A program made the translations under genes and the position numbers. From assembly GCF_000429945.1 (NCBI RefSeq), contig NZ_AUCV01000001.1:186001-250000 (forward strand): a stretch of DNA of 64,000 bases. The letters are read 5' to 3'. Below, piece after piece: positions 1 to 64,000 of this stretch (the stretch's first letter is position 1; the number at the start of each line of letters is the position of its first letter). The DNA comes from Desulfogranum japonicum DSM 18378 (GTDB lineage: Bacteria > Desulfobacterota > Desulfobulbia > Desulfobulbales > Desulfobulbaceae). The notes below the pieces were generated by a model. The model was not told where the DNA came from. It saw only the letters and a list, made by a program, of their open reading frames with translations, and did not search any database.

Positions 1-465
1 GCCTTTGATACTGGTCTTGATGAAATAGACAATCAGCATAAGCAACTGATTCAATATCTTAATGACCTCACCCAAGCCATGGATGATCAAGATACCCTTG
101 CGGTGAAAGGAGTGATAACAGGTATTGTTGATTATACTTTGTCCCATTTTGCATTTGAAGAAACCTTGATGATGGAAGCGAAATATCCTTATGCCAAAGC
201 TCATAAAAGTGTTCATGAGATGTTTATCAAGAGAGTTTCAAAATTCCAAAATCGCCTTGAATCCGGAGAAGATATTAAAGAGGAGTTGCACGGCGTACTG
301 AAAGGATGGCTTATTCAGCATATTCAGCGCGATGATGCGGCCTATGTAAAAACCTTGAAAGGGTATATAGAGCAGATAAATGCGAAAGAAGATGCTGATA
401 ATGGTGCTGTCGTGAAGAAGCGGAATGGCTGGTTAGGCCGTTTGGCAGGAAAATATTTTGGTTAG
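1..465 (+). CDS. Bacteriohemerythrin, 5'-truncated by the window edge
   Basis: Reading frame 1 is open from the first base, so the gene begins before the window; the ATG at 79 is internal. The visible 154 residues carry the hemerythrin di-iron ligand pattern: a His in DNQHKQL, a His and Glu in LSHFAFEE, two His in AHKSVHEMF, and a His plus Asp in QHIQRDD. These proteins bind O2 reversibly at a non-heme di-iron site in a four-helix bundle and act in oxygen storage, sensing or delivery to oxidases in anaerobes and microaerophiles. The C terminus has a short basic extension (KKRNGWLGRLAGKYFG) beyond the bundle. No sensory or methyl-accepting domain follows, so this is either a stand-alone protein or the C-terminal domain of a longer one; the missing 5' end leaves that open. 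A repeat-filled intergenic region follows. Confidence 0.9.
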   Translation, partial: AFDTGLDEIDNQHKQLIQYLNDLTQAMDDQDTLAVKGVITGIVDYTLSHFAFEETLMMEAKYPYAKAHKSVHEMFIKRVSKFQNRLESGEDIKEELHGVLKGWLIQHIQRDDAAYVKTLKGYIEQINAKEDADNGAVVKKRNGWLGRLAGKYFG

Positions 466-797
466 TGCCTGTACATTAATGGTCTTTTCGCCCGCCCGAT
501 TGCTGTATCGTCTTCAAAATGTATCCTCAAAATATCAGCGTAAGTGGTCACAGGCTAACCATATTTGCATATTCGTAATTGCCTGAATAGATAGGCTAAC
601 GGAGTCTACGCTTACCTGCGAAGAATATCCCTTGCATAAATCTGGAACACCTGAAATCACGTACAATTAAGGTACAGGTGAATACAAGCGGTTGTATACC
701 CCGTCATTAGGTACATATCAGCTATATGCCTGCGGTAAAATTTTGAAGATACCTAGCTCTCGAAAGAAAATCTTCATTCATGGGCAGGCATTGGCTA
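466..797. repeat. MITE-like palindromic repeat (family B, copy 1), interrupted
   Basis: The left end (TGCCTGTACATTAATGGTC, near 470) and the right end (reverse complement of GGGCAGGCATT near 780-793) form imperfect terminal inverted repeats. Both halves align by eye with the uninterrupted copy at 7188-7327. The halves are separated by about 175 bp that is absent from the second copy, and the 8-base word ATATCAGC occurs on both sides of that segment. There is no coding potential. This looks like a non-autonomous element (MITE) or an intergenic repeat unit. Confidence 0.6.
540..714. repeat. Nested repeat (family C, copy 1) inside family B copy
   Basis: This segment sits between two copies of ATATCAGC (532-539 and 715-722), as expected for an insertion with an 8-bp target duplication. 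Its left end GTAAGTGGTCACAGG and the reverse complement of its right end (GTACCTAATGACGGGG) resemble each other and the ends of similar segments at 7327-7484 and 9666-9845. An internal stretch (AGGCTAACGGAGTCTACGCTT at about 592-612) recurs in inverted orientation near 9750 with one mismatch. No protein-coding frame was seen. Confidence 0.55.
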
Positions 798-914
798 ACA
801 AAATTCGTTGTGTTCATACATGGCAGTAATTACCATGATATGTTGTTTGCACGCAATTTTTTCCACCTGAAAGAGGCAGTGATAATAAGAACACTCGTTG
901 CCTGAAAAATACGC

Positions 915-942
915 TTGACTTATACTCTCTCAGCGCTATGCT
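915..942 (+). promoter_or_regulatory. Candidate sigma-70 promoter for the riboswitch-ribB transcript
   Basis: TTGACT at 915-920 and TATGCT at 937-942 are separated by 16 bases. It lies about 110 bases upstream of the FMN riboswitch and points toward ribB. This is consensus matching only. The hairpin just downstream (952-988) argues for some caution. Confidence 0.4.
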
Positions 943-951
943 GATAAACGG

Positions 952-988
952 AAAAAATGCTGGAATCGTACTGCTTCAGCACTTTTTT
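952..988 (+). terminator. Hairpin flanked by A and T runs, possible terminator
   Basis: A run of six A, a stem TGCTG(G)AA / TTCAGCA with a 9-base loop, and a run of six T give an intrinsic-terminator shape readable on either strand. It lies between the repeat region and the FMN riboswitch. It might stop transcription arriving from upstream, or be the 5' hairpin of the ribB leader if the promoter at 915-942 is real. Confidence 0.35.
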
Positions 989-1049
989 GTGTAAGAAATT
1001 CGCGTGCTGTGTTTCACAATCCATGCCATTGAAATGCAACCACGTATTT

Positions 1050-1203
1050 TATTCTCAGGGCGGGGTGAAATTCCCCACCGGCGGTGAATGGGTTTACCTT
1101 GAACGGCAACTCCATAAGCCCGCGAGCGCCTGTGGTACGACAGGGTCAAGCAGATTCCAGTGAAATTCTGGAGCCGACGGTTATAGTCCGGATGAGAGAG
1201 AAA
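1050..1203 (+). promoter_or_regulatory. FMN riboswitch (RFN element)
   Basis: All hallmark segments are present in order: AGGGCGGGGTGAAATTCCCC and ACCGGCGGT (1058-1085), GCCCGCGAGCG (1118-1128), a GGTCA-AGCAGAT block followed by a GTGAAATTC segment, GCCGACGGTTATAGTCCGG, and GATGAGAGA (to about 1199). The FMN-bound aptamer lowers expression of downstream riboflavin genes. Here the only downstream gene is ribB. The 165 bases between aptamer and gene contain two hairpins (GGCTCC-CTAT-GGAGCC at 1218-1233 and CTCCAGGAA/TTCCTGGAG at 1250-1270), neither followed by a clear T run. Control of translation initiation is therefore as likely as termination. Confidence 0.95.
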
Positions 1204-1367
1204 TGAATATATTACAGGCTCCCTATGGAGCCAAAAATAATCGTATGTACTCCAGGAATCCTTCCTGGAGGCTGTCGATTTATGTTCGTCACGCATTCCG
1301 GTTTTACCAGGCGTCGTGCATTCTTTCTCTTTGCCCTGATTCATGTACCGTATAAGGAGTAGATACC

Positions 1368-2021
1368 ATGAATCAGTCTCCCCTCACTCAATTTGGAAAA
1401 AATTCTCAAGAACGCGTTTCCCGCGCACTGACTGTTTTGCAGGCAGGCGGTGGTGTTTTGCTGGTTGATGATGAAGACCGCGAAAATGAAGTGGATCTCA
1501 TTTATTCGACTGATCACCTCACTGTTCCACAGATGGCGTTTATGATTCGCCAATGTAGCGGCATAGTTTGTCTCTGCCTGACCGATGATGATATTGATCG
1601 GCTACAACTTCCGCCAATGGTGGACAACAATACAAGCCAGAATCAAACCGCCTTCACTATCTCCATTGAGGCTAAACAAGGCGTGACAACAGGGGTTTCC
1701 GCCTCCGACCGTTGGACCACTATTAAAACTGCGGTGAACCCTCAAGGTGTTCCGGAGGATCTCAGCCATCCAGGACATGTTTTTCCTTTAAAAGCTGATG
1801 TCAAAGGTGTGCTTGGACGAAGAGGACATACCGAAGGTACAATTGATCTCATGAAATTAGCAGGTCTCAATCCCTCAGGTATACTTTGTGAAGTGACAAG
1901 GGAGGACGGAACCATGGCACGTCTGGCAGATATGCCTGATTTTGCTAATCTCTATGAATTGCCTGTTCTAAGCATAGAGGATATTGTGAAGTACAGAACC
2001 TATGGAGCTGTTGAACAGTAA
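1368..2021 (+). CDS. ribB: 3,4-dihydroxy-2-butanone 4-phosphate synthase
   Basis: This enzyme converts ribulose 5-phosphate to 3,4-dihydroxy-2-butanone 4-phosphate plus formate, supplying the four-carbon unit of riboflavin. The 217-residue length equals that of stand-alone RibB of the E. coli type, with no C-terminal GTP cyclohydrolase II domain. Signature segments are the acidic [11 protein letters not shown] active-site loop (residues about 33-43), the [11 protein letters not shown] stretch, and SHPGHVFPL with the [13 protein letters not shown] helix. The ATG follows AAGGAG with good spacing. The gene is monocistronic: an FMN riboswitch lies upstream and a strong bidirectional terminator follows directly. 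It is therefore probably repressed when FMN is abundant. Nothing unusual was seen in the coding sequence. Confidence 0.97.
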
Positions 2022-2025
2022 GGGC

Positions 2026-2064
2026 TAAAAAACCTGGGAGCATATGATTGCTCCCAGGTTTTTA
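2026..2064 (+). terminator. Strong intrinsic terminator after ribB (probably bidirectional)
   Basis: Stem CCTGGGAGC / GCTCCCAGG with a 7-base loop is preceded by six A and followed by five T, starting 5 bases past the ribB stop. The symmetry would also let it stop transcripts coming from aspS on the minus strand. Confidence 0.9.
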
Positions 2065-2165
2065 GGGAGAAAGATACTGCTAATTGTGCATATGTGAAGC
2101 ACTCGTAACCGTTTCCCATTTTGGTGGCCTGTTATCAGACCTTGATGAACGGTTGCCTGGGTTGT

Positions 2166-3950
2166 TTATTTTTCTTTCCAGTCCGGTCTGAGGTGCAGTT
2201 CCGTTAATTGTTTCCTGGCAACCGAAGCGGGTGCTTCTGTAAGCGGACAGGTGGCTTTTTGGGTTTTGGGGAAAGCGATAACGTCGCGAATGGAACTGGA
2301 ACCTGTGAGAATCATGATAAGGCGATCCACACCAAAGGCGATTCCTCCATGTGGTGGTGCGCCGAATTTCAGTGCCTGCAGCAGGAATCCAAATTTTTCT
2401 TCTGCCTCTTCCTGATCGATACCCAAGGCTTTGAATACTTTTTCCTGTACTTCAGGATTGTGAATACGGATGGACCCACCACCGATTTCGTTGCCGTTCA
2501 GGACGAGGTCATAAGCGCGGCTTTTTACCTGTTCTGGAGCTGTTTCGAGCAAGTCAAGCTGATCCTCGTAGGGAGCAGTAAACGGGTGATGAACAGCGGT
2601 GTAGCGTTTGGCATCTTCATCATATTCAAACATGGGGAAGTCTGTAATCCAGAGGAAGTCATAGGTTCCTTCCTCAATCAGATTCAGCCTGCGGGCCAAT
2701 TCCAGGCGTAGTTCAGCCAGTACCTGGTGTACGGTTGAAGACTTGTCTGCGCCAAAGAGAATCAGGTCACCTGGCTGAGCGTCCAGAGCCTGCTGCATGG
2801 CCGCAATTTCCTGCTCACTGAAAAATTTGGTGATCGGTGATTGCCATTCCTCTTCTTTGATTTTAATCCAGGCCATTCCTCTGGCTCCAAAGCGACCGGC
2901 ATATTCGGTCAGGTCGTCCAGATCTTTTCTGGAAAAGCCTGCACACCCCTTGGCGTTTATGGCTTTTACCACTCCGCCACTTTCAAGAACAGTGTTGAAT
3001 ACCTTAAAACCACAGCCTTTCAGGACGTCGCTCAGGTCTATCAGTTCCAGGCCGAAACGGGTATCAGGGCGATCCGTACCGAACCTGCGCATGGCTTCAT
3101 CGTAGGTCATCCGCGCAAATGGTGCTGAGAGTGTCAGGTCGATGGTTTCCTTGAAAAGGGCCGATATCATGCCTTCAACCAAATGTATGATATCGTCTTC
3201 TCCCATGAAGCTCAGCTCCATATCAATTTGGGTGAATTCTGGCTGGCGATCGGCTCGCAGGTCTTCGTCCCGGAAACACTTTACGATCTGGTAATATCGG
3301 TCCATCCCGGACATCATCAGAATCTGTTTAAAGAGCTGTGGAGATTGTGGAAGCGCATAAAATTTACCTGCATTAACCCGACTGGGTACCAGATAGTCGC
3401 GCGCACCTTCAGGTGTAGATCTGGTAAGCATAGGCGTTTCGATTTCCAGGAATTGGCTGGCGTTCAAGTATGAACGAACAGCTTGCAATGCCTGGTGACG
3501 CATGACAAGGTTGTTGGCAACCTCTGGCCTGCGTAGATCCAGATAACGATATTGCAGGCGAAGTGAATCTGATACATCGCACTCTTCGTCAATGGGAAAA
3601 GGCGGTGTCTCGCTGGTATTGAGAATGCGAAGTTCATCCACCAGAATTTCAATGGTGCCGGTTTTGAGCTTAGGGTTTTCCATCTCGCCAGGGCGTTTTT
3701 CCACTTTGCCTTTAATCGCCAGAACCCATTCGCTGCGCAATTGGTGTGCTTTGGTGTGCACATCAGGATTAACTTCAGGATTGAATACCACCTGGGTTAT
3801 ACCCCAGCGGTCCCGTAGGTCTATGAATATGACACCGCCATGATCTCTGCGGCGCAATACCCAACCCATTAGGGTGACTTCCTGGCCGAGTGCGGTCTCA
3901 TTGAGTTCGTTACAGTTATGCGTGCGTCGAAGCACTCCCATTGATTCCAT
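2166..3950 (-). CDS. aspS: Aspartyl-tRNA synthetase
   Basis: This class II synthetase charges tRNA-Asp (and possibly tRNA-Asn). From the ATG at 3950 it is 594 residues, close to the bacterial norm of about 590. The order is an N-terminal OB-fold anticodon-binding domain (GWVLRRRDHGGVIFIDLRDR), the class II core with QSPQLFKQ and FRDEDLRADRQPEF (motif 2), an inserted GAD-type domain, and motif 3 (GIAFGVDRLIM) near the C terminus. An in-frame GTG lies four codons upstream (3962). GGAG (complement of 3956-3959) sits seven bases before the ATG at 3950, which is why the shorter start is preferred. Upstream on the same strand lie a terminator-like hairpin and, beyond a MITE-like repeat, hisS. The presence of the GAD insertion marks it as the bacterial-type enzyme. 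Confidence 0.97.
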   Translation of the reverse strand: MESMGVLRRTHNCNELNETALGQEVTLMGWVLRRRDHGGVIFIDLRDRWGITQVVFNPEVNPDVHTKAHQLRSEWVLAIKGKVEKRPGEMENPKLKTGTIEILVDELRILNTSETPPFPIDEECDVSDSLRLQYRYLDLRRPEVANNLVMRHQALQAVRSYLNASQFLEIETPMLTRSTPEGARDYLVPSRVNAGKFYALPQSPQLFKQILMMSGMDRYYQIVKCFRDEDLRADRQPEFTQIDMELSFMGEDDIIHLVEGMISALFKETIDLTLSAPFARMTYDEAMRRFGTDRPDTRFGLELIDLSDVLKGCGFKVFNTVLESGGVVKAINAKGCAGFSRKDLDDLTEYAGRFGARGMAWIKIKEEEWQSPITKFFSEQEIAAMQQALDAQPGDLILFGADKSSTVHQVLAELRLELARRLNLIEEGTYDFLWITDFPMFEYDEDAKRYTAVHHPFTAPYEDQLDLLETAPEQVKSRAYDLVLNGNEIGGGSIRIHNPEVQEKVFKALGIDQEEAEEKFGFLLQALKFGAPPHGGIAFGVDRLIMILTGSSSIRDVIAFPKTQKATCPLTEAPASVARKQLTELHLRPDWKEK

Positions 3951-3991
3951 AATTGTCTCCACGTAAACAGCTGGCTGAATCAGTTCAGCCT

Positions 3992-4043
3992 AAAAAAGAG
4001 GTTCCTAACACCGATTTGGCAAACTCGTATGGGATTAGGAACC
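3992..4043 (-). terminator. Terminator-like hairpin in the aspS leader (attenuator candidate)
   Basis: Read on the minus strand, GGTTCCTAA pairs perfectly with TTAGGAACC across a 26-base loop and is followed by TCTTTTTT. It ends about 40 bases before the aspS start codon. A second perfect hairpin, GGCTGAA-loop-TTCAGCC (3973-3990), follows. It may terminate readthrough from hisS, but its closeness to aspS also fits attenuation. No T-box core (AGGGTGGNACC) was found. Confidence 0.6.
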
Positions 4044-4186
4044 ATTGATCATGCTCGCCGGAATTACGAAATACAATAGCTTCCGGGCGTGCTCTGCATA
4101 AATATTCGTTCGCGCTGGTCCATAACTGATCTTTTCGGGGTTTTCGCTTACCTGCTCTCGAACGAAAGTTCTCATTTCTGGACTGT

Positions 4187-4344
4187 AGGGTCAGGAAAAA
4201 AATAAAGTATCTAATTTTGCTTGTTTCTCAACTCGGTAACGTCGTCGCGTTGATGGCTCAATACGGCCGGAACCATTAACGCGACAACGTTAGCAAACCG
4301 ATATTATACGCAATTTTTGGATATTTATTATTATTCGCGACCCT
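4187..4344. repeat. MITE-like repeat (family A, copy 1) between hisS and aspS
   Basis: This 158-bp segment has terminal inverted repeats beginning AGGGTC and an internal long hairpin (GTAACGTCGTCGCGTT... pairing with ...AACGCGACAACGTTA). It aligns over its whole length with 28052-28213 at roughly 80 percent identity by eye. Its right end overlaps the first base of the hisS stop codon (4344-4346, minus strand), so the element sits immediately 3' of hisS. It has no coding capacity. Confidence 0.8.
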
Positions 4345-5606
4345 TAACGCACAATTTCTGCCAGGACGTTACTCAATTGATCTGTATTTGTATCCAGACC
4401 TATCGGCTGCTGTTCCTGAGTGCTCATGTTACGAATGATACCAGTTTGTTCCAATAATTCGTTGTCTCCGATGATAAGCGTAAAAGAGGCTTTGAAGCGA
4501 TTGGCCTGTTTCATTTGCGCTTTCAGGCTTCTGCCACTGTAATCCATGGCTGCTCGGATACCTTTTTTGCGCAATTTGTGGACAAGGGTTTCACAATAAT
4601 CCATGGACTGAGGACCCAGTGCTGCTAAAAACAGATCCATTTCAGAATCCATATGGGGCCGGTTATTTTGCTGTTCCAGCAACAGGGCCAGACGTTCCAT
4701 GCCCATGGCAAAACCAATTCCAGGCAAGGCCGGCCCTCCAAGTTGTTCAATGAGACCGTCGTACCGACCACCAGCGCCTACAGCAGACTGCGCACCCAGA
4801 TCATCGGTAAGAAACTCAAAAGTAGTTTGAGTGTAATAATCCAATCCTCTAACCATGAAACGGTTGAGGGTATATGTGATTCCCATTCGGTCAAGGGACG
4901 CCTGTACCTGATTAAAATGGCCTTTACAGTTGTCACAGACTTCTTCAAGAAGGGAAGGAGCATCCTTTGCAATTTCGCGGCATGTGCTTTTTTTGCAATC
5001 CAGTACCCGTAACGGATTGGTATACGTTCTTCTTTTGCAGTCTTCACAAAGATCGTCATGTCTGCTTTCGAGAAATGAGACAAGTTTCTGCCTGTATGGC
5101 GGACGGCACTGCGAGCATCCTATGGAATTGATCTCAAGACTGGTTGTAATTCCCAGCTCATCAAGGAGCATCTGGCCCATGCTGATAAGTTCAGCATCTA
5201 TTTGCGGATCCACAGAGCCGATTATTTCTGTGTCGAGTTGGTGAAATTGTCGCTGCCGACCTTTTTGCGGGCGTTCATGGCGAAACATCGGGCCAATGGC
5301 ATAGAGTCTTTGGATCGGTTGCTGAACATGTAGCCCATGCTCAATAAAAGCACGCATTATACCCGCAGTTGCCTCTGGGCGCATGGTGAGACCGGCCTCC
5401 GGAAAAGTGTACATCTCCTTTTCAACGACATCAGTGGCCTCGCCGATGGAGCGGACAAACAGTTCAGTTTTTTCAAGAATAGGAATACGGATTTCGCGTA
5501 AACCAAAGCGTTGAAAGACTTCTCTGGCCTTTTTCTCAATGTGTTGCCAGAGCAGTACGTTCTCTGGGAGGATGTCTTTAAATCCGTTTATTGCTTGTAT
5601 TTTCAA
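4344..5606 (-). CDS. hisS: Histidyl-tRNA synthetase
   Basis: This class II synthetase charges tRNA-His. Its 420 residues are close to the usual length of about 424. Recognisable parts are the N-terminal GFKDILPENVLLWQHIE, motif 2 region MRPEATAGIMRAFIEHG and FRHERPQKGRQRQFHQ, the histidine-specific RGLDYYTQTTFEF, and GGGRYDGLIEQLGG with GFAMGMERL (motif 3), followed by the C-terminal anticodon-binding domain. A Cys-rich stretch CSQCRPPYRQ...CEDCKRR...CDNCKGHF suggests an inserted zinc-binding region like that of many bacterial HisRS. The start is TTG: the complement of 5614-5617 gives GGAG seven bases upstream, and no ATG is better placed. It lies upstream of aspS on the same strand, the common hisS-aspS arrangement, although here a repeat and a terminator-like hairpin separate the two genes. 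Confidence 0.97.
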   Translation of the reverse strand: MKIQAINGFKDILPENVLLWQHIEKKAREVFQRFGLREIRIPILEKTELFVRSIGEATDVVEKEMYTFPEAGLTMRPEATAGIMRAFIEHGLHVQQPIQRLYAIGPMFRHERPQKGRQRQFHQLDTEIIGSVDPQIDAELISMGQMLLDELGITTSLEINSIGCSQCRPPYRQKLVSFLESRHDDLCEDCKRRTYTNPLRVLDCKKSTCREIAKDAPSLLEEVCDNCKGHFNQVQASLDRMGITYTLNRFMVRGLDYYTQTTFEFLTDDLGAQSAVGAGGRYDGLIEQLGGPALPGIGFAMGMERLALLLEQQNNRPHMDSEMDLFLAALGPQSMDYCETLVHKLRKKGIRAAMDYSGRSLKAQMKQANRFKASFTLIIGDNELLEQTGIIRNMSTQEQQPIGLDTNTDQLSNVLAEIVR

Positions 5607-5879
5607 CCAACTACTCCATTCGCAATAGTATGTGCTAGGTAAAATCGTTTTGTATGGCCTTTTTTTATAACGAAAAAAATGAAAATTTAATCGGAAACAG
5701 GGGGAAAAGTCAAGCTGATGTGGCGGAATTTTGGTAAAGTGGCTATAATTATTTTCAGATGAAAGCTTTGTCAGGTTTTACATTTACAACTGACCACAGA
5801 CGATATAGAACAGGAGCGTACAGATAAAGCGTAAAAAATGCTTGATTTGCTTTTTGCCCGTGTCTGCCTGGAAGCGCTG

Positions 5880-6042
5880 TTTTATCTGATTTTGAGGTGT
5901 ACGTAAAAATCCGCAGGTGTGGAGGCTCTGTTCCGGAAGAGAGTGGAGCAGAGTGCTTGACATGGGCCAAGGAACCCCTTTGGAAGGAACTGCCCAGACA
6001 GCCTAATACCTGACAGGGGAGATACCGGAGTTTCAGACAACC
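5880..6042 (+). ncRNA. ssrS: 6S-RNA-like long rod-shaped structured RNA (candidate)
   Basis: There is no credible protein here, but the two ends pair: TCTGA (5885) with TCAGA (6032-6036), GGTGT (5896-5900) with ATACC (6022-6026), and CAGGTGT (5914-5920) with ATACCTG (6006-6012). These leave an open internal bubble between the last two helices. GGCT/AGCC and TTCC/GGAA extend the rod, capped by the small hairpin CCAAGG...CCTTTGG. The GAGGTGTACGT word at the bubble border resembles the GGTGTTCG seen in proteobacterial 6S RNAs. The length of about 160-180 nt also fits. 6S RNA binds sigma-70 RNA polymerase by mimicking an open promoter. The exact ends and the strand are inferred. Confidence 0.5.
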
Positions 6043-6161
6043 CATTCGTAGATCACGCTTGCTTCGGGCTCTACATGCCCGGTCTGGCGCAATGAACTTG
6101 CTTTCACTGTTCCTCCTGAAATTCCACGATCAGAGAAATAGATACATACAACGAGAATTGA

Positions 6162-7148
6162 ATGAAATTACCAGAATTAAAAATAGGATCATTTATAGCA
6201 AAAATACCGATCATTCAGGGGGGAATGTCTGTACGCGTGTCAACGTCCGCTCTTGCTGTTCCTGTCGCTGAGTGCGGAGGTATTGGAACTATTGGTGGGT
6301 CTGGCCTTCCCGTTGAGGAGTTACAAGCAGATATCCGTAAGGCAAAAACAGAAACTGATGGCGTCATAGCGGTAAATATCATGTACGCCATGAAAGATTT
6401 CTATGAGCTGGTGATGGGATCCATTGAGGCCGGAGCGGATATGATTATCACCGGTGCCGGTTTTTCCCGGGATATTTTTAAGATTGGGAAAAAATACAAC
6501 ATTCCTATTGTTTCCATTGTGTCTTCCCCAAATTTTGCAAAGCTTGCAGAAAAGCTGGGTGCTGCTGCGATTATCTGTGAGGCAACGGAAGCTGGCGGCC
6601 ACCTTGGCACGGAAAAGAAGCTGCGCGATCTGTTCCCTTCTATCAGAAAGGTCGTATCCAAGGTGCCGCTTATTGCTGCCGGTGGCATAACCGATGGCTA
6701 TGAAATGGCTGAAATGATGGACAAATACGGTGCCGATGGCGTGCAGATTGCCTCCCGTTTTGTGTTAAGCAAGGAGTGCTCGGTTTCTCAGAAATTTAAA
6801 GAAGCATTTCTCAACGCCAAGAAAGAAGATATTGTTTTGGTTGAGTCTCCGGTGGGAATGCCTGGACGTGCTATCAAAACACAGTTTATTGAAAAAATGG
6901 AGAAAGGCGCTGAAGATTTGATGGGAACATGTCTCTTCCAGTGTCTGAAAAAATGCAGTTATAAGTACTGCATTAATGACAGATTAATGAAGGCCCATGA
7001 TGGCGATGTCGATAATGGACTGGTTTTCGCTGGAGCCAATACGTACAAAATGAATGAAATTCTTCCTGTTCGGGAAATTTTTGACCGTTTTGTGAAAGCG
7101 GCTGAATCTGTTTACAAGGAAAATAGAAATGTGCAGTCCGTGGGGTAA
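6162..7148 (+). CDS. Nitronate monooxygenase family flavin enzyme
   Basis: This 328-residue TIM-barrel FMN protein belongs to the nitronate monooxygenase / 2-nitropropane dioxygenase / FabK superfamily. Evidence is the N-terminal IIQGGMSVRVSTSALA (substrate and FMN loop), ECGGIGTIGGSGL, the GADMIITGAGF barrel strand, EATEAGGHLGTEKKL (catalytic His region), and the phosphate-binding AAGGITDGYEMAEMMDKYGADGVQIASRF. The C-terminal part has a cluster of cysteines (CLFQCLKKCSYKYC), common in a bacterial subgroup of this family. Members oxidise nitronates or reduce enoyl thioesters with NAD(P)H; the substrate cannot be told here. It stands alone, downstream of the 6S-like RNA, and ends before a run of short repeats. 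Confidence 0.85.
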   Translation: MKLPELKIGSFIAKIPIIQGGMSVRVSTSALAVPVAECGGIGTIGGSGLPVEELQADIRKAKTETDGVIAVNIMYAMKDFYELVMGSIEAGADMIITGAGFSRDIFKIGKKYNIPIVSIVSSPNFAKLAEKLGAAAIICEATEAGGHLGTEKKLRDLFPSIRKVVSKVPLIAAGGITDGYEMAEMMDKYGADGVQIASRFVLSKECSVSQKFKEAFLNAKKEDIVLVESPVGMPGRAIKTQFIEKMEKGAEDLMGTCLFQCLKKCSYKYCINDRLMKAHDGDVDNGLVFAGANTYKMNEILPVREIFDRFVKAAESVYKENRNVQSVG

Positions 7149-7187
7149 GGGGGCTCTCCTTCCTCCACGCGTGTTAACTGTTAACTG

Positions 7188-7327
7188 GTGACTGCCCATA
7201 AATAGTCTTTTTGCTTAGTTTTTGCGTTATGTTTACAATTTTATCATTTAAATATCAGCTAGATGTTTGTGGTGAAGTGTATCGCATACCTTAAACTTGA
7301 ACAAAAAACTCATTTATGGACAGGCAC
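7188..7327. repeat. MITE-like palindromic repeat (family B, copy 2, uninterrupted)
   Basis: The left end GACTGCCCATAAATAGTCTT and the reverse complement of the right end (GTGCCTGTCCATAAATGAGT) are imperfect inverted repeats about 25 bases long. The interior contains ATATCAGCTAGATG, the position at which copy 1 (466-797) is split by an insertion. It lies downstream of the nitronate monooxygenase gene and abuts a family C repeat. Confidence 0.65.
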
Positions 7328-7484
7328 TAACTGATCACGGGGTATATAACAGCTTGGTATTTACCTTTGAATTGTAACTGGTCACAGCTGCTTCAGGTTT
7401 GGATAAGCACTGTTTTTCATTATAGTATTAATCTATGTGGAAAGCCGCGATTATCCAAGGGTGAAGTGCTTGTGATCAGTTACC
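7327..7484. repeat. Dispersed repeat (family C, copy 2)
   Basis: It starts CTAACTGATCACGGGGTATA and ends with a segment whose reverse complement is GGTAACTGATCACAAGC, so the termini are inverted repeats. An internal GTAACTGGTCACAGC repeats the motif. It resembles 540-714 and 9666-9845. It ends about 35 bases before pcnB, so it could carry regulatory signals for that gene. Confidence 0.5.
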
Positions 7485-7520
7485 GTGTAAACTGCGGGCT
7501 GAAATGTAGAAGATAGTAAA

Positions 7521-8900
7521 ATGGAGTTAGCGGACTCAGGTGATACATTGGGTGTGAACAACCAGGGTGTTGAAGCAGTGGTAATTCCTCCTGGTAAACA
7601 TCCCATTGAAGAGAAACTACTGGACAGAGAAGCGCTGAAAGTACTGTACCGTTTGCGAGATGCAGGATTTAAAGGCTACCTCGTCGGTGGAGGTGTGCGA
7701 GATCTGTATCTTGGCAAAGTGCCAAAAGATTTCGATATTTCTACGGATGCCAGGCCCGGGCAGTTACGGAAACTGTTCCGTAACAGTCGGACCATCGGCA
7801 GGCGCTTCCGGTTGGTTCAGGTGTTTTTTCGCGGCAATAAAATCATTGAAATATCAACCCTCCGTTCACAGAGTGAGCACGATCTGGATGGGCCTGATGC
7901 TATTCTGCCTCAAAACAATACCTATGGCACGCTGGTAGAAGATGCCTTTCGTCGTGATTTGACCATAAACTCTCTTTTTTATGAGGTCGAAAATCACACC
8001 ATCATCGATTATGCAGGTGGTGTCGCAGACCTGGAAAATAGAATCGTTCGTATGGTTGGAGATCCTGACCGGCGCTTTACCAGAGATCCTGTTCGTATTC
8101 TTCGGGCAATTCGTCACTCTGCGCGGACTGGATTCGTCATTGAAAAAGATACGTTTGCGGCCATATCCAGGCATCATGGAAAATTAAAACTCTGTCCTTC
8201 GTCCAGATTACGTGATGAAGTGTTAAAGGATTTGCAGTCCGGTGCAAGTCAACCTTGGGTTGAACTCTGCCTGCAGACGCCTGTGTGGAATACCTTGTTT
8301 CCAATGTATCGAGCATATTTGAAAGACGGAAAACATACTCAGTGCAAGAGTAATCTTTTTGCCTTCATGCATTCTCTTGATCAGGTATACCAGTATGAAG
8401 CTCAAGGGCAGAAAGTCGCAGTGCCCACCCATATGTTGTTCGCCACTTTACTGCTGGCATGGGCGATACCTCATTTTTCTCTGCTCGAAGCCCAACACAA
8501 AGGACGCTCATATCAGCGTTTTGCAAGCAGAATACGCAATGAATTGAACGACTATCTTTGTGAGCAATTTAATATTAAGCGGGGTATTAAAGAAGGGATA
8601 GCTTCTCTGCTTATAAATTTTCCTGCTTTGTATAAAGCGCACCAGGATGGCAATGTGCCCAAATGGTTGAAACGAAAAAGTTATTATCGTGATGGTTCAT
8701 GCTTTTTTGCATTGTACAGGAATGCTGTAGAGGGTACTGAGATTCCTTTTTCATGGTTCACTGTTCAGGAAAATAATAAACCAGCCACCTTGCATATGCC
8801 AGACATTGATCAGGATGAGAAGTCTCCCAATGGCCGCCGAAAATGGAATCCTGCCTTCAGTAGTAAGAGAAAAGGGGTATTTGGGCTGCGCCAGCAGTAA
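7521..8900 (+). CDS. pcnB: Poly(A) polymerase I
   Basis: This nucleotidyltransferase adds 3' poly(A) tails to RNA, promoting decay. Its 459 residues are close to E. coli PcnB (465). The N-terminal head carries YLVGGGVRDLYLG (residues about 55-67), the metal-binding KDFDIST motif, and RTIGRRFRLVQVFF, where the Gly-Arg-Arg-Phe-Arg pattern is typical of poly(A) polymerases rather than CCA-adding enzymes. Then come RRDLTINSLFY, DPVRILRAIRHSARTGF (neck) and a C-terminal Lys/Arg-rich tail (KSPNGRRKWNPAFSSKRKG), as in PcnB. A CCA-adding role cannot be excluded without phylogeny. A short AT-rich leader and family C repeat lie upstream, and the EEP hydrolase gene follows 32 bases later, so the two are probably cotranscribed. 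Confidence 0.9.
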   Translation: MELADSGDTLGVNNQGVEAVVIPPGKHPIEEKLLDREALKVLYRLRDAGFKGYLVGGGVRDLYLGKVPKDFDISTDARPGQLRKLFRNSRTIGRRFRLVQVFFRGNKIIEISTLRSQSEHDLDGPDAILPQNNTYGTLVEDAFRRDLTINSLFYEVENHTIIDYAGGVADLENRIVRMVGDPDRRFTRDPVRILRAIRHSARTGFVIEKDTFAAISRHHGKLKLCPSSRLRDEVLKDLQSGASQPWVELCLQTPVWNTLFPMYRAYLKDGKHTQCKSNLFAFMHSLDQVYQYEAQGQKVAVPTHMLFATLLLAWAIPHFSLLEAQHKGRSYQRFASRIRNELNDYLCEQFNIKRGIKEGIASLLINFPALYKAHQDGNVPKWLKRKSYYRDGSCFFALYRNAVEGTEIPFSWFTVQENNKPATLHMPDIDQDEKSPNGRRKWNPAFSSKRKGVFGLRQQ

Positions 8901-8932
8901 AGCTGTTCCTTGGAAAAGGGAAAGGAGAACGT

Positions 8933-9664
8933 GTGAGGTTTCTGCTGTATAATATACGCTACGCTACCGGACACGGCACTTCGTTTCATCTGCCGTTTCC
9001 CTATGCCGGTTATCTGAAACGATCCGGGAGTCAACTCAAAAAAATTGTCCATTTCATCACAGAGGTCGAACCGGATTTTATTGGGCTTGTGGAAGTGGAT
9101 GGAGGTTCATTTCGTACTGATAGCCTTTGTCAGGCGCGATACATTGCTGATCATCTTCACCTTGATCATATTATAGAAACGAAATACGGGGTCGAATCTG
9201 TGGTAAAGCGCATGCCTCTGTTGAATGCACAGGGGAATGCTATTCTTTCTCGGATGCCCATTGTGAGTTATCGCTTTCATTATTTTGAAGAGGGGATGAA
9301 AAGGCTGATTCTCCAGGCCTGCACAGAACGAGTAACCATTTTTCTTGTTCATCTTTCACTGACCTATCATAATCGCCAGAATCAATTGGAACGGTTATAT
9401 CGCCTTGTACGCCAAGTGGATCGCCCCATGATTCTTGCAGGTGATTTCAATATACTCTGGGGAAAGCGAGAGCTTGAATTGTTTTTGGGGGCAACCGGAC
9501 TGGTTAGTGCCAACCTGAAGCGTAAGCCAACTTTTCCTAGCAGAAGTCCCAAGCGCGAATTGGATTTTATTTTGCACAGTAAGGACCTTAAACCTACTGG
9601 TTTTTTCATCCCCAATGTTACCTTCTCCGATCATGCTCCCTTGATTTTTGATTTTGAGCTATGA
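8933..9664 (+). CDS. Endonuclease/exonuclease/phosphatase family hydrolase
   Basis: This 243-residue protein of the EEP fold uses divalent metal and two His to cleave phosphodiester or phosphate bonds. Motifs are FLLYNIRYATG at the N terminus (Asn metal ligand), DFIGLVEVDGG (Glu ligand), VHLSLTYHNRQNQL (catalytic His), LAGDFNILWG (the hallmark GDFN), LDFILHS and TFSDHAPLIFDFEL (SDH, general base). The start is GTG: AAGGAG ends four bases upstream, and the in-frame alternatives are internal. It lacks a signal peptide, so it is cytoplasmic. It follows pcnB closely; a role in RNA or nucleotide metabolism is possible, but the substrate of such small EEP proteins cannot be read from sequence. Confidence 0.85.
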   Translation: MRFLLYNIRYATGHGTSFHLPFPYAGYLKRSGSQLKKIVHFITEVEPDFIGLVEVDGGSFRTDSLCQARYIADHLHLDHIIETKYGVESVVKRMPLLNAQGNAILSRMPIVSYRFHYFEEGMKRLILQACTERVTIFLVHLSLTYHNRQNQLERLYRLVRQVDRPMILAGDFNILWGKRELELFLGATGLVSANLKRKPTFPSRSPKRELDFILHSKDLKPTGFFIPNVTFSDHAPLIFDFEL

Positions 9665-9665
9665 T

Positions 9666-9845
9666 GTAGCTGATCACAGGGTACGTTACTCTTTGTTTTG
9701 ATCAATTTCATAATTGTAAGTGATTTCAGATGTAGCAGATAGATGGAAGCGTAGGCTCCGTTAGCCTATGTATGCGGGAAACCGTGGTCGTGCAAAGAGA
9801 TAAGCGACCAGCGGGAGACTTTGTGGAGTACCTGTGACCACTTAG
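9666..9845. repeat. Dispersed repeat (family C, copy 3)
   Basis: Left end GTAGCTGATCACAGGGTAC and the reverse complement of the right end (TAAGTGGTCACAGGTAC) form inverted repeats. The internal AAGCGTAGGCTCCGTTAGCCT is the inverted counterpart of a segment inside copy 1 (592-612) with one mismatch. It fills the gap between the convergent EEP hydrolase and acyltransferase genes. Confidence 0.55.
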
Positions 9846-9846
9846 G

Positions 9847-10965
9847 TTACAGAATAACCTTTTTGAGGTGTATAAAAGGTTTTTCTATAATGAGATAGGA
9901 TATGAATGCATATATATAGCTAACAAGAAAGACAAATATAAATTTTCCTTCGTTTTGCAGTCCTATGTATTTAAATTGTAAGATTATTAACATGTGTATG
10001 AGGTAGATGCTGTAGCTCAATAAACCAATGTGCCTCAGGAAGTAATTCTTTACAATATCACTTGCTACTCCTTTTTCGTAAGAAGTGACGGTTGTAAAAA
10101 GTATCATAAATAATAGTAACCATATATGTGGTATCTTCCAGCCAAGGTAAGGTGTTTCGCTAATACTATGAAATAAAGGCCTCCAGAGATCCTTTATAAA
10201 TTCATTTGATGTGAGTACAAAGGATATTAGTATTATGAGGGAGATTGATTGGAGAGTGGTTTTTACTCCATTTGATTTTTTAACTTTTTTTAGCCATTCC
10301 ATGCTGTTTATTAAGCATGTCGTAACTCCGCCAGAAAACATGAATAAATAAAAATATATATGTTTTCTGTTCATCATGTCTATTTCGTGATATCCTCTGA
10401 ATGTATATGAAAAATAACATATGGATAGTGCGATAACTATTTGGTAGTATTTGCTTTTAGACAGTGATAAAAGTATGATGATGATTGGAAACAGTAAATA
10501 AAATCTTGCTTCTTGGGCTACGCTCCAGAAATGAAACCAACCCTTCACAAAGCTGATATTCCACAAATACCAATCTATACTAAAACCCATTGTTACTGCA
10601 GTGATGCCAGCAGCAAGACTATATGCAGGGGCCAGCCTGAAAATTCTGTTACTAAAATAGGCTAATGCGTTCTTTTTTTTGAAAAAACATCTTGGATTCT
10701 CTGTAAAGGGCAATGTCAGGATGTATCCGCTTAAAAAGAAGAAGAGAATCACCCCAAGCCCTCCTTGGGCTTTCATGTTAAAAGACTGGGTGTGGCTGCT
10801 CACTACTATTAAAACAGCTATTCCTCGTATGCCATCTAATGCTGCGATGTTTTGTCCATGAGTTGATGTTTTCGAATTCACATCATGGAATGGGGAGAGC
10901 AGATATCTTGAGAATCTCATAAAAACACGTTGCCTGCGAGAGGGAATTTGTGGGACCAAGGACAC
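9847..10965 (-). CDS. Acyltransferase 3 family membrane protein (O-acyltransferase)
   Basis: This 372-residue polytopic inner-membrane protein of the OafA/NolL/WecH-type acyltransferase family transfers acetyl or other acyl groups to sugars of exopolysaccharide, O-antigen or lipids. The signature is near the N terminus: LDGIRGIAVLIVVSSHTQSF (conserved His), GGLGVILFFFLSGYILTLPF, and FSNRIFRLAPAYSL (conserved Arg). About ten hydrophobic segments follow. The start is GTG and overlaps the pgeF stop codon by one base (TAGTG), which indicates translational coupling. The gene is markedly more AT-rich than its neighbours, with many ATA and TTT codons, suggesting recent transfer. There is no polysaccharide locus nearby to name a substrate. 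Confidence 0.9.
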   Translation of the reverse strand: MSLVPQIPSRRQRVFMRFSRYLLSPFHDVNSKTSTHGQNIAALDGIRGIAVLIVVSSHTQSFNMKAQGGLGVILFFFLSGYILTLPFTENPRCFFKKKNALAYFSNRIFRLAPAYSLAAGITAVTMGFSIDWYLWNISFVKGWFHFWSVAQEARFYLLFPIIIILLSLSKSKYYQIVIALSICYFSYTFRGYHEIDMMNRKHIYFYLFMFSGGVTTCLINSMEWLKKVKKSNGVKTTLQSISLIILISFVLTSNEFIKDLWRPLFHSISETPYLGWKIPHIWLLLFMILFTTVTSYEKGVASDIVKNYFLRHIGLLSYSIYLIHMLIILQFKYIGLQNEGKFIFVFLVSYIYAFISYLIIEKPFIHLKKVIL

Positions 10966-11720
10966 TATACAGACGGCAGACCAATAACGCTTCCTCCACG
11001 TCCTCCGAATTTACGTCCTGAGGCAACATCTCGGCGATGGGAGAAGAAAGACGGCGTACAGCGGGTGCAGATTCCAGTAGTCTCTATTTGCTGAAAAGGA
11101 ACTCCAGACTCAACGAGTTGGATTCTACTGATGGCCCAAAAATCAAAATACCCTCTACGAACCTGATAGGCATGCATCCAAGCGGGCAGTTCAGTTTTGT
11201 AATGAATGAACTGGGCGCAACAGGGGCCCAAGGATGGACTGATCACAGCCCGTATATGATGTGGTACAACACCAAATGCTGTCTGCATTCGTTCTATGGT
11301 ACGTGGAATAATTTCACAGACACTTCCTCGCCAGCCACAGTGTATGGCTCCAATGGTCTGTGTTTCCGGGTCATGGAGCAGTACTGCCTGGCAGTCTGCC
11401 TGCTGCACCAGTAATCCCATTCCCTTGCAATTGGTGATGAGAGCATCGTAACCATCGTATTCCATGGTGGTTTTTTCTTCGACAATTTTGATACGATCTA
11501 AATGGACCTGGTGTGCTGAGGCCAGATACGCTAAATTGAGGATTTTTTGGGCAAGTTCCCTGTTTTTACAAACGTTCTGATCTGTATCGTTGACATGAAA
11601 ACTGAAATTGAGTGAGGAGTGTACTCCATCGCTGTATCCACCTGTACGGCTGAACATAGCATGGGGGATTGGGATGAGAGAACTACGAAAATATTGAAGA
11701 TGAGTAGTCGCTGTGATCAT
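10965..11720 (-). CDS. pgeF: Polyphenol oxidase family protein (purine nucleoside phosphorylase-type, YfiH/PgeF)
   Basis: This 251-residue member of the DUF152/YfiH family is described both as a multicopper-like laccase and as a purine nucleoside phosphorylase/adenosine deaminase, or peptidoglycan amino acid editing protein. Metal-binding residues are visible in SAHQVH, the VQQADCQAVLL motif, IHCGWRG, and a C-terminal CTRC(T)...FFSHRRD. The N-terminal ISHAMFSRTGG-like segment (IPHAMFSRTGGYSDG) is also characteristic. It starts 100 bases after the porin stop, separated by an intrinsic terminator, and is coupled at its 3' end to the acyltransferase gene. The symbol follows the E. coli name; function within the family is not settled. 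Confidence 0.85.
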   Translation of the reverse strand: MITATTHLQYFRSSLIPIPHAMFSRTGGYSDGVHSSLNFSFHVNDTDQNVCKNRELAQKILNLAYLASAHQVHLDRIKIVEEKTTMEYDGYDALITNCKGMGLLVQQADCQAVLLHDPETQTIGAIHCGWRGSVCEIIPRTIERMQTAFGVVPHHIRAVISPSLGPCCAQFIHYKTELPAWMHAYQVRRGYFDFWAISRIQLVESGVPFQQIETTGICTRCTPSFFSHRRDVASGRKFGGRGGSVIGLPSV

Positions 11721-11727
11721 GGCACAT

Positions 11728-11761
11728 AAAAAAAGGGGAAAGCCTGATACAGGCTTTCCCT
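11728..11761 (-). terminator. Intrinsic terminator downstream of the porin gene
   Basis: Read on the minus strand: GGGAAAGCCTG, a 3-base loop, CAGGCTTTCCC, then CCTTTTTTT. It lies 57 bases after the porin stop and just before the pgeF start, so pgeF needs its own promoter or readthrough. Confidence 0.85.
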
Positions 11762-11817
11762 TGTAAAATAGTGAGATAAAATTTTTAGAATATCTTAGAT
11801 GTGTTCAGAGAGAACAA

Positions 11818-13413
11818 TTAAAAATATGCCTCAAACGTCAGGTAAACCTGATGCGCACTCTCCACAGGGTTTATGCCCAGCATTTGTAACGCTGTTTGCT
11901 CATCATCCAGGTCATAGGGTTTGATATTGTAATCAGATACTCCGGAGTAGTTGTAATCGTAGTACTGATAACCCAGGCGGATAAACGTTTTGGCATATTG
12001 GGAGATGGCTTCACCTGTTGGTAAATCGTAAATCAGGTAAACTTCATAGGTATTACCGCGGGTGGCGAGTTTGGAGAGGTACAGTTCGTCATGACCGGGA
12101 GTAAAGGCCACCCAATATTGGGATCCATAGTTATATTCAGCACCAAGTTTCAGGCCCAGATTATCCAGGTCGTAACGGACACCCAGATATACGGAATAAC
12201 CATCTTCTGATCCTGTATTGTAGCCTGTTTGTCCCATGGCCATGGCATAATAATCATTGAACATGCCATTGCCGTTGGGGTCCGTATGCGACCAGCCACC
12301 GGAAATAAAATAGTTCAGGTCGCCGATCTTATCAGTGAAGACTGTGGTGGTATGGTACATCTGGCCGATGTTGGTCTGTTCTCCATATCCTCCATCTGCC
12401 TGAGAAAATCCTGCTGCATAACGAATAAACTCATCTTCAAAGGCTGGGTAGTTATACAGGTTGAACACGCCAAAAGATTGAATATTCAGGAAACGATTTC
12501 CCTGATTAAACACATCCCAGCTTAAACCAGCAAAATCAGTATCATCAATGGGATATGGGTTGGTGCCTTCATCCCACTGCAGTCCCGCTTCAAAACCCCG
12601 TCCATAACAGAAGCGTATTCGACCGTTTCCCAGGGTGTCATTTCCCCAATCATAGGCATATCCGAGGGCCAGTCCGTCAAATGGATAATCCATGTAGGCT
12701 GTTGGGGTGGCCATGCGGGTATCGTTATTCATGCGGATATGGGCAGGAGGACCGTCTGTTGTTGGTCTGCGGCCTATGGAAAACCAGACAGGGAGTCCAC
12801 CGATATTGTTCCAGTTCACAATGGCCCGGTCCATATAGAGTGCACTGTCGTCAGGTGTTCGTGTGGTATTACCATCAAAAATTGGGTAACCACCTGCCAG
12901 GTCGTTCGGGGTGGATTGCATTCCCCATGCCTTGTACATGGCCAGGCGCCCTTTAAATTCGACGTTTTCCGTAGCCTTTACGCGCATGTTGAGCCGAAAA
13001 CGGTTGGTCAGGATGGTGTCATTTCCCTGGTCGCCCTGGGCCTGTCCGGCAAAGATCGGCATGCCTGATGCATCGAATCCTGCCAGTCCCAGAGGAGTGC
13101 CTGCTGAAAAAACATTACTGGCGCTGTAGTAATCTCCACGGGTACGGAAGTCTCCGTAAAATTTAAACCTGGCTGCCAAGTCCCAGGCCTCTGACTTTTC
13201 TTCAAGCAACTCATCCATGTCATCGACTTTGTCACCATATTCCGACAACGATTCGTTTTGACTGGCCAGTTGCGCTTTCAGGGCATCCAGTTCCTTTGCA
13301 AGCTCCTCTATTTTTCTTTCCAAATCCTGAGGAGCAGTTCCTGCGCCTGCAAGTGCTGCAGCAGGCATGGCAATTAGCCCTGCCAGGGCCACTGCTGAAA
13401 TGCGTTTCACCAT
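11818..13413 (-). CDS. Outer-membrane porin-like protein (probable DUF3373 family)
   Basis: This 531-residue exported protein has a signal peptide MVKRISAVALAGLIAMPAAALA, then a coiled-coil stretch (residues about 30-75, EELAKELDALKAQLASQNESL...) and a long beta-strand-rich region rich in Tyr, Gly and Asn. It ends in ...VYLTFEAYF, where the terminal Phe is the usual outer-membrane beta-barrel signal. The segment WFSIGRRPTTDGPP with flanking Asp and Arg recalls DUF3373 porins, which are common in sulfur-cycle Desulfobacterota and Campylobacterota; that assignment is from memory of the family. It probably forms a channel for small solutes. The ATG is preceded by a near-perfect AGGAGGAAG. A good terminator follows. 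A strong promoter is likely upstream, in the gap that also holds a small reading frame. Confidence 0.8.
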   Translation of the reverse strand: MVKRISAVALAGLIAMPAAALAGAGTAPQDLERKIEELAKELDALKAQLASQNESLSEYGDKVDDMDELLEEKSEAWDLAARFKFYGDFRTRGDYYSASNVFSAGTPLGLAGFDASGMPIFAGQAQGDQGNDTILTNRFRLNMRVKATENVEFKGRLAMYKAWGMQSTPNDLAGGYPIFDGNTTRTPDDSALYMDRAIVNWNNIGGLPVWFSIGRRPTTDGPPAHIRMNNDTRMATPTAYMDYPFDGLALGYAYDWGNDTLGNGRIRFCYGRGFEAGLQWDEGTNPYPIDDTDFAGLSWDVFNQGNRFLNIQSFGVFNLYNYPAFEDEFIRYAAGFSQADGGYGEQTNIGQMYHTTTVFTDKIGDLNYFISGGWSHTDPNGNGMFNDYYAMAMGQTGYNTGSEDGYSVYLGVRYDLDNLGLKLGAEYNYGSQYWVAFTPGHDELYLSKLATRGNTYEVYLIYDLPTGEAISQYAKTFIRLGYQYYDYNYSGVSDYNIKPYDLDDEQTALQMLGINPVESAHQVYLTFEAYF

Positions 13414-13445
13414 GCTTCTTCCTCCTTTTTTCCTATTGGAATAGA

Positions 13446-13598
13446 CTAGGATATTCTTCTGTTTTTCAGTAAATACGATTTCTTGTACATGTTCGTAGTA
13501 TAAAAAATGTAAGATACAGTTTTATACATACGCAACAATGGGCAAAAAGATTGTTTCCAGACAGGAATTAACTTGAAGTCGGAGGTCTGCTTGCTCAT
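13446..13598 (-). CDS. Small reading frame upstream of the porin gene
   Basis: This frame encodes 50 residues (MSKQTSDFKLIPVW...NRRIS) from an ATG preceded by AGGAGGAG, a very strong ribosome binding site, five bases away. It ends 32 bases before the porin start and is cotranscribed with it if the promoter lies upstream. No family is recognised, and the C-terminal half is Tyr, Lys and Arg rich. It could be a leader peptide controlling the porin, or chance. The ribosome binding site is the main evidence. A longer frame starting at 13637 includes a Cys-rich prefix and has no such site. Confidence 0.3.
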   Translation of the reverse strand: MSKQTSDFKLIPVWKQSFCPLLRMYKTVSYIFYTTNMYKKSYLLKNRRIS

Positions 13599-13717
13599 GC
13601 TGCTCTCCTCCTGACAACATTCACAGATCCTTGTCATTATAGAAAAATAGTATCCCTGAGCTGATAGAATGTCAATGAGACAACAACGAAAAGTTAAAAA
13701 AATTGTACTTGTGTTAA

Positions 13718-13756
13718 TAAAAAAAGCTGCCTGATGGAAACACCAGGCAGCTTTAG
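13718..13756 (-). terminator. Intrinsic terminator downstream of clpA
   Basis: Read on the minus strand: AAAGCTGCCTG, an 8-9 base loop, CAGGCAGCTTT, then further T residues. It begins about 26 bases after the clpA stop. Confidence 0.9.
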
Positions 13757-13780
13757 GGAGAAAAATTATATAGATGGCGA

Positions 13781-16054
13781 TCAGTTATAACGGAATGTCA
13801 CAGCATTATTTCTGCGACCGACACGAACCGTACCCCCATTTTTCAATTCTCCAAAAAGGATTTCTTCGGTAAGTACATCTCCTATCTCCTTCATGATCAG
13901 GCGGCGTAGTGGGCGGGCTCCATAGGCAGGTTGGTATCCTTCCTTTGCCAGCCAGGATTTTGCCGCTGGGGTGAGAGATATTTTAATTTCCTTTTCTTTC
14001 AGCTGATCCTGAAGCTCCGCTACCATTTTCACAACGATTTTCTCAACAGTTTGCATGCCAAGCGCAGAAAAACTGATGATGGCATCCAGGCGGTTTCTGA
14101 ATTCAGGCGTGAAAAGGTTTTTAATTGCTTTCTGCTCTTTACCTTCTGAGTTCCCGGTGAATCCAATGGACCGCTCACTGACTTCCCGTGCCCCGGCATT
14201 GGTCGTCATGATAAGAATCACGTTACGGAAATCCGCTCGTCGCCCTGAGTTATCGGTCAGTGTGGAATGATCCATAACCTGGAGAAGAATGGAAAACACA
14301 TCGGGATGTGCTTTTTCGATCTCGTCAAGCAATAAAACCGAGTAAGGGTGCTTGCGAATGGCATCTGTGAGCAGACCGCCCTGATCAAAACCAACATAGC
14401 CGGGAGGTGCGCCAATTAGGCGGGCCACAGCATGCTTCTCCATGTACTCGCTCATGTCGAAACGTTCAAAATGGATGGATAATGCTGAGGCCAACTGTCT
14501 GGCAACCTCAGTTTTACCAACCCCTGTGGGGCCGGCAAAGAGGAACGATCCGGTTGGCGACTGCGGATTTCCCAAGCCTGCACGGGAGCGTTTCACTGCT
14601 TTCACGACAGCATCAATGGCTTCGTTCTGTCCAAAGATAAATTTTTTCAGGTTACCTTCCAGTGTAGCCAGGTCTTTGGTGTCATCGTTGGTTTTACTTG
14701 TAACCGGTACACGGGCCATTTTGGAAACAATCTGTTCCACATCGGTAACCTGTACTGTTTCTCCGATTTTTCCCTGCAGTCTGAAAGCCGCACCCACTTC
14801 GTCCATCACATCAATGGCCTTGTCAGGCAGAAAACGATCGTTTATGTAACGGTTGGCAAGCTCTGCTGTGGCAAAGACCGCATCGTCTGCATAGGTGATC
14901 TGGTGATGCTCTTCGTAACGGGACTGGAGTCCACGGAGGATAGCGCAGGTATCTTCAATGGATGGTTCTTCAATGTCAATCTTTTGAAACCTCCTGGAAA
15001 GAGCACGATCCTTTTCTATGTGGTTTTTGTATTCCTCATAAGTTGTGGAACCAATGCAGCGTATGGTTCCTGCCTGTAAAGCAGGTTTCAGTAAATTAGA
15101 GGCATCCATGGAGCCTCCACTTGTCGCCCCTGCACCAATGATGGTATGCATCTCATCTATAAAAAGGATTGCATTATCCTTTTCTTCAATGGCACCGACC
15201 ACTTCCTTCAGGCGTTTTTCAAAGTCTCCCCGATACTTGGTTCCTGCGACCAGGGTTCCAAGGTCCAGCATATAGATTTCGGTACCACTCAGCAGATCCG
15301 GTACGAGTTTGTCCGTATCAGGAACCGCATTTTGCCTGGCGAGACCATCTTCGTGTATGCGCAAAGCCAATCCTTCTGCCATGGCTGTTTTGCCAACTCC
15401 AGGTTCACCAACAAGAAGGGGATTATTTTTCTTTCTCCGGCAGAGAACCTGCATCATGCGACGCAACTCATGGTCCCTTCCTATGAGGGGATCAATGGTG
15501 CCCTCGGCTGCCCGTTTGGAAAAGTTTACGGTGAACTCTTCCAGAGGATCACCGGCTTTACCGGATGATGCACGCTTTTGATGGGCTGGGGATATGGGAC
15601 CCTGTTTATCCGTATCACTTTTCAGGTATTCGGGTAGCCCGTGGGAAATATATTCTACAACCTCAAGACGGCCAATGCCTTCTGAACCGAGAAAATAAAC
15701 GGCATGGGAGTCAGGTTCGGTGAGAATGGAAACCAGTACGTCCCCTGTATCCACCTGTTTTTTTCCGCAGCTTTGAACATGGCTGACAGCCCTCTGGAGA
15801 ACACGGTTGAAAGCAACTGTCTGGGCTGGTTCAGCTTCTACATTTTTGACAATGGGCATACCATTTTCAAAAAAACGTTCTAACCGTTGGAGAATGTTGG
15901 CGTTATTGCCACCGCATTTATCGATGATATGCCGGGCAAGATCATCATGTAGCAGTCCATAAAGCATATGCTCAACAGTGACGTACTCATGTTTGTGATT
16001 TTTCGCTTCTTTTATGGCCTTAATCAATGCCAGCTCTAATTCTTTACTCAGCAT
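13781..16054 (-). CDS. clpA: ATP-dependent Clp protease ATPase subunit ClpA
   Basis: This AAA+ unfoldase feeds substrates, including N-end-rule substrates delivered by ClpS, to ClpP. Its 757 residues match E. coli ClpA (758). The order is an N-terminal Clp-N double repeat, D1 with Walker A VGEPGVGKTAMAEGL and Walker B ILFIDEMHT, a short linker without the ClpB-type long coiled coil, and D2 with FAGPTGVGKTEVARQL, VLLLDEIEKAHPDV and the C-terminal ARPLRRLIMKEIGD helix. The ATG has AAGAGG upstream. clpS lies 170 bases upstream on the same strand, the standard clpS-clpA order. A strong terminator follows. Confidence 0.97.
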   Translation of the reverse strand: MLSKELELALIKAIKEAKNHKHEYVTVEHMLYGLLHDDLARHIIDKCGGNNANILQRLERFFENGMPIVKNVEAEPAQTVAFNRVLQRAVSHVQSCGKKQVDTGDVLVSILTEPDSHAVYFLGSEGIGRLEVVEYISHGLPEYLKSDTDKQGPISPAHQKRASSGKAGDPLEEFTVNFSKRAAEGTIDPLIGRDHELRRMMQVLCRRKKNNPLLVGEPGVGKTAMAEGLALRIHEDGLARQNAVPDTDKLVPDLLSGTEIYMLDLGTLVAGTKYRGDFEKRLKEVVGAIEEKDNAILFIDEMHTIIGAGATSGGSMDASNLLKPALQAGTIRCIGSTTYEEYKNHIEKDRALSRRFQKIDIEEPSIEDTCAILRGLQSRYEEHHQITYADDAVFATAELANRYINDRFLPDKAIDVMDEVGAAFRLQGKIGETVQVTDVEQIVSKMARVPVTSKTNDDTKDLATLEGNLKKFIFGQNEAIDAVVKAVKRSRAGLGNPQSPTGSFLFAGPTGVGKTEVARQLASALSIHFERFDMSEYMEKHAVARLIGAPPGYVGFDQGGLLTDAIRKHPYSVLLLDEIEKAHPDVFSILLQVMDHSTLTDNSGRRADFRNVILIMTTNAGAREVSERSIGFTGNSEGKEQKAIKNLFTPEFRNRLDAIISFSALGMQTVEKIVVKMVAELQDQLKEKEIKISLTPAAKSWLAKEGYQPAYGARPLRRLIMKEIGDVLTEEILFGELKNGGTVRVGRRNNAVTFRYN

Positions 16055-16223
16055 AATAACCTCTTAAAAAGAGTGTCTGCTCTTGGCAGCGTTCATGGCC
16101 GTCCATGATTCATACCCTGGCGGATTCATCACTGTTCAGCTGTTTTGGGTATTGCCTTAAGATTTTGCCTCTGTTTTCTTTCCAGTATGTTTACGGGATT
16201 GTTTGTTTTCCTGGCAGACACGA

Positions 16224-16598
16224 CTACCTGTCTTTTTCCAAAGAGCATTTTAAAGGGAATTCATTCATTTTGGCCAACCTGTGTACTTGTGCCACTTTGG
16301 TCTCGCCAATTTCACGGGTATACACTCCCGCTATCCCCTTACCTTGATTATGCACATCCAGCATAATTTTGGTAGCCTCATTTGAATCCTTGTTGAAAAT
16401 TGTTTCAAGGATCATGACTACAAAATCCATAGTGGTGTAGTCATCATTGTGAAGGACTACCTTGTAAAGGGGTGGTTCTTTCAGTTCCTCCTTATCTTTG
16501 ATGAGAACTTCACCTTGGAGGTTTGAGTGTTCCTTGCTCATTGTTGAACAGTCTTTTTTCTTCTTTTTTCTGTTTGGTTGTTTCGGGCAGTTACTCAC
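16224..16598 (-). CDS. clpS: ClpS adaptor for the ClpAP protease
   Basis: This small adaptor binds N-end-rule degrons and the ClpA N domain. Core motifs are PPLYKVVLHNDDYTTMDFVVMIL (residues about 42-64, the Asn-Asp substrate pocket) and the helix HNQGKGIAGVYTREIGETKV. The 124-residue length includes an N-terminal Lys-rich extension (NRKKKKKD), giving a protein slightly longer than E. coli ClpS (106). The start is GTG, with GGAG eight bases upstream. An internal ATG at residue 20 would give a conventional length but has no ribosome binding site. It lies directly upstream of clpA, so the two are probably cotranscribed. Confidence 0.95.
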   Translation of the reverse strand: MSNCPKQPNRKKKKKDCSTMSKEHSNLQGEVLIKDKEELKEPPLYKVVLHNDDYTTMDFVVMILETIFNKDSNEATKIMLDVHNQGKGIAGVYTREIGETKVAQVHRLAKMNEFPLKCSLEKDR

Positions 16599-16858
16599 GG
16601 CATTTCTCCGAGGACACAGCCCGTTTGATAGATGATATTTTTCATTTTACCTATGTTACTAGTATTGTAATGCTCGGTGACGAATTTTCAAGACTGCAAT
16701 GATACAGCACACGCAGGATGAATCCATTTGATTTCCAGCCGGAGAGAGTTTTTATTATGCAGCACCTCTGTTCCGGATTCATGTTATAACCTGGCGGACA
16801 TCTGGATGGATGTGTCGCATATGTATGAATTCTCATGGATTCAAGGTGGTGTGCATGG

Positions 16859-18226
16859 TTACTGCCTGGGCATACGCATCATTTCGATCAACAGATGCTG
16901 AAGCACGATTTCAGGGTTCAATGCTGAACTTTTTAAACGCATTTCAGCCTGCAGGATTTTTTCCATCCATTCTTTGAGAGCTGACAGGGAATAAGATGAT
17001 GCGGTTTTAAACTGCATATACAGGGCATAGGGATGACCGCTGAGTTCTTTTTTCCACGTTTCACGTTCTTTGAGCACCGGAAGACAGGTGTTTTGGAAGG
17101 CCTGCGCAGACATGCCGGTTGTAAATCCTGTTTCCGGTTGCAGCGAAAGAGCCCGGAACAAAAGGAGTGAACGCGCAAAATTGCGCAGTGAGGCAATAAT
17201 GGCAAGGGGATGGATGCCGTTTTCCTGTAAGCGTTCAGTCATAGTCAGCACCTGTTGAGTCTGACCCGTTGTCAGTGCTGTTGTCAATTCAAAAATGGCT
17301 TCCTGCCTGGTTCTTCCAACCATGGCATCCACATCCTGAAGAGTGATTCGTTGTGTTTCTCCGGTATAATCGACTAATTTTCGCAGTTCGTTGACCAGAG
17401 CAACAGGGTGGAAACCGACGCGTTCATATAACACTTCAACTGCTCTTGGTTCCAGGGCCTTGTCATACTGTGCCAGGGTGGTTTTCATCAGATCGGCCAG
17501 AACAGCCTTTTGTGTTTTCTGGGCCCGTGAGGATGCCCCGGTCTCAACGCTGAGGTCAATAATCGTATGGTTTTCCTTGAAATATTTATAGAGTTTTTTG
17601 CGTTTATCTATCTCCTCACTGATCAGAAAGAGAATATTGTTTTGAGGAAAACCCGCCTGTAAAGCATCCTGTACCTGTTGCTCAGGATTACCAGCTTCTC
17701 CGCCATGGGTTGAGGTACCATTACTCTGCATGTTTTTTATCAGGTCAGATGTCCAGCTGAGGTCATCATCTGGCTTGGTAAAACCAAAGTAGTGGCTCCA
17801 TTCCTTACTGCTTAAACCCGCCAATTCAGCCTCTTCATCTGCCAGGGCTATGCCACCGGCTTTGAGTAGAGACAACAGTGCCCTGGCTGCTCTGTCAGGT
17901 TTGTTTTCGCCATGGGCTTTTACTGCCCTTGTCCAGATACTTTTACTTGAATCTTTGGAGTGAAATACCCGGGTATCCATTACCCTGAAAATTTGACGCC
18001 CAGGAAGAAGACTGAAGCTTTTCACTTTATTCAAAGTTTTTTGGATATCTTCCTGCTCACCGTCAACTGGGTGCACTGTGCCTGAGGTGTTCAGCAGCAT
18101 GGTCTCCAATTTGGAAACTGTTTCCTGGCAGAGATAGCGCTCCCCAAAAACAAGGAAGGCCTGTTCGGATATTGTTTCCAAATTTTTGAAAAGCGTCGGT
18201 AGGTTTTCTCGGGTGTATACAGCCAT
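16859..18226 (-). CDS. holA: DNA polymerase III subunit delta
   Basis: Delta is the clamp-opening wrench of the clamp loader complex. Its 455 residues are longer than E. coli HolA (343). Family-like segments are FLVFGERYLCQETVSKLE near the N terminus, the LLPGRQIFRVMDTRVF strand, the ERVGFHPVALVNELRKLVDYTG helices, and ALTTGQTQQVLTMTERLQENGIHPLAIIASLRNFARSLL in the C-terminal collar. Extra length lies in the region of about residues 95-180. It starts 3 bases after the stop of the upstream exported protein, so the two are translationally coupled. This is an unusual partner, since HolA is more often next to lptE (an LPS-assembly lipoprotein) or rpsT. Confidence 0.88.
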   Translation of the reverse strand: MAVYTRENLPTLFKNLETISEQAFLVFGERYLCQETVSKLETMLLNTSGTVHPVDGEQEDIQKTLNKVKSFSLLPGRQIFRVMDTRVFHSKDSSKSIWTRAVKAHGENKPDRAARALLSLLKAGGIALADEEAELAGLSSKEWSHYFGFTKPDDDLSWTSDLIKNMQSNGTSTHGGEAGNPEQQVQDALQAGFPQNNILFLISEEIDKRKKLYKYFKENHTIIDLSVETGASSRAQKTQKAVLADLMKTTLAQYDKALEPRAVEVLYERVGFHPVALVNELRKLVDYTGETQRITLQDVDAMVGRTRQEAIFELTTALTTGQTQQVLTMTERLQENGIHPLAIIASLRNFARSLLLFRALSLQPETGFTTGMSAQAFQNTCLPVLKERETWKKELSGHPYALYMQFKTASSYSLSALKEWMEKILQAEMRLKSSALNPEIVLQHLLIEMMRMPRQ

Positions 18227-18229
18227 ATT

Positions 18230-20647
18230 TCAATTGTTTCCGTTCAAGGGTTCGCCCAAAAGCATTGTCTCTGGAGAAGCCCTGTTGTTGTCCGTATCCT
18301 TCTCTATAGCGAGGCGCTGTGGCGGGAATTGGATTTTATGCAGTATGGCAGGCAGTGAGCCGGGTTGCACATATATTTGTCTTTTTCTGTCTGGGAAGAT
18401 GTGCGCTGTTGCTTTTGCTATATCGTCCCAACCGGTTTCCTTAGTACTTGCAGCCACCAGTTCCGGAAAATATACCATAAAGGAATTATTAATCCGGGCC
18501 TGACCAGTTCCTGTGGTTGCCATAATCGATACATTTCCATTCAGGAGTTGCGTTACATCCGTGTACACTTTCATCCCGCCGCACGATCCCAACGTAACAA
18601 ATCGTTCTGCATTGGGCAATGTGATTGCATGTTCGGCAAGCTGTTCATGAATGGTTGTCAGTGGCCTGAGAAGCTGTTCTTCTCGCCAGTAACTGTGGCC
18701 GCGTTGCGCAATTATCTCCCCACCATTTTTCAGGAAATGGAGCAGTAGCTCTTTCTGGGACTTTTCTCCGGCATATACAGACAGCCTGTGAATAATATTT
18801 ACCTTGCTGACCTGTTTATGATACGAGATCATGGTTGCCTGATTTTGCAGCAGGGAAAAGACATCTTTATTTCCCGGGCCTGTATGCGGCTGTACGCTGT
18901 ATCCGTTCTGTTGGAGAAGATTGACAAAAGAGAGAAATGACTGTCTTCCATCAGCATCCGGATAAAACAACGAGAGTGCCTGCAGTTCATTGTCTGATTT
19001 CCAGCTGGAAAATGGCGTTCGTTGAAAACTATCCAGATTGATTGTTTCAAGATGTGGACCTAACGGTAAGAGAAGTGTGCGTCCCTTTGCTGTGAGCCAA
19101 TCGATGTGATGACTTTTGAGATAAGCAAGAATTATAGTGCAGTATGGTGCCGAAGCATTATCCAATTGGGCACACCGGACAAGTTGACTTATCAGGAAGG
19201 TCCTTGCTTCTGGGCCTGCAATTTCCATCAGCGAGGGGATGTTAACAGAAAAGCTGATAAGGTTGGCAACGTTTTCCAGGGCTGGGCGCATGATATGCTC
19301 AAACAATTCTTTCTGCTTGCTTGACTCTGTAGGGAAAAAATCACTGAGCGTACCTTTTTGAGCATTTGCTGTTATAAAATCCGAAAGGTACTGTTGAGAA
19401 GGGTCGAGTTGGGAAAAGGCCTGTAACACATCGCTGGCAAAGGACGTCTCAATGCGTTCTCGTAATATCGGGACCAGTATATCGCGGTATGATGAATCAT
19501 AGAGAATGTCACCCTGGGTCAATAACATATAGATTCGAGCTGTAGTAAGATTTTCCGCAAGCTGTTTCCTGGCTGTGGCAGTTGCTTCTATCAACAGGCG
19601 CGCCATGGAAGATCTGCTTCCAGATTTTTTTGCCTGTTCAAAGGGGTGCTGGTAGTGAAGTACTGTTTCACGGGGGAGCTGCAGGAATTGACTGCAGAGA
19701 TCTTCCAGACCGTGTTGCATAAGTGCCAAATATGAGAGTTCTTGACCAAAGCGGTTGGTGACGGTATGCAGGTTGTTGAGGGCCCGGGCCAGGTAGCGGT
19801 TTCCTTTGGCCATGGCAGCAAGCAGCAGTTTTTTTTCTTGATTGCTCAGGCTCAGGTATTTTTGCTCCCTGGCTTTCAGAGGCAGCATACAATAGTTGAA
19901 CAGCCAGTTCTCTGCCTCTGCAGGGTGCATGTCAGGGGACTGAAACAGCGCTTCTGCGAACCAGCAGATTTCCTGCGGCATGGCAGCTGTGGAGGTCAGC
20001 ATTCCATGTATTCTGTCACTGTTCATGTGCTTAATGGTTGCCAGAGCCGCAAAGGCCTGGGCCTGGCAAATGTTTAATTGTGATACCTGCGGGATTTTTT
20101 CAGCTACAAAGGCTGCCGTCATATCATGGACGGGAGGCATGGCTGCAAGTGCTATCAGGGCAGAGTCTGATAATGACTTGAGGTTTTCAATGAAATCCAG
20201 CGCTCTACCCGGTGTTATATCCGCCAGTGTGAGCAGAGCCTGAAAAACAGGTCCACTGTCAAGGGTGAGACCATGGATGGCACGCAGGCCTTTGATGGCC
20301 AGTTCCCATTCTTCCACCCCCAGGTCCATCCATTTTTCGAAACAGAGAACCTGCTCGTAGGTATAAGGAGTTGTGATCAGCAGGGACCAGGTTTCCTGGC
20401 ACTGACTGAAAGAAAGGGGCCTGATGTGACAAATTTTACGAAATACCCGTTGACTGTTGTAACTAAGCCCTTTCAGGATTTCTCTGCCATAAGCCTTTTG
20501 TTCACTGGTCAGGCAGTCGTTTTTCTGGTAAAGACGAGCGGTTTGCTCCCAACTGTTATTCGCCAGCTGGAGAGAGGCGGCGCAAGTGGAGCAGGGGAGG
20601 CATGCAACCAGAAAAATAAAGGTTGTCAGAAGTAGGCGACTCAGCAT
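18230..20647 (-). CDS. Exported protein of unknown function with a caspase-like His/Cys dyad
   Basis: This is an 805-residue protein not recognised as a whole. The N terminus is a signal sequence; LVAC at residues 13-16 fits a lipobox, so it may be an outer- or inner-membrane lipoprotein, though a cleavage after CAA is also possible. The central 500 residues are mostly helical with Leu-rich repeating segments, as in a helical-repeat scaffold. The C-terminal part (about 590-780) has alternating strand and helix pattern, with NGGEIIAQRGHSYW (His651) and RFVTLGSCGGMKV (Cys689), the spacing and hydrophobic-strand context of clan CD peptidases (caspase/CHAT-like). The Cys and His codons were checked in the DNA. 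It overlaps nothing but is separated by only 3 bases from holA. The divergent DMT gene starts within about 30 bases, so the promoters overlap. Confidence 0.75.
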   Translation of the reverse strand: MLSRLLLTTFIFLVACLPCSTCAASLQLANNSWEQTARLYQKNDCLTSEQKAYGREILKGLSYNSQRVFRKICHIRPLSFSQCQETWSLLITTPYTYEQVLCFEKWMDLGVEEWELAIKGLRAIHGLTLDSGPVFQALLTLADITPGRALDFIENLKSLSDSALIALAAMPPVHDMTAAFVAEKIPQVSQLNICQAQAFAALATIKHMNSDRIHGMLTSTAAMPQEICWFAEALFQSPDMHPAEAENWLFNYCMLPLKAREQKYLSLSNQEKKLLLAAMAKGNRYLARALNNLHTVTNRFGQELSYLALMQHGLEDLCSQFLQLPRETVLHYQHPFEQAKKSGSRSSMARLLIEATATARKQLAENLTTARIYMLLTQGDILYDSSYRDILVPILRERIETSFASDVLQAFSQLDPSQQYLSDFITANAQKGTLSDFFPTESSKQKELFEHIMRPALENVANLISFSVNIPSLMEIAGPEARTFLISQLVRCAQLDNASAPYCTIILAYLKSHHIDWLTAKGRTLLLPLGPHLETINLDSFQRTPFSSWKSDNELQALSLFYPDADGRQSFLSFVNLLQQNGYSVQPHTGPGNKDVFSLLQNQATMISYHKQVSKVNIIHRLSVYAGEKSQKELLLHFLKNGGEIIAQRGHSYWREEQLLRPLTTIHEQLAEHAITLPNAERFVTLGSCGGMKVYTDVTQLLNGNVSIMATTGTGQARINNSFMVYFPELVAASTKETGWDDIAKATAHIFPDRKRQIYVQPGSLPAILHKIQFPPQRLAIEKDTDNNRASPETMLLGEPLNGNN

Positions 20648-20677
20648 GATGTGATCAACTCAGGACAACGTGTAACT

Positions 20678-21616
20678 ATGCATATATCTTTCAGCAGGGG
20701 CGACTGGAGACCGTCGCAACGTTTTGTGCCAACCATGGCTATGTTGCTGGCAGTGACGTTGTGGGGCAGTTCATTTGTGGCCATGAAAATTGCATTTACA
20801 GAGCTTGATCCGTTTTTTGTTGTATTTGGACGGTTAACCATTGCATCTCTCTGTTTTCTTCCTTTTGTTCGTAGATACGGGGGAGCTGCTTTACAGCGGC
20901 GTCATATTTTGCCCCTGGTATGGATGGCACTTTGTGAGCCGTGCTTTTATTTTCTGTTTGAAACGTTTGCATTGCAGTATACCAGTGCCTCCCAAGCATC
21001 AATGATAACGACCATGCTGCCTCTTATGGTTGTGTTGACTGCTGCACTGGTGTTGAAGGAAAAACTTTCACGAAAAACAGTTGCAGGTTTTCTGGTCGCG
21101 GCGGCCGGAGCTCTCTGGCTTACCTTGGCAGGTGATTCTACAGAGCAGGCTCCCAAGCCTGTGCTTGGTAATTTTCTTGAGCTCATAGCCATGGCCTGTG
21201 CCACCGGGTATATCATACTCGCCAAGGTTTTGACCAGGGAACTCTCTCCCGTGATAGTCACCGCCGTACAATCCATCATCGGGGCATTGTTTTTTTTCCC
21301 CTTTCTTTTTCTTCCTCAAGTTGCATTACCCTTTGGTGCACCTGCGTCCGCTTTTGCTATTGTACTGTATCTCGGACTTTTTGTCAGCGTCGGAGCCTAT
21401 GGGTTGTATAATTATGGAGTGAGTCGTCTACCTGCAAGCCAGGCATCGGCCTTTATCAATCTGATTCCCGTTTTTTCCATAGCCCTGGGGTTCCTTTTGC
21501 TGGGAGAACGATTAAACTGCTGGCAGGTCATAGCATGTATCCTTGTCTTTTCAGGGGTGATCATCAGCCAAGACCGGAAATCATGCCATTTGGACAGTGA
21601 GGTGAAAAATGAATAA
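20678..21616 (+). CDS. DMT superfamily (EamA) transporter
   Basis: This 312-residue inner-membrane protein has ten hydrophobic segments in two EamA repeats. The first has LAVTLWGSSFVAMKIAF and QASMITTMLPLMVVLTA, the second VLYLGLFVSVGAYGLYNYGVSRLPASQASAFINLIPVFSIALGFLLLGERL. Family members export or import amino acids, nucleobases or other metabolites by proton exchange; the substrate cannot be predicted. Two starts are possible: ATG 20678 (chosen for the usual length) or GTG 20651. Neither has a strong ribosome binding site. It is divergent from the caspase-like gene. The last 8 bases overlap the DUF2905 gene. Confidence 0.88.
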   Translation: MHISFSRGDWRPSQRFVPTMAMLLAVTLWGSSFVAMKIAFTELDPFFVVFGRLTIASLCFLPFVRRYGGAALQRRHILPLVWMALCEPCFYFLFETFALQYTSASQASMITTMLPLMVVLTAALVLKEKLSRKTVAGFLVAAAGALWLTLAGDSTEQAPKPVLGNFLELIAMACATGYIILAKVLTRELSPVIVTAVQSIIGALFFFPFLFLPQVALPFGAPASAFAIVLYLGLFVSVGAYGLYNYGVSRLPASQASAFINLIPVFSIALGFLLLGERLNCWQVIACILVFSGVIISQDRKSCHLDSEVKNE

Positions 21617-21809
21617 AACTCTTGTGCTCGTGGGAGCGCTTATCATAATAGCAGGATTATGCTGGCCTTGGATTCGCCAGATTCCCTTTGGAAAGCTGCC
21701 TGGAGATATCACGGTTGTGCGAGAAAATTTTCGATTCTATTTTCCTGTGACCAGTTGTGTCGTAATCAGCATTCTGGCAACCCTTTTGTTTCATCTGTTC
21801 AGGAAATGA
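21609..21809 (+). CDS. DUF2905 family small membrane protein
   Basis: This 66-residue protein has two predicted membrane helices (LVLVGALIIIAGLCWPWI and VTSCVVISILATLLFHLF) separated by the conserved FGKLPGDITVVRENFRFYFP loop that defines DUF2905. Function is unknown; this type often sits next to transport or DNA-repair genes. The ATG overlaps the upstream transporter stop (ATGAATAA). Coupling with the transporter is likely. Confidence 0.9.
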   Translation: MNKTLVLVGALIIIAGLCWPWIRQIPFGKLPGDITVVRENFRFYFPVTSCVVISILATLLFHLFRK

Positions 21810-21812
21810 GTT

Positions 21813-22589
21813 GTGTATACTCCTGTCACCCCATACACACAAGTATATTGTCCCTCCTGTTCCGGTTATCATGGATTAGGATGGCAGAAAGCAATACCCC
21901 ATGCGAAACGGCTTATGCAACGGATGGCTCATCGGGAGACAATCCAGTTGTTTGAGACAGTTTCTCATGATCTGGATCTATTACAAACGGATTGGCTTTT
22001 CGGTGATGCCAGGGGCAAAATGTTCGGCGTGCTGGTTGGGCAAACAGACCAGGGAAAAGAATGTGTCTGCTATGCTTTCTCCGGTCAGTATAGGGGATTA
22101 TGGAGTGTTCCAGGCTGGGTCGACCCCGTGTTTGATACTGCTGCCTTTGAACGAATGACACGGGAAACCGAAAGAGAGATAAAAACTCTCACACGACAAC
22201 TTGCCAAGCTCGATCCCGCAGATAAGCTATTTCGGCAAATAAAACAACATCGAAAACACCTCTCCAAAACTCTCATGAAAGAGATACACAGCTTGTATGA
22301 GCTGCGAAATTTTCGTGGACAATGCCGTCCTCTCATGGACGTCTTTTCTTCTGGAGGAATTCCTCCCACAGGGACCGGTGATTGCTGTGCGCCTAAGCTC
22401 ATACACCATGCGGTCCTCAATAATATCAAACCAAAAGGAATGGTAGAATTTTATTGGGGAAGATCAAATCGATCAGAAACACGCCAGCATGGATGCTTTT
22501 ATCCTCCATGCCAGGAAAAATGCATGCCGATTCTCGGGTTTCTTTTCTGCGGCATGGAAGAAAAAACAGAGAAAAATATCTATGCTTGA
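21813..22589 (+). CDS. N-terminal domain partner of RluA-type pseudouridine synthase (split gene)
   Basis: This 258-residue protein is known as the N-terminal half of large RluA-type synthases (about 550 residues) in several Gram-negative bacteria. Features are an N-terminal Cys/His pair region (VYCPSCSGYHGL), a coiled helical middle (ETEREIKTLTRQLAKLDPADK), and PPTGTGDCCAPKLIHHAV, GMVEFYWGRS and HGCFYPPCQEKCMPIL, all conserved in that fused form. The start is GTG: AGGA lies eight bases upstream. The final Ala codon and TGA overlap the start of the synthase gene (ATGCTTGA). Thus domain and enzyme are separate but coupled. The role of this domain in RNA recognition is inferred from the fusion, not from sequence. 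Confidence 0.75.
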   Translation: MYTPVTPYTQVYCPSCSGYHGLGWQKAIPHAKRLMQRMAHRETIQLFETVSHDLDLLQTDWLFGDARGKMFGVLVGQTDQGKECVCYAFSGQYRGLWSVPGWVDPVFDTAAFERMTRETEREIKTLTRQLAKLDPADKLFRQIKQHRKHLSKTLMKEIHSLYELRNFRGQCRPLMDVFSSGGIPPTGTGDCCAPKLIHHAVLNNIKPKGMVEFYWGRSNRSETRQHGCFYPPCQEKCMPILGFLFCGMEEKTEKNIYA

Positions 22590-23211
22590 TATTGTCTGGC
22601 AGGACCCTGAATTTGTGGTGGTGAATAAACCAGGGGGACTTCTTGCCGTACCTGGGAGAGGCGCTGATAAACAGGATTGCGTGACCAGACGTGTTCAGAA
22701 GCTATTTCCCCAATGTATTGAGCAACCAGCTGTGCATCGCCTTGATATGGCCACTTCCGGACTTATGGTAGTGGCTTTAACCAGACAGGCTCATAAGGAA
22801 TTGAACCGACAGTTTTCACAACGTATGGTGATCAAACGATATGTAGCACTGCTGGATGGAATATTGGCCAAGCCGGAAGGAACCATAACACTGGCATTCA
22901 GACTGGATCCTGAAAACAGGCCGTATCAGGTCTTTGATCCTGTGCAGGGGAAGACAGGCATTACACATTATAGGGTAATTGCGCAACAAAATGCTCAGAC
23001 CAGAGTGGAGTTCTTTCCTCAGACCGGGCGAACCCATCAGCTTCGCCTCCACAGCAGTCATGTTTTAGGGTTGGGGTGTCCCATTGTTGGTGATGCTTTA
23101 TACGGGACAGGGCGGAATGGAGATTCCATGCTTCTTCATGCCGCAGGGCTGCAGTTTTGCCATCCCTGCACCCAGGATACCTTGTGTTTTATTTCTTCTC
23201 CTGCTTTTTAG
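22582..23211 (+). CDS. RluA-type pseudouridine synthase catalytic protein
   Basis: This 209-residue catalytic core isomerises uridine to pseudouridine in RNA, rRNA or tRNA. It carries VVVNKPGGLLAVPG, the HRLDMATSGLMVVA motif with the catalytic Asp, the KRYVALLDG strand, and the C-terminal RTHQLRLHSSHVLGLGCPIVGDALYG block. The ATG at 22582 overlaps the end of the upstream partner gene by 8 bases; a longer frame starting at 22489 has no ribosome binding site and would lie within the partner. No ribosome binding site precedes 22582 either, so re-initiation after the upstream stop is likely. The C terminus overlaps the convergent LysM gene by 23 bases. Confidence 0.88.
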   Translation: MLDIVWQDPEFVVVNKPGGLLAVPGRGADKQDCVTRRVQKLFPQCIEQPAVHRLDMATSGLMVVALTRQAHKELNRQFSQRMVIKRYVALLDGILAKPEGTITLAFRLDPENRPYQVFDPVQGKTGITHYRVIAQQNAQTRVEFFPQTGRTHQLRLHSSHVLGLGCPIVGDALYGTGRNGDSMLLHAAGLQFCHPCTQDTLCFISSPAF

Positions 23212-24121
23212 CGGATTGTTTTCCTTTACATCTGTTTTTTATTGATATTTCAGAGCTTTCAAGGAGTATTTGCATCCCCGGAAAGATTTCGTTAGGGTTC
23301 CTGAGCTGATGTCGATTGAGCTTTACGAGATCTTCCACTGCCTGCTCATTGCAGAAGAGATCAATGGCAATGTGTGACAATGTATCGTTTTTCTTAACGA
23401 TATAAACCCTGGGCTCTTTGGGTTCTACGGCGGGTGAAGATGTTCTGGGTTCTGTATGATCCACAGGAACAGATTTGTCTGGCTGTTCATACTGGGCTTC
23501 GGGTTGGGGCTCTGTGCTGGCTTCTATCCTGGCAGGTTCAATGGGAGCAGGCTGCTGTTGCGACAGGGATGCTTCCTGTTGTCGGGGTGAAATAGGTTGT
23601 TCTATCTTTTGTTCCTGTTGAAATACAGAAGGAGCGGCTGAATCCATGTTGGCGGGATCGGAGCCTGCAGGCGGAGAAAGTTGTTTGATAATCAGCGGGC
23701 TGCTGATCCCAAGCAAAATAAGTATAACAAACACCCATCTTTTTCTTGGTGACGGGCTTTGTCTTCTGCCTGCAGCCATTCTTTCAGCATTGCGGCGTAT
23801 AGATCTGTTTTTTACCAGACCTGTCAGGGTAATGGCATCCTGCAATTCAGCAAGACGTCGGCGCATCCCCGGGTAGTCTGCCACTGACTTGGCAGCGGCG
23901 TAAACCAGCTCAATGGCATCCTGAAGATTACCACTGGCCTCCGCTGCAGCTGACTGCTCCATATATTGATCTGCCTTCTTTTTACGTGCCGTGATTTCGG
24001 CGGTAAATTGAGCGACTTCCTGGTTGCTTAATTCTTTTTTGTGAGCAGTCAGCAGTGTACCGGCTTCGATAATAAAGCCGTTGTCGATTTTTTCTCTGAT
24101 ATGTTGAGCATGATTACTCAC
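23189..24121 (-). CDS. LysM-domain protein with one membrane helix
   Basis: This 310-residue protein has a helical cytoplasmic N-terminal half (residues 1-125, TPR-like, with AELQDAITLTG), a single membrane segment RKRWVFVILILLGISSPLII (about 127-146), a Pro/Gln/Glu-rich low-complexity linker, and a C-terminal LysM domain (YIVKKNDTLSHIAIDLFCNEQAVEDLV...). LysM binds the N-acetylglucosamine backbone of peptidoglycan, so this probably anchors to the wall from the inner membrane. Start is GTG with AGGA upstream. It is separated from mdh by a terminator and about 330 bases. A role in cell-envelope tethering or spore/wall sensing is only inferred. Confidence 0.85.
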   Translation of the reverse strand: MSNHAQHIREKIDNGFIIEAGTLLTAHKKELSNQEVAQFTAEITARKKKADQYMEQSAAAEASGNLQDAIELVYAAAKSVADYPGMRRRLAELQDAITLTGLVKNRSIRRNAERMAAGRRQSPSPRKRWVFVILILLGISSPLIIKQLSPPAGSDPANMDSAAPSVFQQEQKIEQPISPRQQEASLSQQQPAPIEPARIEASTEPQPEAQYEQPDKSVPVDHTEPRTSSPAVEPKEPRVYIVKKNDTLSHIAIDLFCNEQAVEDLVKLNRHQLRNPNEIFPGMQILLESSEISIKNRCKGKQSAKKQEKK

Positions 24122-24396
24122 AGGCGTTTCCTGAGTAGAACGTTGTTACAAAAGAGATCCAGCCGTATTTGCAGCTGCCAGAGACTATGGGTATATGAAC
24201 ACAATACTGTTGATCATTCTGAGAAATGGAGGGAATGTCAAGCAATTAATTCTACAAGCAGGTCTGTGTGTTTCCAGGGAAAGGGGATTGTTGGCACTTG
24301 CAGTCAGAAAGGAAAATTTTTCTGAACGGCTATATTGCTTATGGTGAGGTGTGGGCGGGGGCGGATATTCTGCAAAGATAATCGGGGCTAAATAGG
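24122..24396. other. Intergenic region between LysM gene and mdh terminator, nothing recognised
   Basis: About 275 bases that should hold the LysM gene promoter. I see no repeat, RNA or convincing promoter. A short open frame read on the plus strand overlaps the LysM start and is not credible. Confidence 0.5.
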
Positions 24397-24428
24397 AAAG
24401 GGGAACACCTTTCAGGTATTCCCCTTGA
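24397..24428 (-). terminator. Intrinsic terminator downstream of mdh
   Basis: On the minus strand: AAGGGGAATACCT, a 3-base loop, AGGTGTTCCCCTT, followed by a short T-containing tail. It starts about 24 bases after the mdh stop. Confidence 0.8.
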
Positions 24429-24450
24429 CGTAACAGGTGAAAAACAGATC

Positions 24451-25431
24451 TTATGGGAACAGGTGCTTAATAGCGTCTCTTTCGCTTGCCAGTTCGTCCT
24501 GATTCTGTTTGATGCGCTCTTTGCTGAAATCGCTTACTTCCAGGCCCTCGATAATTTTCCATTCACCATTCTCGGTGGTGATCGGGAAAGAGAAGATCAG
24601 GTCTTCATCAACACCATAGGGGTTGCCGGCACTGTATACGCCCATGCTTACCCAGCCGCCGTTGCTGCCTAAAGCCCAACTTCTCATGTGGTCAACTGCG
24701 GCAGATGCAGCAGAAGCAGCACTGGAAGCGCCACGGGCTTTAATGATGGCTGCGCCACGTTGCTGTACGACTGGAATAAAATTGTTTACGTTCCAATCAT
24801 CATCGACTTGAGGCTTAACAGGCTCATTTTTGGCTGTTGCATAACTGATATCAGGATACTGGGTGGCAGAGTGGTTACCCCAGACAACCATTTGCTGGAT
24901 ATCTGTAGTGTGGCAACTAAGTTTTTCAGCAACCTGAGAAAGCGCACGGTTATGATCCAGACGCATCATTGCGGTGATGTTTTTGGGGTTCAGGTCAGGT
25001 GCATTTTTCAGGGTGATAAGTGCATTGGTGTTAGCTGGATTACCAACAACCAGTACTTTTACGTCACGGCTGGCGTGGTCATTCAATGCTTTACCCTGAG
25101 CAGAGAAGATCTGTGCATTTGCTTCCAGCAGGTCAGCACGTTCCATTCCTGGCCCACGTGGACGAGCGCCGACAAGAATGGCGAAATCAACGTCTTTGAA
25201 TGCCACATTGGCATCGTCGGTGGCAACCACACCGGCAACCAGTGGGAATGCGCAGTCATTGAGTTCCATAACCACACCATTGAGCGCTCCCATGGCCGGT
25301 GGTATCTCAAGAAGTTGCAGAATAACAGGCTGGTCTGGTCCAAGCATGCTACCACTGGCTATACGAAAGATAATAGAGTAGCTGATCTGTCCGGCTGCGC
25401 CTGTGACTGCTACACGTACTGGTGCTTTCAT
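24451..25431 (-). CDS. mdh: Malate dehydrogenase (NAD-dependent)
   Basis: It interconverts malate and oxaloacetate with NAD. Its 326 residues match the cytosolic-type MDH group. The N-terminal Rossmann motif is [14 protein letters not shown]; next come the substrate and catalytic segments [16 protein letters not shown] (Arg residues), [12 protein letters not shown], and MMRLDHNRA, with the catalytic His in [13 protein letters not shown]. The position after the second strand and [18 protein letters not shown] suggests NAD rather than NADP use. It is a single-gene unit: a candidate promoter at 25468-25497 precedes it and a terminator follows. It acts in the tricarboxylic acid pathway. Confidence 0.95.
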
Positions 25432-25467
25432 TGGTTTTCTCCTTACATACAGTTTGTATTAACAAAA

Positions 25468-25497
25468 ATAGTAGGCCAAAAAATGAACTACTGTAAA
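25468..25497 (-). promoter_or_regulatory. Candidate sigma-70 promoter for mdh
   Basis: Read on the minus strand: TTTACA (complement of 25492-25497), 18-base spacer, TACTAT (complement of 25468-25473). It ends about 37 bases before the mdh start codon, with a short leader carrying AAGGAG. A GC-rich dyad (CCCCTGAGGGG) lies just upstream, near 25513. Confidence 0.45.
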
Positions 25498-25887
25498 ACG
25501 AATTCACTTCCCCTGAGGGGAGTACTATCGCTTGTCAAACGCACTGATTGAGCAATTATTCAGAAAGAGATACCCAAAACGGACCATTACTGGTTCCTTT
25601 CAGTAGATATATGTGTGCACAGTTCTGTGCATGGTCATGTATTGGTATAATAAATCGCAGGCACCCTTTCCCCCGTTACCCACTCAAGATAATCACGAAT
25701 ACTGATACCTAGCAAATACTAAAAAGTCAAGCCCAGAATAGGTGAGGGCTCATTCATTTATTGCATTGCTTTCCCGTAAAATTCGGGAGAATATACATTT
25801 TTTGAGAAAGGTTTTCTGGGAGTTTTTTTACTCAGAAGGGGAATGAATTGTTATTCTGACTGGGTTGCAATAAGACGAATGTTTGGC
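25498..25887. other. Gene-free stretch between mdh promoter and NUDIX gene
   Basis: About 390 bases without a credible gene. It is AT-rich and holds one GC-rich dyad near 25513. No repeat family copy was recognised. Confidence 0.5.
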
Positions 25888-26406
25888 TTAATAGATATAC
25901 CTGTCAGAAATGACCATCATAAGGGTTTCAAAGGTAAACCCCCATACGTATCCTCTGGAAACAGGTATGCAGGGAAACAATTGGCCTGGCTTTCCGGGTA
26001 GCATCGGCCGTTGGATAATATTGGCCTGGTTTGTTACGAATTCCATGGATAACCATTCATAATGGCTGATCTCAGTGTCTTGCAGGGCAATTTGGGGCCG
26101 ATTGGAAAGCTCGAAAAGAAAAGTTGTGACAGGTGTGGGGATTCCCATGCGGTTACCGGCTGTACGCACCGGGTATTGTTTGACCAGGTTCTCGTGGGGC
26201 AGGGTAACACCACATTCTTCATATGTTTCGCGCCTGCAGGTTTCCAGGAGATTTTTGTCTGTATTGTCTCGTCGGCCACCTGGAAAAGCGTACTGTCCTG
26301 ACCACGGGTCTCTGGGGTCAGAGACACGTTTAAGTACAAGTACCTCCGGGGCCGGGGTGTTAAGAATAATTGCGGCAACGGCTGCCTCTTTTATCGGTCT
26401 GTTCAT
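25888..26406 (-). CDS. NUDIX hydrolase, NudL/CoA pyrophosphatase-like
   Basis: This 172-residue NUDIX protein hydrolyses a nucleoside diphosphate linked to another group. The NUDIX box is GGRRDNTDKNLLETC followed by RRETYEECGV (residues about 42-66), with one extra residue before the REx(2)EE core, as in the CoA-pyrophosphatase branch. VLVLKRVSDPRDPWSGQYAFPGG before it also fits NudL-like enzymes. The substrate is not certain. It stands alone on the minus strand between two gene-free stretches. Confidence 0.82.
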   Translation of the reverse strand: MNRPIKEAAVAAIILNTPAPEVLVLKRVSDPRDPWSGQYAFPGGRRDNTDKNLLETCRRETYEECGVTLPHENLVKQYPVRTAGNRMGIPTPVTTFLFELSNRPQIALQDTEISHYEWLSMEFVTNQANIIQRPMLPGKPGQLFPCIPVSRGYVWGFTFETLMMVISDRYIY

Positions 26407-26857
26407 GGTTGTATGTTGTGGAGGGGTTTCTTTCTCATTATCTCGTGTTCATTTCGGTCATGACGTGACGCATCTGCCATTGCCGCATCCTTTCCCTGAT
26501 GTGTTTGATTTCATCTCAGCTGATCAGGAAAATCCATATGCGTTCCAGGCATACGTGCGTGCAACGTGATGTATATGGGCGGGCACGGTGTTAACAGCCC
26601 GGAAAACATATGTGATATAGTATCCGCAAGGCCTGATTCACGGCTAAGTTTCTTAATATAGGATATTCCGCTGTTGCATTACAGAGAACATAAGAGTATA
26701 TCAAAATACCTGCTGGAAACGGCTGTTATGAACACCTTGTAGCGATGAAGGGGCCGCATGGAGCAATCGTTTCCTGTTAGAGAGTAATGCATAAAGTGTT
26801 TTTAATCATCAAATTAAAAAACCACTGCGTGTTGCATAATCAACTTCAGGGGGAAGA
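26407..26857. other. Gene-free stretch before the cytidylate kinase-like gene
   Basis: About 450 bases. I see neither a recognised repeat nor an RNA. The last 15 bases hold AGGGGGAAGA, the ribosome binding site of the next gene. Confidence 0.5.
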
Positions 26858-27697
26858 ATGGCGATAATAACCATTTCCAGGGGGTCTTTCAGCAGAGGCA
26901 AAGAGGTGGCTGAAAAACTGGCCTCAAAGTTATCCTATACATGTTTTTCACGGGAAGTTCTGCTTGAAGCATCAGAAGAATTCAATATCCCCGAAATAAG
27001 GCTTTCCAGAGCATTACACGACAGTCCCTCGCTTTTTGAACGTTTTCATCAGGGGCGTATACTTAGATATATGAGTTTTTACAGGTACGCCCTGCTGAAA
27101 AGTGTGCAGCAAGACAATGTGGTTTACCATGGTTTGGCAGGGCATTTCTTTTTACGGGATATTCCCCATGTTTTTAAAGTCAGGATCCTGGCCAAGATGG
27201 AAGATCGTATCAAGGAAGTCATGAAACGTGACAACCTGTCAGCCCGTCAGGCACGCAATGTGATCATCAAAGATGACGAAAACCGGAGGCTCTGGGGAGC
27301 ACAACTCTATGGTACTGATACCTGGGACAGTAGATTGTACGATATGGTGCTCAATATAGATCGGCTTACCGTCGATGATGCCGTGGATTGCTTACTTGAA
27401 ATCATCGTAAAACCTATTTTTCAGACAACCGCCGCATCCCAGCGGATTCTTGACGATATGACCCTTGCGGCCTATATCCATACCCTTCTTATCCAATACT
27501 CGCTGATGGTGGAGGTAAAGGTAAAAGACCGTGTTGCTTCGATCGAGCATATGGGTGATGCCTTGAAATCCGACACCTTTCTGCGTGAGCGAATTGAAGA
27601 GATCATACAGGGCGTTGATGGGATAAAAGGCGTGCGTTTTGTCGATTCCGCCGGGGAGGTTGACAGACCTGAAGAACTTCGGTCCCGTTCGTTGTGA
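26858..27697 (+). CDS. Cytidylate kinase-like family protein with C-terminal BON-like domain
   Basis: This 279-residue protein begins MAIITISRGSFSRGKEVAEKLASKL, the signature of the cytidylate kinase-like family (a P-loop-type fold in which GSFSRGKE replaces the usual Walker A Gly-Lys-Ser/Thr). SREVLLEASEEFNIPE and RLSRALHDSPSLFERF follow. The C-terminal part (about 205-275, VEVKVKDRVASIEHMGDALKSD...IIQGVDGIKGVRFVD) resembles a BON domain, which binds phospholipid or other ligands. This two-domain form is known mainly from Desulfobacterota. A CMP kinase activity is doubtful because the nucleotide loop is altered. It has a good ribosome binding site and no close neighbours. Confidence 0.8.
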   Translation: MAIITISRGSFSRGKEVAEKLASKLSYTCFSREVLLEASEEFNIPEIRLSRALHDSPSLFERFHQGRILRYMSFYRYALLKSVQQDNVVYHGLAGHFFLRDIPHVFKVRILAKMEDRIKEVMKRDNLSARQARNVIIKDDENRRLWGAQLYGTDTWDSRLYDMVLNIDRLTVDDAVDCLLEIIVKPIFQTTAASQRILDDMTLAAYIHTLLIQYSLMVEVKVKDRVASIEHMGDALKSDTFLRERIEEIIQGVDGIKGVRFVDSAGEVDRPEELRSRSL

Positions 27698-28051
27698 GGA
27701 TATCTGCGTAAGTTTTTTCAAGGTGAGGGCTGATGCTGTCTGGGACAAGGGCTAGGTTTGTTGTTTTGAGTAACTGTGTCACTATTTCTTGCCGCGGGGT
27801 TATTGCTTGAGTCCGTTCCATCTCCAACTTCTTGTGTCATTTGTACATCTCAATTCTATGTTCTTCCTACTCTTTCTGTAAGACAAGGCCTTGTTGGCTG
27901 GCTGAAAAAAGGATAACATCTCACATAGCGTATAGAATGAAATAAAGATAACTTTGTCCTTGCAGTTAATCTCATGATCTATCTTGTGGTCTTTTAGCCG
28001 ATATAGTAAGTAGCCTGCCTGATGCCTGTCCTCGGGGGACAGATGAGTATA
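27698..28051. other. Intergenic region before MITE copy 2
   Basis: About 350 bases with no credible gene on either strand; short frames there have no ribosome binding site or recognisable product. No promoter was identified. It ends at a MITE-like repeat that reaches to within about 20 bases of trkA. Confidence 0.5.
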
Positions 28052-28213
28052 AGGGTCAGGGAAAAAATACATTATCCAATCTTGCTTGTCTCTCAACTCG
28101 GTAACGTCATCGCGTCAATGGCCCAATACGGCCAGTATGGAACCCTTGACGCGATGACGTTGCCAAACCGATATCCTAAGAATTTTTGGATAGTTATTCT
28201 TTTTCGCGACCCT
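28052..28213. repeat. MITE-like repeat (family A, copy 2) upstream of trkA
   Basis: This 162-bp copy matches 4187-4344 from AGGGTCAGG to TCGCGACCCT. It contains a nearly perfect hairpin: GGTAACGTCATCGCGTCAA pairs with TTGACGCGATGACGTTGCC around a GC-rich loop with CAATACGG. It ends 18 bases before the trkA start codon, so the trkA ribosome binding site (GGAGAG) immediately follows the element. It may supply a promoter or affect trkA transcript stability. Confidence 0.8.
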
Positions 28214-28231
28214 AATTTCTGGAGAGTTTTG

Positions 28232-29569
28232 ATGCGAATTTTGATCTATGGCGCTACAGAAGCCGGATATATGGTGGCTTTACGCCTTCACCAGGATCAT
28301 GATGTGACCCTGCTCGATGAGCAGGAGCGTGTGAATGATAAATTTGGCAATCTGGATATTAGCTTTGTCGAAGGGAGTGGCGCTGATGTCGAAGCCCTTA
28401 TTCATGCCGGTGCAGGCAAAATGGATCTTTTCATAGCCTGTTCCGGATTGGATGAAGCGAATGTGGTCGCCTGCTGGACTGTAAAAAAAATAGTCGATAT
28501 CGAGACCGTATGCTTTGTCGGCACCATGGAGCTGTATAACAATCTTGTTTCCCATGTACACAGCAGGTATCAGACACCTTATGATATTGATACAGTAATC
28601 TGGCCCGAGCAACTGCTTACCCATGAAATATTTCGTATTGTGTCTGTTCCTGAGGCAATTGATGTCGAGTATTTTTCCAACGGGCGGGCAAAGCTGTTTG
28701 AGTATAGAATCAAGGAAGACTCATTTATCCGTGACTGCCGAGTTATGGACTGTGCCTTTCCTGAAAATGTTCTGATCGTAGGCATCACAAGAGATCATGA
28801 GTTGTTTATTCCCGATGGATCCACCAAGATACTTCAGGATGATAAAGTGGTTTTCATGGGAACGGGTGCGGCTCTTGACGGGTTTGCTGCGCAATTTTTT
28901 CAGAAAAACAATACGATAAAAGATGTTGTGGTCATCGGTGGGGGGAATGTCGGCTTTCTTTTAACCATGCAGCTGGAACAGGCGGGGTTACGGGTCAAAT
29001 TGATTGAGAGAAGCAAGGAAAGGTGCACATTCCTGGCCGACAATTTAAAGAAAACCCTGGTTCTTAACGGTGATGGAACTGATCTGGAATTACTGGAAGG
29101 GGAGGCCCTGGGTGAAGCAGATGTGACTATCTGCGTTACTGACAATGACGAAAAAAACCTACTGTGTTCCCTGCTGATGAAACAGCTGGGCTCCAGGCGC
29201 ATCATCACCAGGGTAAGTAATGAACGTACTGCTCAGCTTTTTGAAAGAGTAGGCATAGATGTGGTTGTTTCACCCCGTGAATCTGCAATGCGAGAACTGA
29301 TGAACAGATTGCAGTCTCGAAATGTCAATATTCTGGCTGTTGTGGAAGGCGGACAGGGAGAAGTACTCAGGGTGACGCTGGCAGCTGAATTTCCGGAAAC
29401 CAAGGTGAAGGATATCCATTTTCCGGCAGGTGCTGTGATCGGTGTTATCCAGCGTGGACGGCAGATCCTTATCCCCAAGGGAGAGACCAGTCTCCTGGCA
29501 GGTGATATGTTGAAAATTTTTACCAAATCCACTGATGCCGACGCTGTAAAGGCAATGTTTAACAAATGA
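28232..29569 (+). CDS. trkA: Trk potassium uptake regulatory subunit TrkA
   Basis: This peripheral NAD(H)-binding RCK subunit gates the TrkH potassium channel. Its 446 residues are close to E. coli TrkA (458). It has two tandem RCK units: RILIYGATEAGYMVALRL (with GATEAG in place of the usual GxGxxG) and, about residue 230, VVVIGGGNVGFLLTMQLEQAG. Each is followed by a TrkA-C domain ending with VIGVIQRGRQILIPKGETSLLAGD. A longer frame runs upstream to 28022 through the MITE-like repeat and is not credible. ATG at 28232 has GGAGAG eight bases upstream. The last codon and stop overlap the trkH start (ATGA). Confidence 0.95.
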   Translation: MRILIYGATEAGYMVALRLHQDHDVTLLDEQERVNDKFGNLDISFVEGSGADVEALIHAGAGKMDLFIACSGLDEANVVACWTVKKIVDIETVCFVGTMELYNNLVSHVHSRYQTPYDIDTVIWPEQLLTHEIFRIVSVPEAIDVEYFSNGRAKLFEYRIKEDSFIRDCRVMDCAFPENVLIVGITRDHELFIPDGSTKILQDDKVVFMGTGAALDGFAAQFFQKNNTIKDVVVIGGGNVGFLLTMQLEQAGLRVKLIERSKERCTFLADNLKKTLVLNGDGTDLELLEGEALGEADVTICVTDNDEKNLLCSLLMKQLGSRRIITRVSNERTAQLFERVGIDVVVSPRESAMRELMNRLQSRNVNILAVVEGGQGEVLRVTLAAEFPETKVKDIHFPAGAVIGVIQRGRQILIPKGETSLLAGDMLKIFTKSTDADAVKAMFNK

Positions 29570-31029
29570 GACTCATTTATATTTTTTCAGCACTGGGCTT
29601 AATCATGGTGGCCTTCGGTGCCATTATGCTGTTGCCCATTGTCGTGGCATTGCTGGAAAGTGAATATTCCACCATTCTTCCTTTTGTGGTTGCCTCGTTT
29701 ATTTCGATGGGCTGTGGCTTGCTGTTGCAGAAACTGGGAGGTTTTAACAGGAATTTCGACAAACTGCAGCGAAACGAGGGATTGTTGATTGTTTGTCTGA
29801 GCTGGGTGGTTTCTGCAGCAATGGGTGCTATTCCATATCTCTTTTTTGGCCTTTCTCCCCTGGATGCCTATTTTGAGGCTGTTTCCGGAATTACCACCAC
29901 TGGGGCAACCATTCTTCTGGATTTCAGCCAGTATCCCAAGATTTTCTTTTTTTGGCGCAGTCTGACTCAATGGCTGGGCGGTATGGGCATTATCGTTCTC
30001 TTTGTGGCTATTCTGCCGCAGTTTGCGGTGGCTGGCCGCCAGATGTTTTTCGCTGAAGCCCCTGGTCCGACAGAAGAAAAAGTAACGCCAAGAATTACCC
30101 ATACCGCAAAAGCTCTGTGGCTGGTCTACCTGGCTCTGACTCTTTTGGAAATTGCCTGCCTGGCTTTTGCCGGTATGCCTCTGTATGATGCTGTGTGCAA
30201 CTCTCTCTCGACCATGGCTGCTGGTGGATTTTCTCCCCATCCTCAGTCCATAATGGGGTATGGCAACAATACCATCACCTGGATAGTTACCATTTTTATG
30301 TTTTTTGCAGGCAGCAACTTTGCTCTGCAGTATCGTGTGGTGGCTCAGAAAAGGCCACTTGCCTTGTTGAACAGTGAAGAATTTAGGGGATATGTAAAAA
30401 TAATAGTCATCTCCGGCGTTATTCTGACTGCGCTGTTAATGAGTAAAGACCTGCTCCATGTGGGCGATGCTGTCAGGGAAAGTCTGTTTCAGATTGTCTC
30501 CATTATTACCACTGCCGGTTTTTCTTCCACAGACTTTGCGCTCTGGTCGGTGTCGGCGCAGACTGTTCTCTTTGCGGTGATGCTGGTCGGAGGGTGTGCC
30601 GGTTCTGCAGGTGGTGGTGTCAAGGTTATCCGGGTGCTTCTCGGATTAAAATATTTGCGACGTGAAATTGTTCAGATCGTACATCCCAAGGCTGTGCTGC
30701 CTATAAAAGTCGACAGAAAAACCGTTCAGGACGATATCCTACGTCAGGTACTGGGTTTTCTTCTTTTTTATTTCACTCTAATGACGTTGTCCTCTCTTTT
30801 GGTTACAGCCATAGAAGGGAATGTCAGTATCGGTCTGGTTGGTACCGCTGCGACCATCGGAAATATCGGCCCGGGGTTTGGTGAAATCGGTCCCATGGGC
30901 ACCTTTGGTAACCTGACGTCAGCTACGAAAACGATTTTTATCGTAAATATGGTGGTAGGACGTTTAGAGTTGATCCCGTTTCTTGCCATGCTCCATCCTG
31001 ATTTTTGGAATTTTGCCCGTAAGCAATGA
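29566..31029 (+). CDS. trkH: Trk potassium uptake channel subunit TrkH
   Basis: This polytopic inner-membrane protein of 487 residues belongs to the KtrB/TrkH superfamily with four pore loops. The pore-loop segments are visible: EAVSGITTTGATILLD, NSLSTMAAGGFSPHPQS, QIVSIITTAGFSSTDF and GTAATIGNIGPGFGEIG; each carries the conserved Gly of the selectivity filter (TTTGA, AAGGF, TTAGF, NIGPG). GGCAGSAGGGVKVIRVL also fits. The start overlaps trkA by four bases, the normal coupled pair. Together they take up potassium at the expense of the membrane potential. There is no third gene. Confidence 0.97.
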   Translation: MRLIYIFSALGLIMVAFGAIMLLPIVVALLESEYSTILPFVVASFISMGCGLLLQKLGGFNRNFDKLQRNEGLLIVCLSWVVSAAMGAIPYLFFGLSPLDAYFEAVSGITTTGATILLDFSQYPKIFFFWRSLTQWLGGMGIIVLFVAILPQFAVAGRQMFFAEAPGPTEEKVTPRITHTAKALWLVYLALTLLEIACLAFAGMPLYDAVCNSLSTMAAGGFSPHPQSIMGYGNNTITWIVTIFMFFAGSNFALQYRVVAQKRPLALLNSEEFRGYVKIIVISGVILTALLMSKDLLHVGDAVRESLFQIVSIITTAGFSSTDFALWSVSAQTVLFAVMLVGGCAGSAGGGVKVIRVLLGLKYLRREIVQIVHPKAVLPIKVDRKTVQDDILRQVLGFLLFYFTLMTLSSLLVTAIEGNVSIGLVGTAATIGNIGPGFGEIGPMGTFGNLTSATKTIFIVNMVVGRLELIPFLAMLHPDFWNFARKQ

Positions 31030-31382
31030 GTCGGAACGTGGTAACCCCTTATAGGGGAGACGAATAGGCTTGAAACTTCTCTGTATTTGTAATTGGTTAC
31101 AGGATGCCTGAGGATTGCGCTGGGGCTGTGCAACGTATTGGACCATCATGGGTCTGGCTGATCGCAGAAAAATCAGGTGCACAGTGAGCAGTTTTGGAAT
31201 TTGTTGTAATAAGGCCCAGGCTGTCTTAACGTGATGAATGATGTTGTACATATCAATCCTGCAAAAGGAAAAAGATCATATCTTGGGCACGTTCCCTGTC
31301 GTACTCTCAACCACTGACCAGCGTACCTGTTGCGCAGTAACTGGTCACCCCCAATACTTCAATACCGATATGAGATAGTATT
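31030..31382. other. Intergenic region between trkH and gpmI with inverted-repeat motifs
   Basis: It holds a CCCC-TTATA-GGGG palindrome near 31045, a GTAATTGGTTACAGG word at 31090 related to the family C repeat core, and an inverted pair TGACCAG (31315-31321) / CTGGTCA (31341-31347) about 35 bases before gpmI. No gene is credible. The last hairpin might be a regulatory site for gpmI. Confidence 0.4.
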
Positions 31383-33011
31383 ATGACTGCATACCCTCTT
31401 GAACAAATGAATGGATATACCGCGTTTCCCGGACCCGTTGTGACGATTATCATGGATGGCATGGGGCTGGGACCTGAAGACGCCAGTGATGGTGTTGCTG
31501 TTTCCTACACGCCGGTGTTGGATGCAATCCGCGCAACCCCCCTCAGCACCAGGCTTAAAGCACATGGCGTTGCCGTAGGCCTGCCTTCTGATGATGACAT
31601 GGGAAATTCCGAGGTCGGTCATAATGCCCTGGGAGCAGGGCAGATTTTTTCCCAGGGTGCCAAACTGGTAAATGAAGCCCTTGAATCAGGGACTGTCTTT
31701 ACTGGTGAAAGTTGGCGGAAAGCTGTGGAAATGACGGAAAATGGAGGAACTCTGCATTTTATCGGCATGGTTTCTGACGGTAACGTGCACAGCCACATAA
31801 CACATTTATACATTCTGCTGGAGCAGGCTGCAAAGCAGGGAATCCCAAGGGTTCGTGTGCATGGGCTTCTTGACGGCCGTGATGTGGGAGCAAAAAGCGC
31901 ATTGGAGTATTTTCGCCCCCTGGAAGAAAAATTGGCGGAGTTGTCCCAGAAAGGTGGTGATTACCGCATGGCTTCCGGCGGGGGGCGTATGGTTACCACC
32001 ATGGACAGGTATAATGCAGACTGGAGTGTAGTGGAAAACGGCTGGAAGGCTCATGTACTTGGAGAAGCCAGACAGTTTAATTCAGCAGTTGAAGCCATAC
32101 AGACCTATTATGATGAAGATCCTACCATGGCGGATCAGTATATGGCGAGCTTCGTCATAGCTGAAAACGGTAAACCCGTGGGCACGATTGAGGACGGAGA
32201 TGCGGTTATTTTCTTTAATTTTCGAGGTGATCGCGCTATCGAGTTGTCCAGGACCTTTGATGAAAAGCAGTTTTCAGAGTTTGATCGCAAGAGGCACCCT
32301 GAGGTTTTTTATGCAGGTATGATGCAGTATGACGGCGATGCCATGATCCCTAGGAATTTTCTGATTGCTCCTCCTGCCTTTGAAAACACCTTAAGTGAGT
32401 ATCTGTGCGATAACGGCATCACTGCCTATGCAACTTCAGAGACGCAGAAGTACGGACACGTTACCTATTTCTGGAATGGAAATCGGTCAGGGTATGTAAA
32501 TGAAAAACTGGAAAAATACGTAGAGATAGAATCTGATCGTACCACTTTTGATTTGCGGCCCTGGATGAAGGCTGAAGAAATTACCACTGCTGTGATTGCA
32601 GCCATTGAGAGCAGGCAGTACAAATTTATCCGTCTCAATTATCCCAACGGTGACATGGTGGGGCACACTGGTGTGGAAGGTGCTGTGCGTATTGCAGTGG
32701 AAACCGTTGATCTGAATCTCGGGAGATTATTGAAAGCCATAGAGAAGGCCGGTGGAGTTGCTGTTGTTACCGCTGACCACGGCAATGCTGATTGTATGTG
32801 GACTGAAAAAAATGGTGTCAGAGCCCCCATGGTAGCCCATACAAAAAATCCAGTACCGTTTGTGGTGCTTGATTATAGCGGGGCCAACCGCTTTGCCCTG
32901 GCTGATGTGAAAAATCCAGGATTAGCCAATGTTGCAGCAACCATATGTAATCTTCTTGGATTTGCTGCACCCTCCATGTACGAGCCTTCCCTGCTTTGCA
33001 TGGAGGAATGA
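31383..33011 (+). CDS. gpmI: 2,3-bisphosphoglycerate-independent phosphoglycerate mutase
   Basis: This glycolytic alkaline-phosphatase-superfamily enzyme interconverts 3- and 2-phosphoglycerate with two metal ions. At 542 residues it is slightly longer than typical GpmI (about 515). Recognised segments are TIIMDGMGLG (metal ligand Asp), DDMGNSEVGHNALGAGQI (catalytic Ser), VHGLLDGRDVG, FNFRGDRAIELSR, TSETQKYGHVTYFWNG, and the metal cluster VVTADHGNADCMW with VAHTKNPVP. An ATG-initiated 12-residue N-terminal extension precedes the core. It stands alone on this strand, with gene-free flanks of 250 to 350 bases. It probably has its own promoter. Confidence 0.96.
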   Translation: MTAYPLEQMNGYTAFPGPVVTIIMDGMGLGPEDASDGVAVSYTPVLDAIRATPLSTRLKAHGVAVGLPSDDDMGNSEVGHNALGAGQIFSQGAKLVNEALESGTVFTGESWRKAVEMTENGGTLHFIGMVSDGNVHSHITHLYILLEQAAKQGIPRVRVHGLLDGRDVGAKSALEYFRPLEEKLAELSQKGGDYRMASGGGRMVTTMDRYNADWSVVENGWKAHVLGEARQFNSAVEAIQTYYDEDPTMADQYMASFVIAENGKPVGTIEDGDAVIFFNFRGDRAIELSRTFDEKQFSEFDRKRHPEVFYAGMMQYDGDAMIPRNFLIAPPAFENTLSEYLCDNGITAYATSETQKYGHVTYFWNGNRSGYVNEKLEKYVEIESDRTTFDLRPWMKAEEITTAVIAAIESRQYKFIRLNYPNGDMVGHTGVEGAVRIAVETVDLNLGRLLKAIEKAGGVAVVTADHGNADCMWTEKNGVRAPMVAHTKNPVPFVVLDYSGANRFALADVKNPGLANVAATICNLLGFAAPSMYEPSLLCMEE

Positions 33012-33189
33012 GTTTTCTTGAACATGTTGAGTTTCACCTGCCTGTAGTATTTATGACTATCTGGGGAAATGCGCTGTCCGTCTTAGGGGCAGCGTATAAC
33101 CCTTCCTGCCATCTGGGTCTTGTTCTACAGCATCTGCCAAGCATTGGCGAGGGGTAGCGCTGGACGGATAAAATTTTTAAATTAATTCC

Positions 33190-33218
33190 TTGGCGTTAAA
33201 GCTTTTTAAGGCCATAAT
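33190..33218 (+). promoter_or_regulatory. Candidate promoter of the prkA-yeaH-spoVR cluster
   Basis: TTGGCG at 33190-33195 and CATAAT at 33213-33218 are separated by 17 bases, giving a good sigma-70-like pair about 135 bases before the prkA start. No sigma-54 pattern fits. Confidence 0.45.
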
Positions 33219-33353
33219 ACAAACAGAAACAATTCTGTTTTTTCTGTGTTTATCCGGGAATAAGGCTATATGAATGCTGCATTCGTCCCCTTGAACTTTG
33301 AGCTGTTTCCGGATAGACGATTTCCAACAACAGCCGCCTCAGGAGGGTTCGAA

Positions 33354-35414
33354 ATGGCAACCCGGTCACCGTCTTCTCTGGCTAGCCATATTTCTGCAGT
33401 AAAAAAAGGTGAACGCGTTTTTGAAAACGCCTTTCAGGCAGTCAGTCGCATGATTCTTGAAAGTCCCATTGACAAGGTTCTGGTCAATGGAAAGTCCACC
33501 TTTGATTTCACTATATTTCGCAAAGATAAAAAACATATTGTGGGAATGTATGATGAAATCAATTCTTTCGTTTCCTTTGTCAAAGATGCCAGTCAGGGTG
33601 GTTCCTCCAAGGAAATGGCCTATGTTCTGGTGGGAGAACCGGGCAACGGAAAAACCTTTCTGGTTGAATATCTCTGCCGTCTGTATCGGGAATTTCTTAC
33701 CAATCCCAAAAACAGGAGATATACGTTTCGGTTTAATAATCTGGACAAAGTAGGAGGTTACGGAGGTATTTCTTCGGTTGAATCACAGACCTATGAAGAT
33801 CCCCTGGTCTTGGCCATGAATCTCATGGAGACCAGAAAAGAGACCGAGGAGTATCTGACGAGAAAATTCAGGGCCAATGACGAACAGTTGGAGTTGTGGT
33901 TTGAAAATTTCAGGCCCCTGGGAGCCTGCTCCGCATATATATTCAATGATATCCTCAACTATACCGGCGGAGATCTGGACGAAGCCCTGAACTTTGTGGA
34001 GGTTGTTCCGGTTCCCCTGGTGGAAAGTCTGGGAACTGTGACAGGCAAATATCCAGCCAAGGATAAAATTACATCCTCAGCAGTTGACCTGTTGGGTGAA
34101 GAGTCCATTCAACGCTTGTTACACATCACAGATACCAATAATCCGTACCGTTTCGATCTCAGACGCGGAGCCCTTGCCAGGGTTGCCGGAGGAGGCATTC
34201 ATTTCAGTGATGAAATGTTTAAAAATAAAAAAGATTTGGTCCAGGTATACCTGGGAGTCATCCAGAATCGGACCATTGAAATAGATGGCTATCGCTGGCC
34301 CATAGATACCCTGATCATTGCTACCAGCAACAATTCTGAATTCAATCGTTTTCTCTCTGAAAAAGAGGAGGCGCCGATCATCGACCGGTGCCGTATCTGT
34401 TATGTTTCCCATAATACTGATTATCTCCTGCAGCGTGAATTGACCGATTACGCCATAGGCAACGAAGCCAAAACCACCCTGACCGGGGAAAGTATGCATC
34501 AGGATCCCAACCTGAATTATGCAGCCTCTGTTGCAGTGGCCCTTACCAGGTTGCCAAGATCTGAAAAATTGACTCCTGTGGAAACCATGAAACTTGCTGC
34601 CGGAGAAGTAGCAGGTGAAAAGAGCATCAAAACGCTGTCAGAGGTCATTGATTTGCTCAATCAGGAGCATGATATCACCAAGCGATTTGGGCAGAAAGGA
34701 TTGGGACAGCGTAATCTCGGGCGTTCCATGCAGTTGTTACTTGAAAGTTCGGAAACCAATGAAGGCCGTTGCATGTTTGCCTATGATATCTTTCTTGCCC
34801 TTGATCGTATCATTCTTGATTATGTGGCTGATGCCAATGATCGTTCCAAGTTTCTTGATGACTTGAAAATTGCTAAAGGGTTGTACCGTGAGCGGATAAT
34901 GACTGAAATGTTTAATGCCTACATGGATGAACCTTTGGCTGTGCGCAAGGATGTTCTCAATTACGTGAACATGATCATTGGTATTGATGCAGAAAATCTG
35001 GGTGTGGATAAGATGTGGAAGTATAAAAATCCCCAGACCGGAGAGTTGCAGGCTTTGAAAATTGATGAACGTTATATTGACTCAGTGGAGGATTACCTGG
35101 GGCTCAAGACCCGTGAACAAAAGGATTCGTTCAGAACCTCCATCCGTCGTATCTATGGGCAGAAGATCTCTGTCAATCCGGACTACGATTTTATGGATAA
35201 CCTGGAGTTGGTTAAGGCTGTCACTGATGTGCGGCTCAAGTCCGACATTGCAGGGGCAGGAAGTCTTATCGGTGCGTTGGCTAACAGGACCAATGAAGAG
35301 AACCAGAAACTGTATGATCGCATGGTGGATACCATGTTGAATAAACTGGGCTATTGCACCACCTGCGCCCAGAAAACCATTGAGTATTTCTGCACTCAGG
35401 TTGATGAAGGATAA
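33354..35414 (+). CDS. prkA: PrkA family serine protein kinase
   Basis: This 686-residue AAA+-fold protein has a kinase-like C-terminal domain and belongs to the PrkA family. The Walker A is VGEPGNGKTF (residues about 94-103), after an N-terminal VFENAFQAVSRMILESP segment; NNLDKVGGYGGISSVESQTYEDPLVL and FDLRRGALARVAGGGIHFSDEMF follow. PrkA phosphorylates proteins under starvation in other bacteria and is usually linked with YeaH/YcgB. The start at 33354 is chosen over 33270 because AGGAGGG ends 6 bases upstream of it; the longer frame's extra 28 residues have no ribosome binding site. It is the first gene of a co-directional cluster. A second PrkA-like protein lies four genes later. Confidence 0.92.
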   Translation: MATRSPSSLASHISAVKKGERVFENAFQAVSRMILESPIDKVLVNGKSTFDFTIFRKDKKHIVGMYDEINSFVSFVKDASQGGSSKEMAYVLVGEPGNGKTFLVEYLCRLYREFLTNPKNRRYTFRFNNLDKVGGYGGISSVESQTYEDPLVLAMNLMETRKETEEYLTRKFRANDEQLELWFENFRPLGACSAYIFNDILNYTGGDLDEALNFVEVVPVPLVESLGTVTGKYPAKDKITSSAVDLLGEESIQRLLHITDTNNPYRFDLRRGALARVAGGGIHFSDEMFKNKKDLVQVYLGVIQNRTIEIDGYRWPIDTLIIATSNNSEFNRFLSEKEEAPIIDRCRICYVSHNTDYLLQRELTDYAIGNEAKTTLTGESMHQDPNLNYAASVAVALTRLPRSEKLTPVETMKLAAGEVAGEKSIKTLSEVIDLLNQEHDITKRFGQKGLGQRNLGRSMQLLLESSETNEGRCMFAYDIFLALDRIILDYVADANDRSKFLDDLKIAKGLYRERIMTEMFNAYMDEPLAVRKDVLNYVNMIIGIDAENLGVDKMWKYKNPQTGELQALKIDERYIDSVEDYLGLKTREQKDSFRTSIRRIYGQKISVNPDYDFMDNLELVKAVTDVRLKSDIAGAGSLIGALANRTNEENQKLYDRMVDTMLNKLGYCTTCAQKTIEYFCTQVDEG

Positions 35415-35607
35415 CGTAGATGCCGCCTGGGAGGCAATATGAGAGTAGGCGTTTTTCTCAGATCAAGGCATTTCCAAGAAATAACCACAGCCATATACTG
35501 TATATTGCAGGTATTCTTTTTCTGGAATTAACCCGATCTGGAGAAAAAGGACATTTTCTGACAGCCTCCTGGCAGTAGGTACACGACGGCAAAAAAAGGA
35601 TTATCCC

Positions 35608-37008
35608 ATGAAAAAAATGCTTCAACTCTACGCTGATGCGCGGGAAAAAGGCCTGACTGCAGAGCAGGAGAGTAAAATTCAGTGTGAAATCAGACTGGCT
35701 GAGCAGGAGGCTGCAGGGCGGCAATCCCATGCTTTTTTGCCCTCCCATAAACCTGCCAGATCTCTCTATGAGTACACTGATCTGCTGCATCTTCAAGGTG
35801 ACAACGAGGGAGGCTCCCTTGCTTTTGCCTCTGTTCATTCCCTTGAGTATTTGCTTGAACGAGATGCCCTGCGAGAAAAAGATGGGTTTCCACGTAAAAT
35901 CCGTATCGGCAAGATTGTTAAGCCTGGAAATGACGGGGATAATAAAATTGTTGTGGTCCCTACCACCGTTGAAGAAAAATTTATCCATGACAACATTCGC
36001 CAGCAGCAGGAAGGTGAAGGAAGTGGTGAGGGTGAAGGGGATCAGGATGGTGAAGGCGGGGCTGGTGATGGTGAAGAAGGAGAAGTAATTGGGGAACAGC
36101 CGGTCCATGAGCAGCAGGGAGGGGCCGGTGGGGCAGGCCAGGGCGAAGGTGGTAATCATGAGATAGAATCAAATGCCTATGAGCTGGGCCGTGTACTTAC
36201 TGAGCAGTTTCGGCTGCCTAATTTGAAGGAAAAGGGTAAAAAACGATCCCTGACACGGTATGTGTATGACCTGACAGATAAAAACAGGGGGTTTGGGCAG
36301 GTTCTGGATAAAAAAGCCACGATGCGCAGGCTTATCCAGACCAATATAAGTTTGAAACGGATTACCCCTGAAAAGCCCATTGATGCGGAAAACCTTCTTA
36401 TCTCACCGCGGGACAGGGTCTATCGTATCCTTTCCAAGGAAAAAGATTTTGAATCACAGGCGGTGGTCTTTTTTGTTCGTGATTATTCCGGTTCCATGGG
36501 GGGGAGCCCTACGGAGCTGGTGGTCAATCAGCACGTGCTGTTGTATTCGTGGTTGATTTATCAGTATGAAAATCAGGTGGAAACCCGTTTTATCCTGCAC
36601 GATCTGGAAGCCAAGGAAGTGGAGGATTTTTATACCTATTATAATCTCCAGGTAGCCGGAGGGACCCAGGTTTCTTCAGCGTATGCCCTGGTTAATGAGA
36701 TAGTTGAGAAGGAGCAGCTCGAACGCGATTACAATATCTATATTTTCCACGGTACAGACGGAGATGACTGGGATACGAAAGGAGAAAAGGCTCTTCCCGA
36801 GTTGCGTAAAATGTTATCCTATGCCAGCCGTGTGGGCATTACCATTGCCGAAAATAACTACTCAACAACAGGCAGGAGCGAGGTGGAAACCTATCTGCGG
36901 AAATCAGGACTCCTTGAAGAAAAAGGCGATCTTCTACGTCTTGATGTCCTGAAACGTGATAGCAATGAAGGACGGTTAATAGAGGGAATACGAGCGTTGA
37001 TCTCTTAA
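35608..37008 (+). CDS. yeaH: YeaH/DUF444 family protein with VWA domain
   Basis: This 466-residue protein of the DUF444 family is genetically linked to PrkA and SpoVR/YcgB. It has an N-terminal conserved region, an acidic Gly/Glu/Gln-rich low-complexity linker (about 131-185), and a von Willebrand A-type domain with the metal-site motif RDYSGSMGGS (Asp292, Ser294, Ser296). VAGGTQVSSAY and FHGTDGDDWD supply the other metal-site residues. In E. coli the gene is starvation-induced; the molecular role is poorly known. It starts after a 193-base gap from prkA that contains a short hairpin (TGCC-GCCTG-GGAGGCA); GGATT is the ribosome binding site. Confidence 0.93.
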   Translation: MKKMLQLYADAREKGLTAEQESKIQCEIRLAEQEAAGRQSHAFLPSHKPARSLYEYTDLLHLQGDNEGGSLAFASVHSLEYLLERDALREKDGFPRKIRIGKIVKPGNDGDNKIVVVPTTVEEKFIHDNIRQQQEGEGSGEGEGDQDGEGGAGDGEEGEVIGEQPVHEQQGGAGGAGQGEGGNHEIESNAYELGRVLTEQFRLPNLKEKGKKRSLTRYVYDLTDKNRGFGQVLDKKATMRRLIQTNISLKRITPEKPIDAENLLISPRDRVYRILSKEKDFESQAVVFFVRDYSGSMGGSPTELVVNQHVLLYSWLIYQYENQVETRFILHDLEAKEVEDFYTYYNLQVAGGTQVSSAYALVNEIVEKEQLERDYNIYIFHGTDGDDWDTKGEKALPELRKMLSYASRVGITIAENNYSTTGRSEVETYLRKSGLLEEKGDLLRLDVLKRDSNEGRLIEGIRALIS

Positions 37009-37130
37009 CCTGCGTTTCTTGAATACAATACAGGCATCGGACCGGTAAGCGAGGAACGTGACCTCGAAAAGGCCATTGATGGACAGGCTTGAACTAACAT
37101 CAACCCCACAAGAAAACACTGTAGGTAACC

Positions 37131-38762
37131 ATGGAACTCATCAGTCAGCATGCAAAAAAAATCATGGAAGGCTGCAAGGAGCGGGCCCGGGCAGCAGGTT
37201 TGAGCTTCCAGGATGAGAGTCTTGAATATATTGTTACTAATAGGGATCTTGTGGAACTCACTCCCAAGGTGATGATTCCGACGTTGTACGATTACTGGGT
37301 GCAGGATGTGGAAGTGCTCAAAGAAAAAGGGCGCTATGAACTGTATCCCAGCAACCCTTACGAGACAGTGATCAACACCAGGCCACCGATCTCCTATTAC
37401 AATGATAATAATCCTGACTGGCTTAACGTGATGATTTTTTATCACGTGATAGGTCACATAGATTTTTTTCAGAATAATATCTTTTTTCGTCATACCTGGG
37501 ACTATGACTTCACCAGCAAAGCCCTGTCCGACAAGCGGCTCATTGCTAAATTACGTTCAGAAAAGGGGCGCTGGGTTGATTACGTGATCGAGTTTTCCCT
37601 GGCCATAGATAATCTGGTCGGCTATTTCGACACCCTGGAAAATCTCAATCAGACGAGGCAGGGGGGCAAGCAGTCTCTGTTGGATTTTTATTTTGATGTG
37701 TTTCTACAAAAAGATAAAGGTGGAACGACCAAATATATCAAGGAGATCGAACGATATAACGACCTGGTGCATAGGGTGCCGGATACTGCCCAGGAACAGT
37801 TCATCAATGCCATTAAGCTCAAACATCCAGAATTTGAAACGCTCTACGAACAGGAGCAGAAAAAACAGAAAACCAGGACGAATATCGATCTGCTTCAATT
37901 TCTGATGGAGCATTCGGAGTTTCTCAAAAAAAGGGAAAATCAATGGATGCTTTCTGTCATGGAGGTAATTCGCTCCACGGGACTGTATTTTCAGCCTCAG
38001 ATTCGAACCAAAATTCTTAATGAAGGATGGGCGAGTTACTGGCACGAGACACTGTTTCTGCGTGACGATCGCATCAGCGGCCATGAAGTGGATTACTCCC
38101 GTGTTAATGCCAAGGTAACCTCGATGCCGAGAGTCGGACTCAACCCGTACGCTTTAGGCATGCGATTGTTTTATTACCTGGAGGATAAAGCTGATAAAGG
38201 CAGGCTGCTTTTTGATTATGATCGCCTGAGGGACCGCGAAAAACGCAAACAGTATGACATGGAGAGCGGTGCTGGCAGGGCGTTTATTTTTCACATCCGT
38301 GAAAACTATGCGGATTCCATGTTTGTAAGCAGTTTTCTGGATCAGGAATTCATGGATTTGCATAAACTGTTTGTTGCAGGAAAAAGGCTTAATAAGGAAC
38401 GCATGACCTGGCAATATTATGTCAAAAGCCGCAAAGTGGCTGATTATAAAAACATGGTTTTGGGTTCCCTGTATCATCCACCGTTCATAAGGATTTCCAC
38501 GGGTGACAATAATACGTTGATGCTGGATCACCTGTTTGAAGGCAGGCAGTTGGTTCGGGATTTTATTGGGCCCACCATGATGGGCATCGAATATCTCTGG
38601 GGAGGCTCGGTGGAACTTTTTACTTCGGAACCTTCCGAGGAAGATGGAGATGCCATGGCAGGTTCAGATGAAACAAAACTTGTCTGGCAGCGTATCTTAT
38701 ACACAATGAATAAAAAACGGCTCAGCCGTAAACCTGTCAACGAAGTACTCAAGGTCTGGTAA
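37131..38762 (+). CDS. spoVR: SpoVR/YcgB family protein
   Basis: This 543-residue SpoVR family protein is found with PrkA and YeaH in many proteobacteria and in spore formers. Recognised conserved segments are MIPTLYDYWVQDVEVLKEKGRYELYPSNPYE and NDNNPDWLNVMIFYHVIGHIDFFQNNIFF in the N-terminal half, and NEGWASYWHETLFLRDD in the middle, whose His and Glu residues look like a metal site. Biochemical function is unknown. It follows yeaH by about 120 bases and ends three bases before the next gene, so translation is coupled there. In B. subtilis SpoVR affects cortex formation; here a general starvation role is more likely. Confidence 0.94.
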   Translation: MELISQHAKKIMEGCKERARAAGLSFQDESLEYIVTNRDLVELTPKVMIPTLYDYWVQDVEVLKEKGRYELYPSNPYETVINTRPPISYYNDNNPDWLNVMIFYHVIGHIDFFQNNIFFRHTWDYDFTSKALSDKRLIAKLRSEKGRWVDYVIEFSLAIDNLVGYFDTLENLNQTRQGGKQSLLDFYFDVFLQKDKGGTTKYIKEIERYNDLVHRVPDTAQEQFINAIKLKHPEFETLYEQEQKKQKTRTNIDLLQFLMEHSEFLKKRENQWMLSVMEVIRSTGLYFQPQIRTKILNEGWASYWHETLFLRDDRISGHEVDYSRVNAKVTSMPRVGLNPYALGMRLFYYLEDKADKGRLLFDYDRLRDREKRKQYDMESGAGRAFIFHIRENYADSMFVSSFLDQEFMDLHKLFVAGKRLNKERMTWQYYVKSRKVADYKNMVLGSLYHPPFIRISTGDNNTLMLDHLFEGRQLVRDFIGPTMMGIEYLWGGSVELFTSEPSEEDGDAMAGSDETKLVWQRILYTMNKKRLSRKPVNEVLKVW

Positions 38763-38765
38763 AAC

Positions 38766-41066
38766 ATGGAAAAACATACCATGCATCGTGTACAGCAGGC
38801 AATGAGCAACCTCCATAAACATGAAAGCAGCTGGCAGCAGCGGCCGCTGATTTCGTTCACAGAATTTCTACAGGAACTGCTGACATATCCGGACCGCCTG
38901 ATACGTGATGTCTATCAGGTGTATGCAGATATGATAAAAGCCTATGTGAAAGAAGGGGTGGATGAATATCCAGGTGATCCTGAATCCATCAACTATCTCA
39001 ATTATGATTGCTATAAGCTCTTTGTTGAGGATTCAGACCGTCCTTTTTTTGCTGACAGGCTGTTTGCCAACCGTCTTATGCGCCATGTGGAGGCCCTGTC
39101 GGTCGGAGCTCAACAACGAAAAATATATATTTTTGATGGACCCCACGGCAGTGGCAAATCCACGTTTTTAAGTAATCTGCTGCGAAAATTCGAGGAATAC
39201 GCCAACACCCCTGAAGGCGCAAGATTAGAGGTGGTCTGGCGTCTTCCCTGTCCTGACACCTTCAGCAATCAAACATCTCTGCCGCCTCACCTGGCTGAAA
39301 AATTGAAGGGACTGCTTTCCCCTGATGAAATGCAGCATTTTGAATCAGGAAACTTTCTGCCTGCTGAGGATAAGGAAAAAGAGCGCTTTTTCCATGTCCC
39401 CTGTCCCAGTCATGATAATCCGTTGTTGCTTATTCCCAAGGACGTACGCAGGGCTTTTCTCGATGATCTGTTCACAGATGAAAAACTCAAATGGCGTTTG
39501 CATTCAGAGAAAATGTATCAGTGGGTTTTCAGAGACGAGCCATGCACCATCTGCACCTCAATTTATGAGGGACTGCTACGACAGTATCGGGACCCCCTCA
39601 AGGTTATGGAACACATCTTTGCACGGCCTTATGTCTTCAACCGTCGTCTGGGCGAGGGAGTTTCCGTGTTTAACCCGGGTGACAGGCCTCCAAGGGAGCC
39701 GGTAATCCGTAACGAGCATATCCAGCGAAGCCTTAATGCTATTTTTTCGGGTACGCGGCCGGTCAACCATATTTACTCCCGTTATGCAAAAACCAATAAT
39801 GGTATTCATGCCCTGATGGATATCAAGTCCCATAACACCGATCGTTTGATGGAATTGCACAACATTATCAGTGATGGCATTCATAAGGTTGAACTTATCG
39901 AAGAAGGGGTTAATTCTCTGCTGTTTGCAACCATGAATCCGGAAGATAAAAAGATCCTCACAAACCTGCAGGCATTCAGTGATCGTATTGAATATATAAA
40001 TATACCCTATGTATTGGATCTTAAAACCGAAGTTGATATTTACCGGGATATTTTCGGCAAACATATCGACGAGAGCTTTTTGCCAAGGGTACTGCATAAT
40101 TTTGCAAGGGTTATCATTGCAACCAGGCTTCGTCAACGCTCCATTGCCATGTTTGAATGGATAAAGGATCCTGAAATGTATGAGTTGTACTGTGATAAGG
40201 ATCTGCTTCTGCTTAAGATGGAGATTTTCACTGGGTATATTCCGCCCTGGCTCGAAGAAAAAGATGTGGATAATTTTACGGCGAAAATCAGGCGAAAGAT
40301 TATCCTGGAATCGGAAAAAGACGGCTGGCAGGGGTTGTCCGGGCGTGATTCGATCAAGATGTTTAGTGAATTTTTTTCCACCTACGGGCGTGAAGGCAAG
40401 TTGATCGACATGTCCATGCTTGGCGTTTTTTTCAGAAAATATTGCAAACAGGATCCAGACATTTTGCCTAAAGGCTTTCTCGATTCCCTGTTACGAATGT
40501 ACAACTATGTCGTACTCCAGGAAGTCAAAGAATCCCTCTATTATTATAATCAGGAACAAATCACCCGTGAGATAATCAACTACATGTTTGCAGTCAATTT
40601 CGAGATGGGCAATACAGAGATCTGTTCATATACAGGTGACAAGCTCGATATCTCGGAACAGTTGCTTAACAGGTTGGAAGACCGGCTGATGGTCAGCAGG
40701 GAATACGCAGCTGAATTCAGGGCAAGCGTACAGAAAAGTTATACAACGGTTACCCTGCCACAGGAACTTATTCGAGATGAAAAGAATATAACAGACACCG
40801 CACTGTTTCATCAACTCCAGGACCGCTACGTTCATGCTCTCAAATCCAAAGTTATGGATCCGTTCCTGAAAAACAGAAATTTTCGCAGGGCAGTCAAGGA
40901 TTTTGACCAGGAAGAATTTCGAACGTATGATCAGCGTATTCAAAGCGATATCACGTTTATGATAGAAAATCTGCAAAGGAAGTACGGGTATACCAGGCAG
41001 GGGGCAAAAGAAATCTGTACCTATGTCATAGACAATAATCTGCCACGAATTTTTACTGACAGTTGA
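38766..41066 (+). CDS. Second PrkA-like AAA+/serine kinase-type protein
   Basis: This 766-residue paralogue of PrkA is longer and diverged, with Walker A IFDGPHGSGKST (residues about 123-133). Conserved PrkA-type features are the C-terminal all-helical region and the RLMELHNIISDGIHKVELIEEGVNSLLFATMNPEDK segment, which resembles the PrkA sensor region. A CTIC (CEPCTIC-like DEPCTICTS) stretch may bind metal. It is separated from spoVR by only 3 bases and is therefore a firm member of the cluster. Whether it is an active kinase cannot be judged, because the PrkA catalytic residues themselves are not firmly known. Two PrkA-type ATPases in one operon is uncommon outside Desulfobacterota as far as I know. 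Confidence 0.82.
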   Translation: MEKHTMHRVQQAMSNLHKHESSWQQRPLISFTEFLQELLTYPDRLIRDVYQVYADMIKAYVKEGVDEYPGDPESINYLNYDCYKLFVEDSDRPFFADRLFANRLMRHVEALSVGAQQRKIYIFDGPHGSGKSTFLSNLLRKFEEYANTPEGARLEVVWRLPCPDTFSNQTSLPPHLAEKLKGLLSPDEMQHFESGNFLPAEDKEKERFFHVPCPSHDNPLLLIPKDVRRAFLDDLFTDEKLKWRLHSEKMYQWVFRDEPCTICTSIYEGLLRQYRDPLKVMEHIFARPYVFNRRLGEGVSVFNPGDRPPREPVIRNEHIQRSLNAIFSGTRPVNHIYSRYAKTNNGIHALMDIKSHNTDRLMELHNIISDGIHKVELIEEGVNSLLFATMNPEDKKILTNLQAFSDRIEYINIPYVLDLKTEVDIYRDIFGKHIDESFLPRVLHNFARVIIATRLRQRSIAMFEWIKDPEMYELYCDKDLLLLKMEIFTGYIPPWLEEKDVDNFTAKIRRKIILESEKDGWQGLSGRDSIKMFSEFFSTYGREGKLIDMSMLGVFFRKYCKQDPDILPKGFLDSLLRMYNYVVLQEVKESLYYYNQEQITREIINYMFAVNFEMGNTEICSYTGDKLDISEQLLNRLEDRLMVSREYAAEFRASVQKSYTTVTLPQELIRDEKNITDTALFHQLQDRYVHALKSKVMDPFLKNRNFRRAVKDFDQEEFRTYDQRIQSDITFMIENLQRKYGYTRQGAKEICTYVIDNNLPRIFTDS

Positions 41067-41115
41067 TGAAACCTGCCGTCTCTGTTTCACTGATAGATGT
41101 AGACCGTATGACAGT

Positions 41116-41129
41116 CCCTGCATGCAGGG
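41116..41129. promoter_or_regulatory. Perfect palindrome just before the 89-residue gene
   Basis: CCCTGCATGCAGGG is a perfect 14-base palindrome two bases before AAGGAG, the ribosome binding site of the next gene. As RNA it forms a small hairpin that might affect translation or mRNA processing; as DNA it might bind a regulator. Confidence 0.3.
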
Positions 41130-41144
41130 CAAGGAGAACTCAAG

Positions 41145-41414
41145 ATGTATGACGTACAATCAGGTGATTCCCTTTACAGGGTTACACTGTATGAAGTGTA
41201 TACCGGCGAAGGCCCGGTGACCATTAAACTTCAAGAGGCATTGACTGAAAGCGTCTATAAATTTACTGCTGTACCTTGCAATCACATGGTAGAGGCAGAA
41301 GAACAATATGTGGGGCGGGGATCATCTGAAGAGGAAGCACTTAATCTCTGCCTGCGGAAGATTCGCAACGTTCCTGTTTCTCAGCTTTTTTACATTACAA
41401 ATGCAGGGGGATGA
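41145..41414 (+). CDS. Small protein of unknown function in the PrkA cluster
   Basis: This 89-residue protein begins MYDVQSGDSLYRVTLYEVYTG and has an acidic centre and a C-terminal CLRKIRNVPVSQLFYI. No family is recognised. The ribosome binding site (AAGGAG) and the ATG spacing are excellent, so it is very likely real. The gene lies 78 bases after the second PrkA-like gene and 60 bases before the PilZ-like gene, so it belongs to the same cluster. A palindrome precedes its ribosome binding site and a hairpin follows it. A beta-rich fold is likely from the alternating hydrophobic pattern. Confidence 0.75.
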   Translation: MYDVQSGDSLYRVTLYEVYTGEGPVTIKLQEALTESVYKFTAVPCNHMVEAEEQYVGRGSSEEEALNLCLRKIRNVPVSQLFYITNAGG

Positions 41415-41417
41415 TAA

Positions 41418-41448
41418 GGGTGACGGACACCTCTGCAGGTGTTCACCG
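41418..41448 (+). other. RNA hairpin between the 89-residue gene and the PilZ-like gene
   Basis: GGTGA-C-GGACACCT pairs with AGGTGT-TCACC around a 4-base loop. No T run follows, so it is probably not a terminator. It might mark an mRNA processing site or limit readthrough. Confidence 0.35.
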
Positions 41449-41473
41449 TGTATCTATATAAATGAGGGGTGGA

Positions 41474-41878
41474 ATGCATACTGAAAAAAGGAACAGGGTT
41501 CGCGTTGATTATTCAGCCCAGGCAAAGGTTTCTTCAGCCACAAAGGGCAAACTCCAGGGGATGATCAGAGATATCGGACTTGAAAGTGTGTACGTGTATG
41601 TTGATCCTTTTTTGGATTTTGGGGAGATGGTGGATATAGAAGTCACTCTCTTTGGTAAAAGCAGTAAACTCTCGATCACAGCGAAAGGAACAGTGGCTCG
41701 TATCGATCAGGATGGTGTGGCTTTTCGATTTGTGAGTCCATTGGAGTGGTGGCCGGTTTTTACCGTATTCCCTTTGTACCAGGACAGCATGGAATTTGTT
41801 GCAGGCCTGGATATGCTGGGAAAATTGCGGCAGAGCCAAAGCCCGGTTTCTTCGTATGAAGAAGATTACAAAATCTGA
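41474..41878 (+). CDS. PilZ-like domain protein
   Basis: This 134-residue protein has the overall pattern of a PilZ domain, which binds cyclic di-GMP. The RxxxR motif is present as RNRVRVDY near the N terminus. The second motif (D/N-x-S-x-x-G) is only partly matched by MIRDIGLESVYVY, where the order is altered (D-I-G-L-E-S), so the protein may bind c-di-GMP weakly or not at all. Alternating strands and the C-terminal VAFRFVSP fit the PilZ barrel. The start at 41474 is preferred because GAGGGGTGG sits right before it; an ATG at 41462 lies within that site. It follows the 89-residue gene by 60 bases and precedes pstS by 160 bases. Confidence 0.7.
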   Translation: MHTEKRNRVRVDYSAQAKVSSATKGKLQGMIRDIGLESVYVYVDPFLDFGEMVDIEVTLFGKSSKLSITAKGTVARIDQDGVAFRFVSPLEWWPVFTVFPLYQDSMEFVAGLDMLGKLRQSQSPVSSYEEDYKI

Positions 41879-42037
41879 TAATGAGTGTAACTTTTCAAAA
41901 AGACACGAGAAAAGGAAACAGATTTTGTTCCGAAAACACCTTTCTCATCATAAAAATAACTGTAACCAAACAATATCTTAAAAAACAGTTGTTACATGTG
42001 ACCTACAATTTTTTAAATCACATATTGGAGGTTACCA

Positions 42038-43066
42038 ATGAAAATGAAGTCTCTTTTACAGGTTGTTGCCACCGGCGCGGCGGTTGCCCTGTTCGTACTC
42101 CCGGCTGCAGCCTCAGAAGTTCGCCTTACCGGTTCTGGAGCCAGTTTTCCTGCCCCTATTTACACAACCTGGTTCAAACAGTTTACCCGTGCCAATAAAG
42201 GTATTCAGGTCAACTACCAGGCTAAAGGTTCCGGCGCCGGTATCCGTGATTTTATGAATCATACCGTTGATTTTGCAGCAAGTGACGCTGCCATGAAAGA
42301 CGAGGAAATCGCTAAAGTGGCTGAAGGTGTACAGCTGCTGCCCATGACTGCAGGTGAAATCGTATTGGCGTATAATCTGGATGGGGTAAAAGGGTTGAAT
42401 TTACCTCGTTCCGTATATCCTGGAATTTTTCTCGGCAAAATCAAAAAATGGAATGATCCTGCCATTGTTGCAGCCAACCCGGGCGTAACCCTTCCGGATG
42501 AGGAAATTACAGTTGTAACCCGTGCAGACAGTTCTGGAACAACCTTTGTATTCACCAAACACCTTTGCGCTATTTCTCCTGACTTTGAGAGTGGTCCTGG
42601 TACTGGTAAAACCGTTAACTGGCCAAGTGAAGCAAAGATGGTAAAAGCACCTAAAAATGACGGTGTTACCGCAACCATCAAACAGACCCCTGGCGCAATC
42701 GGATATATTGAGTATGGTTTTGCCCGTATGTCCAAACTTGAGATGGCCAGTCTTGAAAATAAAGAGGGACACTTTGTAGCTCCCGGTCTTGAAGGTGGCC
42801 AGGCTGCCCTGGCCAATGCCGTTATTCCTGAGAATATGATTGTCTGGCTCCCTGATCCTGCAGGTGTAGATTCCTATCCTATGGCCACCTATACCTGGAT
42901 GATGTTCTACAAAAAATATGATAGCCCTGAAAAAGCAGAAGCACTTCGTAAAATGGTTATCTACTGTCTTGATGAAGGACAGAAAATCGCAGACAAAGCA
43001 GGATATATTCCTCTGCCTGCAAATGTCGTAGAGAAAGTTCGCGCTGCCTCTGCCAATATCCAGTAA
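42038..43066 (+). CDS. pstS: Phosphate ABC transporter substrate-binding protein PstS
   Basis: This periplasmic phosphate receptor of 342 residues is the size of E. coli PstS (346). The signal peptide is MKMKSLLQVVATGAAVALFVLPAAA with cleavage before SEV. Phosphate-pocket segments are TGSGASFPAPIYTTW, GSGAGIRDF, DFAASDAAM, and ADSSGTTFVFTKHL. RBS is GGAGG with good spacing. Upstream, TGTAAC and GTTACA words form an inverted pair at about 41960-42000, but no clear PHO box was found. A strong hairpin lies between it and pstC. This is the first gene of a high-affinity phosphate uptake operon. Confidence 0.96.
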   Translation: MKMKSLLQVVATGAAVALFVLPAAASEVRLTGSGASFPAPIYTTWFKQFTRANKGIQVNYQAKGSGAGIRDFMNHTVDFAASDAAMKDEEIAKVAEGVQLLPMTAGEIVLAYNLDGVKGLNLPRSVYPGIFLGKIKKWNDPAIVAANPGVTLPDEEITVVTRADSSGTTFVFTKHLCAISPDFESGPGTGKTVNWPSEAKMVKAPKNDGVTATIKQTPGAIGYIEYGFARMSKLEMASLENKEGHFVAPGLEGGQAALANAVIPENMIVWLPDPAGVDSYPMATYTWMMFYKKYDSPEKAEALRKMVIYCLDEGQKIADKAGYIPLPANVVEKVRAASANIQ

Positions 43067-43090
43067 TTCCTGCCACGACTGTGGATTGTC

Positions 43091-43117
43091 AGGCACCCCA
43101 TGTCCATGGGGTGCCTC
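43091..43117 (+). terminator. Strong hairpin between pstS and pstC (differential expression element)
   Basis: AGGCACCCCAT pairs perfectly with ATGGGGTGCCT across a 4-base loop and is followed by CTTTC. It lies 24 bases after the pstS stop and 22 before pstC. With few T residues it is likely a partial terminator or 3' stabiliser giving more pstS than pstCAB mRNA. Confidence 0.7.
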
Positions 43118-43138
43118 TTTCACTATGGAGTAATAAAC

Positions 43139-44110
43139 ATGGCAATGAAACAACTCTCCGGGGCTGAGGAATCTCATTCTCTCTCCAGGCCACCCTCGTC
43201 TGTAGATATTCTGTTTGACAAATCCTTCCGTGCCCTGACGTGTACCTTTACCTGGGCTACAATTCTTCTGCTTGCCTTTATCGTCTATAAAATCGGCAGG
43301 CAGGCTATTCCAGCTGTCAGCACCTACGGACTGGGCTTTCTGACTTCAACTACCTGGGATGTCAATGCCCATGAATTTGGAATATTACCTGAGATATGGG
43401 GTACCCTGTACAGCTCCTTTCTTGCCCTGTTTCTTGGCGGATTTTTTGGAATAACCATTGCTATATTTCTTACACAGGATTTCCTGCCGCACAAACTTGA
43501 GATGATATTGAAAAATATCATTGAGCTCCTTGCTGCTATACCCAGTGTCGTCTATGGACTCTGGGGTATTTATGTCCTCATCCCTCTTATACGTCCTGTT
43601 GCTGATCTTTTGCATGATAATTTGGGATGGATTCCTTTCTTTTCAACCAGTTTAAGCGGACCTGGCATGTTCCCTGCCGTTCTGGTGCTTTCCATTATGA
43701 TTCTTCCCACTGTGGCAGCTATCTCACAGGATGCCTTTCGGGCTATCCCGCATAAAACCAAGGAAGCTGCCTTTGGCATGGGGACAACCCGCTGGGAGGC
43801 TATTCTACGGGTTATGCTACCCACGGCTTCCGGCGGTATTTTTGGTGCCCTGGTCCTCGGGTTTGGGCGGGCTCTTGGAGAAACCATGGCCCTGGCCATG
43901 CTGGTCGGTAATGCCAACGAGATCAGTTTGTCTCTTTTTGCACCAGCCAATACACTTGCAGCCCTGCTTGCCCTTAACTTTCCCGAGGCAGGAGAACTCG
44001 AGGCATCTGTCTTGATGTATGCAGCCTGTGTTCTGCTCTTGATTACCCTGTTGGTGAACATAGCCGGTGCAGCTATCATTTCCCGCACAGGCAGCGGAGG
44101 GAAAAAATGA
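43139..44110 (+). CDS. pstC: Phosphate ABC transporter permease PstC
   Basis: This inner-membrane permease of 323 residues has six or more membrane segments and the EAA loop around AAFGMGTTRWEAILRVMLPTASGGIFGALVLGFGRALGETMA. The start at 43139 is preceded by TATGGAG; an earlier ATG at 43100 lies in the hairpin and has no ribosome binding site. Its C terminus overlaps the pstA start by four bases (ATGA). It pairs with PstA to form the transmembrane channel. Confidence 0.96.
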   Translation: MAMKQLSGAEESHSLSRPPSSVDILFDKSFRALTCTFTWATILLLAFIVYKIGRQAIPAVSTYGLGFLTSTTWDVNAHEFGILPEIWGTLYSSFLALFLGGFFGITIAIFLTQDFLPHKLEMILKNIIELLAAIPSVVYGLWGIYVLIPLIRPVADLLHDNLGWIPFFSTSLSGPGMFPAVLVLSIMILPTVAAISQDAFRAIPHKTKEAAFGMGTTRWEAILRVMLPTASGGIFGALVLGFGRALGETMALAMLVGNANEISLSLFAPANTLAALLALNFPEAGELEASVLMYAACVLLLITLLVNIAGAAIISRTGSGGKK

Positions 44111-44988
44111 AGAATTCATCAAACGAAACATTCCATTTGCCCAAATTGGAGCGTCAGCCCTTTGAACCCCGTGCCCTGAAATCCATTGTTCTCAGCTCCA
44201 TTACTATATTGTCTGCGGTTTTTGCGTGCGTGCCACTGTTTTCCGTGTTGATTATGCTCATTTACCGGGGTGGAAAGCGGTTATCTTTTGAACTGTTTTA
44301 TGCACTTCCCCCAACAGCTTTTGAGACAGGGGGGGGATTTGGAAATGCCATTCTCGGCACCTTGTTTATGGTCGGGCTTGCCGCATTGATCAGCGTTCCC
44401 TTTGGTATCCTTGCAGCTATCTATCTTGCTGAACTCGGCAAATATAACAAGGTTGCCCAGATAGCCCGTTTCTGCGCCAAGACCATGACAGGACTGCCCT
44501 CCATTTTGGCCGGTGTTTTTGCCTATGCAGCTGTGGTGTTGATCATGCGAAACTATTCGGCATGGGCGGGTGGTATAGCTCTTTCCCTGTTGATGATACC
44601 TGTTGTTATGTTGACTGCCGAGGAGGCCATTAAAATGGTTCCTCAGGCCATGAAAGATGCAGCTTTCGGCATGGGGTGCACCCAGACCCAGTCTTTGGTT
44701 AAAGTTATTCTGCCTGTTGCCATGCCCGGCCTTATTACCGGTGTTGTTCTGGCTGTGGCCCGTGCTGCCGGCGAAACTGCACCGTTGCTTTTTACAGCTC
44801 TGTTCAGTGATTACTGGCTCAGAGTCAATGAACCCACTGCCTCCCTGGCAGTATTGATTTACAATTATTCTGGAATGCCGTTTGAAAACCAGATCGAGTT
44901 AGCGTGGGCTGCCTCTCTTATCCTTGTTCTGATGGTTTTCATTCTTAACATTATAAGTCGAGCCATCGGCGGTAAAAAACGTATTTAA
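44107..44988 (+). CDS. pstA: Phosphate ABC transporter permease PstA
   Basis: This 293-residue inner-membrane permease has the EAA loop DAAFGMGCTQTQSLVKVILPVAMPGLITGVVLAVARAAGETAPLL and conserved TGLPSILAGVFAYA. The start overlaps pstC (ATGA). pstB follows after 21 bases. Standard third gene of the pst operon. Confidence 0.96.
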   Translation: MKNSSNETFHLPKLERQPFEPRALKSIVLSSITILSAVFACVPLFSVLIMLIYRGGKRLSFELFYALPPTAFETGGGFGNAILGTLFMVGLAALISVPFGILAAIYLAELGKYNKVAQIARFCAKTMTGLPSILAGVFAYAAVVLIMRNYSAWAGGIALSLLMIPVVMLTAEEAIKMVPQAMKDAAFGMGCTQTQSLVKVILPVAMPGLITGVVLAVARAAGETAPLLFTALFSDYWLRVNEPTASLAVLIYNYSGMPFENQIELAWAASLILVLMVFILNIISRAIGGKKRI

Positions 44989-45009
44989 TTCATGGAATTG
45001 GAGTGAGAA

Positions 45010-45840
45010 ATGCTCATGGAAGCTCAATCACAGCAGCAAGCAACAAAAACACATCAATATGACGCTGCCGACGTGGTGCTCGACTGTCAGGCAAAGCAGA
45101 TATTTTATTCGGATTTTCTCGCTGTCCGGGATAGTCACGTACCTATTGTAAAAAATAAAATTACTGGATTTATCGGGCCTTCCGGGTGTGGAAAGAGCAC
45201 TGTGTTAAAAAGCATTAACCGGATGAACGACCTGATACGAGGGTTTCGATTTGAAGGAAACGTCCATTTTCACGGGATGGATATTTATGACAAAAAGGTC
45301 GATCCCGTTTCCGTACGTCGTAACATTGGCATGGTGTTTCAGCAGCCCAATCCCTTTTCAATGTCCATATATGAAAATGTAGCCTTTGGCCTTCGGTTGA
45401 ACCGCTACAAAGGGGATATGGATGAAAAGGTAGAAAAGGCATTACGTGGGGCGGCGCTGTGGGATGAGGTGAAAAACAAGCTGAAAAATAATGGACTTTC
45501 CCTTTCAGGTGGTCAACAGCAACGTCTATGTATTGCCCGCGCCATTGCCACCGAACCGCAGGTGTTGCTCATGGATGAACCCTGTTCGGCCCTTGATCCC
45601 ATTGCCACCAGACAGATTGAAGAACTGATGGTGCAGCTCAAAGAGCGATTCACCGTTGCCATTGTTACTCACAATATGCAACAGGCACAACGTGTCGCCG
45701 ATCAGACAGCCTTTTTTGCCGTGGATATTTCCAGAGGCGGTCGTACCGGGTACCTGGTTGAGATGGCACCAACTGCAGAACTCTTTAGTAATCCACAAGA
45801 GGAACTTACCAAGGAATACCTTCATGGAGAGTTTTCCTGA
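45010..45840 (+). CDS. pstB: Phosphate ABC transporter ATPase PstB
   Basis: This 276-residue ABC ATPase energises phosphate import. Walker A is GPSGCGKST (about 56-64), the Q loop is QQPNPF, the ABC signature LSGGQQQRL, Walker [11 protein letters not shown], and the switch His lies in [27 protein letters not shown] is a PstB-specific stretch. The N terminus is some 20 residues longer than E. coli PstB (257) and Gln-rich. AGT-GGAG is the ribosome binding site. The usual next gene phoU is missing; instead a Fic-like gene follows after 211 bases. Confidence 0.97.
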
Positions 45841-46051
45841 TTTGAGTGATCATGTCTTGAATCAAGAGAAAACTGCCACCCCAAGAGTTATGAACCTGAC
45901 CTCTTCCAACTGTGTTTTTCGGAACATGTTGTCAGTACGCTGGCTGGTTGTCTGTTTTCATCTTAGCTCTCTGCAAAGTAGACAATTATTCATGAAATGT
46001 ATTGCTTCTCCGTGTGCTGCGGTGGTTACAGAGGGGTTTTTACGGTAGGTA

Positions 46052-46711
46052 ATGGGTAAATACTTGATTAATATTGAGGGGGTGGAGGCCTCCCTGCGGG
46101 AAGTGCAGAGAGATTTTGGCAAGATTAACGTTGATCTCAATATGCGCCGAGAATCTCTGCGCGACGAGATTATTCTCAACATGCTGGATGGTTATGAGTA
46201 TGTGAATATGCTGCTCAAAAAAGATGTCAACATCCTTGAACAGAGTGGCCTGGTTCACTATCTTGAACTCAATCATATTGTTCTTTGTGGAACAGGAACC
46301 CGGCAACGAAAGAATTACCTCCAGCACATTCAGGCAACCACAGATCGATTTTATCAGCAAGAAGATTTTTCCATCAAAGATCTTCGTATCTGGGCTGAAA
46401 AGCATAAGACAGATTCACCATGGAAACAGGCTGCGGGTGCCTACATCCTACAGATAAGCTGGCCACAGCTTTTCAGCGAGGGGAACCATCGTACCGGCGC
46501 CCTGCTTATGAGCCATATACTGGTACGGTTGGGAAAACCACCGTTTGTTCTCAGTGTTGAGAATGCAAAAGGATATTTTGATCCTTCTTCCCTTGCTAAA
46601 GGGACCAATAAAAATCTGCTGGGAATGTATTACAAGCTGCCTAAAATAAAAAAGAAATTCGCCAAGTTTCTCCAGAAGCAGGCAAGGGAGGAGCTGCTGC
46701 TCAGGCTGTGA
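46052..46711 (+). CDS. Fic/Doc-like protein with catalytic His replaced by Gln
   Basis: This 219-residue protein has a Fic-like core: the flap-type segment LVHYLELNHIVLCGTGTRQR (residues about 67-86), a helical stretch, then WPQLFSEGNHRTGALLMSH (about 137-155). Aligned to HPFx(D/E)GNGRxxR it reads Q-L-F-S-E-G-N-H-R-T-G-A: the first His (catalytic) is Gln139 and the GNG is GNH. The Doc version (HxF...NKR) is also lacking its His. Without the His, AMP or phosphate transfer would be impaired, so it may be a regulatory or degenerate member, or use another chemistry. It lies after pstB and is convergent with a HAD-family gene. The start codon has only a weak upstream GGTAGG site. Confidence 0.6.
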   Translation: MGKYLINIEGVEASLREVQRDFGKINVDLNMRRESLRDEIILNMLDGYEYVNMLLKKDVNILEQSGLVHYLELNHIVLCGTGTRQRKNYLQHIQATTDRFYQQEDFSIKDLRIWAEKHKTDSPWKQAAGAYILQISWPQLFSEGNHRTGALLMSHILVRLGKPPFVLSVENAKGYFDPSSLAKGTNKNLLGMYYKLPKIKKKFAKFLQKQAREELLLRL

Positions 46712-46771
46712 AGGTCTATTCTTTTCTGAAATGCCTTGATCTGGTAAAATATCCCTGCTCTCTAACAACCC

Positions 46772-47272
46772 CTAGGCAGCCACCACCTCATAACTGTTTT
46801 TTCTCACTATTTCTGCAACCTTTCTTGCCTCTTCAAGGATCTTTTCTGACCAGTACTGATCAAGAGGGTCGATGACGAGTACGCGAAAGAGGTGTTTTTC
46901 CCCTTCCATCTGTACACCGAGAGAGTCGTCTACATGCAGGTAACTGCCTACGCTGCAGGGAAACTTTGAAGGTTTGTCCGGTATCCTATGTTTTTTTATG
47001 ATTTTTTCGTGATGGTATTGGTTGACGATGAGGTCGAGCTTCAGCCCGTGTATTTTGAAAAGTCGCTCAATATAATGCTCTGACCTGTTGGAAGTGGTGT
47101 ATATGCCGATCTTCCACCCCTCGGCCCTCAGGGTCGTGAACGTATGAATGGTTCCTTTGCGTAACGGTTCATATTTGAACCACCAGAGGTACCACGGTAA
47201 GGTAATGTGTTCTTTGGGAATGGCAGGCTGCCAGCAAATCAGGGTATCGTCCAGATCAAACGTAATCAGCAT
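46772..47272 (-). CDS. HAD-family hydrolase (small, phosphatase-like)
   Basis: This 166-residue HAD fold protein has DLDDTLI (nucleophile and acid/base Asp at residues 6-8), YTTSNRSEHY (motif II Thr/Ser), a Lys of motif III in the KIIKKHRIPD segment, and HVDDSLG (motif IV). No cap domain is seen, as in small phosphatases that act on macromolecules or large substrates. The substrate is unknown. It is convergent with the Fic-like gene and divergent from the ATP-grasp cluster. Ribosome binding site is weak. Confidence 0.8.
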   Translation of the reverse strand: MLITFDLDDTLICWQPAIPKEHITLPWYLWWFKYEPLRKGTIHTFTTLRAEGWKIGIYTTSNRSEHYIERLFKIHGLKLDLIVNQYHHEKIIKKHRIPDKPSKFPCSVGSYLHVDDSLGVQMEGEKHLFRVLVIDPLDQYWSEKILEEARKVAEIVRKNSYEVVAA

Positions 47273-48024
47273 TGCAGTTAACTAAGGGTATGCACCTCAA
47301 CTCACCGTGGCGTGGGCGGCTGCTGTACATGGGGATCTTGCCGGACTTTTCTCGAAAGGAGAGGCCGGGCTACTACTGCCTTCTTCTGCCTGTCTGGATG
47401 CCTGGTAACTGAGGAGGGTGCGTCTGATAGCATCTGGTTAATATCTGAAGGCTAACTATTCGAAACAAATACTCAAAAAAAATGAATTGGACAAGGAAAA
47501 TTGGCCAAGTTTTCCATGTGAAAGATCTTTCATTTATAGATTATCGTGCCATCCGTTGTTCTTCTTCATCAAAACCCTCGTCTGGACAAGCCTGTAAATA
47601 ATCGATAAAATTACATAAGGAACCTGGTTTCGTGATCCTCTGTGAGAAGGGGTAGCCGTAGGATGGCAGTGCAAATGACTATACTACAGTATAGCAACGC
47701 AACCTGCAGCGCAGATGCTTGCTTCCGGAGCTGTAAAGTCACTTCTGCGTGCCGAATCTGTACGTCTTTTTCACCTGCGTTTTTTATTGTAGTCATCAAG
47801 TTACATTTCAACCAGTCTTGATAGGTGCATTTTTGAAAATGCGGGCCATCGTTCTCAAAAAAGAACGAGAAATGTTTTCAAAAACGAGTTATTTTCACTA
47901 CGCAATGTTTCGATTTTGTAATTTGTGCCTGGTTCAGGCTGTCTCGCGACCTCAACTCTCCTGAGAGTTTTCGCTTGCATTACCTCCTGCGTGCTTGCTC
48001 GATCCTCCCGGGAAAGGATGTGTT
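47273..48024. other. 750-base gene-free stretch before the ATP-grasp cluster
   Basis: I found no credible gene. It holds CTATAC-TACA-GTATAG near 47678, a long inverted repeat at 47830-47886, and the ribosome binding site of the ATP-grasp gene (GGAAAGG before 48025). Plus- and minus-strand short frames have no ribosome binding site. Confidence 0.5.
47830..47886. repeat. Long inverted repeat (hairpin) upstream of the ATP-grasp cluster
   Basis: TTTTTGAAAA pairs with TTTTCAAAAA (outer stem, 10 bp) and TCGTTCT with AGAACGA (inner stem, 7 bp) around a short A-rich loop; a few unpaired bases separate the stems. It lies 140 bases upstream of the cluster and could be an operator or transcript hairpin. 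Confidence 0.45.
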
Positions 48025-49476
48025 ATGGTATCAATGAATACATATGATCCTGAAGGGTTTTATGACGAACTATTCACAGCTGGCGGTGTTCCCCGGCATG
48101 GAGCCAAACTGCTGGTTGAAAAAATTAATTCGCTGCCCCAAGACGATCTGTTTTTACGCCAGAAAGAAGCCGAAGCCCTGCTGTTGAAAATGGGTATCAC
48201 CTTTAACGTGTACGGGAAAGATGAAGGAACGGAAAAAATATTTCCTTTTGATCTTATTCCGCGCATCATCCCTGATGAAGACTGGCAGCAGATAGAATCT
48301 GGGCTCAAACAACGCATTTACGCCTTAAATGAGTTTCTTCAGGATATCTATAATGACAAAAAGATAGTCAGGGACAAGGTCGTTCCTGAAGATTTGATTC
48401 TGAGCAGCCAGACCTACCGGAAAGAGTGCGAAGGGTTTACACCGCCAAAGGGCATTTGGTGTCATGTCACAGGTACCGATTTGATTCGGGATCGTGACGG
48501 CAGGTTTTATGTCCTTGAAGACAATCTGCGCTGTCCATCCGGGGTATCTTATGTACTCGAAAACAGAATGGTGCTTAAAAGAACTTTTCCAGCAGTTTTT
48601 GCAGCTTCCAGGGTTCGTCCTGTGGATGAGTATCCCGTAAAATTACGTGAGATGCTTGAATATCTGGCTCCACAAACAGTGGAAAATCCCACCATTGGGG
48701 TTTTGACTCCGGGAATTTATAACAGCGCCTATTTTGAGCATTCTTTTCTCTCTCAGCAGATGGGTGTGGAACTGGTTGAAGGGCAGGATCTGGTTGTTGA
48801 CGATGGCCATGTGCATATGCTGACCACCAAGGGATTGCGCAAGGTGGATGTCTTGTATCGTCGTCTGGACGATGATTTTTTAGATCCCCTGGCATTTCGT
48901 CCTGAATCTGTTCTTGGTGTCCCCGGTATTATGGAGGTGTATAAATCCGGACGCATTGCGCTCGCCAATGCACCGGGAACAGGTATAGCTGACGATAAGG
49001 TATTGTATGCCTATGTTCCTCAAATAGTAAAATATTATACAGGGGAGGACGCCATACTCCCCAATGTGCCGACGTATATCTGCAGGGATGACAAGGAAAG
49101 AGCCTATGTGCTGGAACATCTCGAAGAACTGGTCGTTAAAGCAGCCAATGAATCAGGTGGGTATGGCATGCTTGTCGGGCCCCACTCCACAGCTCAGCAG
49201 CGGGAGGAGTTTAAGAAAAAAATTGTGGCCAATCCCAGGAATTATATTGCGCAGCCAACTATATCCCTTTCAAGAGTGCCAACCATTGCCGGTAAAGGCA
49301 TAGAAGGCAGACATGTGGATTTGAGACCCTATGTCCTGTTCGGCGAAGATATCTACGTGCAACCTGGTGGCTTGACCAGGGTTGCCTTGAAAAAAGGATC
49401 GTTGGTAGTGAATTCTTCCCAGGGTGGGGGGAGTAAAGATACATGGGTATTGTTTCCCGATGAGAATAAGGACTAA
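48025..49476 (+). CDS. Circularly permuted ATP-grasp family protein
   Basis: This 483-residue protein belongs to the circularly permuted ATP-grasp family (DUF404/DUF407 type), which is predicted to form peptide or amide bonds using ATP. Conserved segments are [35 protein letters not shown] (metal/ATP site), [32 protein letters not shown], and [16 protein letters not shown], then [13 protein letters not shown] and [10 protein letters not shown], with LRPYVLFG and [14 protein letters not shown] at the end. Start at 48025 is chosen for GGAAAGG upstream and the usual length. The alpha-E gene follows 3 bases after its stop, so they are coupled. The partner transglutaminase gene begins 370 bases later. 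Confidence 0.92.
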
Positions 49477-49479
49477 GCT

Positions 49480-50451
49480 ATGTTAAGCCGTGTTGCAAAT
49501 TCAATATACTGGATGTGTCGTTACATTGAACGGGCGGAAAATGTAGCGCGATTTATAGGCGTGAATCTGAACCTGCTTCTGGATATGAACAGTGGGACAG
49601 AACAGCATTGGTCGCCGATAGTGATGACCACCGGAGACCAGGAGCTGTATGAAAAGAAAGGGCAGGCTTATGATGAAGCGTCTGTCTTGTGGTTTCTCAC
49701 TTTTGATCGTGAATATCCCAATTCCATTTTAAGTTGTGTGGCGGCTGCCCGGGAAAATGCCCGGTCCATTCGGGAAATTATTTCACCCGAACTCTGGGAG
49801 CATCTCAACCAATTTTATCTTGATTTGATGCGTGAGGACAGTATCCGTTTTGCCCTCCAGGATCCCCAGAAATTTTATCATGTTATTTTGATGCGCAGTA
49901 ATTTGTTCATCGGGCTTATGAACAACACCATGAGTCATGGAGAAGCATGGAATTTTGCCCGAATGGGCCGGATGATTGAACGGGCTGATAAGACTTCCCG
50001 TATTCTGGATGTAAAGTATTTTATGCTTCTGCCAGAGGTTGAGCTGGTCAATGCTCCCATTGATTATGTGCAATGGATTTCCGTACTGCGATCTGCAAGT
50101 GCTTTTGAGATGTATCGGCAGACAAAACAGACCATTACCCCAAAGGGTATTGCGGATTTTCTCATTTTTGATGAACATTTTCCACGTTCCATCCATCATT
50201 GCGTTACCCAGGCCCAGAAATGCCTGTACAATATTCTTGAATCTCCAAAAGGGCCGGTTCATCCCGTGGGCAAACTTCTGGGAAGACTGAGAGCTGACCT
50301 GGACTACATGGATATAGACGAGGTTCTTGAGCTTGGTTTGCATGAATTTCTTGATGGGCTGCAGGTCAAGCTGAACAATATTGATTTAAACATCGGAACT
50401 TCATTTTTTAATATTCAACATCACGCTTTTTCTGAGTCCAGGCAGCAGTGA
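49480..50451 (+). CDS. Alpha-E domain protein (DUF403)
   Basis: This 323-residue all-helical protein starts with the family signature MLSRVANSIYWMCRYIERAENVARFIGVN, and has SRIREIISPELWEHLNQFYL and RMGRMIERADKTSRILDVKYF. Alpha-E proteins always occur with circularly permuted ATP-grasp and transglutaminase-like proteins; the function is not known experimentally, though a role in peptide ligation or modification has been proposed from comparative genomics. It begins 3 bases after the ATP-grasp stop with AAGGAC as ribosome binding site. A 371-base gap follows that contains a MITE-like element. Confidence 0.94.
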   Translation: MLSRVANSIYWMCRYIERAENVARFIGVNLNLLLDMNSGTEQHWSPIVMTTGDQELYEKKGQAYDEASVLWFLTFDREYPNSILSCVAAARENARSIREIISPELWEHLNQFYLDLMREDSIRFALQDPQKFYHVILMRSNLFIGLMNNTMSHGEAWNFARMGRMIERADKTSRILDVKYFMLLPEVELVNAPIDYVQWISVLRSASAFEMYRQTKQTITPKGIADFLIFDEHFPRSIHHCVTQAQKCLYNILESPKGPVHPVGKLLGRLRADLDYMDIDEVLELGLHEFLDGLQVKLNNIDLNIGTSFFNIQHHAFSESRQQ

Positions 50452-50498
50452 ATAATAGGCTTTGTGGGTATTGATTCGTATCGCTATAGTGTCTTTAG

Positions 50499-50729
50499 TC
50501 CGCATTTCTCACGAATATGTTTTGCAGTAAATGCGAGGCACCGGACATGTAGCCGCAGTGCACTACTGCAACTGCCCGGTAACAAAGCAGATGCTGAAAG
50601 TTTTGCTCGCCCGCCAGGGTGGATTTTTTGAATTTGCCAGAAAAACAGACTGTTTTGCAGGCGCGTCTGGCAAATACTATGAATTCAAACCGTTAAACAG
50701 CTATTCAAAAAAGTCATGAGAAATGCGGG
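50499..50729. mobile_element. 231-bp MITE-like element with TTAG target duplication
   Basis: Left end TCCGCATTTCTCACGA and reverse complement of the right end (CCCGCATTTCTCATGA) agree at 14 of 16 positions. TTAG flanks both sides (50495-50498 and 50730-50733). The interior has no significant frame for a transposase. The 4-base duplication and C-rich ends recall the IS1380 family, but that is only a suggestion. It lies between the alpha-E and DUF2126 genes and must be transcribed through if the cluster is one unit. Confidence 0.6.
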
Positions 50730-50822
50730 TTAGGCGTGCTGACATGTGCCATACTTTGAATCTTTACCCATATTTTTTTGCTACCCTTTGGGATGCAATG
50801 ATTTCTACCTTCCAGGAACCCC

Positions 50823-53800
50823 ATGGGAATCCATATAGCTCTTCATCATAAAACTTCCTATCTGTATGACAGGCACATTTCTCTCGGGCCTCAGGTGATC
50901 CGGCTTCGACCTGCACCCCATTGCCGAACACCGATTTTGAGTTATGCCATGAAGGTAACCCCTGCTGAGCATTTTCTCAACTGGCAGCAGGACCCTTTCA
51001 GCAATTATCTGGCCCGCCTGGTGATACCGGAAAAAACCAGGGAATTTCACGTCGAAGTCGATCTGGTTGCAGACATGATAGTGATCAATCCCTTTGATTA
51101 CTTCCTGGAACCCCATGCAGAGAAGTATCCTTTTTCCTATAAGAAAGAACTGGCTGTGGAACTGGCCCCTTACCTGGAAAAAGAGGAGCAGGGGAAAGCA
51201 TTTGCCCGGTATATAGCAGAGATTGATCTTCGCCCTACCCAGACCATTGACTTTCTGGTTGCTTTAAACAGAAGGTTGAATAAGGATATCAGTTATCTGA
51301 TTCGCATGGAGCCCAATGTGCAGACATGCAGGCAAACATTGGAATTGCGGAGCGGGTCATGTCGTGATTCTGCCTGGCTGTTGGTAAATATTCTACGGCA
51401 TCTGGGATTGGCTGCAAGGTTTGTATCCGGGTATCTGGTTCAGTTAAAGCAGGATATGAAATCACTGGATGGTCCCTCTGGAGCAGAAGAAGATTTTACA
51501 GATCTCCATGCCTGGACCGAAGTGTACATTCCCGGTGCCGGATGGATCGGCATGGATCCGACTTCAGGGCTGTTTGCAGGTGAAGGGCATATTCCTCTGG
51601 CCTGTTCACCAAAACCACAAAGCGCGGCACCCATAACAGGCACACTGGATGAGTGTGAAGTTGATTTTAATCATGTGATGTCTGTGCAACGAATCCATGA
51701 AGCACCGCGATCAACCAAACCGTATCCGGAGGAAGTCTGGCAGAAAATTGTGACTCTAGGCGATTCTGTCGACCTGGAGTTACAAGGTCAGGATGTCCGT
51801 CTGACCATGGGAGGCGAGCCCACCTTTGTCTCCATTGATGATATGGAAAGTGCGCAGTGGAATACCGAAGCTCTGGGAGCGGAAAAGAAAACCCTGGCAG
51901 ACCGGCTTATGCGAAAGTTGCGTGCCCAGTGGGCTCCTGGAGGTTTTCTCCATTATGGCCAGGGGAAATGGTATCCAGGTGAGCCTTTGCCCAGATGGTC
52001 CCTTGAATGCTACTGGCGTAAAGACGGAGAGCCCATCTGGCGTGATGTACGATGGCTTGCCGAGGTAAGCACGGATTACGGATATGGAGCTGAACAGGCG
52101 CATACATTCATTACAGCCTTAACAGAGCATCTTGGGGTCAATACAAAGTATATCCGCGCCTTGTATGAAGACCCTGTGGAAAACATGCTGAAAGAACAGC
52201 AGCTCCCTGTCAACGTTGACCCCAGGGATCCCAAACTGGAGGATCCGGAAGAACGAGCACGGATGATTCGTATTTTTGAGAAGGGGATTGGAGCCGTTGT
52301 CGGATATCTGCTGCCCCTGCAATACGGATCGTGGAAAAGTGGTCCCTGGCCTCTGCGGCGAGAACATATGTTTCTGATCCCAGGCGATTCTCCGGCAGGT
52401 CTGCGACTCCCCATTGAATCCCTGCCATGGGTCTCTCCCCAGGATCTTCCTGCGCGTTTTCCTGTGGACCCCATGTCTGTTTTTGAGCCATTACCCTCAC
52501 GCCAGCAGATGGATCAAAGCATCAGGCACAACGCTGAACACGTCGCTGCAGAGTATATTCAACCCCAACCAGATCCGGTAAAAGAGCTGCACCCCGTGAA
52601 GGGAGAAGAGAATGCCTGGCAAGTGCGTACCGCGCTATGCGTGCAGCCAAGAGAAGGTAAACTGTATGTTTTTATTCCGCCAATAGAGGTGCTGGAAGGC
52701 TACCTTGAGTTATTGAGCGCCATCGAACATACTGCCTCTGAGACAGGGCTGGAAGTAATTATAGAAGGCTATCATCCTCCTGTGGATCCACGTCTTGCAG
52801 CTTTGAAAGTCACCCCTGATCCAGGTGTTATTGAGGTCAATATTCACCCCATGGAGAGTTGGCGGGAACTGATTGAGGGAACAACGACGCTCTATAACCT
52901 GGCGAGGAATACACGCCTTGGCACAGAGAAATTTTTACTGGATGGACGCCAGACCGGTACAGGCGGTGGCAACCATATCGTTTTAGGGGGAGCGACACCT
53001 CCAGACAGCCCTTTTCTCAGGCGGCCGGACCTGTTACGCAGTCTGATAACCTTCTGGAATAATCATCCCTCGCTGTCATACCTCTTTTCCGGTCTCTTTA
53101 TCGGGCCTACCAGTCAACAGCCCCGTATTGATGAAGCCCGCCATGACAGCTTGTATGAATTGGAAATAGCTTTTGCAGAGCAGGACCGGCAAACCGACAA
53201 CTCCAGGTATTGCCCACCCTGGCTTGTGGATCGTCTCTACCGTAACCTGCTGGTCGATGTGACAGGCAATACCCATCGCGCTGAATTTTGCATCGATAAG
53301 CTTTATTCGCCGGACAGCAGCACCGGCAGGCTGGGGCTGGTGGAAATGCGGGGTTTTGAAATGCCACCCCATGCCCGGATGAGTCTGGCTCAGCAGCTGC
53401 TCATACGTATTTGTTTGAGTTGGTTCTGGAGAGTACCATATCGGCAGCGACTGGTTCATTGGGGAACACAACTGCATGATCGTTTCATGCTGCCCCAGGT
53501 GATCCATGATGATTTTGCAGATACCCTGGAGAGCTTCAAACAGGCAGGTTATCCCGTGGATATGGAATTTTTTCATCCCCACTTTGAATTTCGTTTTCCC
53601 ATCTGCGGCAAAGTCATATTTGAGGGAATCGAAATTGAAATTCGAACAGCCCTTGAACCATGGCATGTGCTTGGTGAGGAACCGGGCGGAGGAGGGACGG
53701 CCAGGTACGTTGATTCATCCCTGGAACGATTACAGGTAACAATGTCAGGTGCCAGGAATGAAAGGTATATAGTAGCCTGTAACGGCCGACGAATACCCCT

Positions 53801-54134
53801 TCATCCGACACGGCAAAATGATGTTTACGTGGGGGGGATTCGTTATCGAGCATGGCAGCCACCAGCCTGCCTGCACCCGACCATTGGCGTACACGCGCCG
53901 CTGGTTATCGACCTCATTGATACATGGAATAACAGAGCGGTTGGAGGGTGTACCTATCATGTAGGCCATCCTGGAGGTCGTAATTATGATGTTTTTCCTG
54001 TAAACAGTAATGAAGCAGAGGGAAGAAGGCATGCCAGGTTTATTCCCCATGGGCATACCACTGGGCGTCTGAGCAGCATTCCCCCTGCGGAAAACAATCC
54101 CTTCTTTCCATATACTCTTGATCTACGTACCTGA
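50823..54134 (+). CDS. Transglutaminase-like/DUF2126 protein
   Basis: This 1103-residue protein fuses a transglutaminase-like cysteine peptidase fold (residues about 1-275) to DUF2126. The catalytic triad is visible as GSCRDSAW (Cys180), DLHAWTEVY (His229) and GMDPTSG (Asp245). The DUF2126 part has [14 protein letters not shown] (about 338), [15 protein letters not shown]-like ([15 protein letters not shown]), [29 protein letters not shown] and a C-terminal [11 protein letters not shown]. The region looks related to the glutamine synthetase/carboxylate-amine-ligase-like fold, and may supply ATP-dependent ligation. It is the usual partner of ATP-grasp/alpha-E proteins. Cytoplasmic: no signal peptide. 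A ribosome binding site AGGAA precedes the ATG. Confidence 0.92.
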   Translation: [1103 protein letters not shown]

Positions 54135-54251
54135 TCAGAGGTAACATGGACCACGATAGAGGTGTCTGCCTGCAACGGTTTCCGGGTGTACGTCTTTTAT
54201 CAGTATGCGTGAAGCGCATGGAATACACTATTTTGAGACCGTACAGGCCTG

Positions 54252-56792
54252 ATGCCTGACTTTTGTATGACCAGATCTAAAATGCACAGTAAAAGTGCCG
54301 CCAGCCATGAGCAGGCTGCACTTTTTTCTTCTTTCTCTGTTTCTGAGAATTCGTATTGTGAATCACATATCTCTTCCTCTGAAGCCCGGGGGCATTGGCA
54401 GGTATTGATCAATTCACTTTCCTGTAAGGACAGTGACACATTGAGCAGGTATCATGACCGGGCAATGCGTATGCGCCAGGAAGACGGCGCAGTTATTAAT
54501 CCTTTTGATGAACTGGATAAACAGCCGAATTCCTGGAGTTTAGATATCCTCCCTGTCCTGCTTACCTCAAAGGAATGGGAAGATATTGAACTCGGCATCG
54601 TTCAGCGTGCCCGCCTTCTTGAGAATCTTCTGGCAGATGTATACGGTGTCCAGGAAACAGCAAAAAAACGTCTGTTGCCTGCAGAAATGGTTTTTGCAAA
54701 CCCACATTTTTTGCACAGTTGCCATGGCATTCAGCCTTTAGGAGGACGATTTCTCACCTTCTACGGGGTGGATATGTACAGAGATGTCAATGGGACGTTC
54801 AAAGTGTTCAGGGATTATACCGATCTTCCCACAGGATTGGGTTATGCCCTGGAAAACCGAATTGTGCTTTCCAGGCTTTTTGCTGACTTTTATCCTAAAA
54901 AGAATATCCAGCGGCTGGCTCCTTTTTTTAAAACTTTTCATCAGGCTCTCATAGAAAGGCTTTCCCTGTCTAAAAATGATCCAGGGATTTGTCTGCTTAC
55001 ATCCGGTCCTGGCAACCCGCTTTATTTTGAACAGGTACTGCTTTCCCGTTATCTTGGTTACCCGTTGGTTGAAGGGCAGGATTTAACTGTTCGGGATGCC
55101 CAGCTTTTTTTAAAGAAATTGGGGGGGCTGGAACGGGTCGAAGCGCTTTTTCGACATATTTCGGATAGAGAAAGTGATTCATTTGCCTTGCACAATAGCG
55201 CAGATACCGGTGTTGCCGGATTGATCCAGGTCTGCCGTGAACAAAATATTGAAGTTATCAATCCCCTTGGCAGTGGCTTTGCCCAATCACCGGGCCTTGC
55301 TGCCTTCCTCCCTGACTTGTGCCGTCATCTGCTTGGGCAGGAACTGAAGCTTGCCAATCATCCATCATATTGGTGTGGAGACAAATACGGGTTGGAATAT
55401 GCTCTGGCTCACCCTGACCATGTTTCGGATCTTGCTCCCCATCAATTTTTCGAGGAAGGGAAGGCTGTTTCTGTTTCCGGGGACCAACTGAGCAGGCACC
55501 CAAGGCATTTTTTCGCATCTCCAGAAATTTCACCTTCAACTGCTCCTGTCTGGAAGGGAGACTCTTCTGCATCCCAATACATTCTCTATCGTTTTTATGC
55601 CTGTGCCACAGCCGATGGCTTTGCAGTATTACCCGGAGGCCTTGCTTTAACTGCGGAGTCTCTGGAATCTCTTGTGGGGAATAATCCAGCAGAGCAGAGC
55701 AGTAAAGATATCTGGGTATTTTCCGATAAGGTGGTGGAACCGGTCAGCCTGATGCAGGGAATGCAAACCATTCCGGAATTCAAACGTCACAGCGACCTGC
55801 CGAGCAGGGTTGCGGACAACCTGCTTTGGCTTGGGCGATACCTGGAGCGGGCAGAGGGAATGATCCGACTTTTACGTACTGTTTACCGTAGAGTTTCAGG
55901 AGAAGACCGGTTTGAAGATATACCCGAACTCCCTTTTCTGGTCGTTTTACTCAAGCAAAAGGGAATTCTGCCAGAGTCTCCTGAAGAGGACACCAACCAG
56001 TTGCTTTCGTTCGACCTTTTTGATTATCTTTACCAGGCAGTTCGAGGGGAATCAGGTGCAGATACAATAATAAACATCCTGAAACGGGTGCTTCAGACCG
56101 CATGGAATGTCCGGAACCGATTCTCTCTGGACTCGTTGAAAATGGTCAATATGCTGGATCGACTGGTCCGGCGGGAATCCAATGATCCCCTGGAAGATCT
56201 TGACATGATCATGCTCACCTTGAGCGGTTTCAGCGGCCTTGCCATGGAGAGCATGACTCGAGGCCTGGGGTGGAGATTCATGGACCTGGGGCGCAGGATA
56301 GAGCGTGCTGTTAACCAGGTGAGTCTCATTCATTCTTCGCTTACCCATATTTGTATTGACTCTGAAACATCGCTCCCCACCATGCTTGAGGTGTCTGACA
56401 GCTTGATGACCTACAGAGACAGGTATCGCACTTCGTTTCAGCTGGGGCCTGTACTGGATCTGCTGCTTGCCGATGAAACCAATCCCAAGTCAGTGGGTTT
56501 TCAACTGAAACAGATAGCCAGTCATGTGAAGTATCTTCCCCAGCATAATGAGCGAAGGTTTGCCACCCCTGAAGAGCGCCTGGCTCTGGAAATGTTGACA
56601 GGGATACGTCTTTTGGATCTCTCCCTGGCAAGTTGCAGCAGTGACATGAGCGAAGAAGATGAGCTCTCCGTGTTTCTGCAGTCACTTGAAGAGAAGCTTG
56701 GCCTGTTTTCCCAGCATGTAACGTCGCATTACCTGAGCCGTATACCTACAACTCCCCACTATGGTACTATCCACGGGAGCTTACAGGTATGA
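54252..56792 (+). CDS. Fused circularly permuted ATP-grasp / alpha-E protein
   Basis: This 846-residue protein combines both families of the upstream pair in one chain: an ATP-grasp half (residues about 40-520; FYGVDMYRDVNGTFKVFRDYTDLPTGLGYALENR, LTSGPGNPLYFEQVLLSRYLGYPLVEGQDL) and an alpha-E half from about 525 (LPSRVADNLLWLGRYLERAEGMIRLLRTVYRR). The ATP-grasp part is diverged from the separate copy: the metal/ATP loop has FRDYTDLPTGLGY in place of [13 protein letters not shown]. It may therefore be inactive or act on another substrate. The start ATG 54252 lacks a clear ribosome binding site; codons 6 and 11 (54267, 54282) are alternatives. Its end overlaps the last gene of the cluster by 4 bases. 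Confidence 0.9.
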   Translation: MPDFCMTRSKMHSKSAASHEQAALFSSFSVSENSYCESHISSSEARGHWQVLINSLSCKDSDTLSRYHDRAMRMRQEDGAVINPFDELDKQPNSWSLDILPVLLTSKEWEDIELGIVQRARLLENLLADVYGVQETAKKRLLPAEMVFANPHFLHSCHGIQPLGGRFLTFYGVDMYRDVNGTFKVFRDYTDLPTGLGYALENRIVLSRLFADFYPKKNIQRLAPFFKTFHQALIERLSLSKNDPGICLLTSGPGNPLYFEQVLLSRYLGYPLVEGQDLTVRDAQLFLKKLGGLERVEALFRHISDRESDSFALHNSADTGVAGLIQVCREQNIEVINPLGSGFAQSPGLAAFLPDLCRHLLGQELKLANHPSYWCGDKYGLEYALAHPDHVSDLAPHQFFEEGKAVSVSGDQLSRHPRHFFASPEISPSTAPVWKGDSSASQYILYRFYACATADGFAVLPGGLALTAESLESLVGNNPAEQSSKDIWVFSDKVVEPVSLMQGMQTIPEFKRHSDLPSRVADNLLWLGRYLERAEGMIRLLRTVYRRVSGEDRFEDIPELPFLVVLLKQKGILPESPEEDTNQLLSFDLFDYLYQAVRGESGADTIINILKRVLQTAWNVRNRFSLDSLKMVNMLDRLVRRESNDPLEDLDMIMLTLSGFSGLAMESMTRGLGWRFMDLGRRIERAVNQVSLIHSSLTHICIDSETSLPTMLEVSDSLMTYRDRYRTSFQLGPVLDLLLADETNPKSVGFQLKQIASHVKYLPQHNERRFATPEERLALEMLTGIRLLDLSLASCSSDMSEEDELSVFLQSLEEKLGLFSQHVTSHYLSRIPTTPHYGTIHGSLQV

Positions 56793-57664
56793 AATACAGG
56801 GTGACACATACCACGGCATATGCGTATTCGATTCCGGCGTCCCTTTCCCAAAACGAGGTGTTTCTGACCCCACGTAATACTCCGAACCAGAATGTCCTGT
56901 CTTCTGAGCTGAGAATAGTGCCTACGCCGCAATATATGCATCGACGGGTAGATTATTTCGGCAATACTGGTCACTTATTCATGGTGCAGCATCCCCATGA
57001 AAATCTGCGTATCACAGCAATCAGTCAGGTTGATACCAGTCCATTGCCGTTGCCTGAAAAGCAAAAAACTCTTCCCTGGGAACAGGTGGTTGAACGATTG
57101 CATACTTCCGCACTTGAGCAGGATGTGATGGCCTGCCAATATTGCTTTGCCAGTCCAATGATTCAATTGCAGGACGATGTCTTTCAGTACGCTGCACGCT
57201 CCTTTGTGCCAGGAGTGCCGATTCTTGAGGCTGCACTGGATATCATGCAGCGGATTTATGCTGATTTTGAATATGATAAAGACGCCTCAACCGTGGATAC
57301 ATCTGTGAGTGAGGTGCTGGGGCATCGGAAAGGGGTTTGCCAGGATTTTGCCCACCTGGGTATCAGCTGTCTTCGGTCGCACGGCCTGGCAGCACGTTAT
57401 GTCAGCGGTTATCTTGAAACTATCCCGCCTCAAGGGCAGCCAAAACTTGTTGGTGCAGATGCCTCCCATGCCTGGTTTGCGGTGTATATTCCAGATCATG
57501 GCTGGGTGGACTGCGACCCCACCAATAACATGGTTCCCAATGACACCTATGTTACCGTAGCCTGGGGGCGGGATTATAGCGACGTCGCCCCTGCCAAAGG
57601 CGTTGTCACAGGTGGAGGCGTCCACGACCTGACAGTGCAGGTGGATGTTGCACGTTTACTGTAA
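56789..57664 (+). CDS. Transglutaminase-like family protein
   Basis: This 291-residue protein has the transglutaminase-like N-terminal beta domain (MKYRVTHTTAYAYSIPASLSQNEVFLTPR) and papain-like core with GVCQDFAHL (Cys184), ASHAWFAVY (His227) and CDPTNN (Asp243). Such proteins may act as peptidases or amidases removing, or ligating, peptides formed by the ATP-grasp partner. It overlaps the fused ATP-grasp/alpha-E gene by four bases (ATGA), so both are coupled. Cytoplasmic. It is the last gene of the cluster; 300 gene-free bases follow. Confidence 0.93.
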   Translation: MKYRVTHTTAYAYSIPASLSQNEVFLTPRNTPNQNVLSSELRIVPTPQYMHRRVDYFGNTGHLFMVQHPHENLRITAISQVDTSPLPLPEKQKTLPWEQVVERLHTSALEQDVMACQYCFASPMIQLQDDVFQYAARSFVPGVPILEAALDIMQRIYADFEYDKDASTVDTSVSEVLGHRKGVCQDFAHLGISCLRSHGLAARYVSGYLETIPPQGQPKLVGADASHAWFAVYIPDHGWVDCDPTNNMVPNDTYVTVAWGRDYSDVAPAKGVVTGGGVHDLTVQVDVARLL

Positions 57665-57919
57665 CCTGGGGCTATATCTGCCGGCTGATTAGCTCATTAA
57701 TGACGGCTTCTCCCTGCTGGGGATGTAAAGTGCTTCCTGTTTTGGGTGGCGATCCAGCGCAGCCCCCCCTAGACCTCTCTTACCTCCTTACTAGTGCCCA
57801 CTCGTATACCTTAATGTTCAGAAAATAGTTTTTATGAACAAAAAATAACATTCAAAACGCCTTTGGAAAAAAATAATCCTTGTCTCGCAACGCCTTCCAG
57901 GGATCTGCAAAAAATAGCT
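57665..57919. other. Gene-free stretch after the ATP-grasp cluster
   Basis: About 255 bases, AT-rich toward the end. ATACCTTAA followed by a T-rich ATGAAC at 57799-57842 resembles part of the family B repeat, so a decayed fragment is possible. No terminator was seen. Confidence 0.35.
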
Positions 57920-57948
57920 TTGACATAATCATTTTGATCACTTACAAG
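57920..57948 (+). promoter_or_regulatory. Candidate sigma-70 promoter for the YD/TSP3-RHS genes
   Basis: TTGACA at 57920-57925, a 17-base spacer and TACAAG at 57943-57948. It lies 120 bases before the YD/TSP3 protein start codon. The -35 is perfect and the -10 matches at four of six positions. Confidence 0.5.
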
Positions 57949-58069
57949 ACATTGTCTTTAAAATGTGACAACTATAATTTTTCCAAAATCATTTTTGATG
58001 AATTATAGGAAATTTATATACGTTCACGTCGCCTTTGATCAACTTTTCATTTGCTCACGTAAGATACCA

Positions 58070-59824
58070 ATGAATTTACCTCCATCCTCAGGCAAAGTCC
58101 GTAAAACTTATCGCACATGCATGATGCTGGCGATTTTCAATTTTAGCCTCTGTTCAGCAGCACATGCAGTCACCTTTGAATACGATGCACAGCACAAGCT
58201 CACCAAGGCGACCTATGAAGATGGTATGACCATCGAATACACCTATGATGAAGCTGGTAATCGTCTGACACGGACTATTACCGCTGCAACAACACCCGCT
58301 GTTGATACCGATGGTGATGGCCTTACCGATAGTGAGGAAACAGATAACTTCGCCACAGATCCTAACAGTACCGATTCAGACAATGACGGTATCAGTGATT
58401 ACGATGAAATCGTCTACTGGGGTGGTGACTGGAACAGTGATATTGATAATGACGGCCTTATTGCTGTCCTTGATCCTGATTCAGATGGCGATGGTGTAAC
58501 AGACGGTACTGAACTGACTCAGGGTACGGACCCTGCCATGGCTTCAAGTGTATTGATTGCTTCAGTTACCCTTGAAAATAGTGAAGATGGCACCACATCA
58601 AGGTGGCAAATGTACGATGACGACCCAGCAGGGGCCACCATCACCAACGTCTACGACCAAGACAAAAGCAGTCAGGTCATAGAGCTTTCAGGCTCAGGGC
58701 AGGATAACGCTTACCTACTGGCCAATGACGATCAGTCCTACTGGAACCTGTCCGGCTATCCGGTATTTTCTTGGAGCATGCTCTACAGTGAGTCCTTTAC
58801 GGTATTTTTTGCTTTGGAAACTACACAAGGTACCCGCTACATGTATTACACCCCAAGGACCGACAGCGATCTTGGTACAGGCCAGTACATCCATCATGGT
58901 ATTGGTTCAACCGTGGTTACAGGTAGCTGGTTCACTACAGTGCGTGACTTGGAATATGATCTGAAAACAGCACAGCCTGATAATGAACTAGTATCTGTCA
59001 CAGCGATGTTGGTTAAAGGAAGCGGCAGGATTGATGATGTCATTGCTTACAAGGATATTCCTACAAATCTTGATTCAGATGGTGACTCCATTACTGACAG
59101 GGATGAGCGCGATACTTATGGCACATCACCTTATGCTGCTGACACAGATCAAGATGGCATTGATGATGGAGAGGAATTGACCTACTGGGGCGATGCCTGG
59201 AATGCTGACTCAGATGTAGACGGAGTAATCAACCTCCTGGATCAAGATGCTGACAATGACGGCATTACCGATGGCCTTGAAAAAGAAGCAGGAACAGACC
59301 CTGCTGATGTTACCTCCATACCTGATAGCATTGTCTATGAAGATGCGGAAGACGGAACCATTTCAGGATGGCAAATTTATGACAATGACCCCACAGGGGC
59401 AGTCATCACCAACTCCTACGATTCCGACCTGGGCAGTTATGTCATCCAGTTTTCAGGGGATGGCACCAATAACGGCTACCAGTTGAGCAAAATAGACCTC
59501 AGCGATTGGAACAATACCAGTTTCACCAAATATTCCTGGAAGATGCAGTTTGCTGAAGACTTCATCGCTGCCTTTATGACACAAACAACCCAGGGTACCC
59601 GTTACATATACTACACCCCTGTAGGAAGCGATTCCTTGGGTACAGGTACTTACGTGCATCACGGCTTAGGTGCTGCAACCATGGACGGTACCTGGCAGAC
59701 CATAACCCGTGACCTGGAAACCGACCTCAAGGATGCCCAACCTGATAATGACCTGATCTCCGTGGATGGATTTTATATCTTCGGTAATGGCAAGGTGGAT
59801 GACGTCCAAGCTGTAACAGAATAA
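58070..59824 (+). CDS. Exported protein with a YD repeat and thrombospondin type 3 repeats
   Basis: From the ATG at 58070 this is a 584-residue protein with signal peptide ending LCSAAHA. It starts with a YD repeat pair (FEYDAQHKLTKATYEDG...IEYTYDEAGNRLTRTIT), as in RHS proteins. Then come blocks of TSP3-type calcium-binding repeats (DTDGDGLTDSEE, DSDNDGISDYDE, DNDGLIAVLDPDSDGDGVTDGTE), an about 150-residue beta-rich domain, another TSP3 block (DSDGDSITDRDERD ... DADNDGITDGLEKEAGTDP), and a second copy of that domain. The two domain copies share SGSGQDN/SGDGTNN and TTQGTRY(M/I)YYTP. The start is uncertain: an ATG at 57965 is also in frame. No strong ribosome binding site is seen. It probably acts at the cell surface, in adhesion or secretion linked to the RHS protein downstream. 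Confidence 0.8.
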   Translation: MNLPPSSGKVRKTYRTCMMLAIFNFSLCSAAHAVTFEYDAQHKLTKATYEDGMTIEYTYDEAGNRLTRTITAATTPAVDTDGDGLTDSEETDNFATDPNSTDSDNDGISDYDEIVYWGGDWNSDIDNDGLIAVLDPDSDGDGVTDGTELTQGTDPAMASSVLIASVTLENSEDGTTSRWQMYDDDPAGATITNVYDQDKSSQVIELSGSGQDNAYLLANDDQSYWNLSGYPVFSWSMLYSESFTVFFALETTQGTRYMYYTPRTDSDLGTGQYIHHGIGSTVVTGSWFTTVRDLEYDLKTAQPDNELVSVTAMLVKGSGRIDDVIAYKDIPTNLDSDGDSITDRDERDTYGTSPYAADTDQDGIDDGEELTYWGDAWNADSDVDGVINLLDQDADNDGITDGLEKEAGTDPADVTSIPDSIVYEDAEDGTISGWQIYDNDPTGAVITNSYDSDLGSYVIQFSGDGTNNGYQLSKIDLSDWNNTSFTKYSWKMQFAEDFIAAFMTQTTQGTRYIYYTPVGSDSLGTGTYVHHGLGAATMDGTWQTITRDLETDLKDAQPDNDLISVDGFYIFGNGKVDDVQAVTE

Positions 59825-59897
59825 CCCGCAATACCTCGATACCACTGCTATTCTGTTTTTTTGAGAATTACGACATACTATTACTGACACATATCCC

Positions 59898-62800
59898 ATG
59901 AAACGCAGAGTATACACATTAGCTTCCTTATTTGTTGCAGCTACCCTTTGCCTCAGTTTTACACCCCAGGCAGTCCAGGCTTCCACACAGCCTTACATTT
60001 CAGGGCATCAGGTCAACTTCGGTACAGGTAATAAATACCTGAGTGCCACAGACGTTCGCTTCAACAGCCCAGGACCAGGATTATCCTTTTCCAGAACATA
60101 CAACAGCCAGAGCGATGAAAGCTCAGTGCTGGGCTACGGATGGGTAACCAATGGCAACCAGCATTTGATAATTGCAACCAGCGAGATTTCCGTGGTGAAA
60201 GCGGGGGGACGGTATGTCACCTTTACAGCAGATGGTGATAACCGCTGGATCAATGAAACGGGCTCTTTGCAGGTTATTACTCTGACTGCAGACGGCTATA
60301 CACTGACCCAGAAAGATCAGACCACCCTGTTTGATACCAATGGGAACATAGTTAGGTACACCGATAAAAACGGCAACAGCATCCATTACACCTATACGGA
60401 TGATCTGCTGTCCTCAGTGAGCAATGACTTCGGCAATGCCATCACCTATACCTATACGGATGGCAAACTCACTGGCATCAGTTCAGCCCAGGGTGATTAC
60501 CAATACGCCTATGATAGCAATGACAACCTGACCACTGTTACCCAGCCTGATAACACTACCATCCAGTACCTATATGAGGATAGCAACGACGTTCACAACC
60601 TCACAGGGGTAATCAATGAGGAAAACGTTCAGACCCTCACAGTGGAATACGATAGCTATGACAGGGTTATCCGTTCTGCAAAACAGGGCGGATCGCAGGA
60701 AGTAACCATTGATTATCCTGCGAACTATTTGCGAACCGTAACCAATAGCCTTGGGGTGGTTACCACCTACCACCTGGATGTGCTGCATGGGATCGTTAAA
60801 GTGGGTTCCTTTGAAGGTCCAGGGTGTTCCTCCTGCGGTTCCACCTCTGATACTTCCTATCTGTATAACGATCGTTTTCAGGTGGAGGAATCCACCAATG
60901 GCAAAGGGGTGAAAACCAGCTATACCTATGATAGTGATGGCAATAAGGCCTCCATGACTGAAGCTGTTGGTACTGAACTGGAGCGTACCACCACATACAC
61001 TTATGAAAATGACAGGGTAAAAACCATTACTGAGGCATCCGTTGCTAACAGTGGGCAGAATGTGGTTACTACCCTGGACTATGACTCCAATGGTAATCTG
61101 AAAAGCAGTACTGAAAATGGATACGACGGTTCTGTCTCCATATTCCGTACTACTAGCTATACCTACAACAGCTATGGGCAAATCAAAACCATTGATGGCC
61201 CCCGTACTGATGTGCCTGACGTTACCACCTTTTGCTATTATGCAAATGATACTTCTCAAGGGTTGAACCGTGGACAGTTGCATACCGTCACAAATGCCAA
61301 AGGGCATGTGACCACCTATGGTGATTACAACGCTTTGGGGAAAGCTGAGACCATCATTGCTGCTAACGGTTTGACTACAAGGTATACCTATAACGATAAG
61401 AAGCAATTGCTTTCCTCTGACACAGGCGGATTGATTACTTTCTATAGTTATGATGATGCAGGTGTGTTGCAACAGATAACCAACCCTGGAAATCGAATCA
61501 TTACCTACTCTTATAATACAGCTGGTCAAATTGAGACAATTGCTGATAGCCAGGGGAATGCGATTACATATTCCTATGATACCGAAGGCAAAAATACAGG
61601 GCGACAAATTAAAGACCCTGACGGTACACTCAAGGCTTATTTAAACTTCGAATACGATGACTTTGGTCGCGTTCATGTTGTCAGGTTACCAGGCGATGCT
61701 GAACGAAGTTTTGACTTTGATGAGGTCGGAAATTTGGTTACAGAAATAAACGCAACAGGTCTAGAAGCCAGCAATGATTACGATGCGTTAAACCGAATTA
61801 CAAGTGTTGCCTTGGATGGTAAGTCTGTTGGTGCCTATTATGACCTGCATGATAACCTGATTCAATTTGATGACCCTAGAGGCAACAGTACCACCTTTAC
61901 TTATGATGATTTTGGCCGAAAAACTCTACGCTCGGCGCCAGATACTGGTGCGACCACTTATCTGTATGACGAAGCGTCGAACATAGTTTCTAAAACAGAT
62001 GCACTCAACAGGACCGTGACAGTTGAATATGATGCGCTAAATCGGCCCGTAAAAACGGATTACGCTTCCCAAGCTATCACTTATCTTTATGATCAGGACG
62101 TTCACAGCACTGGTAGGGTAAAGCAGATCAACGATGAATTTGGCAGTATCGTTTTTGATTACACCGGGCTTGGACAACTGAGCAGAGAAGAGCGAACTAT
62201 TGAGGGTGCTACGATTATCACCGGTTATGGATATGACGTAACAGGCGGACTGATCAGTATTACATATCCCAGCGGAATGGTTGTAACCTATAGAAAAGGA
62301 TCGACTGGGCAGGTCGAATCTGTATCAATTGATGGTCGCACAGTTGTTTCTTCTGTCACTCACATGCCTTTTGGTCCACTGAATAGTGCGCTTTTGGGTA
62401 ACATATTAATGAGTCGGGAGTATGATCAACGCTATAACCTTACAAGTCTCCAGGCAGATACTTTGAACTATACCTACGAGTATGACAAGGAGGGACATAT
62501 AACCGGTATAACGGGGAAATCTTGGCAAAGACCCTCTGCGTTGTCTGAAATCTACGCATATGCAACAGATAGTAACAGGCTGTCCGGAAAGGATGAACAG
62601 ACCTATGCTTATGATGCTGTGGGTAATATTACATCAAATGGCACTTTGTCGTTTAAGTTCGATGCACTCAACCGTCTTGAAAGTGTTGAGCAAGAAGGTG
62701 TAACCATAGCAACCTACGGATATGATTATGCCAAACGCCGCATCAAGAAAACCGTTGCTTCAGAAATTACCTATTTTATCTATGACCTCAAAGGTAATTT

Positions 62801-63587
62801 GATTGCAGAAACAGCAAGTAACGGAACTGTGCAGAGAGAATATATCTATTTAGATGGTGAGCTCATTGTACAGAAACTGTACCAAGAAAATATGGGTTTG
62901 TACTATGTGATTAACGATCATCTGGGTGCTCCCCAGCGTATGATAAATGAGGCTGGTAATATTGTCTGGAAGGCAAACTATTTACCATTTGGCAAGGCTC
63001 AGGTCACACTATCCTTGGTAAGCAATAACATCCGGTTTCCAGGTCAGTATTTTGATAACGAGACCGGATTGCATTATAACTGGCACAGATACTATGACCC
63101 AGAAATGGGTCGTTATTTAACCGCTGATCCAATTGGGTTTGAAGGTGGCGATGTTAACTTCTATTCTTATGTCTGGCAAGATCCCCTCAATTGGATTGAT
63201 CCATGGGGATTATCAGGAGAAGCGGGCCGATATGTTTGTTCAAAAATAAATGATTGTCGTGAATATTGTAATGCGTGTTGTGCTCTTTTTTATATTCCCA
63301 GTACTGTTTATTACGCTAATAAAACAGCACTCGATCATGCAAATGCTGTTAGTAAGGGAATTGATTCAGCTATAGATGCATATGATATGACTAAAAAAGG
63401 AGATGGACCAAGCCCAACATTGACTCATCAAATATTTAAGAAATCACAAAAGGCGAGCGATGGAATTATGGCAACTAAGGACGTATTAGACTCAACCAAA
63501 GAATTTGCTGAGAATTTAACTGATTCCATACGAAGTTGCCAAGAAGGATGCGCTGGCAAAGATAAATGTTGTTATCAGGAAAAATAA
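59898..63587 (+). CDS. RHS-repeat protein with variable Cys-rich C-terminal tip
   Basis: This 1229-residue exported protein has signal peptide ending AVQA (residue 28), an N-terminal SGHQVNFGTGNKYLSATDV region, and more than twenty YD-type repeats (for example YTYTDGKLTGISSAQGD, FEYDDFGRVHVVRL). The conserved core RYLTADPIGFEGGDVNFY (about 1072) ends in IDPWGL (1105). The last 124 residues form the tip: Cys-rich (CNACC, CQEGC, DKCC), helical, and encoded by AT-rich DNA unlike the body. In characterised RHS proteins the tip is a toxin encapsulated by the shell. No nuclease or ADP-ribosylation motif is recognised in this tip. It lies 73 bases after the YD/TSP3 gene and 17 before the MORN gene. 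Confidence 0.92.
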   Translation: MKRRVYTLASLFVAATLCLSFTPQAVQASTQPYISGHQVNFGTGNKYLSATDVRFNSPGPGLSFSRTYNSQSDESSVLGYGWVTNGNQHLIIATSEISVVKAGGRYVTFTADGDNRWINETGSLQVITLTADGYTLTQKDQTTLFDTNGNIVRYTDKNGNSIHYTYTDDLLSSVSNDFGNAITYTYTDGKLTGISSAQGDYQYAYDSNDNLTTVTQPDNTTIQYLYEDSNDVHNLTGVINEENVQTLTVEYDSYDRVIRSAKQGGSQEVTIDYPANYLRTVTNSLGVVTTYHLDVLHGIVKVGSFEGPGCSSCGSTSDTSYLYNDRFQVEESTNGKGVKTSYTYDSDGNKASMTEAVGTELERTTTYTYENDRVKTITEASVANSGQNVVTTLDYDSNGNLKSSTENGYDGSVSIFRTTSYTYNSYGQIKTIDGPRTDVPDVTTFCYYANDTSQGLNRGQLHTVTNAKGHVTTYGDYNALGKAETIIAANGLTTRYTYNDKKQLLSSDTGGLITFYSYDDAGVLQQITNPGNRIITYSYNTAGQIETIADSQGNAITYSYDTEGKNTGRQIKDPDGTLKAYLNFEYDDFGRVHVVRLPGDAERSFDFDEVGNLVTEINATGLEASNDYDALNRITSVALDGKSVGAYYDLHDNLIQFDDPRGNSTTFTYDDFGRKTLRSAPDTGATTYLYDEASNIVSKTDALNRTVTVEYDALNRPVKTDYASQAITYLYDQDVHSTGRVKQINDEFGSIVFDYTGLGQLSREERTIEGATIITGYGYDVTGGLISITYPSGMVVTYRKGSTGQVESVSIDGRTVVSSVTHMPFGPLNSALLGNILMSREYDQRYNLTSLQADTLNYTYEYDKEGHITGITGKSWQRPSALSEIYAYATDSNRLSGKDEQTYAYDAVGNITSNGTLSFKFDALNRLESVEQEGVTIATYGYDYAKRRIKKTVASEITYFIYDLKGNLIAETASNGTVQREYIYLDGELIVQKLYQENMGLYYVINDHLGAPQRMINEAGNIVWKANYLPFGKAQVTLSLVSNNIRFPGQYFDNETGLHYNWHRYYDPEMGRYLTADPIGFEGGDVNFYSYVWQDPLNWIDPWGLSGEAGRYVCSKINDCREYCNACCALFYIPSTVYYANKTALDHANAVSKGIDSAIDAYDMTKKGDGPSPTLTHQIFKKSQKASDGIMATKDVLDSTKEFAENLTDSIRSCQEGCAGKDKCCYQEK

Positions 63588-63604
63588 AGATTTTCAACGT
63601 ATCA

Positions 63605-64000
63605 ATGAGAAACTACCAAATACTCTTATTATTTGTATTCCTTATCTCACCAGCATTTCTCCATGCAAAATGCATCGAAGGTGATTGTGAGAATGGATAT
63701 GGAACGTATTCTGATTTCTGGACAACTTACAAAGGACAACATAAGGACGGAAAATATCATGGAGAAGGTGTCCTGACTTTTCGTGTGGGGGGAGAATATG
63801 TTGGTCAGTTCCAAAGTGGGCGTTACCATGGCCATGGTCATAAAACAGTTCCAGGTTCGCAAGATTATGAAGGAGAGTTCAAAAACGGTGAATATGACGG
63901 GAAAGGGACGTTACTATTTCCAGATGGTTCAAAGTATATCGGCCAATTTAAAAATGGACAACCACATGGACAAGGGATCTATACAAATCCAGACGGCACA
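63605..64000 (+). CDS. Exported MORN-repeat protein, cut by the window edge
   Basis: An ATG at 63605 begins a frame open to the window end (132 codons visible). Signal peptide MRNYQILLLFVFLISPAFLHA is followed by CIEGDCENGYGTYSD and repeated MORN units: YKGQHKDGKYHGEGVLTF, YVGQFQSGRYHGHGH, YEGEFKNGEYDGKGTLLF, YIGQFKNGQPHGQGIY. MORN repeats are beta-hairpin units of about 23 residues. The gene starts 17 bases after the RHS stop, in the same AT-rich DNA as the RHS tip, so it is likely cotranscribed with it. It could be an immunity or accessory protein, but MORN repeats are not a known immunity fold in general; that is a guess. Confidence 0.8.
   Translation, partial: MRNYQILLLFVFLISPAFLHAKCIEGDCENGYGTYSDFWTTYKGQHKDGKYHGEGVLTFRVGGEYVGQFQSGRYHGHGHKTVPGSQDYEGEFKNGEYDGKGTLLFPDGSKYIGQFKNGQPHGQGIYTNPDGT

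Follow-up and report, generated by a model that had tools for sequence, protein, structure and literature searches.

What does a protein with an export-type N-terminus and a caspase-like His/Cys pair do beside holA, the gene for DNA polymerase III delta? The stretch analysed here (the window) is 64,000 nucleotides of Desulfogranum japonicum DSM 18378 and encodes on its minus strand, at 18230-20647, a protein of 805 aa that an earlier note, made from the sequence alone, had read as an exported caspase-like protein. Both motifs named in that note are present, with H651 within RGHSYW and C689 within LGSCGG, and the opposite (plus) strand is interrupted by many stop codons. The explanation that we consider best, and hold at even chances, makes the protein a cysteine peptidase that is exported, probably to the periplasm, and represents an unnamed family with a C-terminal caspase-like fold of the CHAT/separase kind. 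The peptidase activity of the family is less certain than the assignment of its fold. The features to which the text refers are as follows.

18230..20647, minus strand: whole gene of the predicted exported, caspase-like protein, 805 aa (open reading frame; match in 60 of 96 related genomes, its own included; model pLDDT 87.3, pTM 0.81)
20579..20647, minus strand: predicted N-terminal signal sequence, spanning roughly residues 1-23 (hydrophobic 11-mer; model helix 2-16)
19001..20566, minus strand: predicted all-helical scaffold, residues 28-549 (DSSP of the full-length model)
18320..19000, minus strand: predicted C-terminal alpha/beta (caspase-like) domain, residues 550-776 (domain and full-length models; VIA match to SAVED-CHAT over 548-776)
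18947..18958, minus strand: loop after the first strand with D564, D566 and G567 (invariant in 37/37), possibly lining an S1 pocket
18686..18703, minus strand: RGHSYW, residues 649-654, with the predicted catalytic H651 (all six residues invariant in 37/37)
18575..18592, minus strand: LGSCGG, residues 686-691, with the predicted nucleophile C689 (G687, C689 and G690 invariant in 37/37)
18488..18511, minus strand: loop after the next strand, residues 713-720, with invariant G713, G715 and N720 (37-sequence alignment)
16859..18226, minus strand: holA (DNA polymerase III delta), a neighbour outside the proposed function (TIGR01128, 142 bits against a cut-off of 80)

The ATG of holA lies 3 bases beyond the stop codon of the 805-aa gene and is followed by clpS and clpA, and an EamA transporter gene stands upstream in divergent orientation. 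The mechanical start codons of the 805-aa gene and the EamA gene are only 3 bases apart (20647-20651), so one of the two may begin later. A simple promoter scan of 16000-21000 returned 8 sites against a shuffled mean of 6.0. At 23189-24121 the window also encodes a LysM protein of 310 aa, a relative of which is found near the same locus in several other genomes.

The distribution of the protein was determined in genomes and in genome contigs. The protein search covered 96 genomes, that of the window and those of 95 relatives, and 60 of them gave a match: 53/59 in the window's own taxonomic family (f1), a count that takes in two short fragments (G001 and G013), 3/4 in f3, 4/4 in f12 and 0/29 in the order's remaining families. 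Across the phylum, 12 of 395 genomes matched the domain profile, and each of the 12 falls in f1, f3 or f12. Scanning genome contigs with the alignment confirmed 116 relatives, of which 80 were kept, and the single-protein scan of the same contigs returned no relative. The titles of the 80 name Desulfogranum, Desulfobulbus, Desulfocapsa, Desulfofustis, Desulfopila, Desulfoprunum, Electrothrix and Electronema, the rest being broadly labelled MAGs (Desulfobulbaceae, Desulfobacteraceae, Deltaproteobacteria, Proteobacteria and similar); Desulfobulbaceae and Desulfocapsaceae are families of Desulfobulbales. The protein belongs to a genuine family that is unnamed in the libraries searched and has so far been seen in a single order of sulfur-metabolising bacteria, Desulfobulbales, cable bacteria included. 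Pfam, NCBIfam, PADLOC and PDB profile searches gave no match to any clan CD family. phmmer against the PDB returned four weak matches (E 0.03 and above), to the helical proteins Nup62 and flagellar hook-associated protein 3, and single members of the alignment matched scattered Pfam families at E 0.005-0.25, none of them clan CD. No work joining caspase and Electrothrix was found, and this family is absent from the titles of the caspase/Desulfobulb papers listed and from the titles and abstract openings of the CHAT/separase papers listed. One assembly (G003) carries two different copies, which may reflect mixed strains or a paralogue: L203 3-473 (G003:C265) is 48% identical to the window's protein over residues 5-159 and has the window's gene order, and L019 (G003:C311) is 37% identical.

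Two sets of sequences were used for the comparisons. The first comprises one open reading frame of more than 500 aa from each of 38 of the 60 matching genomes, window included (30 loci from the whole-protein search and 8 fetched further); the second comprises the 80 relatives kept from the contig scan. A strongly hydrophobic 11-mer precedes the conserved T36 in 38/38 proteins of the first set, compared with 122 of 760 control stretches inside proteins, so that the signal sequence proposed earlier recurs as a hydrophobic N-terminus throughout. In the second set, taken here as 79 loci and the window with the incomplete L087 excluded, the same 11-mer is found in 80/80 against 239 of 1600 controls; both counts measure hydrophobicity on mechanical starts. 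The family thus appears to have an export-type N-terminus, and the probable destination is the periplasm or the cell surface. A lipoprotein reading was tried and dropped, as the lipobox-like LVAC at residues 13-16 of the window's copy recurs in few of the 40 sequences listed.

To characterize the fold, we modelled the C-terminal domain (266 residues, 44 sequences; pLDDT 84, pTM 0.81) and the full-length protein (AlphaFold2, 39 sequences; pLDDT 87.3, pTM 0.81). The full-length model contains a signal helix, an almost purely helical part (residues 28-549), which agrees with the N-terminal helical scaffold of the earlier reading, and an alpha/beta domain. According to DSSP of the full model, the strands of the domain are 554-561, 584-586, 606-613, 616-624, 645-648, 682-686 and 706-711, most of them separated by helices. 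Around the dyad the order is strand 645-648, H651, helix 652-672, strand 682-686, C689 and helix 691-701, the same strand-His-helix-strand-Cys order that had been read from the sequence. The His and then the Cys stand just after consecutive strands in both models, the sheet adjacency of these strands being presumed. In PMC4357240 the clan CD sheet runs 2-1-3-4-5-6, with the dyad at the ends of its strands 3 and 4. The core strands 2-1-3-4 of the clan are all parallel, in a sheet that has six strands or more, one of them antiparallel. The strand order of the family, deduced through VIA alignments to Ras-like chains and SAVED-CHAT, would fit such a caspase core if 616-624 is strand 2 and 584-613 is an insertion. 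Of an antiparallel final strand, the full model has nothing beyond a two-residue bridge at 759-760.

Structure comparisons gave divided results. With the full model, VIA, which covered 999 of Foldseek's top 1000 chains, ranked the SAVED-CHAT protease 8tl0_C first (Z 9.6, rmsd 3.7, 166 residues aligned over 548-776, 12% identity), followed by GTPases at Z 8.2 and below. By VIA's own guidance a Z under 8 may mean merely a common arrangement, and the SAVED-CHAT match is therefore suggestive, a common arrangement being another possible reading of it. With the domain alone, VIA placed a dynein-dynactin chain and GTPases first (Z 8.5 and below); SAVED-CHAT is not among the best 50 matches listed for the domain, which is no argument against the likeness. 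For the domain, Foldseek's top-ranked chain comes from a tubulin-cofactor complex (E 6.6e-5, TMq 0.34) and is followed by MglA and further small GTPases; for the full model its ranking, with a best E of 0.013, is led by small GTPases and other Rossmann-type proteins. The caspase fold claimed in the earlier note is thus supported by the order of elements and by the VIA match, but it heads no Foldseek ranking and finds no sequence match. Because Foldseek favours small GTPases and there is no sequence signal to clan CD, we grade the clan CD, caspase-type assignment of the modelled domain, by judgement, as likely. A small-GTPase reading was rejected: the window's protein lacks GxxxxGK[ST], and [GA]x4GK[ST] occurs in 3 of 81 sequences, where it falls at the domain's final strand instead of following the first one.

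CHAT proteins combine an N-terminal helical or sensory part with a C-terminal protease. The family resembles CHAT (PF12770; SAVED-CHAT 8tl0, TPR-CHAT/Csx29) in its predicted fold and in having the His and then the Cys after consecutive strands. However, it differs in its export-type N-terminus and, on our reading of the model, in having one more helix and one more strand ahead of the His strand, and it has no CRISPR gene among its neighbours as annotated. PF12770 was absent from 44 domain sequences at E up to 10, a range in which the filters drop most matches above 0.1, and from 39 full-length sequences at 0.1. The active-site motifs also differ. Eleven CHAT segments (of 23 matches) share invariant H130, H134 and C180 with the consensus HxAxHG and SAC, whereas the family has R-G-H-S and mostly G-S-C-G in place of H-x3-H-G and SAC and does not follow the CHAT pattern. 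Profile-profile comparison by hhalign with 21 of the 23 CHAT segments and 6 of 16 C25 segments gave probabilities below 2%, in a rough test that includes several segments without the motifs.

Separase (C50) consists of a large all-helical N-terminal part and a C-terminal caspase-like domain, and the family may resemble it, a helical part preceding an alpha/beta domain in the model; separase, however, is intracellular and eukaryotic. The CHAT profile built here also picks up separases in the PDB (E 0.03-0.05), and the PDB profile searches gave no match of the family to separase. Gingipain (C25) and clostripain (C11) are exported bacterial clan CD peptidases, and we know of no helical scaffold of such size in them. 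A His/Cys dyad on a caspase-like core is described for both in PMC4357240. The family has no Pfam match to Peptidase C25 (PF01364), and hhalign with the six C25 segments gave 0.2%. The window's own genome separately encodes a gingipain-type Peptidase_C25 protein (L170, G000:C34:31451-32737; E 8.2e-53).

Conservation was measured in the first set. One sequence (L023) ends before the region and was dropped; with the window's own, 37 distinct sequences were left. All 37 keep both H651 and C689, in a set found by a whole-protein query in which the motif was unused. Neither outcome that would have spoken against the earlier note appeared: the dyad is not lost in homologues, and the modelled domain has its strands and helices in the sequence expected. 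C689 is the sole invariant Cys among the 14 of the window's protein, and among its 23 His, H294 and H651 alone are invariant. As both residues of the dyad are kept in every sequence that covers the region, the pattern is more than chance. One of the two patterns used in the contig scan was QRGHSYWR, so the conservation of the His in those 80 relatives is not independent, and the counts given here rest on the first set. Invariant positions are concentrated in the eight residues after five core strands (14/40, compared with 17/184 in the rest of 550-773; Fisher p 1.2e-4), and the residues before the same strands contain 4/40 (p 0.007 against those after); the five strands were picked by us, with 584-586 and 606-613 left out. 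The invariant residues thus cluster at what is presumed, from the models, to be the active-site edge of the domain.

The window's copy is the most divergent member of the family in the sets compared. It has the longest end branch of the tree (1.3, against 0.5 for its nearest relative, L053), and it departs at 14 positions at which the 36 others agree, D565A, M645I, S685T and N724M among them, with 6 departures in the next sequence; in the second set the numbers are 13 and 2. In G001, a small genome whose clpA and holA are 83% and 53% identical to the window's, only residues 1-71 are recognisable (L204 4261-4473, G001:C53), in a stretch that contains a stop codon, lies about 200 bases before holA and stands beside holA-clpS-clpA and EamA. 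This remnant, together with the fast change of the window's copy, suggests that the gene is dispensable in the genus. The window's copy itself seems to evolve fast yet keep the dyad. The possibility of a degenerate protease, raised earlier, is not supported for the family, in which the dyad is invariant; what is left of it is the divergence of this one copy.

We next consider the gene's surroundings in relatives. holA is directly downstream in 71 of 78 judgeable loci, mostly followed by clpS and clpA, two of the 80 loci (L085 and L127) ending too early for holA to be judged. The seven loci without it belong to Electrothrix, to Electronema or to MAGs placed with these two on the tree, and the three f3 loci fetched (L035-L037) also lack a holA neighbour. 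Electrothrix, Electronema and f3 are each set apart by a branch of the protein tree with support 100, and two changes between the holA and the other contexts suffice, as counted on a quick tree with long branches and an unknown root. The coupling to holA in the earlier note is thus common as a position, but it does not extend to cable bacteria and f3, which have the gene elsewhere.

Away from holA, the gene adjoins cell-wall genes in three lineages, links that were noticed after the fact and without a base rate. In Electronema aureum (L109) mreB, mreC, an open reading frame at the mreD position, PBP2 and rodA (Pfam) precede it on the same strand; L101 and L092 have the same rod gene order by eye, and MreC matches on the same contigs agree. 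The gap from rodA to the gene is 13 bases in L109, 25 in L101 and 61 in L092. PF04093 (MreD) has no match in the window's genome, and the open reading frames at the mreD position are without a Pfam match and are therefore named by position only. In f3 a convergent YkuD gene is present in 3/3 loci, with an SLT gene one gene further in L036, and in Electrothrix a convergent GH3 gene is present in L045 (Pfam) and in L049 and L088 (by eye); GH3 is not adjacent to the gene in L090, L093 and L098. Since the YkuD and GH3 genes are convergent, their linkage is weak. Loss of the gene was not significantly associated with loss of MreC, which is missing in 2/6 f1 genomes without the gene compared with 4/53 with it (Fisher p 0.11).

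These data bear on three other explanations. The gene might work with holA or the ClpSA protease in a functional operon, as its usual position suggests. We consider this very improbable and reject the functional link, because the export-type N-terminus puts the product across the membrane and at least ten loci, seven of the cable-bacterium type and three of f3, carry the gene elsewhere; furthermore, holA-clpS-clpA persists where the gene is a stub. A pseudo-enzyme, in which the fold serves for binding and the His and Cys have a structural role, would agree with the 14 departures and long branch of the window's copy and with the stub in its close relative. It would leave unexplained the dyad that even this divergent copy keeps, as well as the conserved loops after several strands; a conserved disulfide does not account for C689, the sole invariant Cys, and we regard a pseudo-enzyme as improbable.

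An exported Rossmann-type thiol enzyme outside clan CD (acyl hydrolase, amidase or transferase), in which the His and Cys arose separately and the substrate is not a protein but, for example, a peptidoglycan or lipid precursor, is somewhat unlikely. In its favour, Ras-like and other Rossmann folds do nearly as well as clan CD, or better, in the Foldseek and VIA comparisons, no sequence link joins the family to clan CD, and the cell-wall neighbours in three lineages suit such a substrate. Classic Rossmann-type Cys hydrolases, however, carry the His after the Cys, which counts against this explanation, and VIA ranks a CHAT protease first for the full model. According to PMC4357240, a clan CD dyad has its His first and its Cys second, each at the end of one of two consecutive strands, an arrangement that the models share.

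If the protein is the exported cysteine peptidase that we prefer, its active site would lie at the C-terminal edge of the central sheet, where H651 would act after export as the general base and C689 would be the nucleophile. Asp564 and Asp566, both invariant and both in the loop that follows the first strand, may form part of the S1 pocket, which would then prefer a basic residue. In TPR-CHAT and separase the helical parts control the protease, and the helical scaffold here could likewise bind a partner or substrate and control the domain. The substrate would most likely be a cell-envelope protein, perhaps one of wall synthesis, because the gene adjoins cell-wall genes in the three lineages away from holA. 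A cell-wall role of the family is a lead. Its most specific form is a long shot: an exported CHAT/separase-like protease, regulated by the helical arm to which it is fused, that acts on wall elongation in Desulfobulbales by trimming or switching parts of its machinery, cable bacteria included. If that were true, caspase-type proteolysis would serve periplasmic morphogenesis and not defence or cell death, and in Electronema it would do so from within the rod operon.

The combination of a predicted caspase-like domain, a large helical arm and an export-type N-terminus occurs in 53/59 sampled genomes of one taxonomic family, is retained in cable bacteria and corresponds to no family in Pfam, NCBIfam or PADLOC. 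If active, the protein would represent CHAT/separase-type proteolysis outside the cytoplasm and outside defence, and it would open a way into the biology of the cable-bacterium envelope. The family would also widen the range of sequences known for clan CD-like folds past what current profiles cover. Two further genes were seen near it in these organisms. An outer-membrane (OMP) beta-barrel gene lies upstream of the gene in L045 (3877-4776, Pfam) and, by eye, in L049, L088, L090, L093 and L098. In L090, a MAG of the cable-bacterium type, the open reading frame at 1836-3461, about 2.4 kb upstream of the gene, begins by eye like what we take to be a metacaspase/C14 domain.
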